Assembly (NCBI GenBank): GCA_024399065.1
Contig: JAKSIB010000031.1
Location: forward strand, 1 to 42,278
DNA: 42,278 nucleotides
Source of the DNA: Fibrobacter sp.
Lineage (GTDB): Bacteria > Fibrobacterota > Fibrobacteria > Fibrobacterales > Fibrobacteraceae
Direction of reading: 5' to 3'
The translations under genes and the position numbers were made by a program. How positions within the stretch are numbered: the stretch's first letter is position 1; each line of letters starts with the position of its first letter. A model generated the notes under the pieces. It had not been told where the DNA came from, searched no databases, and saw only the letters and a program-made list of their open reading frames with translations. This document shows, one piece after another, positions 1-42,278 of the stretch.

Positions 1-247
1 CTTCCTTATGCTCGGTATACTTGTAATCAAACATACTACTGTCCTTGGACTTGGATAGCATATCGTTGATTACCCATTTCGCTTCCTTGAAGCACTGGGA
101 TAGTTTCTGGAACACTTCCTTTGGATTGTGTCTTACGGATACCTTGAGTTCAAATACACGGCAGACCTGTGTCTTCCGTTTAGCCTTTGTTGCGGACATA
201 CTTGCCCGTATTTTGGCCTTTGTATCTTCACTCCGTACTTGTTCCAT
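1..247 (-). CDS. tnpB: TnpB-like RNA-guided nuclease, N-terminal part (runs off window)
   Basis: The reading frame is open from an ATG at 247 to the window edge (82 residues), so only the N-terminus is seen. After a basic leader it reads QVCRVFELKV and then FKEAKWVINDML, which resembles the start of IS607/IS605-type TnpB proteins (a beta strand, then the conserved EAKW helix). The catalytic RuvC part lies outside the window. TnpB proteins are RNA-guided nucleases carried by IS200/IS605 and IS607 elements. A candidate left-end hairpin sits about 100 bp upstream of the start, as expected for such an element. It belongs to a different subfamily from the complete tnpB at 22776-23996. An internal ATG at 199 is a possible alternative start. 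The family call rests on the N-terminal motif only. Confidence 0.65.
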   Translation of the reverse strand, partial: MEQVRSEDTKAKIRASMSATKAKRKTQVCRVFELKVSVRHNPKEVFQKLSQCFKEAKWVINDMLSKSKDSSMFDYKYTEHKE

Positions 248-351
248 AAGACTTAATTTCTTGACTTCAATTATTGTTTATAAGGTTCCTACTCAAAATA
301 TAATTATTTCTACATCATACAGATTGTAATATTTTCTTTACATACCTTGCC

Positions 352-400
352 GACCTATATGCCACCCTGAAGGGATGGCATCTTGCGGCCGGTTATTCTT
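352..400 (-). repeat. Candidate left-end hairpin of the IS element carrying tnpB at 1-247 (element 1)
   Basis: An imperfect palindrome (ATGCCACCC / GGGATGGCAT, about 359-381) is flanked by GGC-rich arms. It resembles the hairpin at 2452-2469 (GCCACCCT/AGGGTGGC). Both read GCAAGATGCC or GGAAGATGCC on the minus strand ahead of the stem. The position just upstream of a tnpB start fits a subterminal left-end hairpin of an IS200/IS605-type element. The exact element boundary cannot be fixed. Confidence 0.5.
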
Positions 401-476
401 TGTCAAACTGATGTTCATCCATTAAGGGATAACTGGTTCGCTTGTACTTGTCTTTGAAAAATTCGTATAGACTCAT
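393..476 (-). CDS. Small ORF, 27 residues, unknown
   Basis: This short frame starts with MSLYEFFKDKYKR and ends HQFDKE. It begins 9 nt after the stop of the coiled-coil gene at 486-893 and has a GGTGG site 3 nt before the ATG, so it could be translated by coupling. Its 3' end runs into the element 1 left-end hairpin, so it may be a gene shortened by that insertion. No function can be assigned, and it may be chance. Confidence 0.35.
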   Translation of the reverse strand: MSLYEFFKDKYKRTSYPLMDEHQFDKE

Positions 477-485
477 TTTCCACCT

Positions 486-893
486 TCACATTTCAGCCTT
501 CGCCTTGCGATATAATTCAAGGTACTTTTCACGCCAATAAAGGTATTTACCACCACGTTTATCGCACTTGACTTTGTCATCCCAAGACAATGCGCATTTA
601 CCATCACGAAAAGCAGTATTCTGCTTTTCCCAAAACAATTTATGGAGCGAATGCAGAGCTAGGCATTTCAGCTTTGCATTCTCCTTATTTAGATTATAGA
701 TGACATTTGCATCACAAGTTATTGTTTCGCTCAAGCACTTTCGTTCATCTTCAAAGGCCGCTATTTTCTGCTTCAGCCGTTCAATTTCGGCTTCAAGAGC
801 CTTGATGTGAGCAGACAACTTCCCGCTTGTTTCGCCAAAGCCACCATCAAGGCAGTCATAGACTTGCTCCAGCTCTTCTTTAGTCATTATCAT
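486..893 (-). CDS. Coiled-coil hypothetical phage protein
   Basis: 135 residues. The first half is charged and heptad-like (KALEAEIERLKQKIAAFEDER), predicting a coiled coil of about 40 residues. The C-terminal half is basic with many Lys, Trp and Tyr residues (KYLYWREKYLELYRKAKAE). No catalytic motif or membrane segment is seen. It begins 8 nt after the stop of the nucleotidyltransferase gene, so the two are probably co-transcribed. The start could be the first or the second ATG of MIMTKEE (893 or 887). Function unknown. Confidence 0.7.
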   Translation of the reverse strand: MIMTKEELEQVYDCLDGGFGETSGKLSAHIKALEAEIERLKQKIAAFEDERKCLSETITCDANVIYNLNKENAKLKCLALHSLHKLFWEKQNTAFRDGKCALSWDDKVKCDKRGGKYLYWREKYLELYRKAKAEM

Positions 894-901
894 CTATCCA
901 T

Positions 902-2035
902 CTAAGCGAAAAAATCAATGGTTCTGCTCTTTACGATCAGCTTATACAGATAATTGCTAAGATCGTCAAGAGTCGCAAATTCGCAATCTGGAAGGTCAGA
1001 CTTCTTAAACGCATCAGCAACTTCAGCAATCAGCTTGGTGCCGATATCCATCACCTCGTCAAATGTAAAGTTTCCGTTCTTGATACTGAGGAGGTAGTCA
1101 CGGTCAGCCTTGCGATCGACAACAACAGTTTTCAGCAATGCGATATCACGGGCTGTCATCAGCAAACGGATACAGTGCATCATATTCTTGGCATCATAAC
1201 CCTGACCATGGGAAATCGTACTTGCGTAACGTTCAGGATTACGCTTGTCGACCCAGTCCCAATATTCGGTGTGCCTACGGCATTCAGTGGCATAGGCGTC
1301 ATGGTTGAAGAACAATGTTCCACACTTGGCCTGTCCCTTCGGTACAGAGCACAACTGCAGATCACATGCCGTCGATTCATCACGAACTACACCATAGGCC
1401 CAACGCCATTCATGTTCAGGACAGGTCTTGCCGACGCCATCATTCGGATCCTGCCTGTACAAAGAATAGCAATTCTTCGCATGGTCAATGGATGCAGCCG
1501 CATACCACTTCTGGTTAGTGATCGACTGATCGGCAAGCCAATTCTTGAACGGGACGGAACCATTTTCCGTGTCGATAATGTAGCAAAAATCAAGTACCTG
1601 CGGACGAGCCTTAGGCATCGGGTTGAATACCTTTTTATTCATACCCCTTGCCTTGCTGATCTGCGTCTTTGCATATTCAGCAAACGTCGACTGGCATTTT
1701 TGCGTAAGGAAAGAGTGGTCGGATCTGATCATGCGAAACCAGTATTCACCAACCTCGATGCAATCATCCGGTGAATAAAGCAGCTCAAGTGCACCGGGAT
1801 TGGCATTGTTCAACAACTGGATGAACTTACTCAGTTCCCAATAGGTATTGTTGTTCTTCTCATCACTCACAATCATCTGGGGCTCGTATCCAAATCGATC
1901 CTTAGCAGGCAATATATAGACACCCTTACGATCCACGTCTGATCCGGTCGTTGCGAGACCATATGACACGCTTCCTACAATGGCCTCCATGATAATCAGG
2001 CCACGTTCCTTCAAATCACTGATTGACATTTGCAT
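902..2035 (-). CDS. Nucleotidyltransferase, RlaP/YcgL-like (DNA polymerase beta superfamily)
   Basis: 377 residues from the ATG at 2035. The frame is open further upstream, but a GAGG site 5 nt before this ATG and a promoter just ahead of it fix the start. Near the N-terminus it has GSVSYGLATTGSDVDRKGVY (residues 21-40), the G-S-x-x-Y-G...S-D-x-D-x-x-G signature of pol-beta-type nucleotidyltransferases. D33 and D35 are the likely metal ligands. This arrangement fits the RlaP/COG3541 family, predicted nucleotidyltransferases often found in phages and RNA-repair loci. The substrate is unknown; RNA end repair is a family-level guess. The family is fairly sure, the role is not. Confidence 0.75.
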   Translation of the reverse strand: MQMSISDLKERGLIIMEAIVGSVSYGLATTGSDVDRKGVYILPAKDRFGYEPQMIVSDEKNNNTYWELSKFIQLLNNANPGALELLYSPDDCIEVGEYWFRMIRSDHSFLTQKCQSTFAEYAKTQISKARGMNKKVFNPMPKARPQVLDFCYIIDTENGSVPFKNWLADQSITNQKWYAAASIDHAKNCYSLYRQDPNDGVGKTCPEHEWRWAYGVVRDESTACDLQLCSVPKGQAKCGTLFFNHDAYATECRRHTEYWDWVDKRNPERYASTISHGQGYDAKNMMHCIRLLMTARDIALLKTVVVDRKADRDYLLSIKNGNFTFDEVMDIGTKLIAEVADAFKKSDLPDCEFATLDDLSNYLYKLIVKSRTIDFFA

Positions 2036-2050
2036 AAAAACCTCAGCCAA

Positions 2051-2079
2051 AATATAAAAAAATAATACCCGCATGTCAA
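2051..2079 (-). promoter_or_regulatory. Sigma-70-type promoter for the nucleotidyltransferase gene
   Basis: On the minus strand, TTGACA (2074-2079), exactly 17 nt, then TATATT (2051-2056). The predicted transcript would begin about 8-10 nt before the ATG at 2035, leaving a very short leader that contains the GAGG site. The same hexamer pair and spacing occur at 5394-5422, 15076-15104 and 33710-33738. Confidence 0.75.
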
Positions 2080-2110
2080 CGGTAAGTATGAGACAGTATG
2101 TCCAGCATTC

Positions 2111-2485
2111 GTCAACTACGCACCGCATAAATGCGGTGAGCTTGTAAAGCCTTGACAAGTTTGCACAAGCAAGGACTTACATACGATTGGGCGGTTGACT
2201 CACGCCCTGCCCATCAAGTATGCGTAGTCATACGAGTTGGGATGGTTTGACTGCATTTCAGCAATCCGCTATACTCATAATGCATCTTGAATCCGTTATG
2301 TATGTGGCTACCGAATCCAATCAAACTGTTTTCTCGCCAAGCCACGAGCCTCTTTTGGACTTTTAGATGAGTGCCTTTTATTTCAGCAAGACTTTCAGCG
2401 TTATGCACAATATAGTTTATATTTTTCTAGTTGGCAAGTGGGAATTCCTAAGCCACCCTAAAGGGTGGCATCTTCCTGCCCACTA
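2111..2485 (-). mobile_element. IS200/IS605-like element without tnpB (element 2, MITE/PATE-like)
   Basis: This covers most of the 2036-2563 gap. Reading the minus strand, a left-end hairpin (2452-2469) with TTGCC arms is followed by about 270 bp without a convincing gene. It ends in a perfect hairpin CACCGCAT/ATGCGGTG (2121-2138) and then GTAGTTGAC. That is close to the GTAGTTCAA end of elements 3 and 4. A 64-codon frame (2214-2408) starts inside it but has no recognised domain. It looks like a shortened element that kept both ends and an internal transcript but lost the transposon protein genes. Boundaries are approximate. Confidence 0.55.
2409..2437 (-). promoter_or_regulatory. Candidate promoter inside element 2
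   Basis: Minus strand TTGCCA (2432-2437), 17 nt, TATATT (2409-2414). The -35 is formed by the TTGCC arm of the left-end structure. A transcript from here would cross the element to the right-end hairpin near 2121. A TATAAACT match (2414-2421) overlaps the spacer and may be coincidental. Confidence 0.45.
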
Positions 2486-2563
2486 TTTTTGTGAATATAC
2501 TGAAGAAATACTATTAGATATGATGCGTGATGAACGTACAGTCCGTGACGACGACGTAATAAT

Positions 2564-2737
2564 TTAATCGTCGTACATGCCTTCGGATTCCATCTCGATC
2601 ATGTTCTTGTCACTATACGGCGAATCAAAGTCAAGCTCAGCATATTCAGAATCACTATCGTCAGCAATATCTTCAATAATGTCTGTTTCAGGTTCATCAT
2701 ATTCAGGTGTTTGTTGATTATGTGTAGGATCAATCAT
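2564..2737 (-). CDS. Small acidic protein, 57 residues, unknown
   Basis: The frame starts MIDPTHNQQ and is extremely acidic (repeated D/E with S and Y, ending MYDD). The SD-like GAGG 8 nt upstream lies in the 3' arm of the terminator hairpin that ends the upstream gene, and the ATG directly follows its T-run. Translation would therefore depend on read-through and on opening the hairpin. Small acidic phage proteins often act as DNA mimics or inhibitors, but nothing in this sequence shows that. Function unknown. Confidence 0.55.
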   Translation of the reverse strand: MIDPTHNQQTPEYDEPETDIIEDIADDSDSEYAELDFDSPYSDKNMIEMESEGMYDD

Positions 2738-2739
2738 AA

Positions 2740-2768
2740 AAACTACCTCGGTGTTTACGAGGTAGTTT
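2740..2768 (-). terminator. Rho-independent terminator overlapping the next gene's ribosome site
   Basis: A perfect 11-bp stem (2740-2750 with 2758-2768) with a 7-nt loop. On the minus strand it is followed by TTTTT and then the ATG of the 57-residue ORF. It lies 7 nt after the stop of the membrane-protein gene at 2776-3276. Confidence 0.75.
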
Positions 2769-2775
2769 ATTGCAG

Positions 2776-3276
2776 CTACTTGCCGTATTTTTTCAGTTCG
2801 TCTGCAGTAAACAGCGGAATCCCATTCGTAGGAACGTAATTCAGAACCCCGTTGTCATCTGTTATGCAGAGGTCCGGATACAAAGTCTTGACAGACTTCA
2901 GGTAGAAATCATGCCAATCGCCATTGTATTCAATATAAAGGAAATTGTCAGGATACCGGTCCGGATTTTCTGTCAAATCCTTTACAACAAGCGAAATAAT
3001 GATAGACTTTCGCTTCTGATACAGCACATCAAATTCAGTATGAAAATTCGGCTTGTTAAGTGCAGCCATAGCGATATTCTCGATACCCGGCGGGTTACCG
3101 AAGAAGACTACATGGCGTCCAAAACGCATGCCATCCCGCAATTTAGGCCACCGACGGGCAATGCGCTTCCTCAGTTCATCTTCGAAGCTGATTTCATTAC
3201 GGTCGGCCTTCACGGTCTTCCAGACATAGATCCCGAATACAATCAAGAAACAGCTTACAACAATTGCATATACCAT
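2776..3276 (-). CDS. Membrane-anchored hypothetical protein
   Basis: 166 residues. The N-terminus is a single hydrophobic segment (about residues 2-19, YAIVVSCFLIVFGIYVW) followed by a basic, charged soluble part, so it is probably anchored in the inner membrane with most of the chain on one side. No cysteine lipobox and no recognised catalytic motif. It starts 3 nt after the DNA ligase stop and is followed at once by a strong terminator, so it is probably the last gene of the ligase transcript. Function unknown. Confidence 0.7.
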   Translation of the reverse strand: MVYAIVVSCFLIVFGIYVWKTVKADRNEISFEDELRKRIARRWPKLRDGMRFGRHVVFFGNPPGIENIAMAALNKPNFHTEFDVLYQKRKSIIISLVVKDLTENPDRYPDNFLYIEYNGDWHDFYLKSVKTLYPDLCITDDNGVLNYVPTNGIPLFTADELKKYGK

Positions 3277-3279
3277 AAG

Positions 3280-5364
3280 TTACTCCATGAGTTTGAGGAA
3301 ATCCTGAAGGGTGCTCGGCGTGTACACATCAATATGAACACCGGATGCTTTCAGGTCGTTAATGGCAGCTACCTTCTTTGGGCCGGCATTGTCACCAAGC
3401 AGCACGATATTAGTCTTCTTGGAAATACCTGAGCAAATTGTACCGCCGTTAGCCACAACAAGTTCCTTGAACTTATCACGTTCCAGTGCAGTGAACACCC
3501 CGGTCATAATGCATACCTTGCCAGCGAGCTTAGCACTCGTCACAGTAGTTTCCTTGACGCTTTGGGCGATGCCGTTATCGACAAAGTACATCACAGTATC
3601 GGTATGTGAAGAAATCCACTTGCACAGGCGAGAAACGATAAGCTTAGACACACCCTTGACTTCAGCCTCTTCGCCAAGAATAGATTCCATACGATCACCC
3701 ATAGCGCATACTGCTGACAACCCACCAAGATGATTAATGCAGTCGGCAATTACAGGTGAAGCCTGATGGCCTACGCCCGGGACAGAGAATCCTTCGATCA
3801 GCTGATGCAGGTAATTCTTTCTACTGGCGTCAATGGCAGCAATAAGCTTGCCAGCACCCTTCGCTCGCAAATTACCGATGCCAATCACATCTTCAGCGGT
3901 CAAACGATAAATGTCGTCGAACTTAGATACCTTACCAGCGTCAACCAGCGATTCAATGATGCTTTCTCCAAGCCCACGGATATTCATGACACTTCTGGAA
4001 GCAAAATTTACAAGCTTATTGACCATCTGCGTATTGCAGTCCGGGTTATCACACACCCATGCGACAAGCTTTTCACCGGATTCATTCTGGGCATTGCTCA
4101 ACTGGCCCCCGCAGAACGGGCATACCTGAGGCCTGAGATACATTTCCTTGCCTTCAATCGGCGGATACTTGGAAGCCGAACCACGCTTAATAGACACTTC
4201 ATAGTCTTCCTTACTCATTCCAGTTTCAACGCAGCGAACCAGTTCAGGAATAATTTCACCAGCCTTACGGATGACCACATGGCAACCTTTATGCAAACCA
4301 AGATATTCAACAAGGTCCCAATTATGCAGGGAACAGCGCTGAACCGTCGTCATGGCCAATGACACCGGCTTGACAATGGCAACCGGCGTGATAGCGCCCG
4401 ACATACCAATAGATTGCTCAATGTCAATCAATTCGGTAGCCTTTTCTTCCGGGGGGAACTTGTAAGCCTTATAGAAATTCGGCGCCTTGGCAGTATACCC
4501 CATCTTTTCATGGAAAGACTTTTGGTTTACCTTGATCACAATGCCGTCGATAGCATACGGCATATTAAAACGGTTTTCACGGAGTTGTTCGGCAATTTCC
4601 TTGAACTGCTCCAGCGTCACGACCTTGCTAGGAGGAACATTGAAACCCAGATTCTTCAAATGTTCAATGTCACCACTCTGGGTGTCAGACTGCGAACCAC
4701 GGCATACAATGTAAGATATGAACGTAAGCTTACGACGTTCCACCTCGTACGGATCAGTCAGTTTCATTGAACCAGTGGCGCCATTGCGGGGATTCGCAAT
4801 CTGCTTCTTCCCGGCATCAAACAGAGCCTCGTTATACGCTTCAAAGTCGTCATACAGCCAAACAACTTCGCCACGCACCTCAAATGTACCCTTGACGTCA
4901 ATAGCCTTCTGAACCCCCTGAATACGCACGGCATTGGCGGTAATGTCGTCACCGACATTATCAACACCTCGGGTGACGGCTTCATAAAGAACACCATCCT
5001 TATAATTCAGGGCAAGTCCACCACCATCCAGCTTGTATTCCAGTTCAAATTCATCGACACCATACGTGTCATGGACAGTCTGAACCCACTGGACAGCCTC
5101 ATCAATGCCATTGGCATTGGTAATCGAAATCATAGGAACTTCATGTGCGACCTTCCGGAATCCACCGTTGGAGCCGTCAATCACATGGCGTGTCGGCGAT
5201 GTTTCAAGGATCATGTCAGGATTTTCAAGTTCATACGCCTTGATTTCACGGTAACACGAATCATACACCTCATCGGTAACATCAGGTGTACCGTTGGCAT
5301 ACGATTTTGCCCATTCGGTCAACGTATCGCAAAGTGTCATGTATTTGCCGTATGTAATAGCCAT
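3280..5364 (-). CDS. ligA: NAD-dependent DNA ligase
   Basis: 694 residues from the ATG at 5364 (AGGAG 5 nt upstream), close to the length of bacterial LigA, so it appears complete. In order: the NAD-binding Ia-like region (PDVTDEVYDSCYREI...SPTRHV), the adenylation domain with EYKLDGGG (K111 is the probable AMP-accepting lysine), RGEVV and NPRNGATGSMK, an OB fold, a four-cysteine zinc finger (CPFCGG...CDNPDCN), helix-hairpin-helix repeats and a C-terminal BRCT domain (GKVCIMTGVF...VVANGGTICSGISKKTNIVLLGD). It seals nicks using NAD+ and probably serves phage DNA replication. It has its own sigma-70-type promoter. A complete LigA with BRCT is uncommon in phages. Confidence 0.96.
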   Translation of the reverse strand: MAITYGKYMTLCDTLTEWAKSYANGTPDVTDEVYDSCYREIKAYELENPDMILETSPTRHVIDGSNGGFRKVAHEVPMISITNANGIDEAVQWVQTVHDTYGVDEFELEYKLDGGGLALNYKDGVLYEAVTRGVDNVGDDITANAVRIQGVQKAIDVKGTFEVRGEVVWLYDDFEAYNEALFDAGKKQIANPRNGATGSMKLTDPYEVERRKLTFISYIVCRGSQSDTQSGDIEHLKNLGFNVPPSKVVTLEQFKEIAEQLRENRFNMPYAIDGIVIKVNQKSFHEKMGYTAKAPNFYKAYKFPPEEKATELIDIEQSIGMSGAITPVAIVKPVSLAMTTVQRCSLHNWDLVEYLGLHKGCHVVIRKAGEIIPELVRCVETGMSKEDYEVSIKRGSASKYPPIEGKEMYLRPQVCPFCGGQLSNAQNESGEKLVAWVCDNPDCNTQMVNKLVNFASRSVMNIRGLGESIIESLVDAGKVSKFDDIYRLTAEDVIGIGNLRAKGAGKLIAAIDASRKNYLHQLIEGFSVPGVGHQASPVIADCINHLGGLSAVCAMGDRMESILGEEAEVKGVSKLIVSRLCKWISSHTDTVMYFVDNGIAQSVKETTVTSAKLAGKVCIMTGVFTALERDKFKELVVANGGTICSGISKKTNIVLLGDNAGPKKVAAINDLKASGVHIDVYTPSTLQDFLKLME

Positions 5365-5393
5365 CTTTTCTCCTGTTGATAATGGATATACCA

Positions 5394-5422
5394 AATATAG
5401 CAGAATAGGCTATATTTGTCAA
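5394..5422 (-). promoter_or_regulatory. Sigma-70-type promoter for ligA
   Basis: Minus strand TTGACA (5417-5422), 17 nt, TATATT (5394-5399), predicting a start near 5387 and a leader of about 23 nt that holds the AGGAG site of ligA. Confidence 0.8.
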
Positions 5423-5471
5423 TAGGCTGTATATTTATTTTTAGCCACTACATTCAATGTAGATTCAAGGA

Positions 5472-5795
5472 CTAGTGCGATGCAGGTGTCTGACCATTAC
5501 ACTGGCCTATTTCATCGCACTGACCTATTTCATCGGCCGGCTGAATATCAGTTTTCGGTGCAGCCTGTTTGCTGGTACCATATTCAAGTATCTTGTTGAG
5601 GACTATGTCGGAGATATCATTGAAACCAAGTCGACTAGGCATGCGCTCGTGTTCTTTGAAACTTCTAGACCTCAGCATCAGTTCCTTCCACACATCGTTG
5701 GAAACTTTACTGGCCATGTCAAATCTATCCATTTTTAGCTGGCGTATAGTCGTTTCAAGCTCAGCAATCCTCTCAATCATTTGTTCATTCGTCAT
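5472..5795 (-). CDS. Hypothetical protein with N-terminal coiled coil
   Basis: 107 residues with GGAG 5 nt before the ATG. The start MTNEQMIERIAELETTIRQL is heptad-like and predicts a short coiled coil. The middle is basic, and the tail is low-complexity with a repeated DEIGQC. No known domain is recognised. It lies upstream of the ligA promoter in the same direction and may be read through into ligA. Confidence 0.65.
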   Translation of the reverse strand: MTNEQMIERIAELETTIRQLKMDRFDMASKVSNDVWKELMLRSRSFKEHERMPSRLGFNDISDIVLNKILEYGTSKQAAPKTDIQPADEIGQCDEIGQCNGQTPASH

Positions 5796-5816
5796 ATGGA
5801 CTCCTTATATTATCTA

Positions 5817-6071
5817 TTACTTCGACTCATTTTTTAATAGGGGGCAGCGATTTGGTCTACCATACTCGCATGAGTCAATGCCGACATTTTCACGAACATA
5901 CTTTTTCTTATTATGTGATGTAATTTTGACTTCATAACTTGCGGTATCTATATTAAAATTAGCCAAACCACAATACCGACGCCATCCGTATGGTCCGCCA
6001 TCTTTAAGTTCTACTTCAACATGATGCGGACACAAATCGCATCCATCTTCCATTCGTTCTACAGCCTTCAT
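5817..6071 (-). CDS. Small cysteine-containing hypothetical protein
   Basis: 84 residues with five cysteines: CDLCPHH near residue 11 and C-terminal YCG, CEYG and NRCPLL. These could bind a metal, but the spacing matches no zinc finger I recognise. It begins 3 nt after the stop of the gene at 6075-6653, so the two are probably translationally coupled. Function unknown. Confidence 0.65.
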   Translation of the reverse strand: MKAVERMEDGCDLCPHHVEVELKDGGPYGWRRYCGLANFNIDTASYEVKITSHNKKKYVRENVGIDSCEYGRPNRCPLLKNESK

Positions 6072-6074
6072 AAA

Positions 6075-6653
6075 TCAACCATCTTTAATTTCAAGTATTT
6101 CACCAATATCACGATCTTCATACGCTTCCTTGAAAGCATCAGTCGCAGCTATTCGTTGATAACGGTCTCTGATGCCAATAGGTCTTTCAGATTCAATACG
6201 CTCTTTCGCCCATTCGATCAGATATAGTCGTACTTCTTCAAATGTATCATCAAATCGTATGTTTACATGAGTCGATCCGTCGGCATCACGCAGTACAAAC
6301 ATGCCGTTGTCCAGTTTAGTCATGTACGCAATGACACAAGGTCGTGCCAGACCACGATAGACTGTATATGACCTATTAACTGTACTGGGACCGGTGACAT
6401 AGAAACCATAGAAGGAAATCCAGCTATTCAACGTTTTTATGTACCAGTCCCATACATCACCACCAAGATCAATGTATGCATTACGCAAGTCAGCTTCAAT
6501 CTGCTTGGCGACGGCACCATCGACAATCTTGGTATTGAACGGCGTTTCATATGAAGCATTGCCAACGACACCCTTCGGGGTAATCTGATTCAGTAAATAC
6601 TGGCGTTCCCATCGTAGACGGGCCAATTCACGTTCTTCATCAAGTGTCATCAT
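6075..6653 (-). CDS. Hypothetical protein, 192 residues
   Basis: Soluble, mixed-charge protein with no transmembrane segment, signal peptide or motif I recognise. Its ATG overlaps the stop codon of the dihydrofolate reductase gene (ATGA at 6650-6653), indicating translational coupling with folA. Function unknown. Confidence 0.7.
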   Translation of the reverse strand: MMTLDEERELARLRWERQYLLNQITPKGVVGNASYETPFNTKIVDGAVAKQIEADLRNAYIDLGGDVWDWYIKTLNSWISFYGFYVTGPSTVNRSYTVYRGLARPCVIAYMTKLDNGMFVLRDADGSTHVNIRFDDTFEEVRLYLIEWAKERIESERPIGIRDRYQRIAATDAFKEAYEDRDIGEILEIKDG

Positions 6654-7225
6654 ACGACAAACTCACTCAAAAACGGTGTTTCAAATACTTCAAAATCAAT
6701 GTGGTCAACAATATTATTTTTTACAGGGATGTTTATTCGAGATAATACATCATTCCTGACATATAGTGCGGCCCCGTCATAAAACGACATTGGATCATAG
6801 GTAAAGTAAGTCCCGGTATCCACCTTCATGTCTACTGGGATCGTAGTAATGTACCAACGTTCAATAATTTTTTGGTCGACGCATTGCTTCAAAATATTAG
6901 CGCCGCCAATATAGAACAGTTCGTCAACCATGGTAAATGGATACTCGGCATTCAAGTCAGTGCACCATTTTACAGCATCAAATATAGACTTTACTACGGC
7001 AACCCCAGCCGGGACTTCAATGTCGCTACGTGTAATCACTATATTGGTGCGATTCGGTAACGGATGGCTGCCTAGCGACTCCCAAGTCTTTCTACCCATG
7101 GCGACCGCATGTCCAAATGTAGTATCTTTGAATAGCTTGAGGTCTTCGGAGATATGCCACGGAATATCATTGTCAACTCCGATCAGGCCGTTCTTTGTTC
7201 TAGCAAAAATACCGCTTATAATCAT
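6650..7225 (-). CDS. folA: Dihydrofolate reductase
   Basis: 191 residues. The start at 7225 (MIISGIFART) is chosen because AGGTAGG lies 6 nt upstream; an in-frame ATG at 7231 touches that site. Hallmarks are GLIGVDNDIPWHISEDLKLFK (substrate loop), AMGRKTWESLG (NADPH binding) and FYIGGANIL. The enzyme reduces dihydrofolate to tetrahydrofolate with NADPH, regenerating the cofactor consumed by the thymidylate synthase encoded about 1 kb upstream in the same direction. The pairing points to phage control of dTMP supply. It is somewhat longer than a typical bacterial DHFR (about 160) because of extra C-terminal sequence. Confidence 0.95.
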   Translation of the reverse strand: MIISGIFARTKNGLIGVDNDIPWHISEDLKLFKDTTFGHAVAMGRKTWESLGSHPLPNRTNIVITRSDIEVPAGVAVVKSIFDAVKWCTDLNAEYPFTMVDELFYIGGANILKQCVDQKIIERWYITTIPVDMKVDTGTYFTYDPMSFYDGAALYVRNDVLSRINIPVKNNIVDHIDFEVFETPFLSEFVV

Positions 7226-7232
7226 ACACATC

Positions 7233-7577
7233 CTACCTAATCGTCTCAACTGGACAGTACATTATATCAGCCCAATAACCGTCAGTTTTATTATAGCGGG
7301 TTTCGATGCGGAAACCGCCGGTCGATGAGAAATATAACGTTTCTTTGTTAGTGACCATGTATTCATACATAGATACAAGACGGCCACGAATGTTCTTATA
7401 TAATTCCAACTCCGTCGGTACTCGTCTATCTTCGCCGTCACCTTCCAGATTCTCTAGCACCCATGTATGCCCTAGCTTCTCCATTACATGAACCGCTTGA
7501 TGAAAGTCAAAATTGTCAAGATCCTCGTCAATGATCTTGCTAAATTTATTCATGTCTAGTTTACGATTAGTCGCCAT
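7233..7577 (-). CDS. Hypothetical protein, about 114 residues
   Basis: Starts MATNRKLDMNKF. The GAGG 9 nt upstream lies within the last codons of the preceding gene, and an ATG at 7583 is the alternative start. It overlaps the preceding gene by about 10 nt. It is a soluble protein with an acidic N-terminal half and a Tyr-rich C-terminal half, and no motif I recognise. It lies between folA and another unknown gene in the nucleotide-metabolism run. Confidence 0.65.
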   Translation of the reverse strand: MATNRKLDMNKFSKIIDEDLDNFDFHQAVHVMEKLGHTWVLENLEGDGEDRRVPTELELYKNIRGRLVSMYEYMVTNKETLYFSSTGGFRIETRYNKTDGYWADIMYCPVETIR

Positions 7578-8022
7578 CTTCATCGTCCTCAACAGTTTCT
7601 ACTATCAAAGGTTTCTTGGAAACCGCACGCAATTGCTGCTTAGACGCAATAAGCTTGCACATTTCATTAATCTTCTCGACGATGCGGTCATCAACCTCCA
7701 TCCATTCGGTGTGATCGATGATAAAGTCTATGTCAGGATAACGATCGGCCATGCCCCTTGCATAATCACCCATGAAATCGTCCGACTGCAGCAAACGATT
7801 ATATTCATCACGGCCAATACTTTGCAGTTTTACCATTAACTTCGACGTACCATCAGCATAAGACAGTTCAACAATCTTATCGATAAACGTCTCGCCATTG
7901 TACTTGATCGGGGAATGCAGCATACACGATACCGCATCCGGATCCAGACCAAGTCGCTTATTTTCATAGTTCCAGTCCGCAGTCAGACCTAAAACCCTAG
8001 AACGCAATTCATCATAAGTCAT
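7567..8022 (-). CDS. Hypothetical protein, 151 residues
   Basis: Soluble protein with a strongly acidic tail (VEDDEDGD). The central part (DIDFIIDHTEWMEVDDRIVEKI) looks like a compact alpha/beta domain, but no catalytic motif is recognisable. It overlaps the start of the next gene, so the two are coupled. Function unknown. Confidence 0.65.
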   Translation of the reverse strand: MTYDELRSRVLGLTADWNYENKRLGLDPDAVSCMLHSPIKYNGETFIDKIVELSYADGTSKLMVKLQSIGRDEYNRLLQSDDFMGDYARGMADRYPDIDFIIDHTEWMEVDDRIVEKINEMCKLIASKQQLRAVSKKPLIVETVEDDEDGD

Positions 8023-8036
8023 GCCACTATCTTCCT

Positions 8037-8276
8037 TTATCGTTCCAAAATGATGAAATTCGAGACCTGATGAATCAAGGTGTTGTCATTGCATTTGACT
8101 GCGTAGCCATCCTCTTCACGCAGGACATACCCATCACACTCAAAATCGCAGCCAATAAATTTCACATGCACGGGTTTTTCATGCCACGCATAAGTTGACG
8201 GAGCGTCGCCTATATCAACATTACCGCAAGACACCATCCCCAATGCACAAATAGCAATCAGTAAAATCTTTGACAT
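8037..8276 (-). CDS. Small predicted lipoprotein
   Basis: 79 residues from the ATG at 8276. An N-terminal signal sequence MSKILLIAICALGMVSCGN contains a good lipobox (GMVSC), so the mature protein would start at a lipidated cysteine. The remaining 60 or so residues contain three more cysteines. It starts 1 nt after the thymidylate synthase stop. Small phage lipoproteins often act in lysis (outer spanins) or superinfection exclusion; the nearby lytic transglycosylase makes a lysis role possible, but nothing here proves it. Confidence 0.7.
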   Translation of the reverse strand: MSKILLIAICALGMVSCGNVDIGDAPSTYAWHEKPVHVKFIGCDFECDGYVLREEDGYAVKCNDNTLIHQVSNFIILER

Positions 8277-8277
8277 A

Positions 8278-9759
8278 TTATACCGCCACCGGAGCTGAAA
8301 GTTTTCCTTGACATACATACCCCTTCAATTCGAAATCATTGTAATGCCAATCAAATATAGACCAGTCATCGCCTACATTCGTAATCTCGATTTCAGGCAG
8401 GGTTGACGGAGTACGGGACAACTGCTCATCTACTACGTCCATGTGGTTCTTGTAAATATGGACATCATCAAGATGGCCGATAAGATATCTAGCCTTCAAC
8501 CCGGTCTGCTTGGCGATTAGAGTCAGTAGCATACCATACGATGCGATATTGAACGGAAGCCCAAGAAATGTATCTACACTACGCTGGAACCAGCACAGGT
8601 CAAGATATTCGCCGTCAGACAGAAGGTGAAAGCCGAAATGACACGGAGGCAAGGCCATCTGGTCTAGCTGGCTCGGATTCCACGCCATCACGATCATACG
8701 ACGGTCGGTAGGATTTTCAGACAATTTGTTCACGGCATCTGCGAGCTGGTTCACCGGCACAGGATGTCTATACAATTTTCCGTCAGATACAGTTTCAACA
8801 CGATACCCGCATTTTGTCTTACGATTCTTTTTAACGGCGTTAGCAATAACCCCACGTCCCAACTGCAGGAAATATTCTGCTTCAGAACTATTCAAGTATT
8901 CGCCAATCAGCCTATCACTCTGATCGTAAACACGAATGCAGCCGCTGCACTTCGCATACAACGCAATATCGCCATGGCTCAACCAAACGCATGTATTTCT
9001 TGAATAGCAATTGGATCCATAATAATCCTTGCCGATGTCAAAATTTGATGGCGATCTCAAAACATCGCACCACCCGTTTAGTGTAACTACATCACGCAAA
9101 AATAGCGAGAAATCATGCCAACGTTTTTCGACAAAGACGCCATTGCCACCATATAGAGGATATGAATCGCACGCCATATTATAGCAGCGTCCGATCATGT
9201 TCGCCCATACTCGTCGCATACGCTTCAACAGCTTAACCCCATACGTATCGTTGAACTTAGTAACGGCGTCTACGTCTCCTACATAGCCAATTCCATAGAC
9301 AGTAGGACGATATGTGTCCTCGGCCTGATGGCTACAAACATACGTATCGGACTCCTTGTCCACTATTCGTGGGGACACTTCGATTACCGATGCACGAGTT
9401 CCGTGGAAACTAGACCATTGATACCCGTATATCAAGCCCAGATCGGTTTCATTGGCCATTTTTAACTTAGTTTCATCATCAGTCGCATAGGCAACTTTAC
9501 GTGGGTTGCACCATTCATTCCAAATTTTTGATCCTCTACTAGAAAGCCATGACTTATCGGTAATACCCCTGATGAACATTTCCAGTTCAGCAAAGATACT
9601 CTTTGGCGGCATCTTCTTGGTAGTCAGCAAAGGGAACCCGTCTCGCATGTCATGCTTAAACATGGCACCAGAAATAGAATAGGTATCCACCCCAGTTCGG
9701 TTGGACTTGAGCGTACCATTATTCCTCACTTCACGCAAAATCGACAAATAGGACTGCAT
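8278..9759 (-). CDS. thyA: Thymidylate synthase with a large in-frame insert
   Basis: 493 residues, against about 265-290 in the usual ThyA. The N-terminal part (1-120: SNRTGVDTYSISG, FPLLTTKKM, ETDLGLIYGYQW) and the C-terminal part (about 336-493: TDRRMIVMAWNP, ALPPCHFGF with catalytic C373, FQRSVDTFLGLPFNIASY, APVAV) together make a complete ThyA of normal length. Between them lie about 215 extra residues resembling a homing-endonuclease-type protein, listed separately. No stop or frameshift breaks the frame and all visible catalytic motifs are present. The enzyme methylates dUMP to dTMP using methylene-tetrahydrofolate and pairs with folA downstream. GAGG lies 4 nt before the ATG. Confidence 0.93.
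   Translation of the reverse strand: MQSYLSILREVRNNGTLKSNRTGVDTYSISGAMFKHDMRDGFPLLTTKKMPPKSIFAELEMFIRGITDKSWLSSRGSKIWNEWCNPRKVAYATDDETKLKMANETDLGLIYGYQWSSFHGTRASVIEVSPRIVDKESDTYVCSHQAEDTYRPTVYGIGYVGDVDAVTKFNDTYGVKLLKRMRRVWANMIGRCYNMACDSYPLYGGNGVFVEKRWHDFSLFLRDVVTLNGWCDVLRSPSNFDIGKDYYGSNCYSRNTCVWLSHGDIALYAKCSGCIRVYDQSDRLIGEYLNSSEAEYFLQLGRGVIANAVKKNRKTKCGYRVETVSDGKLYRHPVPVNQLADAVNKLSENPTDRRMIVMAWNPSQLDQMALPPCHFGFHLLSDGEYLDLCWFQRSVDTFLGLPFNIASYGMLLTLIAKQTGLKARYLIGHLDDVHIYKNHMDVVDEQLSRTPSTLPEIEITNVGDDWSIFDWHYNDFELKGYVCQGKLSAPVAV
8755..9399 (-). mobile_element. In-frame homing-endonuclease-like insert inside thyA (HNH/RCY-type plus NUMOD1-like)
   Basis: These are ThyA residues about 121-335. The stretch VYGIGYVGD...RVWANMIGRCYN...YPLYGGNGVFVEKRWHDF...FDIGKDYYGSNCYS...TCVWLS matches the pattern of small phage proteins with G-V-G-Y, W-x-x-M-x-x-R-C-Y, Y-G-G/c-x-x-V-x-x-x-W-x-x-F and D-K-D...G-N-x-x-Y-S-x-x-T-C motifs (AP2/HNH-like mobile-gene relatives). 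Next, CIRVYDQSDRLIGEYLNSSEA...GVIANAVKKNRKTKCGYR resembles the NUMOD1 helix-turn-helix of homing endonucleases. No intein signatures (N-terminal Cys block, C-terminal His-Asn) and no evident group I intron core are seen. Confidence 0.7.
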
Positions 9760-9765
9760 AATTCC

Positions 9766-10527
9766 TCACTTCAGCTTATTACTATAATATACAAACTTTT
9801 CCATCACAGCGTCAACATATGCGACGGTCTGGGGATGCACGGATTCTCGGCCTATTTTGCCATCACGCCAAGCAATGTACTTGTTGGCGCCGCCCGGGCC
9901 ACCATTATATGCGGCTGCCGTATAAGCGGCCGACGGGAACTTCTTTTTCAGGTGCGCAATATATTGCACGGTCAGCTTGATATTGTATTTCGGGTCAACA
10001 AGGAGATCTGATTGATATTTCATGCCAGCCTGTTTCGCCATTGCCTCTGCAGTCTTGGGCATCAGCTGTCCAAGCCCGATAGCCCCGGCACCAGATACTG
10101 CATTCGGATTGAATCGAGACTCTGTAGCGACTATAGCGAGCAGATATGCATAATCGACCGCACTACTGTACTCAGATTCATCATACAACACCTTGGCGAG
10201 ATCAACGGACTCCTTTGTCGAATATGTCTTACGGATACTCTGGATAATGTTCGCACCGATGGCGATTTGCTGTGACCTTGTCTTACTTGAATTGCTGGAT
10301 TCATACAGGGTCAGGATTTGCTGCTCAAGCGAATCATTGCGCAAATTCATTGAGTCCACCACATGCCTTAATGCCGAGTTTTCCTGCTTGATCTCATGCA
10401 GCTGCCCTTCAATAAACGACATACCGGATCCTAAACCTATCAGTACACATACGAACGTCAGGTTCAGTGCCCATTGGAAAATTGTGACCCCGGTCTTTTT
10501 GACCCTGATGATTTTTGTCTTTCGCAT
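9766..10527 (-). CDS. Membrane-anchored lytic transglycosylase (SLT family)
   Basis: 253 residues. A basic N-terminus is followed by one transmembrane segment (about 15-36), a coiled-coil stalk (about 40-76) and an SLT/goose-lysozyme-like domain with ATESRFNPNAVSGAGAIGLGQLMP, where E136 is the likely catalytic acid, and AAYNGGPGG. It cleaves the glycan strands of peptidoglycan between MurNAc and GlcNAc. The anchor would place the domain in the periplasm, so it may serve in lysis or wall penetration. GAGG lies 7 nt before the ATG, and its stop overlaps the ribosome site of thyA. Confidence 0.9.
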   Translation of the reverse strand: MRKTKIIRVKKTGVTIFQWALNLTFVCVLIGLGSGMSFIEGQLHEIKQENSALRHVVDSMNLRNDSLEQQILTLYESSNSSKTRSQQIAIGANIIQSIRKTYSTKESVDLAKVLYDESEYSSAVDYAYLLAIVATESRFNPNAVSGAGAIGLGQLMPKTAEAMAKQAGMKYQSDLLVDPKYNIKLTVQYIAHLKKKFPSAAYTAAAYNGGPGGANKYIAWRDGKIGRESVHPQTVAYVDAVMEKFVYYSNKLK

Positions 10528-10560
10528 CGCTTAACCTCTTGAATGATAAAAAGTTGACCA

Positions 10561-10589
10561 ACATTACATATTTAATTACTATTTGTCAA
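10561..10589 (-). promoter_or_regulatory. Candidate promoter for the transglycosylase-thyA-folA run
   Basis: A consensus TTGACA (10584-10589, minus strand) stands 17 nt from TAATGT (10561-10566), a weak -10. It lies in the divergent gap between the transglycosylase and metallophosphoesterase genes. The -35 matches the other sigma-70 promoters in the window. Confidence 0.45.
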
Positions 10590-10613
10590 TCATTATTTTA
10601 GACTTTTGCGTTT

Positions 10614-10622
10614 TGATATAAT
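10614..10622 (+). promoter_or_regulatory. Extended -10 promoter for the metallophosphoesterase gene
   Basis: TGATATAAT is a consensus TATAAT with an upstream TGn extension, 28 nt before the ATG at 10651. No good -35 stands at normal distance, as is usual for extended -10 promoters. AGGAG follows at 10641-10645. Confidence 0.6.
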
Positions 10623-10650
10623 TTGCATGCAAAAGACGATAGGAGACCAC

Positions 10651-12063
10651 ATGGCTTCACGAAAATTGAGCGCATTGAAAACCTTAGTAGGACGCCCTAC
10701 GAGTGCATCCTGCACAGATATCGGCAAGAACGAGGCAATCATCAAGCTTCTGTTAGAAAACAAGCGCCGTTCCACGGCAGTGTATGAATTCTATGAAGAA
10801 ATGGTTACACTCGGATGGTATTCCGGTAACTATGTAGAATTCTGCGCAGAGGTCCGTCAGACCAACTTATCGATGAATAAGACTAGGTCAAAGATCAAAT
10901 CAATGCCTAAGACCACGACCGTTATCGAGGTGGCCAAACAGCAAGACCCTGACTTATACGTCGAAGGCGACAATGCGGCCCCCATTCCCGATGCCGCTGT
11001 CTGTGATGAAATCGACGACATGTGCGAGGACGATGCCGAAATGAAGGAAGGCCGTACAAGGGTGTTCAAGCGTGAAATCAGACGCAAGGATAAGCAAATC
11101 AGTAAGCTTCTTGAAGAAAAGTTCATGGGTCAGCTATTCTGCGCAAAGATGCGTGAAGCGGCAAGCAATATCAAGCCAGCGCACATCACATTAACCGGGT
11201 TTGACCCATGTTCCGCCACCGACACAAACATCAGTATTCTTCCGATTGCTGACGTACACTATGGTGAAATTGTCAACTCGACTACAGTCGGATTTACAAA
11301 CGCATACAATATCGACATTGCCGAAAAGCGTCTTGCATACATATTCCAGTCAAATGCCCGATACGCCAAGGAACATAACTGCAACGAACTCCATGTCATG
11401 CTCCTAGGTGACCTGATTTCCGGTGAAATCCATGAATCGCTCGCCGCATCCAATGAAGAAACCGCATTTGTTTGCGCAACAAAACTGAGCCATATTCTAG
11501 AAGGTCTAATCTTGTCACAGGCACAGATCTTTGATAAAGTGGTCGTGTCCTGCGTAGTCGGCAACCATGCACGAAACACAAAGAAGCTCGAAGACAAGAA
11601 TCGTTGTGACAACAGCTTCGAACACTTTATTTATGATGACCTAAAGTTCCACCTTCCTTTGCGTGCAAGCAATATCGTAGTCAACTATGACAAGGATAAA
11701 ATCATCCAGAATATTGAGGTAGGCAACCAGATGTGGCAGCTTGAACATGGCGACCGCTACAAGGGTAGCACTGCCGCCGCCGGGCCGATCAACGGCATCA
11801 TGCGCAAGGTCATCGGCGACATGAAGGAAAATCAGGCCGACGTTTACATCATGGGTCACTGGCACGCCTATGCGGACGCACGCTTCAAGGGATTTGACAA
11901 TAAGATGGTCAATGTCATGATCGTCCCGAGCGTTGTCGGACCGGGCGAATTCTCTGCAATCAATATTCATGAATTTTATCCACCAGAAACGATCATTATG
12001 ATTTCTGATGGTAACAAGATCACCGCTAAAACAACACTGCTACTAAATGACATCGTGGAGTAA
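10651..12063 (+). CDS. Calcineurin-like metallophosphoesterase
   Basis: 470 residues from the ATG at 10651 (AGGAG 5 nt upstream). The C-terminal two thirds carries the metallophosphoesterase motifs in order: IADVHYGE (D201, H203), LLGDLISGE, VVGNHARN, LEHGDRY and MGHWHAY. These bind two metal ions and hydrolyse phosphoesters. The N-terminal 180 residues are helical and charged with an acidic linker and no recognised domain, and may bind nucleic acid or a partner. Related phage proteins are annotated as putative phosphoesterases or DNA-processing nucleases; the substrate here is unknown. A glycosyltransferase gene follows after 2 nt. Confidence 0.85.
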   Translation: MASRKLSALKTLVGRPTSASCTDIGKNEAIIKLLLENKRRSTAVYEFYEEMVTLGWYSGNYVEFCAEVRQTNLSMNKTRSKIKSMPKTTTVIEVAKQQDPDLYVEGDNAAPIPDAAVCDEIDDMCEDDAEMKEGRTRVFKREIRRKDKQISKLLEEKFMGQLFCAKMREAASNIKPAHITLTGFDPCSATDTNISILPIADVHYGEIVNSTTVGFTNAYNIDIAEKRLAYIFQSNARYAKEHNCNELHVMLLGDLISGEIHESLAASNEETAFVCATKLSHILEGLILSQAQIFDKVVVSCVVGNHARNTKKLEDKNRCDNSFEHFIYDDLKFHLPLRASNIVVNYDKDKIIQNIEVGNQMWQLEHGDRYKGSTAAAGPINGIMRKVIGDMKENQADVYIMGHWHAYADARFKGFDNKMVNVMIVPSVVGPGEFSAINIHEFYPPETIIMISDGNKITAKTTLLLNDIVE

Positions 12064-12065
12064 CA

Positions 12066-12842
12066 ATGGCTACAGTCGATTCATATAACCCGTATGTATT
12101 CGACGAGGTCAAGAAATTGCTGGAATCAAAGTATTCCGGCAATTCTTCCTTCGACAATACAACTATAATTCTGGGATCGAACGTATGCCCGGTTACTCCT
12201 GAAGAATACCGTGCGACCCATCCCGGCCAGAAAATCATCGTATACAACATGGAGCAGCTGTTCCGTGGAAGCTATTGGGTAAACGACAAGACTATGCATT
12301 GGTTCGTATGTGCCGACGAGGTGTGGGACTATGACATCGAAAACGTACAGTTCTTTAAGGCACACGGGATAAAGGCGTTCTATCGTCCGATGGAATATAA
12401 CGAATGCATGCTGTATGGACTGCCTACGGTCAAGAAGGACATCGATGTACTTTTCTACGGCGGCCTGACGGATCGACGCATGAAAATCCTCCAATCGTGG
12501 ATCCAGCTAAGCCAGCACCATGCAACGACTGTAATCGCTACCGGAATAAAAGGAACCCAGTTGGCTGAATACGTCATGCGTTCCAAGATAGTCCTTAACC
12601 TGCATGCCTACCCAAACATAGCACGGCAGGAACAGGTCCGCATGTTTACGCCGGTAATCAACGGAATATGCGTAGTATCAGAGAAAAGCAACTACAACGA
12701 GTTCGGACAGTCAATTGTAGAATCAAGCACAAAGGGAATCAACCTATCGTTGAAGAACCTATTGAAAAGCGGTGAATGGATGAAGGTTGCAGCCAATGCA
12801 CCTTTAGCTTACAAGGCCCATTGCGGCACACGACAAGTGTAA
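12066..12842 (+). CDS. Glycosyltransferase-like protein (GT-B type)
   Basis: 258 residues. The pattern KDIDVLFYGGLTDRRMKIL, then MRSKIVLNLHAYPN and RMFTPVINGICVVSEKS, resembles the C-terminal nucleotide-sugar-binding half of GT-B glycosyltransferases (CgeB/DUF3880-like and glycosyl-transferase-1 relatives). It starts 2 nt after the metallophosphoesterase stop and ends before a strong bidirectional terminator, so the two form one operon. The acceptor (phage DNA, virion protein or host surface) is unknown. Confidence 0.65.
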   Translation: MATVDSYNPYVFDEVKKLLESKYSGNSSFDNTTIILGSNVCPVTPEEYRATHPGQKIIVYNMEQLFRGSYWVNDKTMHWFVCADEVWDYDIENVQFFKAHGIKAFYRPMEYNECMLYGLPTVKKDIDVLFYGGLTDRRMKILQSWIQLSQHHATTVIATGIKGTQLAEYVMRSKIVLNLHAYPNIARQEQVRMFTPVINGICVVSEKSNYNEFGQSIVESSTKGINLSLKNLLKSGEWMKVAANAPLAYKAHCGTRQV

Positions 12843-12880
12843 TGTATTCCTGAAATAGCAACGTGCTTGCGTTTAAGTAT

Positions 12881-12909
12881 AAAAAAGGCCGGGAATATCC
12901 CGGCCTTTC
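12881..12909. terminator. Bidirectional Rho-independent terminator
   Basis: A perfect GGCCGGGA/TCCCGGCC stem (12887-12894 and 12898-12905, loop ATA) is flanked by a six-A run on the left and TTTC on the right. It separates the convergent glycosyltransferase (plus) and IF3-like (minus) genes. The T-run is better for the minus strand. Confidence 0.85.
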
Positions 12910-12928
12910 AATGTTGATACACTTCGCA

Positions 12929-13669
12929 CTACTTACTGCGCTTATTCGGCGCACAGAATACACAGAAACGATTGCCAGCCTGATCTACCTTTGAAATCTT
13001 GCCACCGGTAAGGTTTGCCTCCATTTCCTCACGGATTCGATCCATCACATCGGCAGAATGAGCCATCTGGCGTCCACGGAAATCGATAGTGAAGCGAACC
13101 GGGTGGCCACCTTCCATGAATTCATTGGCCTGCTTCAGCATGCGCATACGGTCGTTCTTGGACGAATCAGACGTATCAGTCGTATACTTGATTTCCTTCT
13201 CCTCGGAAGCCTTCGCAGCGGCACGATTCTTCTTGTCACGGTCCTTGATCGCCTTCTTCTGTTCATAAATGTACTTGTTCAAGTCGCCAAGCTTGCCAAT
13301 GGGCGGGTCGATCTTGTTATTCACTGCAATCAAGTCAAGAGACCTGTCCGCAGCCATCTGTCTGGCCTCGGCTGTACTGATCACGCCGACTGAATTTCCG
13401 TTTTCATCAGTCAATCGTACGGTAGGCGCAGTGATCGTATACTGGGCACGTTCGCTGTCCTTCTCCTGTTGGTACTGGTTGCTCACCCCACGATTGAACT
13501 TTCTGGGCTCGTACTTTTTCATGGTATAGGTATCCAGCTTGCCCGGTACCTCGACAAGCTCCATGCCACGCTCACGAGCATAGGTCTTGGCCATCCCCGT
13601 CTTCATACGTCCCTGATCAACGCCGTTTTCATCAATCAGCGTAATGACAGATGCACTGATATAGCTCAT
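12929..13669 (-). CDS. infC: Translation initiation factor IF3-like protein with duplicated N-terminal domain
   Basis: 246 residues, against about 170-180 for bacterial IF3. Residues 82-137 (VRLTDENGNSVGVISTAEA...LDLIAVN...PPIGKLGDLNKYIYEQKK) match the IF3 N-domain and its helical linker. Residues about 155-240 (EKEIKYTTDTSD..., ANEFMEGGHPVRFTIDFRGRQMAH) match the IF3 C-domain that binds 16S rRNA on the 30S subunit. Residues 8-57 (VITLIDENGVDQGRMKTGMAKTYARERGMELVEV) form a second, diverged N-domain copy. IF3 controls start-codon selection and 30S recycling, so this protein may redirect host translation. It has AAGGAG 6 nt before the ATG and lies in one operon behind the helicase, whose stop overlaps that site. 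Confidence 0.88.
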   Translation of the reverse strand: MSYISASVITLIDENGVDQGRMKTGMAKTYARERGMELVEVPGKLDTYTMKKYEPRKFNRGVSNQYQQEKDSERAQYTITAPTVRLTDENGNSVGVISTAEARQMAADRSLDLIAVNNKIDPPIGKLGDLNKYIYEQKKAIKDRDKKNRAAAKASEEKEIKYTTDTSDSSKNDRMRMLKQANEFMEGGHPVRFTIDFRGRQMAHSADVMDRIREEMEANLTGGKISKVDQAGNRFCVFCAPNKRSK

Positions 13670-13679
13670 TCTGATCTCC

Positions 13680-15068
13680 TTACATCAATACGTGCAATTC
13701 CTTGGCTGCACGAGTGAATGCTGTGTATTTAAGTTTGTTTCTAAGTTCGTCCTCGGGAATGCGGTTGATATTCTTCTCGATGACAAATACATTTTCAATG
13801 GTACTGCCCTGCGCCTTGTGTGCTGTCAGGGCATAGATATATCCGACGAACAGGAAGAAATGCTTGAATCTGGTATAGTCTCGCCAAGCCTCTTTAGGAG
13901 TATACAGACGGCTGCCTGAATGTCCCTTCATTTCAAGCTTGCGCTTGGCTTCGGTGGCAAGCATCTCACGCCGGGCATAGTATTCATTCATCCCTTCCTG
14001 AGAGACAATATATGCGACCGACTTGACCCGATTGCGCTTAGACACATTTTCTACTTCAACCTTGTAGCACTTTATGCCATACGACGGGTCTTCACAAAGT
14101 TCACACGACTTGATGACAAGGTGTTCCTCGATCGTGTAGACCATCTTGAAAATGGTTGATTTGCCAACAACCACGTCATTCCCATACGTCCTTACGACAC
14201 GCACCTCTTCCCCTACCTCGTATTCCATAGTCGTATTCGGGTACAGCGCTTCTCGCACCTTCAGATTGATAGCATCAACTGCGGCGTTGGTCCATGCCAC
14301 AGCCATGGCATAATTGGTATCAAGCTTGAATTTTTCCGACGTAAAGTATCCGATCATCGTCTCCATGAACTCGTTTGTACGCTCGTGGAAGAATATTCCA
14401 GTACCATCCACGGCGACGGACGTTTCATGCGAAAATAGGTCTACAGGCGACAGCATATTGGCTCGCATGGCAGTGACAACGCCAAGGATCGGGTTGTCCT
14501 CAGCCGTTCGCATGACCTGAGTCAGTTCAACCTGCAACGGCAGCTGGAAGATGATGGACTCCAATATACCAGAATTAGCATCGTCAACAGGAGGTATCTG
14601 GCACCGGTCGCCGACATAGATCACCTTGATCGTTGTAAATATCTGCAGCTGCTTCTGGATCTCGTTAAGCAAGGCGACTGACACCATGGAGGCTTCATCT
14701 ACTACAACCACGTCATATTCGGCAAGATGGCCCTCATTTTCACGTTTTAACTTAGGCCTACCGTCGTCGAAATCCTGTAAAACAAGGCCAAGAAGCGAGT
14801 AAATCGTACTATCGAACGCACGTCCTGTACGGTCAGCAATGACCTCGACAGCCTTGTTCGTCGGTGCGGTACATACATATGCAGGCCGACGATGCGCAGG
14901 AATCTGGTCAAACTCATCGAGCAAGACATTGATCAACGATGTCTTACCAGTGCCGGCGGCACCATAAAGTACCATCTGACGACGGTCAGGCATATGTAAA
15001 AATTTATTAATAAAATCAAGCGCTGCCACTTGATCCTGATTCAAATCTTCTCGGGTAAGACGGTTCAT
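13680..15068 (-). CDS. SF1 DNA helicase, Dda/RecD-like
   Basis: 462 residues. LNQDQVAALDFI (Q-motif-like start), Walker A YGAAGTGKTS (about 36-43), APTNKAV (motif Ia), VVVDEASMVS (Walker B, 124-127), YVGDRCQIPP (motif III), ALTAHKAQGST (motif V) and TAFTRAAKEL (motif VI) place it in superfamily 1B with T4 Dda and RecD2. It probably unwinds DNA 5'-3' during replication or recombination. The ATG at 15068 lies only about 8 nt after the -10 box, so the mRNA may be leaderless. The next in-frame Met (residue 26) is only 10 residues before Walker A and would remove the Q-motif region. Confidence 0.93.
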   Translation of the reverse strand: MNRLTREDLNQDQVAALDFINKFLHMPDRRQMVLYGAAGTGKTSLINVLLDEFDQIPAHRRPAYVCTAPTNKAVEVIADRTGRAFDSTIYSLLGLVLQDFDDGRPKLKRENEGHLAEYDVVVVDEASMVSVALLNEIQKQLQIFTTIKVIYVGDRCQIPPVDDANSGILESIIFQLPLQVELTQVMRTAEDNPILGVVTAMRANMLSPVDLFSHETSVAVDGTGIFFHERTNEFMETMIGYFTSEKFKLDTNYAMAVAWTNAAVDAINLKVREALYPNTTMEYEVGEEVRVVRTYGNDVVVGKSTIFKMVYTIEEHLVIKSCELCEDPSYGIKCYKVEVENVSKRNRVKSVAYIVSQEGMNEYYARREMLATEAKRKLEMKGHSGSRLYTPKEAWRDYTRFKHFFLFVGYIYALTAHKAQGSTIENVFVIEKNINRIPEDELRNKLKYTAFTRAAKELHVLM

Positions 15069-15075
15069 GCCATTG

Positions 15076-15104
15076 AATATAACAAATCAGTCTCAAGTTG
15101 TCAA
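15076..15104 (-). promoter_or_regulatory. Sigma-70-type promoter for the helicase-infC operon
   Basis: Minus strand TTGACA (15099-15104), 17 nt, TATATT (15076-15081). Its expected start site falls at or next to the helicase ATG (15066-15068). Confidence 0.75.
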
Positions 15105-15114
15105 GGGGTAAAAG

Positions 15115-15147
15115 AAAATGCCACCATCAATACGATGGCGGCATTTG
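15115..15147 (-). terminator. Terminator after the BspA-like gene
   Basis: A 12-bp stem with one mismatch (15116-15127 with 15135-15146; ATGCCGCC... / ...GGTGGCAT) is followed on the minus strand by TTTTCTTTT. It lies 15 nt after the stop of the leucine-rich-repeat gene and insulates it from the helicase promoter. Confidence 0.7.
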
Positions 15148-15161
15148 TATATGAATATGAT

Positions 15162-18100
15162 TTATTCGGCCAATCCACCCCAGTCCACAGGGATCTGATT
15201 TAGTTCAGCTCTTCCGGATTCTGTATTGGTACCAGCATCTGTGAAACATCTGAAATAATCTGTTACTTTACCTGTTGATGAAGCTTGTTGATATAAATCT
15301 AACATACCAGATTGAATATTTTTACATTCTTCAAACATAGAATACATCTCAGTAACATTACTTGTATCAAATAATGGTACATTAGTCAATGAAGTACAGC
15401 CATTGAACATAGAAGACATATCATTAACCTTACTTGTATTAAATAATGGAACAGATGTTAATGAAGTACATCCATAGAACATATAAGACATAATAGTAAC
15501 ACTGCTTGTATCTCCAGCAGCAATAATCTGTATGTTTTTATCTAAATTTTCTGTTAATTTCATACCAAATTTATTTGACCAGTTAGTAACATTACAAGTC
15601 CAGTCCCAGTCATTAAATTCAGAATCTGTTACTTTAGTCCAAGTACCACCGTTTTCTATAACAGTTGGATTATAGTCAGTATTTTCAAATCTGAATCTTA
15701 ATGTATTCGCCGGCAATTCAACTTTTAAGCCACCCCAGTCCACAGGGATCTGTAGTCTGACCTCTTCACTGCCGCAATTAGTAAACGTATTATAATGCGA
15801 AACTGGTTTTTGTGTACCACCTTCTTCATACGTTTTGTCCTTCACACTATTATAGAACTCCAATGCACCTGCAGTCACACTTTCGCAATTACAGAACATA
15901 GTGCTCACATCATGTACGCTTGTAGTATCAAACAATGGAATTACAGACAACGATGAACACCCAAATAACATACCACTCATATTAGTTACATTTGATGTAT
16001 CAAATAGTGGGACAGTAGTTAACGATGTACAATTATCGAACATACTATGCATATCAGTTACATTTGATGTATCAAATAGTGGGACGTCAGTTAACGATGT
16101 ACATTCAAAGAACATACTACGCATACTTTGAACATTTGATGTATCAAATAGTGGGACAGTAGTTAGCGATGTACAATCCCTGAACATATAGTCTAGGTCA
16201 ACTAATGTTGTGCTAGGTAAAGTCAGTTTTGGCGCAGTAACTAGTGACGAGCACCCCTTAAACATATTCTTAAACGAATTGTCATCAGTTGCGTTACTCA
16301 AATCCAAGTCAGGTATTTTTTGCAGTGATGTACACCCACTGAACATTTCAAAAGCATACTCAACACTGTTTGTATCGATCGGTGCATCAATAGACACTAA
16401 TTGCGTACAATCTTGGAACAAATATTCCATGTGAATCACTGACGATGTATCACCTGCCAATATTAGCCGTGTTGGTGTATCAACAAGTGCGCCTTTCAAT
16501 GAGCTACTCCAGTAATTTTTATCATAATACCAATTCCAGTCGTTATATTCACTGTATGTAACCTTAGTCCAAGTACCGACGCTCGATATTGGGCGAACCT
16601 CCTCACTTACTTCCCCAGTCCAGTTATTTACTACGGTATACGTTTTTGCTGACGGGTCAAAATCAGGATCTTCGAACCTAAATCTGAGAGTATTGGCGGG
16701 CAACGGTAAACCACCCCAGTCCGTAGGGATCTGTTCCAAATCGTATAAGCCGCCGTTCGTATTTTTGCCACACAGAACGAATGTGTCATTATGCGATTCT
16801 ACTATTCCATCACTGGCAGATTCATACAACGCTAATGCGCCAGTTTCCACATTTTTACAATATGCGAACGCATTGTCCATTGCGGTTACATTACTCGTAT
16901 CGAGCAACGGGACCGCCGTTAACGATGTACATTCATAGCACAAATAACTCATATCAGTAACATTTACCGTATCAAACAACGGGAGTGCAGCTAATGACGT
17001 ACATTGGTAGAACATATCACGCATGGTAGTCACATTGCTCGTATCAAATAATGGCACTTCCGTCAATGATGTACACTTATTGAACATGAATTGCATATTT
17101 GTGACATTACTGGTGTCAAATAGAACTATCGAATCCAACGCCGAGCAAGCATCAAACATGCTATCCATATTGGTTACATCAAATGTATTACCTGCTTCGA
17201 TCATCGTGGCACGAGTAGTGGTAAATTTACGACTAAAGGCATCAGACCAGTCATTGTCGTCACAATGCCAATCCCACACACATCCGTCAGTACCATCATC
17301 TGACACCTTTACCCAGCTTCCTTTGTTTGAAGATGGAGTGTACGAATTATCATCAAAGTGGAAACGAAGCGTGTTGGCTGCAATATTTTCCATCAAACCA
17401 CCCCAGTCCTTAGGGATCTGCGTCAAGTCATACAAGCCAGACTCGTTATTACTTCCGCAATTAGTAAACATATGATAATGCATAGTCACGTTACCGGACT
17501 TAGCGAAATTATCGTATAATTCATACGCACCTTCGCTGACATTGATACAATCAGCAAACATTTCATCGCCATTGGTTAAAGATGGGAACAACGTTGTAGG
17601 CAAGCTAGTTAGGCCTACACATCCAGCAAACATATTTCTTCCGTCAGATAACTCGTTGAATACACCTTCAGGGATGCTAGTCAAGCTGACGCAATCTACA
17701 AACATACTCCGACCTATATGTATATTTGAACACAAGTCTACCGGAATACTTTCCAATAAAGTACAACCATAGAACATATTATCGGCGACTTCAGCTGCAG
17801 TAAACAATCCATCACAAATGCTAGTTAATCCCGAACAATTTTCAAACAAGGACGACGTACTCACGACATTTGACAAATCACCAGCTTTGATAATACTAAC
17901 ACAAGTTGTCTCATCAAATGCATCTATAAAAAGCCCATCAAAATGTTCTTCTTGAGCTGCAAAAGTCCAATCCCAGTCATTGTATGTACTGCTGTTTACT
18001 TTAGACCAAGTTCCGCCATTCTGAATTTCAGATGGGTCGTAGTTTTCATCTTCAAATCTAAAGCGAAGAGTATTAGCGGCAAGTTCTTCCTTCAAGCCGC

Positions 18101-18995
18101 CCCAGTCCTTAGGGATCTGCTTCAATTCAGCTAAGCCCGGGATACTCTTAATACCACAATTAGTAAACGTGTCCGTATGAGTTACGGTAGAATCCATCAT
18201 AGCCGTATACAAATCCAATGCACCAGAATTAACATTTTCACAATTTTTAAACATACTGTTCATGTTTACGCATTCCGGCAGATCCATATCAGGCACTTCG
18301 GTCAATGCAGTACAGCCATCAAACATGTTTTCAGCATATTTAACTTTAGACGTGTTTAAGCCCGGCGCCGTTGTCAATGCGGTACAATGATCGAACATAC
18401 CAGCCATTTTAGTTACACTACTCGTATCATAAACCGGGACAGTAGTCAGCGATTGGCAATACGAAAACATATTTATCATATTTTTTACAGAAGATGTATC
18501 CAAGTTTGGCGCAACGGTCAAATCGTCGCAATGATGAAACATCAGATGCATGTCAGTAACAGCATTTGTATGCTGCATATCAACAGTTATTAACTGTTTA
18601 CAGTTATCAAACATTTGGCTGGCATTACGTAAATTACTCACGTCATTCATCGTCACCGACTCTAAATTCATGCATGACATAAATAATTTTGACATATTAG
18701 TTACATCGGTCGTATTTCCATCAATGACGCTTACTGCATATCCAGTATTAAAACAATTGGCAAATTTACCTGTCCAATTGCGGGAGTCGTATCCCCATTT
18801 CCAGTCATTATATGCCGAGCCTTCCACACGGGTCCATGTTCCGCCATTCTCAATTTCAGATGGATCATAATTTTGATTGGAAAATCTAAATACTAAATAC
18901 TGGTTTTCCGCTACATTTTTTGAAAATTTAATGACCTTGTTGTTATGATCAAGATTCTTGCCTAAATGTTTCAGCACGAATGATTTCAAACCCAT
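15162..18995 (-). CDS. BspA-like leucine-rich-repeat protein (DUF285-type), five modules
   Basis: 1277 residues from the ATG at 18995 (AAGGG 7 nt upstream; an in-frame ATG at 19010 is the alternative). The chain is built of DTSNVTxMxxMFxxCTSL units, the BspA/DUF285 repeats that form a right-handed solenoid and mediate surface binding. They are grouped into five large modules (boundaries near 18098, 17398, 16711, 15731 and 15175). Each starts LRFRFEDxxYDPS...GGTWTKV...NDWxW and ends QIPxDWGGL. The first start is diverged (LVFRFSN). No signal peptide or membrane segment is seen, so it is more likely a virion component than a secreted protein. A TATAAACT motif like that of the fibre genes precedes it. 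Probable receptor-binding or adhesin role. Confidence 0.8.
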   Translation of the reverse strand: MGLKSFVLKHLGKNLDHNNKVIKFSKNVAENQYLVFRFSNQNYDPSEIENGGTWTRVEGSAYNDWKWGYDSRNWTGKFANCFNTGYAVSVIDGNTTDVTNMSKLFMSCMNLESVTMNDVSNLRNASQMFDNCKQLITVDMQHTNAVTDMHLMFHHCDDLTVAPNLDTSSVKNMINMFSYCQSLTTVPVYDTSSVTKMAGMFDHCTALTTAPGLNTSKVKYAENMFDGCTALTEVPDMDLPECVNMNSMFKNCENVNSGALDLYTAMMDSTVTHTDTFTNCGIKSIPGLAELKQIPKDWGGLKEELAANTLRFRFEDENYDPSEIQNGGTWSKVNSSTYNDWDWTFAAQEEHFDGLFIDAFDETTCVSIIKAGDLSNVVSTSSLFENCSGLTSICDGLFTAAEVADNMFYGCTLLESIPVDLCSNIHIGRSMFVDCVSLTSIPEGVFNELSDGRNMFAGCVGLTSLPTTLFPSLTNGDEMFADCINVSEGAYELYDNFAKSGNVTMHYHMFTNCGSNNESGLYDLTQIPKDWGGLMENIAANTLRFHFDDNSYTPSSNKGSWVKVSDDGTDGCVWDWHCDDNDWSDAFSRKFTTTRATMIEAGNTFDVTNMDSMFDACSALDSIVLFDTSNVTNMQFMFNKCTSLTEVPLFDTSNVTTMRDMFYQCTSLAALPLFDTVNVTDMSYLCYECTSLTAVPLLDTSNVTAMDNAFAYCKNVETGALALYESASDGIVESHNDTFVLCGKNTNGGLYDLEQIPTDWGGLPLPANTLRFRFEDPDFDPSAKTYTVVNNWTGEVSEEVRPISSVGTWTKVTYSEYNDWNWYYDKNYWSSSLKGALVDTPTRLILAGDTSSVIHMEYLFQDCTQLVSIDAPIDTNSVEYAFEMFSGCTSLQKIPDLDLSNATDDNSFKNMFKGCSSLVTAPKLTLPSTTLVDLDYMFRDCTSLTTVPLFDTSNVQSMRSMFFECTSLTDVPLFDTSNVTDMHSMFDNCTSLTTVPLFDTSNVTNMSGMLFGCSSLSVIPLFDTTSVHDVSTMFCNCESVTAGALEFYNSVKDKTYEEGGTQKPVSHYNTFTNCGSEEVRLQIPVDWGGLKVELPANTLRFRFENTDYNPTVIENGGTWTKVTDSEFNDWDWTCNVTNWSNKFGMKLTENLDKNIQIIAAGDTSSVTIMSYMFYGCTSLTSVPLFNTSKVNDMSSMFNGCTSLTNVPLFDTSNVTEMYSMFEECKNIQSGMLDLYQQASSTGKVTDYFRCFTDAGTNTESGRAELNQIPVDWGGLAE

Positions 18996-19025
18996 ATGGA
19001 TACCCTTCATTGGTAGTTTTCAAAT

Positions 19026-19033
19026 AGTTTATA
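19026..19033 (-). promoter_or_regulatory. Putative late promoter motif TATAAACT (BspA-like gene)
   Basis: TATAAACT on the minus strand, 30 nt before the ATG at 18995. It is divergent from another copy at 19065-19072. Confidence 0.55.
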
Positions 19034-19064
19034 CCGCACATGTGCAATTTTACCCAAAACATAT

Positions 19065-19072
19065 TATAAACT
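19065..19072 (+). promoter_or_regulatory. Putative late promoter motif TATAAACT (gene at 19099)
   Basis: TATAAACT 26 nt before the ATG at 19099, followed by an AAGGTG ribosome site. Confidence 0.55.
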
Positions 19073-19098
19073 TTGCATGTCAGATACAAGGTGAACCT

Positions 19099-19962
19099 AT
19101 GCAGCAGAAACACATCGACTTCATTACGACCATGCAACAAATAGCAAAAGTAGACCCGTCCGCACGACCAGTTCTGGAATGCGTAACAAAGAGCTACATC
19201 ATCAATGAAGGGTTGTTCCGTAATTTGTGGGACAAAACAAAGGCGACAGTTTCTGACCTTGCCGGTCTGGCCCACAAGACTGCCGTTCCAGCATACAACA
19301 GGCTGAAGGAAATCGCACATACTGACACATCCAAGTTACCGCAGCCGGAAATCAAGCAGAAACAACTTTCTCAGCAAGATGAACAGCTGATCAAGGAAGA
19401 CAAGCAGACATTTGCGTCAGATTTCGCCGACTTCCTAAGCGCATGCAAGGTGCTGATGAATCATTTAAGCTCGTATGGCGACGCAGCGTTCATCAAGGAA
19501 GCCATGACTCCCGAATTTGCAGCCGCATATAATTCTGGCCTGTACATCGATACATTGCGCCGCAACCCGTTATCCGAATCAATTTCCAGAGCAATGGTTA
19601 TGAAGGCCGTGCTAGAAAGTATCAGAACACAGGAAAATAGCGACATCATAGACGCTATCAGCAACACATATGCATTGACGGAAGCAACGCATGACCTTGA
19701 CGTTATGTGTCTTCTTGAATCTGCAGACGACGATGATCTTGACGATGAAGAAATGGAAAAGATTAACCAAGCTGACGCAAAGCGCCGTAAGCAGGAATCC
19801 GAGCTTACGCTGCATAACACGATCATGCCGATTATCGCAAAATTTATCAGGAAGCATGGTGCATTCCCTTGGCGAAAGGCTTTACGTTCGCCAAAATTCA
19901 CAAAGGCCCGTGAAATCGGTGAAAAGATCAGGAAAGGCGAATTGCAGCCGGCGACCGTATAA
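19099..19962 (+). CDS. Hypothetical phage protein, probably helical
   Basis: 287 residues from the ATG at 19099 (AAGGTG 5 nt upstream; the longer open frame back to 18958 crosses the promoter). It is rich in Ala, Lys, Glu and Gln and predicted mostly helical, with an acidic stretch ESADDDDLDDEEMEK and a basic C-terminus. No transmembrane segment or enzyme motif. It precedes PhoH, and a TATAAAC motif spans its stop codon. Function unknown; structural or scaffolding roles are possible. Confidence 0.75.
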   Translation: MQQKHIDFITTMQQIAKVDPSARPVLECVTKSYIINEGLFRNLWDKTKATVSDLAGLAHKTAVPAYNRLKEIAHTDTSKLPQPEIKQKQLSQQDEQLIKEDKQTFASDFADFLSACKVLMNHLSSYGDAAFIKEAMTPEFAAAYNSGLYIDTLRRNPLSESISRAMVMKAVLESIRTQENSDIIDAISNTYALTEATHDLDVMCLLESADDDDLDDEEMEKINQADAKRRKQESELTLHNTIMPIIAKFIRKHGAFPWRKALRSPKFTKAREIGEKIRKGELQPATV

Positions 19963-19965
19963 ACC
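19958..19965 (+). promoter_or_regulatory. Putative promoter motif TATAAACC upstream of phoH
   Basis: A variant of the TATAAACT motif overlapping the stop codon of the preceding gene, 43 nt before the phoH start. Confidence 0.4.
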
Positions 19966-20008
19966 TTTATTATATGGCAATACAGCCACATAACTACAAG
20001 GATTCGCC

Positions 20009-21010
20009 ATGAATTTTAGCGGCCAAGAAATCATTCGTGATAGAAACAACAAACCGATCTACACTAAAACGCCGGGGCAAGACCTTCTAGTTGATACAAT
20101 CCGAAATAACGACATTATCTTTGTCAACGGTCCATCCGGAACCGGTAAGACAGCTATTGCCACATGGATTGGCATCAACGGCCTTGACGACGGCATATAT
20201 GAACACCTTATTTTGACACGCCCGGTTGTATCCGGCGGTGAGGAACTTGGATTCCTGCCCGGCGGTCTTGATGAAAAGATAGCACCGTACATGCAGCCAT
20301 TGTATGACGCAATATCAACGATCAAGGGACGCCGTGAAAAACCGGAAGAACAGGTAAAACAGATGCCGGTACTATCCGCCAAGGAAAAGAAGGAAAAACG
20401 TAAGTCAAAGAAGACTGAGGAAATCCACACATCGAATAACGATTTCTACTCTAAGGTACAGGTATGCCCACTGGCATTTATTCGTGGATCGACGCTGTCA
20501 AAGTCATACATCGTGTGCGATGAATTCCAGAATACAAGCATCATGCAAATGAAGATGATGCTTACACGTCTCGGTAAGGATTCCAAGATGATCATTTGTG
20601 GCGACAAGAACCAATGCGACCTTCCGTCACGCATGACATCCGGTTTCGGCCATGCGCAAGACCTACTGAAGGGAGTCCCCCGTGTAGGCTTCGTTAACCT
20701 TGGCGTGGACGACATCGTCCGTCATAAGCTGATCAAGGAAATCATCCTTCGCTATGAGGTACCCGATTACAAAAAGAACTCAGCGTATAAGAGCGATTCC
20801 GCATCAGCAGCCTACTACAAGACCCCTACACACACATGGGAACGTGACCCAGAAGGTGTCGATTTCGACCCCGTCGACGATGAGGATTTCGATGACGGCA
20901 TGGACTATTGTCCCGAATGTGGCGGGTGTGGCGTAGACGACTACAACAAGCCATGCAAGCTATGTGGTGGAAAGGGATTACTCCCATTGACCCAGCCGAC
21001 TGAACCTTAA
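20009..21010 (+). CDS. phoH: PhoH-like ATPase with C-terminal zinc-ribbon
   Basis: 333 residues, with AAGGA 6 nt before the ATG. Walker A is FVNGPSGTGKTAIA (41-48). The PhoH-typical LTRPVVSGGEELGFLPG follows, then Walker B YIVCDEFQN (171-175) and ICGDKNQCDLPS. A basic linker (about 105-140) is inserted between them. The C-terminus adds CPECGGCG...CKLCGGKG, a four-cysteine motif like the DnaJ zinc centre, which is unusual for PhoH. PhoH proteins are P-loop ATPases common in large phages, and RNA helicase or nuclease-linked activity has been proposed for relatives. A terminator follows directly. Confidence 0.92.
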   Translation: MNFSGQEIIRDRNNKPIYTKTPGQDLLVDTIRNNDIIFVNGPSGTGKTAIATWIGINGLDDGIYEHLILTRPVVSGGEELGFLPGGLDEKIAPYMQPLYDAISTIKGRREKPEEQVKQMPVLSAKEKKEKRKSKKTEEIHTSNNDFYSKVQVCPLAFIRGSTLSKSYIVCDEFQNTSIMQMKMMLTRLGKDSKMIICGDKNQCDLPSRMTSGFGHAQDLLKGVPRVGFVNLGVDDIVRHKLIKEIILRYEVPDYKKNSAYKSDSASAAYYKTPTHTWERDPEGVDFDPVDDEDFDDGMDYCPECGGCGVDDYNKPCKLCGGKGLLPLTQPTEP

Positions 21011-21013
21011 CTC

Positions 21014-21040
21014 AAAGCCATCCACCCGGATGGCTTTTAT
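21014..21040 (+). terminator. Rho-independent terminator after phoH
   Basis: AAAGCCATCC / GGATGGCTTT stem (21014-21023, 21028-21037) with a 4-nt loop, followed by a T-rich tail. Confidence 0.85.
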
Positions 21041-21056
21041 TTTATACGCCACTGTT

Positions 21057-21064
21057 TATAAACT
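21057..21064 (+). promoter_or_regulatory. Putative late promoter motif TATAAACT (fibre gene at 21086)
   Basis: TATAAACT between the phoH terminator and the fibre gene start, 21 nt before the ATG, with an AGAGG ribosome site downstream. Confidence 0.6.
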
Positions 21065-21085
21065 ACACAAAAACAGAGGTCGACT

Positions 21086-22774
21086 ATGGAGCCACACGAT
21101 CTACACCATATCTTGCACAAAAAGTGCGATCCCCGTGATGATCATCACCACCATCACCATCATCACCATTGTTGCCCGCATCCGGAGTATCCTCAACTCG
21201 GCCCGGTATATCACCCGGACCCGTTATGGATTCATCCGCCGTTCATGCCATGCTGCGGCTCTCCTACGACAACAAAGGTTTACAACTACGTCGACATAGT
21301 TGCTGGTGACAATATTGTAGTTACACCCGGTACACGTAATGGCATGAATGCGTTTAAGATTGATGCGCCTGAAATGATCGGCGTGACCGAGACTGACGAC
21401 GGAAAGGCTGGTGTAGTCCCTGCCCCGACTATTGACGACACGGATAAGTTCCTGAAGAGTGACGGAACTTGGGCAGTCCCGGACACGGGATTAGATGCTG
21501 TTCTAGTTGACGACAAGACCATAAAGGGTGACGGGGTCAACAGCGCACTGTATGCCGTTGAAATGACCGGTTCTTCCGAAAGTGCCGACGGTACATCTGG
21601 TATAGTTCCGGCACCGTCGGCGGCGGATTCCGACAAGTTCCTTAAAGGCGATGGCACATGGGCTACACCAGAAAGCGGAATAGACTCCATTCTTGTTGAT
21701 GACAAGACCATCAAGGGTGACGGCATCGAAACCGAACTCTATGCAGTCGAGATGACCGGCGCCACTGAGACCAAAGATGGTACCGCAGGTATCGTACCGG
21801 CCCCGACCGCAGCCCAGAAAGATTATTTCCTCGGGGCTGATGGCCAATGGCACGAGGTTGTGCAAGAGGTACTGGCTGACGGTGTTACTATCACCGGCAC
21901 AGGTGCCGAAGGAAGCGAACTTACAGCCGTTACAATGAAGGGTGCTACCGAGACTGAAGCCGGTAAGGCCGGTATAGTTCCGGCACCGAGTATCAATTCC
22001 GGTGACAAATTCTTGAAAGGTGACGGTACATGGGCAAATCCGAGCATCCAGACAGACGACGAGACCATCAAGGGTGACGGGGTAGAGACTCCACTATATG
22101 CAGTCGAAATGACCGGCGCCACTGAAACGGAAGCTGGCAAACCGGGAATCGTTCCGGCCCCAACAGAGAATGAACTCAGCAGCTACCTACGTAGTGACAA
22201 GATATGGGTACGGCACAGGGCATTTACATTTGATGAATTGGATGAAATCATCGACCCACCGAAACCGGATGAACCGCCGGTGATTATTGACGGCAAAGAA
22301 TACAAAACAGTGAGAATGCCGGATGATCGTGTTTGGATGGCGGTCAACTTGGATATGGAAACAGCTACCGGAAGCATTGCATCAAATAAGCATGATGAAA
22401 ACGAAGCATACGGTAGGCTATACCAATGGGATACCGCAATGGCAATTGCCAATTCGGTGGACGGCTGGCATATCCCGACTAAAGCTGAATGGGACGAGTT
22501 ATCAAATTATATAGGCGCCGACCCGACTGTTCTCATGGACAAATCATGGGATGCTGGTTCAGACTTATACGGATTTGGCGCATTACCCGCTGGATACTAC
22601 AATATTGATGTTGGCTATGCTGCTGTCGATTCCATGTCGGTATATTGGCTACCATCCGAAAGACCGAGTAGTGTAACAAACGCAATGTACATCGGGTTTA
22701 CATCATCAAATTTTGAATCATCGGACTACTACAAGACAACCTATTTTGCGGTGCGTTTAATCAAAGACAATTGA
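21086..22774 (+). CDS. Tail-fibre-type protein with His-rich N-terminus and FISUMP-like C-terminal domain
   Basis: 562 residues. The N-terminus is metal-ligand rich: nine histidines in a row, then CCPHP and PCCG. The middle has five repeats of about 60 residues containing GxAGIVPAPxxxxxDKFLKGDGTWA and DDKTIKGDG, a pattern typical of phage fibre shafts. The C-terminus (about 395-562: VRMPDDRVWMAVNLD, GRLYQWDTAM, GWHIPTKAEWDEL, GFGALPAGY, FAVRLIKD) resembles the Fibrobacter succinogenes major paralogous (FISUMP) domain, related to C-type-lectin-like folds used for binding. Probably a receptor-binding virion protein. Its stop codon TGA lies inside the right end of the inserted element 3. AGAGG is 6 nt before the ATG. 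Confidence 0.8.
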   Translation: MEPHDLHHILHKKCDPRDDHHHHHHHHHCCPHPEYPQLGPVYHPDPLWIHPPFMPCCGSPTTTKVYNYVDIVAGDNIVVTPGTRNGMNAFKIDAPEMIGVTETDDGKAGVVPAPTIDDTDKFLKSDGTWAVPDTGLDAVLVDDKTIKGDGVNSALYAVEMTGSSESADGTSGIVPAPSAADSDKFLKGDGTWATPESGIDSILVDDKTIKGDGIETELYAVEMTGATETKDGTAGIVPAPTAAQKDYFLGADGQWHEVVQEVLADGVTITGTGAEGSELTAVTMKGATETEAGKAGIVPAPSINSGDKFLKGDGTWANPSIQTDDETIKGDGVETPLYAVEMTGATETEAGKPGIVPAPTENELSSYLRSDKIWVRHRAFTFDELDEIIDPPKPDEPPVIIDGKEYKTVRMPDDRVWMAVNLDMETATGSIASNKHDENEAYGRLYQWDTAMAIANSVDGWHIPTKAEWDELSNYIGADPTVLMDKSWDAGSDLYGFGALPAGYYNIDVGYAAVDSMSVYWLPSERPSSVTNAMYIGFTSSNFESSDYYKTTYFAVRLIKDN

Positions 22775-22900
22775 ACTACCCACACGCTAAAGACGTGTGG
22801 GTTTCCACAACATCAGCGTGTATGATTTCCGAGGCTGCTCCCCTAACGGGGTGCATAGAATCCTCGGCGTAAATTTCGGCTGTCCGAGCCGTATTGTTTA
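22771..22900 (-). ncRNA. Candidate omega RNA (reRNA) at the 3' end of tnpB
   Basis: TnpB guides usually come from RNA covering the gene's 3' end and the transposon right end. Here this stretch folds well: a CCGAGG/CCTCGG stem (22829-22834 with 22862-22867) encloses a CCCC/GGGG hairpin with a TAAC loop, and the right-end hairpin follows. These lie inside the tnpB coding frame. The 5' limit is a guess. Confidence 0.5.
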
Positions 22901-23996
22901 ACTTGAATGCGAACTTCTTGATGTTCCGTGCAGCAAGAAGGTCACGCTGGTTTACAGCACCACAAGCGGGACAGGTCCATACACGGTCGGACAGTTTAAG
23001 CCCCCTGTGTACGTGACCGCAAGAACACATCTTGCTAGACGGCTCAAACCTACCTATACGGATAATGTTCTTACCATACCATTCTGCCTTGTAGTCCATA
23101 TAGACATTGAACGTTCCAATGCTTATGTCGGACAACGCTTGTGCAAGCCTATGGTTTTTGAGCATATTGCTTGCGGAGAGTGTTTCAAGACAGATAGTGT
23201 CGTAGTGGTCTATCAAATACTTGCTAGTCTTGTGCAGGAAATCCTTACGCTTATTCGTAACCTTCTCGTACTGACGGGCGAGCAACTTGACCGCTTTCTT
23301 TCGGCTGTTGCTGCCCTTCTTCTTGCGAGAAACAGAGCGTTGCAAGCGTTTCAACCGCTTCAAGGCTTTCTTCAAGTATTTGGGGTTCTGTATTTCGGTT
23401 CCGTCACTCAAGGTAGCAAACGTCTTGATGCCCAAGTCCACACCGACCGCTTTGTTCTCGTCTATCGGTACTTTGTTAGGAATGGTGTCTTCAGTTTCCA
23501 CAAGAATGGATATGAAATACTTGCCCGTGGGTGTCCTACTTATTGTGCTTGTCTTAATCTTTCCTTTGAAATGTCTATCGAATCTGCATTTGATACCTTC
23601 CTTGAACTTCGGCAGATACACCCGCTTGGCTTCGTAGTCCACTTTGGTGTTCTGCGGAACTTGGAAGGACTGATGATTGTCGTGCTTCGCCTTGAACTTC
23701 GGGAAGCCTTTCCGCTCTTTGAAGAATCGTGTAAACGCCATATCCAAGTTCAGCAGGGCTGCTTGTAAAGAAAGTGAATTGACTTCGGTGAGCCACTTGG
23801 TTGCCTCGGCTTTCTTCAACTTCGGCAGGTCGGCTTGTATGGTGAAGCGTGACACACTTTTCTTGGTTTCGGAATAGGACTTTATTTTCCGTTCAAGCCC
23901 GTAGTTGTAGATGTATCGGGCACACCCAAAGTGCTTGGATAGCAGCACTTCTTGTGTCTTTGTCGGATAGAGCCGATATTTGTACGCCTTCAACAT
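22776..23996 (-). CDS. tnpB: TnpB, RNA-guided endonuclease of IS200/IS605 elements
   Basis: 406 residues from the second of two adjacent ATGs (AGG 5 nt upstream of it). It starts MLKAYKYRLYPT, as in OrfB_IS605 proteins. The split RuvC nuclease residues are present: GVDLGIKTFATL (D187), ICLETLSASNM (E271) and NQRDLLAARNIK (D352). A zinc finger with C324, C326, C342 and C345 lies between the last two. The protein uses omega RNA to cleave DNA next to a short motif and promotes retention of the element. The frame runs through the right-end hairpin, and its TAG is part of GTAGTTCAA. It looks intact. Confidence 0.95.
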   Translation of the reverse strand: MLKAYKYRLYPTKTQEVLLSKHFGCARYIYNYGLERKIKSYSETKKSVSRFTIQADLPKLKKAEATKWLTEVNSLSLQAALLNLDMAFTRFFKERKGFPKFKAKHDNHQSFQVPQNTKVDYEAKRVYLPKFKEGIKCRFDRHFKGKIKTSTISRTPTGKYFISILVETEDTIPNKVPIDENKAVGVDLGIKTFATLSDGTEIQNPKYLKKALKRLKRLQRSVSRKKKGSNSRKKAVKLLARQYEKVTNKRKDFLHKTSKYLIDHYDTICLETLSASNMLKNHRLAQALSDISIGTFNVYMDYKAEWYGKNIIRIGRFEPSSKMCSCGHVHRGLKLSDRVWTCPACGAVNQRDLLAARNIKKFAFKLNNTARTAEIYAEDSMHPVRGAASEIIHADVVETHTSLACG

Positions 23997-24048
23997 CATA
24001 ACCTAAATATATACTATTCTTTAATGAAATACAAACGGTCTCTCTAAA

Positions 24049-24056
24049 AGTTTATA
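24049..24056 (-). promoter_or_regulatory. TATAAACT match upstream of tnpB
   Basis: Minus-strand TATAAACT 53 nt before the tnpB start. It matches the motif ahead of the phage late genes, but it may be chance in AT-rich DNA. Confidence 0.3.
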
Positions 24057-24070
24057 TCACTATAACTGTT

Positions 24071-24113
24071 GGCAATTCAACCCACCCACTGAAGATGGGT
24101 GGGATTTCTTGCC
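24071..24113 (-). repeat. Left-end hairpin of element 3
   Basis: CCCACCCA (24081-24088) pairs with TGGGTGGG (24096-24103), inside GGCAA/TTGCC arms. The same GGCAAGAAA...TGAATTGCC frame, with a different inner stem, occurs at 33665-33707. Confidence 0.75.
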
Positions 24114-24123
24114 TACTTCGTTA

Positions 24124-24154
24124 AAAACTCACGGGCGCTCTGTCCGTGAGTTTT
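24124..24154 (+). terminator. Rho-independent terminator, separated from its gene by element 3
   Basis: An 11-bp perfect stem AAAACTCACGG/CCGTGAGTTTT (24124-24134, 24144-24154). It probably belonged to the fibre gene ending at 22774 before the insertion. The rest of the 24000-24232 gap holds the element left end and a promoter motif. Confidence 0.8.
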
Positions 24155-24168
24155 CTTGTCGCACGTAT

Positions 24169-24176
24169 TATAAACT
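24169..24176 (+). promoter_or_regulatory. Putative late promoter motif TATAAACT (giant fibre gene)
   Basis: TATAAACT directly after the terminator at 24124-24154 and 56 nt before the ATG at 24233. Confidence 0.6.
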
Positions 24177-24232
24177 ACCAATGAATGTAACAAAGTCTAT
24201 AGTTGCAAAAACTTTAGAAAGGTAGTCTAGAT

Positions 24233-27200
24233 ATGGATCCTACTAACGAAGAACTGAATGAAGAAATCGTGGAAACACCAGTAGTCGAAGAAAAACACCT
24301 TGACGGACCGGGTATCAAATATCTCTGGGATAAGATGAATGATAAGAAACAGGATACCCTCATACCGGGCGACAATATCACCATCAAGCATAACCGCATT
24401 TCGGCAGCCCATTCATGGAAAACATGGTCAGAGAAGCACGGATCACAGGATAAAGCCGCCGTCGAAGGCGCCCCGATCGAAAGTTCGCATAATGTATACA
24501 TTGGCGATAACGTAACTGTAGATGGATACAATGCATATGGCATAGGAACCGGGATTAAGCTTACAACACAAGGCGACCCAGTGTTTGCATTTGGTTCAGG
24601 AATCGAAGCAGACGGTACTGGCGGACCGACTACTGTCATAGGTTATTCAAACAAAGCCGCCGGCGGATATGGGAAGACTATTCTCGGAAATAACAACTCA
24701 ATCGACATTCCGAGTGGAAAGTACTGCGGGATGTGGACCGGAATTGTTGGCGCCAGTAATACCCTGAATGGGGAAGGACTCGCCATCGGTAAGTACAACA
24801 GCGGGGACGATTTCGGGCTAACCATTGGGCAAAGCAACTATGCAAAAGGCGGCGCAGTTGCACTAGGTAACGGAGGTAGTTCATACACCGGTTCGATTTC
24901 ACTCCATCCTAGCCAAGCGTACGTGCAAAATCAGGCATTTTGCTATAAAAACCCTGACGGGACATATGTACCGGTTAGCGGAACAATAACCACAAACACC
25001 TCGTCAACACATTATAAAACCCACTATAGTACCAGATATGTTGCTGCAACTGGCAAATACGAACGTATCGTAGTAGGTGAATATGATAGTTCCGGAAATT
25101 TAATTACATACGAACACGAATGCTATATCGGAAACAACGGTGTCCACTATACATTTGATGATTACAAATCTGATACAAACTATTCAACGTATTATGGCTA
25201 TGTTGGCGACAATGGTGTATTTACCTATACTCAGTACCCCGACTCAGTCGCAATTTGTACTTATAGTCAGCCGGGATACATGAAGAACGGTGAGTTTTAC
25301 GCCGTATACCCAAATCGTTCTAGTATTACGCCAACAACATCAAAGACATTTATTTTCGACCCATCATTATATGATAATTTAGCCGGCGGCCAGATTACAA
25401 AACGGACAATAACACCGGCGTCATACAATGTTACACAGGATGAGTGGAAAGAAAAAATAACATACAGTAGCTATGGATCAGTATCGATTGGCGGAGCAAA
25501 ATCTGTTGCCGGTTCTGTATCGATTTTTGGACCACAAAGCGGATACATATCATTGTCCTTCGTCAGGGACATATATACGCACAATCCGGTCGAATGGGAA
25601 ACTTTCGATAATTACGAAGAAAATTCGACAGCAGATGATGGTTCAATGCTCTTTGGGTTGTCTGGTACCCACAGTAAAGCGTCTGGTGGTTCTATTCTGA
25701 TGCAAACGGCCCATTCACATAATACGGCCATGGCTGACAGTATGGTGTTAACCCGTGGCTCTCAAAATACGGCAACGACAGGTAGCGCTATCATCGGTAT
25801 GTCAAGCAATACAGCTAAGAACGGTAGTGTAATTTTAGGAGGAAACAACAACGATGCCGACGCCACTGGATTCATTGTTGGCGAAGGCAATCATTCATAT
25901 CATGGCCTAGCCCTTGGTATGTACAACTTTGCAGAAAACAGAAGCGTTTCAATAGGCAACGGAGTATATTCCGGCTCGGGCAGTATCACAATCGGTTCGT
26001 ATTCTGCAAACATAAAGAAATCAGCAAAAGACCTGAAAGTAGGCACAGGAACTAATATCATCCGTTTCAAGAACCCCGACAATGAATACATTATTATTCC
26101 GAATGCAACTTTCTCTACCAAATACGCAGGAAATGAATTCTATTTTGCTAGAGTATTAACCATAGCAGGAACTATTTACGAAATTGGATGGACACAAGAA
26201 AGCGGTAGCTGGTCATGTTCTTCAAGTAGATATTACGATACAAATACAAATAAATACATCACAGTTTCATCGTCATTTATTGGATCTGCAAGTTCTAGCT
26301 CGTTTGAGACTGCAATCGTAACTCTTATAGACAATAAAATCACGTACAACTATGTAAATTCGTTCAACAACTTAACATTAGACCAACTTAAACCATACCT
26401 TGAAATATCCATTTACGGATATTATGAAAGGGCAAATCCGAATGTATTCTATGCCCAAAAATATTACTCGAAATCGTACGATTATAAAATCTACCAAGGC
26501 GGCAATAAAACATTCCCATTGGATGATCCACGTATCGATATTGTTGATTTTACTGATGGTACGATAAATTATTCGGCATTTGGAATGGATTCTCTGACAC
26601 TCGCTATGGGACTTGGCGCAACAGACAGCAGTGTCACCGTCGGTCTAGGTGCAAAAGCCGAGCACGGCAGTCTTGCACTTGGCATTACAGCAACTGGTCT
26701 TGAACTGAATGCCATTTCAATTAAAGGCGATGTTTCGAAATATGCCGGATATAGATCTTTCATATATAACTGTCTCCCGTATTCGTATTCGCTCAGGTTT
26801 TACAATCCTCGGGCGTCACACAGTAACGAAGCATCGATAGCTATCGGTAATAATACATACGCAACGCACTTGAGTATCGGTATCGGTCCAAACAACTTTG
26901 CTGATCATTCATCTCTTGCTGCCGGTGACGGCAATAAAACTGCTAACTCGGGTATGGCTTTCGGTATATCTAATACCGCAGACCTAGCAAGTGTAACTAC
27001 AGGATCTTACAATTCAGCAATACAAGGTGCATTTGCATACGGTTCAAACAATTCAAGTGCAGAAGGTAGTGCTGCATTCGGTGCAAACAACACGGCATAT
27101 AATGGCGGATATAGCTTCGGGGTTGATAACGAAACATCTGAATGGGGTTTTGCATACGGATCATTTAATAAAGCATTGCGAGGCTCGGCTGTATTTGGTT

Positions 27201-30200
27201 CTGCTAATGTAGCAGCAGAAGACAGCTTTAATTTCGGTTATTCGAACCGCACATTATGTAACGCATCGGCATTTGGTAAAAACAACTATGCTGCCCATAA
27301 TAGTTTAAGCGTTGGTATTCAAGGAAATGCAAGCAACGCATCCGTTGTCATCGGTACAGGAGATGCATCCGACCTATCCACAATTATATCAGACGGCATA
27401 GTAAGCTCATACGCCAAGATCGCACACCATAACAGCATTCTTTTTGGTAGCGGATACATCGACGGCAATAGTATAGGCATTGGATTCTCGAATAGTAACA
27501 CATCAAATGTGTGGGGTCTTCTCGTTGGGTGGTCGAACTACCAATCCACCACGACCGGATTTACAAACGGCCATGGAATCATGATTGGTAGTAACAATGC
27601 TGCCTACGGCTCCAGAGATTACGCACAAATCAGCCCAGATGGGACCCACTCAAATTCATTCGCCCACAACATTGCTATCGGCGCCAAGAATACGCTATTT
27701 GGCGCAAACCTGATCGCAATTGGCGCTGAAAATTATGTCGGCTCATCTAATCCGTCAGATTGGACCGCAGATAAGGGAAACGACGGTTTCGCTGTTGCTA
27801 TCGGATTTAGAAATTATGCTATTCGAAACTACGACATGGCGATAGGTTATTGTTCCTATGCAAGCGGTGGAGAAAATATCGCTATCACTAACTCGACTGC
27901 ATATGGATACCGTAATTTGTCGTATAACAAATCAACCATAGGTTTTGGCGTTGGCAACATTCTGTTAAATCAATCTCAGCTGACGACTGGTAACAGCTCC
28001 ATAGATAGTTCTGGAACCACGGCATTTAACAATATCTTGCATAATGCGCAATGTTATGTACTTCCAAACCGCACTTCTACTGTACGTTATGAAAATGCCA
28101 CAACATTGTCAGACAATATGATATCAAATTCAATTCTTGATATTAATGGTACAGAAAATGGTGCATCAACTCACGTTGATCGCAATATCATAATGAATAC
28201 AGCCGGATTACAAAAATACCATATAATGATATCATCCAATACCACTGACGGTAATTGGGGAACATTTGCCGATAATATCATTATTGGTAGGTCAACGTCT
28301 AACGGTCCAGTTGCAACAGCATATGCATGCTTTGATAGAAATATTATCTTACATAGTAATATGTATCAATCTGGCGCAAAAACTGGAATGTGTTCATGGA
28401 GCGATAATATATTGTTCGGTAGTGCCACGATGGCAGCCGCAGTAAACTATGCAGCACGAAATATTGTTGGTATGGTAAGTTCAATTTCAGGAACGTTCAA
28501 TCATGATGTAGTTGACAACATTGTATTGGGACACTCAGAACTTATTGGTGACAACGAAGAATATGTATCAGGCAACATTTTACTATGCAACTCAAAGCTA
28601 ATAGCTGATAACACACAGGCGCCGAACCTTACCTATTGTGGTAGCAATGTACTGATCGGTTCCGATGGTCGAAAAATAAGTGGCGTATTCAGTTTTAGCG
28701 ATGGACGCTACTACGGTACTGATACGCATCCTTTGATCGAAGAAAGTACACGTATATTCAACTTCGGTGACAACAAAATTTTACGTAGTACAGACGGTAG
28801 CTGTTTCGGCGAAAATAATGATATCCAGTATCAGACTAGATCATTCATTTCCGGTGCAAAAAATACTATAAAAACCTACCCACGCTCGGGTGACTATGTC
28901 GGTTCCGATCTCAATTCGTCTAGCAATACCGTGTTTGGTGATCAAAATACGATTTTCGGCCCAAAATATACCGGACGTAATTTCATTGCAGGCGCTAACA
29001 ATATAATGTCCGTGAATCCAAATTACAATGGTTATGGATATACAACCGGCAATACTATTTTTGGTGATGACAATAAGTTTGTTAGTGAATATCGAATAAT
29101 CCATGATGTGGATGAATATTATGCCGCTATAAATGCCGGATATACAGGAACACTTGATCTAGTTGAAGCCCTACAGGTGCTATCAGAAAATACCGCCACG
29201 ACATCTACTTATTGGAATACATATGACACATATTTTTATATAAAGCCCGGAGTGATAGGTATATTAAGTAGCAGTGTACCCATCTCTGTTTATACTACAA
29301 TCAGCGATCCATCAGAACTGTACACAAACGCTACTGCTGGTACATTGACCGTCGGAACTGCATATAAGCTAAGTTCTAACGGATATATGTCTACAGGAAC
29401 ACTTAAAGTTCGTGATTGCGTTTATGGAGCTTTATACGGAAATAATGATAACTGGTACATTAATATCGATACCTACGGTGTTGCGAATACTAGTTATATG
29501 CAGCCATCTTCTGCGTCCGAGTTTATTTCGATAACACCCGACGAGTTCCAGTCGTTAGTAACCGAGAATAACATATTGCGAAATACATGGTATAAAATTA
29601 CCAATACAAGCAATGTAACTAAATATGTGTATGTACCATTCGCCTTTAACGGTCGATGGCTGGATTCCGGAAAATCTCTGTTCGCAAATGGTACACAAAC
29701 ATCTGATTTCCAAACGATTGGTGGTTTTAACTATCAATACAACATGATGGTCGGGTGCCGAAATCTGTTAACGTCAAATTCCCATCACAACTTTGTATTC
29801 GGAGGTAACAATACCATTGATGGTGCCCATAGCCTACCGAGTGCGGAAACTACATTACTCACAGCATGGTCGCATAATGTCATATTCGGAACCGACAACT
29901 ATGCGGCTGATGGTTCATATCAGCTATTAGTTGGTGACAAGAATATTGCTCATGGACCATTTGCAGTTGGCCTTGGATGTACGAATATCGTCAACCAGAA
30001 TCAGGTAGTTATCGGTTCATACAACGAAGAACTTCCGGGTGGTACTAATACATTATACAAGTACAACCCCGAAACCGAAGACAAGGAAACACTTGATCCT
30101 ACCGCAGGTGCTTTATTCATCGTCGGTAACGGTTACGACACCGCCGACCCATTTACCAAACCAGCTCAGCCGATTCGCTCTAACGCCATGGTCGTATGGG

Positions 30201-30388
30201 CAAATGGGACCGTCGAAGCCAAGACTATGGAAGCCGAAGAATTCATCATCACCATTGACGGTAAACAGTACAAACTGAGCGAGCTGATCAAGATGAGCGG
30301 TGTTCTCGACAAGACGGATGAACCGGAAACACCTGTTGATCCCGAACCAGACGCTGACAGTGAAAATGACGAATCATCTACCGATTAA
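24233..30388 (+). CDS. Giant fibre protein with YadA-head-like repeats
   Basis: 2051 residues. The N-terminus (GPGIKYLWDKMNDKKQDTLIPGDNITI) resembles phage fibre attachment regions. Most of the chain is built of 12-16-residue units such as SIAIGNNTYATHLSIGIG and GSAAFGANNTAYNGG, with alternating S/A-x-x-x-G and N-x-A. These resemble the trimeric beta-roll head repeats of YadA/Hia adhesins (Hep_Hag type). Several non-repeat Tyr/Ser/Thr-rich insertions of 50-150 residues interrupt them. The C-terminus (NAMVVWANGTVEAKTMEAEEF..., IDGKQYKLSELI) looks like a trimerising foot, followed by an acidic Pro/Glu/Asp tail. Probably a trimeric receptor-binding fibre or spike. A terminator follows. Confidence 0.85.
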   Translation: MDPTNEELNEEIVETPVVEEKHLDGPGIKYLWDKMNDKKQDTLIPGDNITIKHNRISAAHSWKTWSEKHGSQDKAAVEGAPIESSHNVYIGDNVTVDGYNAYGIGTGIKLTTQGDPVFAFGSGIEADGTGGPTTVIGYSNKAAGGYGKTILGNNNSIDIPSGKYCGMWTGIVGASNTLNGEGLAIGKYNSGDDFGLTIGQSNYAKGGAVALGNGGSSYTGSISLHPSQAYVQNQAFCYKNPDGTYVPVSGTITTNTSSTHYKTHYSTRYVAATGKYERIVVGEYDSSGNLITYEHECYIGNNGVHYTFDDYKSDTNYSTYYGYVGDNGVFTYTQYPDSVAICTYSQPGYMKNGEFYAVYPNRSSITPTTSKTFIFDPSLYDNLAGGQITKRTITPASYNVTQDEWKEKITYSSYGSVSIGGAKSVAGSVSIFGPQSGYISLSFVRDIYTHNPVEWETFDNYEENSTADDGSMLFGLSGTHSKASGGSILMQTAHSHNTAMADSMVLTRGSQNTATTGSAIIGMSSNTAKNGSVILGGNNNDADATGFIVGEGNHSYHGLALGMYNFAENRSVSIGNGVYSGSGSITIGSYSANIKKSAKDLKVGTGTNIIRFKNPDNEYIIIPNATFSTKYAGNEFYFARVLTIAGTIYEIGWTQESGSWSCSSSRYYDTNTNKYITVSSSFIGSASSSSFETAIVTLIDNKITYNYVNSFNNLTLDQLKPYLEISIYGYYERANPNVFYAQKYYSKSYDYKIYQGGNKTFPLDDPRIDIVDFTDGTINYSAFGMDSLTLAMGLGATDSSVTVGLGAKAEHGSLALGITATGLELNAISIKGDVSKYAGYRSFIYNCLPYSYSLRFYNPRASHSNEASIAIGNNTYATHLSIGIGPNNFADHSSLAAGDGNKTANSGMAFGISNTADLASVTTGSYNSAIQGAFAYGSNNSSAEGSAAFGANNTAYNGGYSFGVDNETSEWGFAYGSFNKALRGSAVFGSANVAAEDSFNFGYSNRTLCNASAFGKNNYAAHNSLSVGIQGNASNASVVIGTGDASDLSTIISDGIVSSYAKIAHHNSILFGSGYIDGNSIGIGFSNSNTSNVWGLLVGWSNYQSTTTGFTNGHGIMIGSNNAAYGSRDYAQISPDGTHSNSFAHNIAIGAKNTLFGANLIAIGAENYVGSSNPSDWTADKGNDGFAVAIGFRNYAIRNYDMAIGYCSYASGGENIAITNSTAYGYRNLSYNKSTIGFGVGNILLNQSQLTTGNSSIDSSGTTAFNNILHNAQCYVLPNRTSTVRYENATTLSDNMISNSILDINGTENGASTHVDRNIIMNTAGLQKYHIMISSNTTDGNWGTFADNIIIGRSTSNGPVATAYACFDRNIILHSNMYQSGAKTGMCSWSDNILFGSATMAAAVNYAARNIVGMVSSISGTFNHDVVDNIVLGHSELIGDNEEYVSGNILLCNSKLIADNTQAPNLTYCGSNVLIGSDGRKISGVFSFSDGRYYGTDTHPLIEESTRIFNFGDNKILRSTDGSCFGENNDIQYQTRSFISGAKNTIKTYPRSGDYVGSDLNSSSNTVFGDQNTIFGPKYTGRNFIAGANNIMSVNPNYNGYGYTTGNTIFGDDNKFVSEYRIIHDVDEYYAAINAGYTGTLDLVEALQVLSENTATTSTYWNTYDTYFYIKPGVIGILSSSVPISVYTTISDPSELYTNATAGTLTVGTAYKLSSNGYMSTGTLKVRDCVYGALYGNNDNWYINIDTYGVANTSYMQPSSASEFISITPDEFQSLVTENNILRNTWYKITNTSNVTKYVYVPFAFNGRWLDSGKSLFANGTQTSDFQTIGGFNYQYNMMVGCRNLLTSNSHHNFVFGGNNTIDGAHSLPSAETTLLTAWSHNVIFGTDNYAADGSYQLLVGDKNIAHGPFAVGLGCTNIVNQNQVVIGSYNEELPGGTNTLYKYNPETEDKETLDPTAGALFIVGNGYDTADPFTKPAQPIRSNAMVVWANGTVEAKTMEAEEFIITIDGKQYKLSELIKMSGVLDKTDEPETPVDPEPDADSENDESSTD

Positions 30389-30405
30389 GGCTAATAATTC
30401 AAATC

Positions 30406-30433
30406 AGAGGCGGATTCATTCCGCCTCTTTTTT
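30406..30433 (+). terminator. Rho-independent terminator after the giant fibre gene
   Basis: AGAGGCGGA/TCCGCCTCT stem (30406-30414, 30420-30428) with a 5-nt loop, followed by a run of Ts. Confidence 0.9.
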
Positions 30434-30462
30434 GATGTAATTTAACCAAATATAGGTACATT

Positions 30463-31371
30463 ATGAAAATATCGTTAGCAATTCCAAACCATAATCAATT
30501 TGACATGATCCAGAATACCATAGAACGTCTGGGTACACAAACATTACAATATTCCCACCTGTTCATCATGTCGGACGCTACACCGGTGGATACACAAGGT
30601 TTGCCCGAAAACATCATACCAATCAATAATGGGGAGATTAATTCAGGCCGTTGCGGAAACCGAAATTCAGTCATCAAGCCGTTCTTGGAATCTGGTGACG
30701 ATATTCTTGTATTTATTGATGGGGACTGCTACCCGAAAAGCGATCTGTTCATTGACGAATATGCGGCGCTGGCCACAAAATACGACCTCATATTCTGCAT
30801 GAGGGAACATACCCCGATTGACAACATCAAGAAGCCTGCGTCCGACCTACTTACGGCAAACATGGATCAACTGTGGGAACACAGACCCATAGATTACACC
30901 GACCTCCGTGTTGCATCAGGCGCAGTAGAGGCATGGAACGATACTAATGACTTCGCAGAACGAGTAGACCTGATGCTAACAGGAATGATCGGGTGGAGCT
31001 GTAACTTCGGGATTACCCGTAAAGGACTACTAAAATATTTATCGTTCATGCAACGCACCTATGGATACTCGGAGTTGTTTGATTCCAAGGCGTTCCGCCA
31101 TGGATGGGGATATGAAGACGTGGCCATGGGGATAGACGCAATGTACGCCGGTTTGAATATAGGCGTGACCGAAAACCCGATAGTATGCCATCGGTCGCAT
31201 GAACGCAGCGACGGACTATTTGACCATGTAAAGGGGCGTCACATGATCATGGATAGATATAGGGAACTGCAGGCAAGACTGGAACGCTGGCATCATTTAA
31301 GGGAACGTATTTTTACTATTGCTATAGCCGGAATAGCCCTAGTGGCCGAGGCATTTTTACTTCAGATGTGA
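30463..31371 (+). CDS. Family 2 glycosyltransferase (GT-A fold)
   Basis: 302 residues. It starts MKISLAIPNHNQ (the first strand of a GT-A fold), has the metal-binding VFIDGDCYP (DGD at 86-88) and the acceptor-side GWGYEDVAMGIDAMYAG typical of GT2/GT7 galactosyltransferase-like enzymes. The C-terminus ends in a hydrophobic segment (IAIAGIALVAEAFLL) that could associate with a membrane. It lies between the giant fibre and a holin-like gene, so it may glycosylate a virion protein or a host surface sugar. It is unrelated to the GT-B-like protein at 12066. Confidence 0.85.
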   Translation: MKISLAIPNHNQFDMIQNTIERLGTQTLQYSHLFIMSDATPVDTQGLPENIIPINNGEINSGRCGNRNSVIKPFLESGDDILVFIDGDCYPKSDLFIDEYAALATKYDLIFCMREHTPIDNIKKPASDLLTANMDQLWEHRPIDYTDLRVASGAVEAWNDTNDFAERVDLMLTGMIGWSCNFGITRKGLLKYLSFMQRTYGYSELFDSKAFRHGWGYEDVAMGIDAMYAGLNIGVTENPIVCHRSHERSDGLFDHVKGRHMIMDRYRELQARLERWHHLRERIFTIAIAGIALVAEAFLLQM

Positions 31372-31377
31372 TAAACT
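31370..31377 (+). promoter_or_regulatory. Putative late promoter motif GATAAACT (holin-like gene)
   Basis: Differs from TATAAACT by one base. It overlaps the stop of the glycosyltransferase gene and is 28 nt before the ATG at 31406. Confidence 0.45.
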
Positions 31378-31405
31378 ATAAAGTAAAATGATTTGGGTTA
31401 CTCGC

Positions 31406-31897
31406 ATGGACTCGTTATTAACAAACATTACTTCGCTGACTGACCTGCTCACTGGCGTCGGCACAATGATTACCGCACTTGCAGGTGTTTTCGCAGCGAT
31501 ATCGGTGATAGTGAAGCCGATACGAAAGAAGGTAGGGGACTGGATCGTAAATAATATCAGCAGAGCGCATATTATCGACCAACGGCTTGAAAACTTCGAC
31601 AATGCGTTGGGCAACATTCAGACCTCCATAGACGGAATGAAAACCGAAATTCAAAATATCCGTACCGAGAACCAGATTCAGAATGAAAGTATCGAATTGA
31701 TCAAGCATGCAAACATCGATGAAATGAAGCATACATTAACTGAAATGTATTATCAGGCCAAGAAGGATAACGGCATCAGCAGATACAACCGCACTAACTT
31801 CGTCACCATGTTCGAGACATATAGCAAGCTGGGCGGTAACTCCTACGTACATGAACTGTACGACCAAATTCTGGAAATGCCTATCCTCGATGACTAA
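31406..31897 (+). CDS. Membrane protein with coiled coil, holin-like
   Basis: 163 residues from the ATG at 31406; an upstream ATG at 31388 lies only 10 nt from the promoter motif. One hydrophobic segment (LLTGVGTMITALAGVFAAISVIV) is followed by a basic stretch, a coiled coil (about 50-100) and a C-terminal YSKLGGNSYVHELYDQIL. That last motif resembles the cytoplasmic tail of many small phage membrane proteins annotated as holins. It would form or regulate inner-membrane lesions at lysis. The lytic transglycosylase at 9766 is far away, so the pairing is uncertain. Confidence 0.6.
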   Translation: MDSLLTNITSLTDLLTGVGTMITALAGVFAAISVIVKPIRKKVGDWIVNNISRAHIIDQRLENFDNALGNIQTSIDGMKTEIQNIRTENQIQNESIELIKHANIDEMKHTLTEMYYQAKKDNGISRYNRTNFVTMFETYSKLGGNSYVHELYDQILEMPILDD

Positions 31898-31908
31898 AGG
31901 AGGCTCCC

Positions 31909-32328
31909 ATGACCTGCCCTTGCAGTCTTCCGCATCATCCGCACCACCCGGGTCCTAGTCCGGTGGTACACTCAGAATTCCATGGCGGCCCGCATCATTT
32001 AAGTCAGGCGCCGGCTCACATGCCTTGCTGTGCAGTACCATGCCACAAGCCTTTATTTATCCCAAACCAACCACCGGTACATCATCACCATGGATGCTGC
32101 GCTGTCCCACCTCCACCACAGAAAGGTCCGTGGGAATATACTCCATCACATCTATACCCGGATCCATTCCATATAATCAATCCGCCGATACACATGCATC
32201 ACATGTTCTTTCCGAACCAGCCGATGCCATTTTACCACATCCATAATTCTATGTATGCGTGCACGCCAAAGCAAGGTCAAATGCCATGCCCGTGCAAGCC
32301 ATTCGTAAAGCCTATTATCGGAGGATAA
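31909..32328 (+). CDS. His/Cys/Pro-rich small protein
   Basis: 139 residues with a strong AGGAGG site 5 nt before the ATG. Composition is extreme: many His (PHHPHHPG, HHHHGCC, MHHMFF), Cys in pairs (CPC, PCC, GCC, CPCK), plus Pro and Met. No fold is recognised and there is no signal peptide. The pattern suggests metal binding or a cross-linked filament. Its neighbour at 32330 and the fibre at 21086 also begin with poly-His, so the three may share a metal-dependent role in the virion. The frame is tight against both neighbours. Confidence 0.7.
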   Translation: MTCPCSLPHHPHHPGPSPVVHSEFHGGPHHLSQAPAHMPCCAVPCHKPLFIPNQPPVHHHHGCCAVPPPPQKGPWEYTPSHLYPDPFHIINPPIHMHHMFFPNQPMPFYHIHNSMYACTPKQGQMPCPCKPFVKPIIGG

Positions 32329-32329
32329 C

Positions 32330-32704
32330 ATGCCATTTTTTCCACACCACCATCATCACCACCATATTCCACTGCAGAACCCATTAAAGCCACACGATGA
32401 CATATTTCACCCGGCTCATTATCCGGGCCTTATATCACAGTGGCCACGTCCTGAACCGTATTATGGCACATTGAAGATAATCCGTGCAGTTCCGACAACA
32501 GACCATAAGATGACCGCAGTGCAATATGCCGACGGACGTTACGACATGATTGCCAACGGATACGTACCTGAACCCGGGACAGTCACTAATAACGGTCCCA
32601 AGGTCCTTCCAATTGATGATGTACGTGGTGATATCAGTAACTCCGAAGGAATGGATGCATTGAATTACATGTTCAATAACACCGATTGTGGAGCTACATT
32701 CTAG
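32330..32704 (+). CDS. Small protein with poly-His N-terminus
   Basis: 124 residues; GGAGG overlaps the stop of the preceding gene 5 nt before the ATG. It starts MPFFP and then seven histidines. The rest is an unremarkable soluble domain containing GTLKIIRAVPTTDHKMTAVQYADGRYDMI, which looks like a small beta-rich fold. Its TAG stop directly abuts the stop of the convergent gene (no gap, no terminator). Probably a minor virion protein; function unknown. Confidence 0.7.
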   Translation: MPFFPHHHHHHHIPLQNPLKPHDDIFHPAHYPGLISQWPRPEPYYGTLKIIRAVPTTDHKMTAVQYADGRYDMIANGYVPEPGTVTNNGPKVLPIDDVRGDISNSEGMDALNYMFNNTDCGATF

Positions 32705-33532
32705 TTATTTATCAGCAAACATGTTGCCGAATGCACTTAGGAACCCGTCATCAATTTCGGGTTCCGTTCCGTTATCGGCGGAATGGCCGACGGGTTCACT
32801 CTTCTGCAAGTCAATCGGATCCCCATCAGCGACCTTTTCGGCAACACGATACGGATTTTCACCATTGATCAAGAAGGATTCTGGACCAAGGTCGTCCTCA
32901 GTAACAAACAGGGTCTTAACATAATCATCCAGTTCCGGGTCTTCATCAACACCATACTTGGATGCATTGTTACGTTCAAATTCCTGCAGTCGAGCCAACA
33001 CCATATTCGTGCCGCCAATAAAAGGGTCATTTGCGCATGCCATGGCGTTAAACCGATCTATAACAGAAGGCCCATCACTGACAGGTGTGTCGTATGCACG
33101 ACCAAACGCCATCATACTTGGCGCCGCAGCTGACTCAGTAATGGGACGCTTGCCATTCACACCAAAGCATTCATATCCAATAAGAGCATTATAACGCTGT
33201 TTAAGCATATCCAACTGTGCATTTAGTTCATCAACTACACTTTGATCGCAAGTGCGTAGACTTACAGATATTTCACGAATTTTATTTATCAATTTGTTCC
33301 GTACAAGCGAGTTTGCGGCAAATTTGCCGCTGTCTTCCGGTGATGCACCCTTGTTAAACTGTTCCTCACCGTACGTATCCCAGTACGACAACGACATGTT
33401 CTCATTGGGATATATATCACCGGATTTAATCAGATTGTCTACCGTTGTGTCAATCGACGCATGATACGCATCCATCCAATCACGTAGAGCGAGCGTCTTA
33501 GATTGCGGCACGGAATTATTCTGTCTTTCCAT
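32705..33532 (-). CDS. Hypothetical phage protein, 275 residues
   Basis: The start at 33532 (MERQNNSVPQ) is chosen because GAGG lies 5 nt upstream; the frame extends to a TTG at 33598. It is soluble, acidic and helical with no recognised motif. It ends base-to-base against the convergent His-rich gene. A TATAAACT motif on this strand lies about 120 nt upstream. Internal scaffold or portal-associated roles are possible but not shown. Confidence 0.7.
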   Translation of the reverse strand: MERQNNSVPQSKTLALRDWMDAYHASIDTTVDNLIKSGDIYPNENMSLSYWDTYGEEQFNKGASPEDSGKFAANSLVRNKLINKIREISVSLRTCDQSVVDELNAQLDMLKQRYNALIGYECFGVNGKRPITESAAAPSMMAFGRAYDTPVSDGPSVIDRFNAMACANDPFIGGTNMVLARLQEFERNNASKYGVDEDPELDDYVKTLFVTEDDLGPESFLINGENPYRVAEKVADGDPIDLQKSEPVGHSADNGTEPEIDDGFLSAFGNMFADK

Positions 33533-33648
33533 AATGTCCTCATTCGGTATGTAATCGACGGGGAGGTAAACTTTAGCATTATTTTTCCTACACGTCAATG
33601 TTAAGATTTTGTTACATTCTCCTTGATTGTCATACCGTTTTCATACCA

Positions 33649-33656
33649 AGTTTATA
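33649..33656 (-). promoter_or_regulatory. Putative late promoter motif TATAAACT (gene 32705-33532)
   Basis: Minus-strand TATAAACT about 117 nt before the chosen start, immediately next to the left end of element 4. Confidence 0.45.
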
Positions 33657-33709
33657 TAAAATGTGGCAAGAAAACTCACGGGTCTTTAGCCAGTGAGATG
33701 AATTGCCGC

Positions 33710-33738
33710 TTGACAAATGAAATGATATATTCTATATT
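33710..33738 (+). promoter_or_regulatory. Sigma-70-type promoter inside element 4
   Basis: TTGACA (33710-33715), 17 nt, TATATT (33733-33738), pointing into the structured part of the element. It is the same perfect promoter as those of ligA and the helicase. Confidence 0.75.
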
Positions 33739-33744
33739 GTATAA

Positions 33745-33922
33745 CAAAGGTTTTCAAACGCATATCTTGAGTATGCAGTACCTAAGGGACTTAGGGAAGG
33801 GTTCGCCTGAAAAAACCCATAGCGTCGGAAACTGATACAACCGCATGGTTGTGGATTAAACGAAGCCTGTAGTGCCACGGATGGGCATGGGGAACCCCAC
33901 CCATCTTCAGTGGGTAGTTCAA
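33745..33922 (+). ncRNA. Candidate omega-RNA-like structured transcript of element 4
   Basis: The segment starts about 7 nt after the -10 box and ends at the element right end. It contains CCTAAG/CTTAGG and ACAACC/GGTTGT hairpins, GAAGCCTGTAG, and the terminal right-end hairpin. No long open frame crosses it. By analogy with TnpB elements its 3' end would extend into flanking DNA as a guide. The exact ends are not known. Confidence 0.5.
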
Positions 33923-34746
33923 GAATCCATAATGTTACCATACCCGTGCATTATACCCTTATATCCATTTGTCCCCTCAGGGCGCACGATAGAATATATA
34001 GGGGTAACATAGGTATGCTCTGCTCGCCAAACGATGGCTACGCCGGCCATATACGCTATCCAATTCTGTTTTCCACTGTCGTTGAACTCAAGATCGACTT
34101 GTGACTGGGATACCCACCCGGCGATCGGCACCATTAGAAAATCATGCGATACAAACACACCCATCTTCTTAGTGCCAAGTGCGTCATACAGATCGGAAAT
34201 CAGCTGTAATGCCACAGTATCCTTATCATTGAATTTAGCCTTGTCCGATTCTGACAAACTGTCATAATTAATCGAATACTTCGATACCAGAGGCCAGCTA
34301 GTCACACTGTTAGTAAACAGACTACCAGCTATATTGTCCTTATGTGTCAAATCAATACTATCCAGAGTAGTATAATCAGTATCCCCACGGCCCATGGCAA
34401 AATACTGTGCGGTCTGCCTAGTCCTCATTGTACTCGTAGACCCGTAAATTACGTCGTTTACCTGTGCAATGCCACCCTGCATGGATTCACCTACGGCAAG
34501 TGCATATTCTTTACCTGCATCGGTCAATTCAGCAGCAGAGCTGGTGTCAGATGGACGTTCCGAATGACGCATCAGGAATACGACACGGTCGTCCGGTTCA
34601 AGTGACTGGTACACCGTCTGTATATAGTTGAACTCATCCAAGGCAAACCCCGGAAGCGGTTCCGGTGGAAGATGTTCCGGTTCAGGTTTCGGCAGTTTTG
34701 CAAATTGTCCAGATACCCGAATATAATGCCCGTCATACCGTATCAT
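33919..34746 (-). CDS. Histidine phosphatase domain fused to a short tail-type N-terminus
   Basis: 275 residues. The first 18 (MIRYDGHYIRVSGQFAKL) look like the starts of the next tail genes. A Pro/Glu-rich linker (KPEPEHLPPEPLPG) follows, then a histidine phosphatase domain with VVFLMRHSERP (H61 as the probable phosphate acceptor), STSTMRTRQTA and FVSHDF. It removes phosphate from an unknown substrate through a phospho-histidine. Its place at the end of a fibre operon suggests a virion-attached enzyme. Its TGA stop lies in the right end of element 4, so the native C-terminus may have been altered. ATGA overlap with the gene upstream. Confidence 0.8.
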   Translation of the reverse strand: MIRYDGHYIRVSGQFAKLPKPEPEHLPPEPLPGFALDEFNYIQTVYQSLEPDDRVVFLMRHSERPSDTSSAAELTDAGKEYALAVGESMQGGIAQVNDVIYGSTSTMRTRQTAQYFAMGRGDTDYTTLDSIDLTHKDNIAGSLFTNSVTSWPLVSKYSINYDSLSESDKAKFNDKDTVALQLISDLYDALGTKKMGVFVSHDFLMVPIAGWVSQSQVDLEFNDSGKQNWIAYMAGVAIVWRAEHTYVTPIYSIVRPEGTNGYKGIMHGYGNIMDS

Positions 34747-35396
34747 AACGATCCTTCAATCGGTGAATCCGATACTATTAGCTTATTGAACGAAATAGCC
34801 TTACGGCGTGTTTTCCATTCCATACCAGAGATATGGTCACTGATAAGATTTACACGTACGGCCTTAATTGCGGACAAGTCCAAATTACCGCAGATCGCAG
34901 TAAAATCAGTTGACGCAAGGGTTGCCCATGTAGTAGGCACCGAGCCTGACGTAACCGACGGATCATTATATACAAGTTCGGTAGACGATTTGCGATACAA
35001 TGCAGCCCAGCTAGATGTATTCCCGGATGCGTCTTCAAAACTTATTACAAGCACCGGGTTACTACTGTCAAGTTCAATACCAAGCACGGTAGTACCACTA
35101 GACCTTGCTCGGCATTCCAGTGAACAGAATATCTGTCCTGTACCGCTGCAATCAAGTGCATCATCCAACTCAAACCGAGAATAATATATATCCGTTGCAG
35201 CGGTAGAACCGTTTTCGTTCAACACGACAGTTGCATTCGAGTCATGCATGCCAGTCAGATACCATCCGCTGGTATCTGGACCCAAATTATCAGCCTGTGT
35301 ACAGTCATTTGTCCAAATCTGGATTACTTGCTTTACAGGTTCTGAAATCATGACATTGTTAAATTCCAGTGGATTTCCGTTATACGTCAAAATCAT
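34743..35396 (-). CDS. Tail-associated protein, beta-sandwich-like
   Basis: 217 residues; ATGA overlaps with both neighbouring genes, so translation is coupled. Starts MILTYNGNPLEF. The body (FELDDALDCSGTGQIFCSLECRARSSGTTVLGIELDSS, WKTRRKAISFNKLIVSD) has the alternating pattern of a jelly-roll or carbohydrate-binding module. No catalytic motif. Likely a fibre or baseplate decoration that binds sugar; that role is inferred from fold pattern and context only. Confidence 0.65.
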   Translation of the reverse strand: MILTYNGNPLEFNNVMISEPVKQVIQIWTNDCTQADNLGPDTSGWYLTGMHDSNATVVLNENGSTAATDIYYSRFELDDALDCSGTGQIFCSLECRARSSGTTVLGIELDSSNPVLVISFEDASGNTSSWAALYRKSSTELVYNDPSVTSGSVPTTWATLASTDFTAICGNLDLSAIKAVRVNLISDHISGMEWKTRRKAISFNKLIVSDSPIEGSL

Positions 35397-36148
35397 AGTT
35401 GTAGCCCATTCATGAAAATATATGGAAAAATATTATACTTTGTTCCCAACTCAGTGTTATCAGCCGTTGGTATGGCCCATTTATTCACCGGATCATTCAT
35501 TGGGAATTCTACATAATTACGTTTATAAACGTCAGTATCATAATGTTGCCTGATATGCATGATTGTAGATCCACGGGCAACAATACCAGAATACAAGGTT
35601 GAATCATTTTTATATGCAACACCCGGGACGGACGTGCATAACGGGTAGATACGGTTCGACGCATCATCCCATTCATCAAGGTCACCACCCATTGACTTCA
35701 TATTGCATGCATAGAACAACTGGGCACTCCAGCCAACCGGGATAGAAATGTCCGGCGTGGATTCAGGAACAAAATGATACCGATAAAAATCTGTTCCGTC
35801 TACGGTCAATACATCATCCAACTCAGACTCAGGATCAGAAACACTTATTAAATTAAGGAACTGCATACTATCGGCAAACGAAAGTTCACCGGTTTCCTGA
35901 TCGATATTACAATACGCTGATCGAATACTGTCGATTGACGGCAATTTAGCCGTTTGTGGGAAATACATATCATACGATTCAATCGTAATCGGATTATCAA
36001 GTGGATTGTACGTAACAATTCCACAAGCACACGCAACGTCAGTATTACGAGAATACTTAATGAGTTTTGCCGGCATGTTCGATGTCGACCCAAGCCTATT
36101 TGTCTGGTATTTCAGGTATTTATCATCGTATGAAACATTTACTATCAT
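35393..36148 (-). CDS. Tail-associated hypothetical protein, 251 residues
   Basis: Begins MIVNVSYDDKYLKYQ; AGG is 7 nt before the ATG. Predicted mostly beta, with many Tyr, Ser and Asp and no membrane segment or known catalytic motif. It overlaps the next gene by 4 nt and lies in the fibre operon. The short MI-x-x-x start followed by a beta strand is shared with its two downstream neighbours. Function unknown. Confidence 0.65.
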   Translation of the reverse strand: MIVNVSYDDKYLKYQTNRLGSTSNMPAKLIKYSRNTDVACACGIVTYNPLDNPITIESYDMYFPQTAKLPSIDSIRSAYCNIDQETGELSFADSMQFLNLISVSDPESELDDVLTVDGTDFYRYHFVPESTPDISIPVGWSAQLFYACNMKSMGGDLDEWDDASNRIYPLCTSVPGVAYKNDSTLYSGIVARGSTIMHIRQHYDTDVYKRNYVEFPMNDPVNKWAIPTADNTELGTKYNIFPYIFMNGLQL

Positions 36149-36156
36149 ATATAGAC

Positions 36157-36837
36157 CTATTTAGAAGCATGTGCGGTATAAGCAAATTCATCGACAGTAG
36201 CATAATCGATTACGTCTGCGGCAGCTAACATATCGATATACTTAGTAATGCGGGCCTCCGTCAAGAATGCGTCTGTGAATCCCGGTGTCTGTAACATCTT
36301 GCTCAACGCATGACGAGCTTCTCTGAAAGATCCGGTCTGGATCATACCGATAACGCCGGCAAGCTTTACATACATATCGTCAGGCGATGATTCAACAGAG
36401 TCAAAATCAGTTAAAATGCATTCTTCTCGGAACAACGCTATGAACTCATTACCTACAGCGATATTGTACATGATCTGCCCCGGACGGCCATCAATCTTCG
36501 CTATCTTATTGCACATATTGTTGTACTCGCTGATGAAACGTTCCTTAGAAATAACTTCAGGATCCTTTGACCCACTTCCATCAAGAACCGACTTCACCTC
36601 GTGTTCATCATAATGTTCCAATATGTCAGATAGGTCACTTGTCCAGAACGGCACATTATTGTACACACACTTACCATCCACATATGTTATTCGGTTGACG
36701 TAATCCATACCCAACTCCGTTAAAAAATAAAAGTTATCTCGTTCCAATTTATTGTCAGATACGTATTGCTGCGCAATCATTGCATTATCAAATATGCCAT
36801 ACAGCTTGCGTAAACGTTTTTCTACTAGATAAACCAT
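36157..36837 (-). CDS. Hypothetical protein of the tail operon, mostly helical
   Basis: 226 residues with a strong AAGGAG 5 nt before the ATG. It starts MVYLVEKRLRKLYG and is mostly helical, unlike the beta-rich neighbours. It could be a chaperone or connector for fibre assembly, but no motif shows this. Spacing of 8-9 nt to both neighbours indicates one transcript. Confidence 0.65.
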   Translation of the reverse strand: MVYLVEKRLRKLYGIFDNAMIAQQYVSDNKLERDNFYFLTELGMDYVNRITYVDGKCVYNNVPFWTSDLSDILEHYDEHEVKSVLDGSGSKDPEVISKERFISEYNNMCNKIAKIDGRPGQIMYNIAVGNEFIALFREECILTDFDSVESSPDDMYVKLAGVIGMIQTGSFREARHALSKMLQTPGFTDAFLTEARITKYIDMLAAADVIDYATVDEFAYTAHASK

Positions 36838-36846
36838 GGTATCTCC

Positions 36847-38520
36847 TTAGCCAAACTTAAACTTGACATCGATTTTATATGATGACACAACGACATGAGT
36901 ATAATCAGCATCTTGATTATAAAAGCTAAACGTAGCCATATCATTCGTTGATGACGATGAATATGAACAAGTGCCCATAAAATTATACTGATTCGAACTA
37001 GCACAGGTTCCTAAAATATACCTATGCCCGGCGTACAATGTAACTGAAGACGCTGTTGATGGCGCATATGTATACGAGAATAACTTATCATCTTCAACAG
37101 TACGTATAGGAGTTTCAGCTGCGGTTTCCGTCATCTTTATGTCGCATATTTTAGTCATCGCCGTCATATTACTACTATCTACTTCCCTAATCTGTAATGC
37201 AGCTGACGCAGTACCAAATGAATAATATCCACCCGGTGCCAGTGCGGTATAACTAACCAACACAACATCAGTAGACGGCGAATAGTCAATCCATACGCCA
37301 GTACCACCTTCAGAAAGCTTTACAGAATGATATGTCTCATATTTGACAATAGTGAAGGATTTACTAACCGGCATTAATTTATTATTGTTCGTTGTAATAC
37401 CTTGAATAGATAATATGTAGTCACCAGCGTCAAACGATTCGACCGACAATAATTGATAGCCTGTTGCCCCTGAATGACCGGCATCATCCGACCAGCTGTA
37501 CTGTTCGATGTTATCGGAATAATCAACACCGTTATTTTTTATGTCCCATGTCAATATATGATCTATCTCGATGTAATCAATATTCATCGATATATCAAAT
37601 CCGAAACTTAACGACGTGGATGGGGATTTTACCGATTCATCCTTACTCGAAACAGCGATAATAGATATCGTCTTTTGCGACCCATCACTAAAATCCATGT
37701 TGGTAATAGGAATTGTAATATCGGATGTAGTATACGTAGTTACACCATCAAATGTATATTCATAGTGATCGACAAATGACGGTCCACTAACATCAAACCC
37801 ATCACATATTACACTATCAATACTGATTTGTTCATTAATGGGATCAAACGACGCAGTGATCACTGCACGACTAATGGGATCGTCAACAAATACGTCTTTT
37901 GTCTTTATATCCAACAAACAACGTACGTCCAGCATTGTAAATGGATCTTCACTGTCCGCACCAACTATAGTCGGGATACGATAATCCTCAACACGACATG
38001 TCTGCGCAATCAATGCATTGTCAGCCAACACAATTTTATTATGTTCATACTGATTTTCCGCATGTGTACTGATCATAAAATAATATATACCATCATCAAC
38101 AGGAATGCCGTCGGTTTGATCAATTGCAGCAACTTTCACTTCATATACAATTGCACCTTTGTCAGTAACATATTTACTCGGATTACATCCACTGTATTCA
38201 AGATTATTACCGATTGACGCAACTGTCTTGACGCCATTATCAGTGATTTGGCAAATTACGGCGTACATCGGGTCAACAACTTGATCCACTGTAACAAAAA
38301 CAGAAAACGACATAATTCTGGCAGTATCCACATGTATACGAGCGGCAGGATACGAATTGCCAGTGCCGCCAATATCAAATGTTTCTACCACAGAAGAATC
38401 TGATATTTTTTGCCAAATCAGCTTAGTGCCATAATATACCGCACCAATAGGTGTCTTACCATATGTAATGGCACCCATATTTTGATAACTATCAAATGTA
38501 ATACGTCCTTGAACCGGCAT
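36847..38520 (-). CDS. Baseplate/fibre protein with Ig-like region
   Basis: 557 residues. The N-terminus (GRITFDSYQNMGAITYG..IGAVYYGTKLIWQ) resembles the short attachment start of many phage receptor-binding proteins (YYG-x-x-LIWQ). The body is beta-rich with several immunoglobulin-like stretches (for example DHYEYTFDGVTTYTTSDITI, DAGDYILSIQGITTNNNK). Probably a virion surface component. It starts 4 nt after the fibre gene at 38525, and its GAGGG ribosome site lies in that gene's last codons. Confidence 0.7.
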   Translation of the reverse strand: MPVQGRITFDSYQNMGAITYGKTPIGAVYYGTKLIWQKISDSSVVETFDIGGTGNSYPAARIHVDTARIMSFSVFVTVDQVVDPMYAVICQITDNGVKTVASIGNNLEYSGCNPSKYVTDKGAIVYEVKVAAIDQTDGIPVDDGIYYFMISTHAENQYEHNKIVLADNALIAQTCRVEDYRIPTIVGADSEDPFTMLDVRCLLDIKTKDVFVDDPISRAVITASFDPINEQISIDSVICDGFDVSGPSFVDHYEYTFDGVTTYTTSDITIPITNMDFSDGSQKTISIIAVSSKDESVKSPSTSLSFGFDISMNIDYIEIDHILTWDIKNNGVDYSDNIEQYSWSDDAGHSGATGYQLLSVESFDAGDYILSIQGITTNNNKLMPVSKSFTIVKYETYHSVKLSEGGTGVWIDYSPSTDVVLVSYTALAPGGYYSFGTASAALQIREVDSSNMTAMTKICDIKMTETAAETPIRTVEDDKLFSYTYAPSTASSVTLYAGHRYILGTCASSNQYNFMGTCSYSSSSTNDMATFSFYNQDADYTHVVVSSYKIDVKFKFG

Positions 38521-38524
38521 GAGA

Positions 38525-39745
38525 TTAAGCCCTCATTACTACAAAGTGCAGCTTTCCATCATCAACGGACGGCGTCCAGTCTGGATCCGTTTCAATCACT
38601 GTCGGAATACTAAGTGAAATCTCGATAGCCGATGTACTGGTATTTTGTGTAAGACTAATGCCATTTCCCGCCGAAACCGGTATTGTTTCACCTATATCAT
38701 CTTGCGTAGCAAGCATATTCGTTTCAGCTACAGCTGTTTCAGGTATTACCGACTCAATTGTGGAAACACGAGATTCATCCCACCCACCGGTCGCATTGAT
38801 TACAAGTTTTCCTTCGGCGCTGGTATCAAACGATATATTCGTGCCTTCAGTCAACGCCATCGGCGATGTTTTCAAACGAATCTTATTGTCATCAGTACCG
38901 TCACCAGTAATCGTTATATCGTCAGTTTCAACCGAACTAATACCACCGCCTGATGCGGAAATCTTCAAAACTCCCTCTTCAGAATCATCAAACGATATAT
39001 TCGTTCCGGCGGTTAGCGACCGTGGTGACACCTTCAATCGAATTTTATCAGTATCGGTTCCATCACCCGTTATAGTAATATCATCGGTTTTTACAGAACT
39101 AATTCCTCCACCTGTAGCGGATATCTTAATCTGGCCCGGGATAGATGTATCGAACGAAATATTATCGCCCTGAACCAAGTCAACAGGATCCGCAATGCTA
39201 TCTATGGCAGTCTTGACGTCAGACGATAAAGTTAAGTTTTTAACGGTGTCATCGGTCAAGTCAAATACGTCAGTGTCATATTTAACGGAAATCGTATTAT
39301 TATCCGTTGATATCGCTGAGCCGGCTGTATAAGAGCCTCCTGTTGTAATCGCTACCTTATGGTCAGCATCCGGTGTCACTTCAGTACCATTCACACGGAT
39401 TCCAGCTATCTTGGCATTCCAACTATCAATATCAGTAGTCTGAATGTTATGTGCCGCTGACTCAGTAAACACCGGGTCAGTTTCACTAGTAATTGCCGAG
39501 TCAAGCTTTTGCTTGTCTGTGTCAGTAAAATCATTTTTAGATAAGCCATATCCAGCTTGCGTATCGACCTTGGTAGAAAGCTGCTGTGTCAAATCAGATG
39601 CAAGAACATAATCACTTAATGTAGGCTTGTTGTTTAAATCATTATAATCACCCGAAAATGCACCTATATTTTCCTTGACCTGAGCCTTTTCAGCGTCGCT
39701 AAGTGTCTGTCGCTTACTTAATACATCATAATTTCGTATAGCCAT
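38525..39745 (-). CDS. Tail fibre protein
   Basis: 406 residues. The N-terminus has a helical LSDAEKAQVKENIG and then GDYNDLNNKPTLSDY, a motif common at phage fibre shafts. ETDPVFTESAAHNI and three near repeats of SVxTDDITITGDGTDxxKIRLK...AGTNISFDxSxEGxLxISA follow. The repeat style resembles that of the fibre at 21086. Likely trimeric. It starts 2 nt after the stop of the giant repeat fibre upstream. Confidence 0.8.
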   Translation of the reverse strand: MAIRNYDVLSKRQTLSDAEKAQVKENIGAFSGDYNDLNNKPTLSDYVLASDLTQQLSTKVDTQAGYGLSKNDFTDTDKQKLDSAITSETDPVFTESAAHNIQTTDIDSWNAKIAGIRVNGTEVTPDADHKVAITTGGSYTAGSAISTDNNTISVKYDTDVFDLTDDTVKNLTLSSDVKTAIDSIADPVDLVQGDNISFDTSIPGQIKISATGGGISSVKTDDITITGDGTDTDKIRLKVSPRSLTAGTNISFDDSEEGVLKISASGGGISSVETDDITITGDGTDDNKIRLKTSPMALTEGTNISFDTSAEGKLVINATGGWDESRVSTIESVIPETAVAETNMLATQDDIGETIPVSAGNGISLTQNTSTSAIEISLSIPTVIETDPDWTPSVDDGKLHFVVMRA

Positions 39746-39747
39746 AA

Positions 39748-42278
39748 TTAAACCCCCTTCGAATGATCGGCATCAGTAGTTTCATCACGAACGATATTCA
39801 ATTGAATAAACGGAATGAACGACCATCCTTGCACGTTGGTAATCGATCCAGCATTAACAAGACGGCCATCCAGATAGAATCCGCATGACGACGGATTCCC
39901 TATATACCCGATACCTCGTGCAGGTTTATATGATTCACCAGATATTAATATCGGGCTTAGTTTATAACCAGCAATACTGAAGCCAAATTCGGTACCATTT
40001 CCACTAAATGCAACTGCAACCCAGTTGAACAAACCCTTACCAGCCAAAGGCATTCCATTCAATGACGTACTAAGTGATGCTGAATCCCATTCGTCATTAA
40101 TATTCGTCTTATACTTAATGTAATGCATGGCAGAAGACTCCGACAGATTCAGATCAAATACACCAGATGTTCGGTCATATTCTACCCATGAAATCTGACC
40201 CCATGGCACCGCCTTGGTAAAGTCGGATACAGCAGCGCCATAAAATACAAAAGATGCATACAGCGGTGAGTTGGCCGAGCTTGGATCTTTAGTAGGCATG
40301 ATCGATATGTTCTGTATTCTACCTGAAGGTAAATTGATTGGGAATACGGCTACATTCGTACAAGCCTGATCAGATCCCATCGCATGGCTACCGACACCCC
40401 AGTTTTGTGTAACTTCGCCACCGTATGTAATGTCGTCGTCTGTCGTAAAATTAAGTTTTAGGTTAGATATGACCTGCGGGAACGGGGTTGCTGGCGTAAC
40501 AGTCGATTCATCATCCGTATCCGAACTGATCACTATACGTTTACCACCACCACTTGACTGCGGAATATCAACAGTATCAAACTTAATACCAAATCCCTGA
40601 ACAATTTTAGATGATAAATACCCCATTGTGTCATCATCGTCTGAAATGCGAACTTCACCGTCGCACCCTTCAACACCACCACCCGTAGGCTCAACCCAAT
40701 CAGCCGATATACCACCGCTGGAATCCTCAACCAAAGACATTACCATGCCCTTAGTTTTTCCAGTACCACTTGTCAGCTTCACTTCAATCTTATTTTGACC
40801 ATTCATTGAGTTTGCCGAGATTGGATATACACTTTCAATCTTGTCGCCCCAATATGCCGGTGGTTCGCCATTAAAAGAAATTTTGCCATCTCCGCCAGTA
40901 CCCGATGTGGTATCTGCAATTCCGATAGTTTCTTCGACTGCGGTAATACGATATGTCATCACCATCCCGGTTTCATCAACATATGGTTCATCACCGGAAT
41001 ATATCAGTTCATACCCAAAATAATTACGTGTCTTGCCGTCAGGTCCTTCAATAGCGACCGGATTCGTACTAGAATTCTTTACAGTGGTAGAAATTGACAC
41101 AAAGCTAAGGCCGGTCTGGGAAGGATAATACTCAGCACCCTCAACCAAGCTATTGGATGCGCCTTCACGTTTGATATCGATCTTGTTCAAGAAATGATAA
41201 CCATCAACCGGTGTACGTGTCAATGTGCCGTTGAACGACATGGTAAACATATCAACACCGTCCACGCCTTCTTCTGTGGCCAACGCATACAAACGATTGT
41301 TACGGATAAGGAATCTGACATCGTTTGTCATAATTACATCGGCAATAGACACATCCTCTAGCAAGTTCTGGTTGGTCTGCGTAATAGGTAGATCCTGAAC
41401 AGTTCCACCAATATAGCCAAGCTCATATCCAAGTGCGACCTTATAATCAGTTGTTCCAGCGTCTGTTGTCGGCGTTACCTTAATGCCGGTTCCAGCAGAT
41501 ACAGTCAAATTCGTTGGTGCATCAACATTTGCAGTAATAGTCACCGTCTTATTAACTACATCCGGTGTCAATGTAATATTACTGCCCGCAGCAAATTTAA
41601 TTGTATCTTCAGCGGTTGTTGATGGAATTTCGGTCTCAACCGGGCCAGATTCTGATGGTACCACAACAGTGACATTCGAATAGGCTTTATTAGTTTCGCC
41701 ACCGCCCTCTGTAATTTTAGTCCACCCATCACCCGGTGTGTATCCATATTTAGACCCGGCTTCCATGTCGGTTTCATCGATTTCAATGGTAATCTTATCG
41801 TCTTCAGAGTCATCAATACTAAGGCCAGTACCCACATCTAGGTCAGCCGATTCAGACTCTTGAATTTCAGTCCATCCTTCGGTTGGCTGGTATCCGTATG
41901 TCTTGCCATCTTCCATGTCGGTTTCATCAATTTCGATGGTAATCTTATCGTCTTCGGAATCATCGATGCTAAGACCAGTACCTACATCTAGGTCGGCAGA
42001 CTCAGACTCCTGAATTTCAGTCCACCCTTCTGTCGGCTGGTATCCGTAAGTCTTGCCATCTTCCATGTCGGTTTCGTCAATTTCGATGGTAATCTTATCG
42101 TCTTCGGAATCATCGATGCTAAGACCAGTACCTACATCTAGATCGGGAGACTTCTGAATTTCAGACCACCCTTCTGTCGGCTGGTATCCGTAAGTCTTGC
42201 CATCTTCCATGTCGGTTTCATCGATTTCGATGGTAATCTTATCGTCTTCGGAATCATCGATGCTAAGACCAGTACCTA
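39748..42278 (-). CDS. Large fibre protein with tandem repeats (5' end beyond window)
   Basis: At least 843 codons; the frame is open to the window edge, so the start is not seen. An internal Met at 42210 lies within a repeat and is not a likely start. The visible N-terminal part consists of repeats of about 50 residues (DLDVGTGLSIDDSEDDKITIE..., DMEDGKTYGYQPTEGW). Diverged shaft sequence follows (NLTVSAGTGIKVTPT) and then a long beta-rich C-terminal region. The last domain (about 40,400 down to 39,748) includes FVFYGAAVSDF and GFSIAGYKLSP and may be a binding head. Likely a major tail fibre. Confidence 0.8.
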   Translation of the reverse strand, partial: GTGLSIDDSEDDKITIEIDETDMEDGKTYGYQPTEGWSEIQKSPDLDVGTGLSIDDSEDDKITIEIDETDMEDGKTYGYQPTEGWTEIQESESADLDVGTGLSIDDSEDDKITIEIDETDMEDGKTYGYQPTEGWTEIQESESADLDVGTGLSIDDSEDDKITIEIDETDMEAGSKYGYTPGDGWTKITEGGGETNKAYSNVTVVVPSESGPVETEIPSTTAEDTIKFAAGSNITLTPDVVNKTVTITANVDAPTNLTVSAGTGIKVTPTTDAGTTDYKVALGYELGYIGGTVQDLPITQTNQNLLEDVSIADVIMTNDVRFLIRNNRLYALATEEGVDGVDMFTMSFNGTLTRTPVDGYHFLNKIDIKREGASNSLVEGAEYYPSQTGLSFVSISTTVKNSSTNPVAIEGPDGKTRNYFGYELIYSGDEPYVDETGMVMTYRITAVEETIGIADTTSGTGGDGKISFNGEPPAYWGDKIESVYPISANSMNGQNKIEVKLTSGTGKTKGMVMSLVEDSSGGISADWVEPTGGGVEGCDGEVRISDDDDTMGYLSSKIVQGFGIKFDTVDIPQSSGGGKRIVISSDTDDESTVTPATPFPQVISNLKLNFTTDDDITYGGEVTQNWGVGSHAMGSDQACTNVAVFPINLPSGRIQNISIMPTKDPSSANSPLYASFVFYGAAVSDFTKAVPWGQISWVEYDRTSGVFDLNLSESSAMHYIKYKTNINDEWDSASLSTSLNGMPLAGKGLFNWVAVAFSGNGTEFGFSIAGYKLSPILISGESYKPARGIGYIGNPSSCGFYLDGRLVNAGSITNVQGWSFIPFIQLNIVRDETTDADHSKGV
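41705..42278 (-). repeat. Tandem 150-bp coding repeats
   Basis: Nearly identical units recur with period 150 bp (for example the match starting at 41861 recurs at 42011) and then 144 bp (42155), continuing off the window edge. The unit at 41705-41790 is diverged (EAGSKYGYTPGDGW). Copy number may vary by recombination. Confidence 0.9.

Follow-up and report, generated by a model that had tools for sequence, protein, structure and literature searches.

A homing-endonuclease domain in the reading frame of phage thymidylate synthase, probably tolerated without splicing

A homing endonuclease in an essential gene is generally expected to rely on an intron or an intein to spare its host. Here we describe an HNH-type domain, RCY, that lies inside the thymidylate synthase (ThyA) chain of a phage-like contig and of other phages. 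Like the T4 td intron with its endonuclease I-TevI, and the phage relatives of this system, the insert combines a homing endonuclease aimed at phage thymidylate synthase genes with apparent co-conversion of the flanks. I-TevI, however, is a GIY-YIG nuclease in a group I intron that occupies another thyA site and is removed at the RNA level; one locus (L045, see below) carries both. The insert belongs to the phrog_2081/I-HmuI-type HNH homing endonucleases, with which it shares the DNA-binding module (I-HmuI_NUMOD-like, NUMOD1). Known members are intron-encoded or free-standing, such as the phrog_2081 nucleases that reside in DNA polymerase introns (PMC11878797), whereas the ThyA insert lies within the chain of its host enzyme.

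Unspliced homing endonucleases have been described in other essential genes. In nrdA/mobE of Aeh1 and gene 43 of phage 25 the function of the host gene is preserved, as is predicted for ThyA, but the host protein is made as two polypeptides, while ThyA stays one chain (PMC2988022). In fungal mitochondrial rps3, the coding sequence of a LAGLIDADG endonuclease is fused in frame with that of an essential protein and, as in ThyA, brings no splicing element with it, although the mitochondrial setting, the nuclease family and the host protein are all different (PMC7902536). The ShiLan and Pacc40 inserts of mycobacteriophage DNA methylases share more features with the ThyA insert: they interrupt the gene of a phage enzyme with an HNH-bearing segment that is open in the frame of the host without being an intein or an intron (ShiLan lacks both), their distribution is disjunct, and they are proposed to remain in the protein (PMC11855218). 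Their HNH is read in a frame other than the host's, and what the host frame encodes is mostly disordered; in contrast, the HNH-type domain of the ThyA insert is in the ThyA frame, and so is not a hidden HNH of the ShiLan type, and its fold is predicted with confidence. The ThyA insert also differs from both in occupying two sites of one enzyme across unrelated phages. A lone LAGLIDADG domain in the same methylase family is likewise an in-frame insertion with no detectable intein or intron, but it is not RCY/HNH, is apparently vertically inherited and has no described homing footprints (PMC11855218). Precedents for unspliced inserts that bear a nuclease exist (ShiLan and the lone LAGLIDADG), and RCY inside ThyA is a variant of these. 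A literature search confined to papers outside subscription found no published description of RCY domains inside ThyA.

A thymidylate synthase with a nuclease-type insert

The window, by which we mean the whole stretch of 42,278 nucleotides analyzed, is a phage-like contig (C31) within a 3.8 Mb assembly. It encodes a dihydrofolate reductase near thyA, an NAD-dependent DNA ligase and a Dda-like helicase. A small open reading frame (8037-8318, minus strand) with a lipoprotein-like signal (LLIAICALGMVSCG) overlaps the 3' end of thyA.

The thyA reading frame (Table 1) starts with ATG and contains no internal stop, exactly at the position, of the size and with the open in-frame insert given in the initial annotation, which had been made from the DNA letters alone. 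The Pfam family Thymidylat_synt matches the protein in two stretches (E = 1.3e-83), and 16 out of 16 key residues checked against E. coli thymidylate synthase (TS) are present, including the catalytic cysteine. The protein qualifies as a TS by both its fold and its catalytic residues, and its two ends do form the full-length ThyA that had been proposed.

Table 1. Coordinates of thyA and its parts in the window
Feature	Position	Strand	Basis or remark
thyA ORF, thymidylate synthase with in-frame insert	8278..9759	-	493 aa; stop codon 8278-8280
ThyA N-terminal part, residues 1-120	9400..9759	-	ThyA profile match residues 1-127; alignable to E. coli TS
Insert, residues 121-335 (approx.), site A between YGYQWSSFHG and VNQLADAV	8755..9399	-	Missing in E. 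coli, L001 and L007 (insert-free relatives); HNH PHROG matches
Low-confidence stub, residues 139-146; extra module here in relatives	9322..9345	-	pLDDT <50; alignment of L183, L021, 015DV002
RCY/HNH-like core, residues 163-265	8965..9273	-	PHROG matches, alignment; helices 163-193, strands 240-261 (model)
Gly243 codon (GGC); in relatives the near-invariant first Asp of the DKD motif	9031..9033	-	Alignment
Ile265 codon (ATT); in relatives a near-invariant Asn	8965..8967	-	Alignment
I-HmuI-like/NUMOD1-like DNA-binding module, residues 270-327	8779..8952	-	I-HmuI superposition and profile match
ThyA C-terminal part, residues 336-493	8281..8754	-	Second Pfam stretch, residues 335-493
Catalytic Cys373 (= E. 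coli Cys146)	8641..8643	-	Key-residue comparison with E. coli TS

The middle of the chain, absent from the aligned ThyAs of E. coli and of the insert-free relatives, matches three PHROG families of HNH endonucleases, phrog_2081 best (E = 3e-29), then phrog_953 (4e-14) and phrog_374 (4e-13). A profile built from 33 relatives of the insert matches the homing endonuclease I-HmuI (1u3e, E = 2e-5), and family members match I-HmuI_NUMOD-like (1e-16) and NUMOD1. In a model of the insert only (pLDDT 89), residues 150-207 of that model superpose on I-HmuI 1u3e at 1.6 A over 54 residues (Z 7.4, VIA-align), and the same DNA-binding module also superposes on the I-TevI DNA-binding domain (Z 4.9). From the PHROG and I-HmuI/NUMOD matches together, the insert therefore consists of a nuclease-type RCY core and an intron-nuclease DNA-binding module. 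By its profile and its DNA-binding module it is a homing-endonuclease domain of the phrog_2081 type, in agreement with the reading of these ~215 residues as an AP2/HNH 'RCY' domain followed by a NUMOD1-like unit. The insertion point also differs from the td intron site, as had been pointed out.

Among solved HNH domains, the RCY core found only a very weak structural match, the SaCas9 HNH region (Z ~2.2), which is too weak to lean on. Because these matches are so weak, the putative catalytic role of D243, D245 and N265 comes from their conservation. We do not claim a new fold for the core, and the lack of a strong PDB match was not taken as novelty.

The insert might instead have been an extension native to ThyA and not related to mobile nucleases, as the initial annotation had allowed; its matches to the HNH and I-HmuI families speak otherwise. 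We considered the insert of L. casei-type TS as such a native extension (a 316-aa TS turned up among the sequences) and set it aside because it leaves the nuclease similarity unexplained.

A full-chain AlphaFold2 model based on 30 aligned relatives, a check suggested at the outset, is confident (pLDDT 92.9, pTM 0.91), with only residues 139-146 disordered. The modelled ThyA part superposes on E. coli TS over 264 out of 264 residues at 1.3 A, so that the TS fold is intact and the insert is looped out. Given such a tolerant TS loop, ThyA is expected to remain functional although unspliced, judging from its sequence and the model.

Catalytic residues are retained in nearly all fused ThyAs. The exceptions are those of Enterococcus, L024 and L025, which may be relatives with a changed substrate. 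Fused ThyA-like proteins altered at key positions (R21 and the one that follows the catalytic Cys) were seen at L011, L019, L024 and L025; these four are perhaps dUMP/dCMP hydroxymethylase-like.

Copies, insertion sites and stages of decay

Searching phages with tblastn, we found RCY inside ThyA in Bacillus phage 015DV002, Vibrio phages D69, D181 and D148, Klebsiella phages KP13-7 and phiKp_21, and Enterococcus phages A2 and 163, and a degenerate version of the insert in the thyA of Krischvirus. Further loci came from two scans of viral contigs and one scan of bacterial genomes. In all, 48 open reading frames, near-identical contigs counted, join ThyA and RCY in a single frame, in addition to loci L183-L187. 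A six-frame search of all RCY-bearing loci, which made no requirement for a single reading frame, yielded 43 distinct copies of RCY next to or within ThyA, a number that is not a prevalence figure since the loci were collected with RCY and ThyA queries. None of the 43 is in another frame. A single reading frame with both ThyA parts was scored automatically for 38 of them; the other five (the L043, L051, L053, L105 and L183 type) have the same single frame and failed only the overlap rule of the script.

Locus L093 was excluded from the 43 because its contig is partial and rearranged. There (1-2615) an RCY fragment is joined to mid-ThyA, a gap of ~1.1 kb precedes the remaining ThyA, and an upstream open reading frame resembles the end of another intron nuclease; the locus is possibly several nested elements. 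The phiKZ ThyA (L005), which tblastn listed as full-length, was dropped as a fusion: at 1501-2967 it is a thymidylate synthase with other large extra segments, which are not RCY/HNH. The same fused thyA occurs on goat contigs binned both as Bacilli and as Methanobrevibacter MAGs (L183-L185), probably a single misbinned rumen phage.

Two insertion sites were found. At site A the insert follows YGxQW and precedes the IDQ helix (the window, 015DV002, KP13-7 and D69), and at site B it lies between IWDEW and LGxVYG (Enterococcus A2 and 163, and others). When the RCY cores are placed on a tree, those embedded in thyA group together, with 5 label changes versus 31.5 in shuffles. The site B copies form one group (96/69) nested among the site A copies; from this placement, one nuclease lineage appears to have settled in another loop of ThyA as well.

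Among the 168 genomes searched in the phylum, no other carries the insert. The suggested comparison with relatives lacking the insert succeeded in part: near-identical empty alleles exist for other phages (see below), while for the window phage we found no close relative without the insert, the nearest empty ThyAs being ~53-61% identical.

The RCY family has a conserved set of residues (W..M..RC, V...W, DKD, Y, T, N). The window copy keeps most of it, but D243 is replaced by Gly and N265 by Ile, and it is the only fused reading frame with a full-length RCY core that has lost both. Its insert is 215 aa long, ~50-60 aa less than the 263-276 in L183, L021 and 015DV002; the missing part is an N-terminal module. 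L183, from a goat-rumen MAG, has the most closely related insert, and there the motif is intact; nuclease-type residues are retained in 43-45 out of 48 fused reading frames (near-copies counted). Having lost two near-invariant residues and the N-terminal module, the window insert is a member of the RCY family by descent that is probably a nuclease-dead passenger in a functional ThyA.

Krischvirus shows a later stage of decay than the window copy. Its in-frame remnant of ~130 aa has no recognisable nuclease site and evolves with a dN/dS of 0.21, versus 0.14 for the ThyA parts, a ratio by which the remnant is judged to be translated and constrained. Such remnants would be explained if, as a segment of the ThyA chain, the insert can decay only in ways that preserve the reading frame.

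Allele patterns beside the insert

Some phages that carry the insert have siblings that are nearly identical but empty. For instance, Bacillus phage 015DV002 carries it, while 015DV004 and 000TH009 are empty. On the 5' side, identity across thyA and the neighbouring genes of these phages stays at 97-100% until the insert is reached. Directly 3' of the insert, 015DV002 has ~140-195 nt that are only ~60% identical to the empty siblings, after which identity returns to 100%. This one-sided foreign tract is the co-conversion pattern that would be expected from homing.

In Enterococcus phages A2 and 163, the cassettes differ by 4 mismatches in 900 nt (99.6% identical), and the thyA flanks by 24 in 270 and 19 in 303 (91-94% identical). 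The ends of A2 are ~97% and 100% identical to the empty phage Ben, and the diverged tract adjoins the insert. Klebsiella KP13-7 and the insert-free Muenster are 88-100% identical in neighbouring genes and 40-80% identical in thyA around the insert, a pattern that homing would fit. No empty sibling of Vibrio phage D69 was found when we looked for one.

These footprints fit homing, but ordinary recombination with cassette-bearing donor phages could leave comparable traces. The occurrence of relatives in dozens of phages suggests that the embedded nuclease domains still jump between phages.

In the td gene of the Krischvirus phages Skers and JSE (L178 and L179), the thyA allele just 3' of the remnant differs from that of RB49, Phi1 and phiS, which may be a further sign of allele exchange beside the remnant. 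Separately, in Enterococcus phage 113 (L192, 1956-2687) the gene after thyA encodes 243 aa, versus 97 aa in its siblings, with an unrelated N-terminal extension.

Splicing, domestication or fold tolerance

The initial annotation had left open whether the insert is an in-frame intron, a new kind of self-removing element or a tolerated protein insert. A self-splicing intron with a reading frame that by chance continues that of both exons would not be out of place, as td is a classic case of an intron in phage thyA and RCY/phrog_2081 nucleases are known to be intron-encoded in Bastillevirinae DNA polymerase genes (PMC11878797). The proposed Rfam search nonetheless found no group I intron: at permissive settings RF00028 matched none of the inserts of the window, 015DV002 and A2, whereas the same settings detected td-site group I introns in the thyA of L015 (RF00028, 67 bits) and L045 (58.5 bits). 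We relied on permissive runs only, because at the gathering threshold Rfam missed the genuine td-site intron of L015 when run on the whole locus. In addition, coding sequence fills the insert, while the non-coding part retained by Bastillevirinae introns amounts to 350 +/- 108 nt (PMC11878797); an intron would have no need of a ThyA frame that stays open through the whole insert, as it does in all 43 copies; and the Krischvirus remnant has kept its frame at the low dN/dS given above. At L045 (IMGVR_UViG_3300011862_000001, 2138-4047), a single thyA carries an in-frame RCY at site B as well as a td-site group I intron; the separate intron splits the reading frame, whereas the RCY insert stays in frame. 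Altogether, we consider an intron very improbable. As a side observation, the thyA of L015 (Bacillus phage KKP_4048), with its td-site intron at 3055-3312, is annotated as two thymidylate synthase genes.

In-frame insertion in an essential-type enzyme is typical of inteins, and intein-borne nucleases are of the HNH or LAGLIDADG type. Still, no intein or Hint family in Pfam matched the window chain at E<=1, and in alignments inspected by eye the junction pattern of inteins (Cys/Ser start, His-Asn end, Cys/Ser/Thr at +1) is missing. The ends, TRAS...KLYRH in the window, differ among members, which bears out the remark that intein terminal residues are lacking. The RCY core, the DNA-binding module and linkers account for the whole insert in the confident model, and an intein or another self-excising protein element, for which we found no support, is in our judgement scarcely credible. 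A domesticated fusion is unlikely but deserves more attention. Here RCY would serve ThyA, for example by binding the phage's own DNA or regulating thyA, and the cassette, no longer mobile, would spread along with thyA alleles by normal recombination. The long-lived lineages of thyA-embedded RCYs in the tree, the purifying selection on the Krischvirus remnant and the well-folded domain of the window copy despite its decayed nuclease site are all in its favour. However, the almost identical cassette shared by two Enterococcus phages of diverged backbone and the one-sided foreign tract of 015DV002 with its clean 5' junction fit conversion driven by double-strand breaks better, and the nuclease-type residues kept by most fused reading frames also argue against domestication.

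A tolerated protein insert is strongly favoured by the 43 copies in the ThyA frame, the confident model and the remnant in Krischvirus that appears translated and constrained. We consider it likely that the insert is an unspliced, fold-tolerated homing endonuclease embedded in thyA, whose intact copies home and whose window copy is probably nuclease-dead in a working ThyA. The RCY/HNH core and the I-HmuI-like module sit inside the thyA frame and would be translated as part of ThyA, with a TS surface loop that accepts large insertions replacing the intron or intein as a shield. Intact copies would cut insert-free thyA in a co-infecting phage, and repair of the break would copy the cassette together with flanking thyA sequence into the cut allele. 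The window copy, with D243G, N265I and its N-terminal module gone, would represent a late stage of this cycle.

More broadly, tolerated domain insertion may be a general third way into an essential gene, neither intron nor intein, a proposal to which we give roughly even weight. The cost to the host gene would be avoided because the host fold, here the TS loop, accepts the insertion. The fused enzyme itself would deliver the nuclease, and, TS being a homodimer, two DNA-binding nuclease domains could be presented by it. Copies would pass from active (015DV002, A2, L183) through dead but folded (the window) to a constrained remnant (Krischvirus).

The whole RCY family appears to spare its host by tolerance of the protein fold alone, at two sites of one well-studied enzyme. 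With empty alleles of nearly the same sequence at hand, homing is open to direct tests, and RCY inside ThyA is an experiment of nature on how an enzyme copes with the insertion of a large domain. It would also explain many large phage proteins annotated as 'thymidylate synthase' or 'HNH endonuclease'. The homing cycle of invasion, fixation, decay and remnant would thus become visible at the protein level.

Follow-up and report, generated by a model that had tools for sequence, protein, structure and literature searches.

A predicted jumbo-phage IF3-family protein whose N-domain is doubled and whose C-domain has diverged

The DNA analyzed here in full (42,278 nucleotides; hereafter the window) makes up a single 42-kb contig in a Fibrobacter assembly of 118 contigs. 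Its gene at 12929–13669 encodes what the sequence identifies as an IF3-family factor of a jumbo phage: an added N-domain stands in front of the usual N-domain, linker, and C-domain, and the C-domain has diverged. The added and canonical N-domains are called N1 and N2, respectively. The gene and the unit around it contain the following features.

12883–12909, minus strand: terminator-like hairpin with a T tail after the IF3 gene, 12 pairs
12929–13669, minus strand: IF3-family gene with two N-domains, 246 amino acids, ATG start (TIGR00168, 118.5 bits, cut-off 60)
12941–13204, minus strand: diverged C-domain, residues 156–243 (IF3_C, 36.3 bits)
13208–13282, minus strand: linker helix, residues 130–154, with Tyr135 aligned to E. 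coli Tyr75 (alignment, model)
13283–13438, minus strand: canonical N-domain N2, residues 78–129 (Pfam IF3_N match at 78–143)
13439–13513, minus strand: segment between N1 and N2, residues 53–77, partly helical in the model (pLDDT 52–74 by block)
13514–13669, minus strand: extra N-domain N1, residues 1–52, beta-beta-alpha-beta-beta (IF3_N alone, 28.9 bits; HMM A4; model)
13676–13680, minus strand: AGGAG resembling a Shine-Dalgarno sequence, ahead of the IF3 ATG and in overlap with the stop codon of the helicase gene (sequence)
13680–15068, minus strand: Dda-like helicase gene, upstream in the IF3 unit (phrog_325, E 6.4e-90)
15076–15104, minus strand: promoter TTGACA-17-TATATT whose end lies 7 nt upstream of the helicase ATG, a leaderless-type geometry
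15116–15146, minus strand: terminator-like hairpin before the helicase promoter, 14 pairs

An earlier sequence-only reading had proposed an IF3-like phage factor at this position; the open reading frame was recovered at the same coordinates, on the minus strand, and its product belongs to the IF3 family. The NCBIfam infC equivalog model TIGR00168 matched residues 71–243 at 118.5 bits against a cut-off of 60, and scores were 116–123 bits across all four proteins of this double-N type. In Pfam searches with the whole protein, IF3_N scored 95.9 bits over two stretches, the better one at residues 78–143, and IF3_C matched residues 158–221 at a marginal 36.3 bits (cut-off 34.8). The protein also matched phrog_9787, annotated "translation initiation factor" (E 3.6e-31, residues 74–223), and its model matched the PDB IF3 entries 5lmn (E 1.3e-13) and 9ss2 (E 2.3e-11). 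Domain boundaries were placed at residues ~4–52 for N1, 78–129 for N2, 130–154 for the linker helix, and ~156–243 for the C-domain. Because two N-domains, and not the canonical single N-linker-C architecture, are present in 4/4 proteins, the window protein is classed as an IF3-family variant rather than a canonical IF3.

Residues 1–72 alone matched Pfam IF3_N at 28.9 bits (E 1.3e-6; cut-off 26.9), and N1 and N2 each pass that cut-off separately, at 28.9 and 70.7 bits. The lack of such a match in the first stretch would have overturned the sequence-only reading, which thus withstood its own check. Local alignment of N1 with N2 scored 77 in the window protein, where the best of 1000 shuffles reached 46, and 105 versus 46 for shuffles in relative L003, in which a DPPI motif is common to both copies. 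A profile built from the four N1 domains of the window and its three relatives (HMM A4) recognized the window protein's own N2 (E 1.1e-10) as well as the N-domains of cellular IF3s, the latter at E-values down to 7.4e-8. The AlphaFold model (16 sequences) showed the same strand-strand-helix-strand-strand order in N1 and N2 at pLDDT ~90, with a confidence of ~90 for residues 11–50 of N1; with a pTM of 0.41, no relative domain orientation is predicted. When N1 was modeled alone, the eight best Foldseek matches were IF3 chains, although these were weak (E 0.03–0.16, none under E 0.001), and a second structural comparison likewise returned IF3 chains at Z 4.5–5.9, under the safe level of the tool. 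The claim that a diverged second copy of the N-domain precedes the normal N-linker-C arrangement, in an architecture foreign to canonical IF3, therefore held up on profile scores, shuffles, predicted fold, and the two IF3_N matches per protein found in 4/4.

N1 is nonetheless an N-domain core attached through a poorly predicted segment and not a second half-IF3, because neither a linker helix nor an equivalent of Tyr75 accompanies it in any of the four proteins. It carries a conserved motif of its own, DE[NG]GxDxGxMxTGxAxxYAR, and its final strand is conserved in the three relatives as PP[IV]YTV[KR]PRQ[KR]FVP; this strand is altered in the window, where the PP-IYTV motif has been lost. In a tree of N-domains built on 63 columns, from which L053 was left out because the cutting motif failed and L028 and L029 because their N-domain sequence equals that of L030, N1 and N2 of the double-N proteins grouped apart from all others (support 83/90) and N1 formed its own group (89/97; both values unstarred); N1 of the window sat on a long branch of 0.99 changes per column. 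The tree suggests that N1 likely arose by in-house tandem duplication. Chance resemblance between the two copies was rejected on the shuffle scores, the HMM A4 matches, and the conserved double-N relatives, and an assembly or frame artefact was rejected because the architecture recurs on four separate contigs. An internal start that would yield an ordinary IF3 in all four was also considered: three of the four genes do have in-frame ATG, GTG, or TTG codons in the stretch from residue 50 to residue 86, but among those listed none has a clear Shine-Dalgarno sequence, judged by eye, and L003 has no such codon there.

The relatives L003, L004, and L006 lie on three IMG/VR contigs of 355, 308, and 105 kb. 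Each shows two IF3_N matches in one frame and one IF3_C match and is 53–57% identical to the window protein; their N1 domains are 62–71% identical to one another. Among the collections searched, the double-N form was found nowhere beyond the window and these three contigs. Five scans of IMG/VR found no further double-N contig, and a single N-domain was present in all 14 resolved loci among the 15 other IMG/VR IF3 loci (L010 was dropped for want of an open frame). Within the GenBank phages, 51 records had an IF3 match, every one starting at residue 53 or later and none reaching N1, and N1 alone gave no match in that set even at E 5. IF3 matches were obtained in 92 of 111 genomes of the host family, with none but the window starting before residue 20; across the phylum, HMM A4 matched 50 of 167 genomes, with two matches in one protein only in the window. 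One further scan of genome contigs yielded one single-N relative. These scans used short patterns or one genome per species, so that cases can be missed. A second divergent IF3 gene, L053 (genome G036, contig C96), is 38% identical to the infC of the window's host and shows no sign of a second N-domain.

N2 and the linker are the best conserved parts of the double-N proteins: identity between the window and its relatives was 65–71% for N2 and 69–77% for the linker, compared with 52–54% for N1 and 43–47% for the C-domain. Tyr135, which follows N2, corresponds to E. coli Tyr75 and is invariant in 16/16 aligned IF3s; E. coli Tyr75 touches the 30S platform in published complexes, as described in the available part of PMC5037330. 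Equivalents of Tyr75, Lys72, Arg131, Gly132, Arg133, and His137 are retained in 4/4 double-N proteins.

The divergence of the C-domain was absent from the sequence-only reading and matters at least as much for function as N1. Pfam IF3_C scores were 36.3 bits in the window, 35.0 in L003, 34.9 in L004, and 34.1 in L006, the last just below the cut-off of 34.8 when the protein was scanned, whereas seven single-N phage IF3s scored 88–90 in five cases, 70.8 in L035, and 49.3 in L019, and the host's own IF3 scored 95.6. The K-F-R-P of the E. coli C-domain is replaced by K-[YLM]-T-[TS] in 4/4 double-N proteins, and the RGR motif and histidine are kept in all four; the alignment of the first hairpin is ambiguous by ~2 residues, and only this directly read motif change is relied on. 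By these comparisons, the gain of N1 and the divergence of the C-domain go together in this small group of four. Given the L006 score of 34.1 against 34.8, the double-N C-domain may even have lost function.

A phage setting, which had been read from the letters, was supported by gene order: the surroundings of the IF3 gene are syntenic with the 355-kb and 308-kb IMG/VR contigs. The order helicase, IF3, two convergent genes, lytic transglycosylase, DNA ligase, and RNA repair protein is shared with L003 and, as far as that locus reaches, with L004. The window IF3 gene is a single copy, and the same assembly holds a canonical host infC adjoining open reading frames that resemble its usual ribosomal-protein neighbors. 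Another contig, C15 (87 kb), is probably part of the same phage, judging by its promoters and G+C. Of 41 perfect TTGACA-17-TATATT promoters in the assembly, 15 lie on C15 and four in the window; C15 has a G+C of 0.435, compared with 0.439 for the window and 0.49–0.51 for stretches from two other contigs.

Other genes in the window were noted in passing. An RNA-related phage gene at 902–2158 (minus strand), conserved in L003, encodes an RlaP-type nucleotidyltransferase of an RNA repair pathway family (E 7.8e-19). At 8278–9759 (minus strand), ThyA carries an in-frame insert of ~220 amino acids matching phage HNH endonucleases (phrog_2081, E 3.7e-29); a search of this region for Rfam introns found none, and the insert may be an in-frame fusion of a homing endonuclease, or else an open reading frame carried by an intron. 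L003 has ThyX (14527–15258; Pfam Thy1, E 5.6e-37) at roughly the corresponding point of its gene order, an apparent swap of one thymidylate synthase type for the other; leaderless geometry is seen at the L003 ThyX gene and at a gene of L004 that opens with identical codons. A 1282-residue protein at 15162–19010 (minus strand) contains repeated units, DTSNVTxMxxMFxxCxSLT, which we take to be BspA-like surface repeats, and related stretches occur on C15. A transposase gene lies at 22776–23999 (minus strand; phrog_506, E 3.3e-125), and C15 contains diverged copies of it.

The helicase-IF3 unit is bounded by hairpin terminators on both sides, and the -10 element of the helicase promoter is preceded by TG. 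The sequence-only reading had paired a candidate leaderless helicase mRNA with the IF3 gene. Candidate leaderless geometry is indeed present in the window and recurs in these phages: an ATG opening at least 60 codons lay 6–7 nt after a perfect -10 at 14 of 49 unique phage promoters (7/30 in the relatives, 6/15 on C15, and 1/4 in the window) versus 1 of 15 on other contigs of the assembly. This count leaves out promoters that had no locus, namely 10 of 40 from the records of the relatives and 7 of 22 from the remaining contigs of the assembly. The 6–7 nt class was fixed after the first examples had been seen, which makes the binomial value for its enrichment post hoc. A looser promoter count gave 1/5 for the window, 7/15 for C15, and 0/7 for stretches of contigs C1 and C2. 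The pairing itself did not extend beyond the window. A Dda-like helicase gene lies upstream of IF3 in 4/4, at spacings of ~10, 100, 320, and 740 nt, but the helicase starts of L003, L004, and L006 have no leaderless-type TTGACA-17-TATATT promoter, and the IF3 genes of these three have their own promoter with a leader of 30–32 nt. Over whole records, the geometry occurred at 11 of the 43 promoters counted in the three double-N records; seven single-N records showed it at 6 of 59, and one of these seven lacks a TTGACA-17-TATATT promoter altogether. Leaderless-type starts look like a real feature of double-N phages; the association of this geometry with the double-N form is suggestive only.

According to the accessible text of the review PMC4611024, the C-domain on its own can carry out every function of IF3 in vitro, and IF3 without its N-domain loses about two orders of magnitude in affinity. 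Leaderless translation, according to the part of PMC9031893 available, is inhibited by raised IF3 and enhanced by some infC mutants. Given these roles, as far as the two sources set them out, the doubled N-domain and changed C-domain make a strong 30S competitor with altered stringency the best reading. We tentatively propose, as the explanation that best fits though one still short of probable, that this variant IF3 binds 30S subunits in competition with the host factor and changes the stringency of initiation. It would bind the 30S subunits of the infected cell through N2, the linker, and the C-domain, and N1 would provide a second point of docking, lengthening the stay of the factor on the platform or tRNA elbow so that it displaces host IF3. 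Because the C-domain, which is responsible for anti-association and start-site checking in ordinary IF3, is the part most changed, stringency would be expected to be altered and not merely copied. If relaxed, it would favor the mRNAs beginning at or near AUG that these phages apparently make. A full phage translation-takeover factor of a new class, whose doubled affinity domain and altered checking domain would win the 30S from host IF3, relax start-site rejection, and favor leaderless or near-leaderless phage mRNAs, is unlikely with all its parts taken together. N1 may not be a 30S binder at all, as it has neither the platform-touching linker helix nor the Tyr75 equivalent.

A somewhat unlikely account makes the protein a back-up, supplying IF3 activity when host IF3 is limiting or attacked, with N1 as a tolerated decoration. 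The infC equivalog model is passed and IF3 genes are widespread in phages, as the 51 GenBank records attest; however, a simple stand-in should have retained the canonical type of C-domain that is found in most single-N phage IF3s, and N1 has been kept in 4/4 although the proteins are only 53–57% identical to that of the window. The replacement of K-F-R-P in 4/4 would suit a translation shut-off factor, a dominant negative that takes up 30S subunits and keeps host mRNAs from being initiated, as would an extra affinity module encoded by a single-copy gene beside a canonical host infC. Such a factor is distinctly unlikely: phage mRNAs, including the IF3 mRNA with its Shine-Dalgarno sequence, need the same 30S subunits, and the conserved R-G-R and histidine of the C-domain are still present.

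N1 could also be a tether whose partner is something other than the 30S platform, such as a tRNA, the 50S side, the replication helicase, or a different protein of the phage, and which brings that partner to initiating ribosomes. The absence of the linker and Tyr75 equivalent, the motif particular to N1, and the helicase gene upstream in 4/4 agree with this, but the helicase-IF3 spacing varies widely and a helicase is a common phage gene, which leaves a tether very unlikely. That N1 is a decaying, functionless leftover of duplication is hardly credible: the long branch of the window N1 and its lost PP-IYTV motif would fit, but N1 is intact in 4/4, is well conserved among L003, L004, and L006, and is modeled with high confidence over residues 11–50. 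Four related phages thus encode a natural protein in which the N-domain, an affinity aid, is doubled and the C-domain, the working part, is changed (roles as given in the accessible text of PMC4611024). The double-N IF3 offers a direct way to test the part of each domain in start-site choice, and it bears on whether phages retune initiation or only supply spare factors. Should leaderless mRNAs benefit from it, a viral factor would be connected with an initiation mode whose regulation is poorly understood.

Phage-encoded IF3 as such has already been published (Al-Shayeb 2020, PMC7162821; Iyer 2021, PMC7824862; both as represented in their available text), and those portions mention no duplicated N-domain. 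Nor was a report of one found in the available text of the open-licence literature, subscription papers and preprints being outside the scope of that search. In common with bacterial IF3 (infC; TIGR00168, PF05198 and PF00707), N2, linker, and C-domain of the window protein together pass the equivalog model and retain the Tyr75, Lys72, RGR, and His equivalents; in contrast to it, the protein has a second N-domain in front and a far diverged C-domain, and is phage-borne beside a host infC. It shares family and phage origin with the huge-phage IF3s (phrog_9787; PMC7162821 and PMC7824862, in the parts available), but those have one N-domain in 14/14 resolved IMG/VR loci, and the phrog_9787 match begins only at residue 74. 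Phage-encoded ribosomal protein S21, for which the accessible text of PMC7162821 describes N-terminal extensions proposed to aid competitive ribosome binding, likewise has its homologue among initiation components and has gained an N-terminal part; it is an unrelated protein, and, going by that text, its addition is a basic, aromatic extension, whereas that of the window protein is a predicted folded second copy of a domain. What appears to be new here is the duplicated IF3 N-domain and, accompanying it in phage IF3, the strongly diverged C-domain.

Follow-up and report, generated by a model that had tools for sequence, protein, structure and literature searches.

A 267-bp mini-element of the IS605 type, devoid of tnpB, in a contig of a Fibrobacter sp. 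metagenome-assembled genome (C31; the window, i.e. the whole 42,278-nt stretch of DNA analysed here) carries what comparison with its relatives identifies as a complete TnpB omega-RNA scaffold behind a strong promoter. By its anatomy as read from the DNA, the mini-element is a PATE: it lacks a transposase gene, has palindromes near both ends, and these ends are related to those of an IS605-type element. We consider it moderately probable that it derives from a TnpB-carrying IS605-type element by an internal deletion that spared the promoter region and the whole omega RNA. That the retained omega RNA still works and directs a TnpB in trans to the empty site, for which we infer both expression and trans use, seems to us about equally probable. 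The element and its insertion site comprise the following features.

33651..33655, plus strand: TTTAT, inferred target or transposon-adjacent motif (TAM), from the motif in relatives and a flank join that restores the neighbour gene
33656..33922, plus strand: whole tnpB-less IS605-type mini-element, 267 bp, with ends matching TnpB elements on contig C5 and supported by the empty-site test
33665..33707, plus strand: left-end hairpin, GGCAAGAAAACTCACGGG..GAATTGCC, with counterparts in the C5 elements, in L034 and in the phage minis L158, L160 and L173
33710..33738, plus strand: sigma-70-type promoter TTGACA-N17-TATATT, start expected near 33745, by match to the phage consensus
33778..33922, plus strand: omega-RNA scaffold, about 145 nt, by covariance model R1
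33781..33795, plus strand: 5′ hairpin CCUAA-GGGAC-UUAGG with its loop in the pseudoknot, by homologous position and covariation
33799..33818, plus strand: second hairpin GGGUU..AACCC, its position shared with the C5 elements, its sequence different
33836..33853, plus strand: third hairpin UACAACC-GCAU-GGUUGUG, at the position of GGUGUG-GUUG-CACACC in the C5 elements
33899..33915, plus strand: right-end hairpin with a stem of 5 bp against 10 in the model, by alignment to R1
33916..33920, plus strand: AGUUC, 3′ strand of the pseudoknot pairing with the GGGAC loop, by the pseudoknot columns in 28 RNAs
33923..33938, plus strand: predicted guide, 16 nt of flanking DNA, positioned as in ISDra2 (PMC8612924)
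33919..34746, minus strand: histidine-phosphatase-like gene that takes its stop codon TGA from the right end of the element, by ORF, domain and empty-site test

The ends of the mini-element most resemble those of TnpB elements on C5, with 92 % identity over 59 nt between its left end and C5:94573-94515, the left end of a TnpB element, and 93 % identity over 54 nt between 33862-33915 and C5:55771-55824 on the right. The likeness to the window's own tnpB element at 22771-24120, on which the initial annotation had relied, is real but weaker (82 % over 33 nt on the left, 77 % over 39 nt on the right). The left-end hairpin consists of an outer stem GGCAA..TTGCC and an inner stem CTCAC/GTGAG with one mismatch beside the latter, while the right-end hairpin stands 7 nt 5′ of the predicted guide, within the 10 nt expected for an omega RNA, and the right terminus reads TTCAA. 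The left-end mismatch and the right-end stem reduced to 5 bp could be signs of decay. As initially annotated, 33656-33922 holds no protein gene; its ORFs of 69-70 aa look like products of chance, and of the old tnpB there remain 18 codons of the tail.

Joining the flanks as TTTAT to GAATCC, with no duplication, yields the same 275-aa neighbour protein (..GNIMDS*), the element merely exchanging its stop TAA for TGA. By this empty-site test, 33656-33922 is a better fit than the originally proposed interval 33658-33922. A corresponding join at the tnpB element at 22771 restores the neighbour there with one residue changed (N for K). TTTATA or a similar sequence precedes the left end in most family members, and the TTTAT of the left flank, shared by the relatives, lies beside the predicted target; the empty site addressed by the guide is predicted to read TTTAT-GAATCCATAATGTTACC. 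The guide, GAATCCATAATGTTAC, was found nowhere else in the assembly, where three sites with two mismatches all lack the motif; a search through the flanking genes returned no empty-site relative of the phage. The neighbouring gene encodes a phage histidine-phosphatase domain, homologues of which occur several times over in every genome of the host genus. Other elements at gene borders (C5:82896, L129:449 and C5:58008) also supply start or stop codons: TTCATG gives the ATG of a DnaJ-like gene, and TTACGCTGA gives stops in the TTAC-motif family.

The case for an omega RNA was examined with a covariance model, R1, built from four omega RNAs of TnpB-bearing elements, the mini-element being left out. 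This comparison, proposed with the initial annotation, recovered the mini-element at 55.5 bits (E 3.7e-14), and the omega RNA of the TnpB at 22776 at 44.6 bits (E 6.8e-11). A sequence-only model gave 53.4 and 20.3 bits, respectively; structure thus adds only about 2 bits to the score of the mini-element, which is mostly due to sequence, whereas that of the RNA of TnpB 22776 is mostly due to structure. With this match and the 18 tail codons, the segment is homologous to the 3′ end of tnpB plus the right end, as an omega RNA should be. Neither the window nor nine element loci matched an Rfam family at gathering score.

The segment had been called hairpin-rich, a description that survives in part. 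Its fold energy is not unusual (z -1.2), and we rejected fold energy or hairpin-richness alone as evidence of a structured RNA. What is unusual is that the 91-nt segment has three hairpins where the C5 RNAs have them, with the sequence exchanged, an arrangement equalled in 7 of 2000 shuffles. Across 28 aligned related RNAs, 94 % of the cells pair, compared to 29-44 % when slid, and both partners have changed in 41 of the 42 pairs, although this alignment was fitted to the covariance model and hence leans towards it. The 5′ hairpin, which lies outside the model, covaries in all five of its pairs (5/5). The loop of this hairpin, GG(R)AC, is the partner of the right-end AGUUC, and in the 28 RNAs the columns of this pseudoknot are 96 % paired, with changes on both sides in 4/4 pairs. 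The loop-to-end pseudoknot corresponds to that of the ISDra2 TnpB omega RNA, in which base pairing links nucleotides -5 to -3 with nucleotides -103 to -105 (PMC10097598). For a structured RNA we regard this comparative evidence of model match, covariation and pseudoknot as decisive, and by its predicted structure the segment is a member of the TnpB omega-RNA family.

The former tnpB reading frame is left in 18 codons only, which read EACSATDGHGEPHPSSVG where the C5 TnpB has EACNATDGHGETHPSLVG; further upstream the frame gives ST*GT*G in place of the NTSGTEG of TnpB. In the 5′ hairpin, the substitution of CUCA/UGAG by CUAA/UUAG keeps the pairing while putting TAA and TAG into the old frame, so that the RNA structure seems to have persisted beyond the loss of that frame. 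This suggests selection on the RNA after frame loss but is no proof of it, because there are relatives whose tnpB stops short of the RNA. Elements with the segment as the coding 3′ end of tnpB, which had been named as grounds for abandoning the interpretation, do exist among the relatives; since an overlap with the end of tnpB is normal for TnpB guide RNAs, they speak for descent by internal deletion rather than for a misreading.

The promoter noted at the outset is present, with TTGACA beginning at 33710 and TATATT at 33733-33738, and agrees in 12/12 positions with the apparent phage promoter consensus; TTGACA-N17-TATATT recurs 5′ of many apparent gene starts in the phage. Of random 120-nt stretches of phage sequence, 0.7 % reach a score of at least 11, and the element's promoter has a P of 0.004. 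Three tnpB-less minis in this phage score 12/12 (33656-33922), 11/12 (2113-2470) and 12/12 (C5:57738-58005), whereas the scores of thirteen further elements having ends of these kinds, the majority with tnpB, range over 9-11 and reach 11 in one case. In tnpB elements the -35 box is often TTGCCA, within or just past the left-end palindrome, which points to a promoter inherited from tnpB that is strongest in the minis. An IMG/VR search for the left end plus promoter gave one match, a full tnpB element, likewise indicating that the promoter was originally that of tnpB.

C31 shares its tetranucleotide signature with C5 (164 kb), C15 (87 kb) and C57 (13 kb) at r 0.92-0.96, while five sampled host contigs differ from these four (r 0.33-0.51). 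Together the four contigs encode terminase, tail sheath, baseplate wedge, UvsX, SbcC, NrdD, PhoH and DNA ligase. On the basis of composition and binning, they are treated here as one myovirus-like phage of about 300 kb, probably a large rumen-type phage of Fibrobacter. The shared, host-unlike composition would place active-looking TnpBs in the same phage as the mini-element. Elsewhere in the window, 15162-19010 encodes a 1282-aa phage protein built of repeated DUF285/BspA leucine-rich repeats, and the ORF 21086-22774 carries a FISUMP-like domain adjoining repeats, a phage protein resembling a host protein family; together with the host homologues of the phosphatase gene, this domain points to Fibrobacter as the probable host genus. 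The contig begins (1-400, minus strand) within a repeat whose product is a TnpB-like protein of 426 aa and of which C15:29366 and C5:150359 have copies, which is probably the reason for the assembly break. Three features concern candidate partners and a further mini.

22776..23999, minus strand: intact TnpB, a more distant relative of the cognate one, with Pfam OrfB_IS605 and Cas12f1-like_TNB and the RuvC residues
22771..22894, minus strand: omega RNA of TnpB 22776, with the architecture seen in the mini-element, by R1
2113..2470, minus strand: second tnpB-less mini in the window, ends approximate, TTGCCA-N17-TATATT, with a left-end hairpin at 2452-2469

At least three intact TnpBs of the family are encoded by the phage (C31:22776-23999, C5:82900-84147 and C5:92944-94191), with the RuvC residues D, E and D conserved, and the C5 TnpB matches ISDra2 TnpB in the PDB with an E of 6e-76. 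The notion of a stand-alone omega RNA usable in trans gains support from homology, the fold with its compensatory changes, the pseudoknot and the promoter; the partner originally named for it, TnpB 22776, fares less well. The omega RNAs nearest to that of the mini-element belong to TnpBs on C5, and as R1, the model made from them, scores the mini-element above the omega RNA of TnpB 22776, the two C5 TnpBs are, by RNA similarity, probably the better cognate candidates. The assembly yielded a single Y1 TnpA, carried by an element with ends of another family, leaving the mini-element with no evident transposase.

Several tnpB elements show peculiarities of their own. The one at 22771 has two nested left ends (24071-24186), CTCACGG..CCGTGAG and CCCACCC..GGGTGGG, a pattern suggestive of insertion of one element into a second or of recombination between the two. 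The tnpB leaders at C5 ~84150-84240 (minus), C15 ~3160-3257 (plus) and L129 ~255-350 (minus) look able to form an H-type pseudoknot; judged by eye, these lie just 5′ of the start codon, keep one architecture with different sequence across tnpB families and are missing from the minis, and they are possibly regulatory leaders. At C5:84958-86492 (= L026:4958-6492, minus strand), an element that shares these ends, its right end being omega-like, has a DUF285/BspA leucine-rich-repeat gene in place of tnpB, as cargo in a TnpB element.

A search for other copies, as had been suggested, revealed two further tnpB-less minis with near-identical promoters in the phage. The RNA of the mini at 2113-2470, about 290 nt with a right-end hairpin ending CGTAGTTGA, was matched by neither R1 nor R3. 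The mini at C5:57738-58005 (= L024:17738-18005, minus strand; TTGACA-N17-TATATT) belongs to a second omega-RNA family, being found with 34.2 bits (E 4.6e-7) by R3, a model made from TnpB-bearing relatives. Close DNA relatives were absent from 50,697 phage records, and among 60 host relatives only the metagenome-assembled genome itself was found. Exact omega plus left-end patterns picked out a single contig in IMG/VR, L034/L036, whose TnpB is 93 % identical, and the right-end pattern hit 24 IMG/VR stretches, several of them without tnpB where the upstream sequence suffices. In unrelated phages, L158, L160/L161 and L173 combine left-end hairpin, omega RNA and right end without tnpB; an identity of 96-100 % between their RNAs and those of elements with tnpB marks them as recent, independent deletions. 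L063 and L084 contain further tnpB-less omega RNAs. The strong promoter is absent from all tnpB-less minis of other phages.

Action in trans is the most likely use of the mini-element RNA that these data suggest. RNA polymerase would start near 33745 and read through the right end, producing an omega RNA in which the terminal ~16-20 nt are transcribed from the phage DNA next to the element. A TnpB from another phage element, most likely one of C5, would bind this RNA, and the complex would cut TTTAT-GAATCCATAATG... in sibling genomes without the element, where repair from the occupied copy would restore it at the cut site. The element would thereby keep its place and could spread to related phages without a cost in coding capacity.

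It is rather unlikely, in our estimation, that the element is an ordinary PATE in decay, a passive product of deletion that depends for any movement on a TnpA acting in trans, with the omega RNA retained through its overlap with the right end and the promoter a tnpB leftover. Such core-deletion PATEs are well known (PMC3119063), including a 271-nt case in Halanaerobium (PMC7290912), and L158, L160 and L173 demonstrate how recently such deletions occur; weaker promoters at the same place in tnpB elements, the left-end mismatch and the short right-end stem fit as well. Passive decay, however, sits poorly with the retention of all omega-RNA hairpins and the pseudoknot despite strong sequence change, with a compensatory pair that breaks the tnpB frame, with promoters of 11-12/12 in all three phage minis compared to 1/13 of the other elements, and with a sole Y1 TnpA of the wrong end family.

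A guide or antisense RNA regulating phage genes, for instance one antisense to the phosphatase gene 33919-34746 or a TldR-like repressor, is improbable. The strong promoter and a transcript entering that gene on the opposite strand would suit it, but its protein is unchanged by the insertion. The guide of a TldR-type repressor matches a promoter beside a TAM, and its partner TnpB is catalytically dead; here, the guide has no second motif-bearing target in the assembly, among host or phage genes, and the TnpBs keep their catalytic residues. For the suggestion that the phage adopted the RNA gene for itself we found nothing in support. It is very improbable that the fragment is inert and owes its promoter and fold to chance, as the unremarkable overall fold energy is outweighed by the covariance and model evidence, the promoter P and the recurrence in two more minis.

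Beyond this single locus, we tentatively suggest, with somewhat less than even confidence, a class of phage mobile guide-RNA genes that are nuclease-free, have their own phage-type promoter, share the phage TnpB pool in trans and home each to their own empty site. If so, one nuclease would be served by several guide loci in one phage, an array-like arrangement resembling CRISPR but built from transposons. Used in trans, the mini-element would represent a phage homing element of <300 bp without a gene of its own and a natural split of TnpB systems into nuclease and guide loci. A separation of this kind has been proposed to underlie the transition of omega RNA towards tracrRNA/crRNA and CRISPR arrays. 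With minis and TnpB-bearing copies side by side, the question of trans use becomes testable in one system.

Among known systems, stand-alone trans-acting omega RNAs were reportedly described for IscB (Altae-Tran 2021); like the mini-element they have no nuclease gene and are proposed to act in trans, but they concern IscB and the bacterial chromosome, whereas the mini-element concerns TnpB and a phage. The TnpB elements at C5:82900-84147 and C5:92944-94191 share its ends, motif and omega-RNA architecture and differ in possessing a 415-aa tnpB with a structured leader. The omega RNA (reRNA) of ISDra2 has the same right-end-derived scaffold, pseudoknot between 5′ loop and 3′ end, UUUA-type right-end hairpin loop and flanking-DNA guide, yet is made in cis with the tnpB gene that the mini-element has lost (PMC8612924, PMC10097598). 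PATEs formed by core deletion, as in Haloquadratum (PMC3119063), likewise lack tnpA and tnpB and consist of ends only, as does the 271-nt PATE of Halanaerobium hydrogeniformans, which keeps 28 nt of the left end, 58 nt of tnpB and 160 nt of the right end, thus retaining the tnpB 3′ end and right end as the mini-element does, and whose description does not mention a guide RNA (PMC7290912). The mini-element departs from PATEs as portrayed in these accounts by its full omega-RNA fold, the strong promoter 5′ of it and its phage location beside intact TnpBs. New here are the demonstrated conservation of the fold, the strong promoter and the coexistence, within a single phage, of several TnpBs and several loci that encode a guide only.
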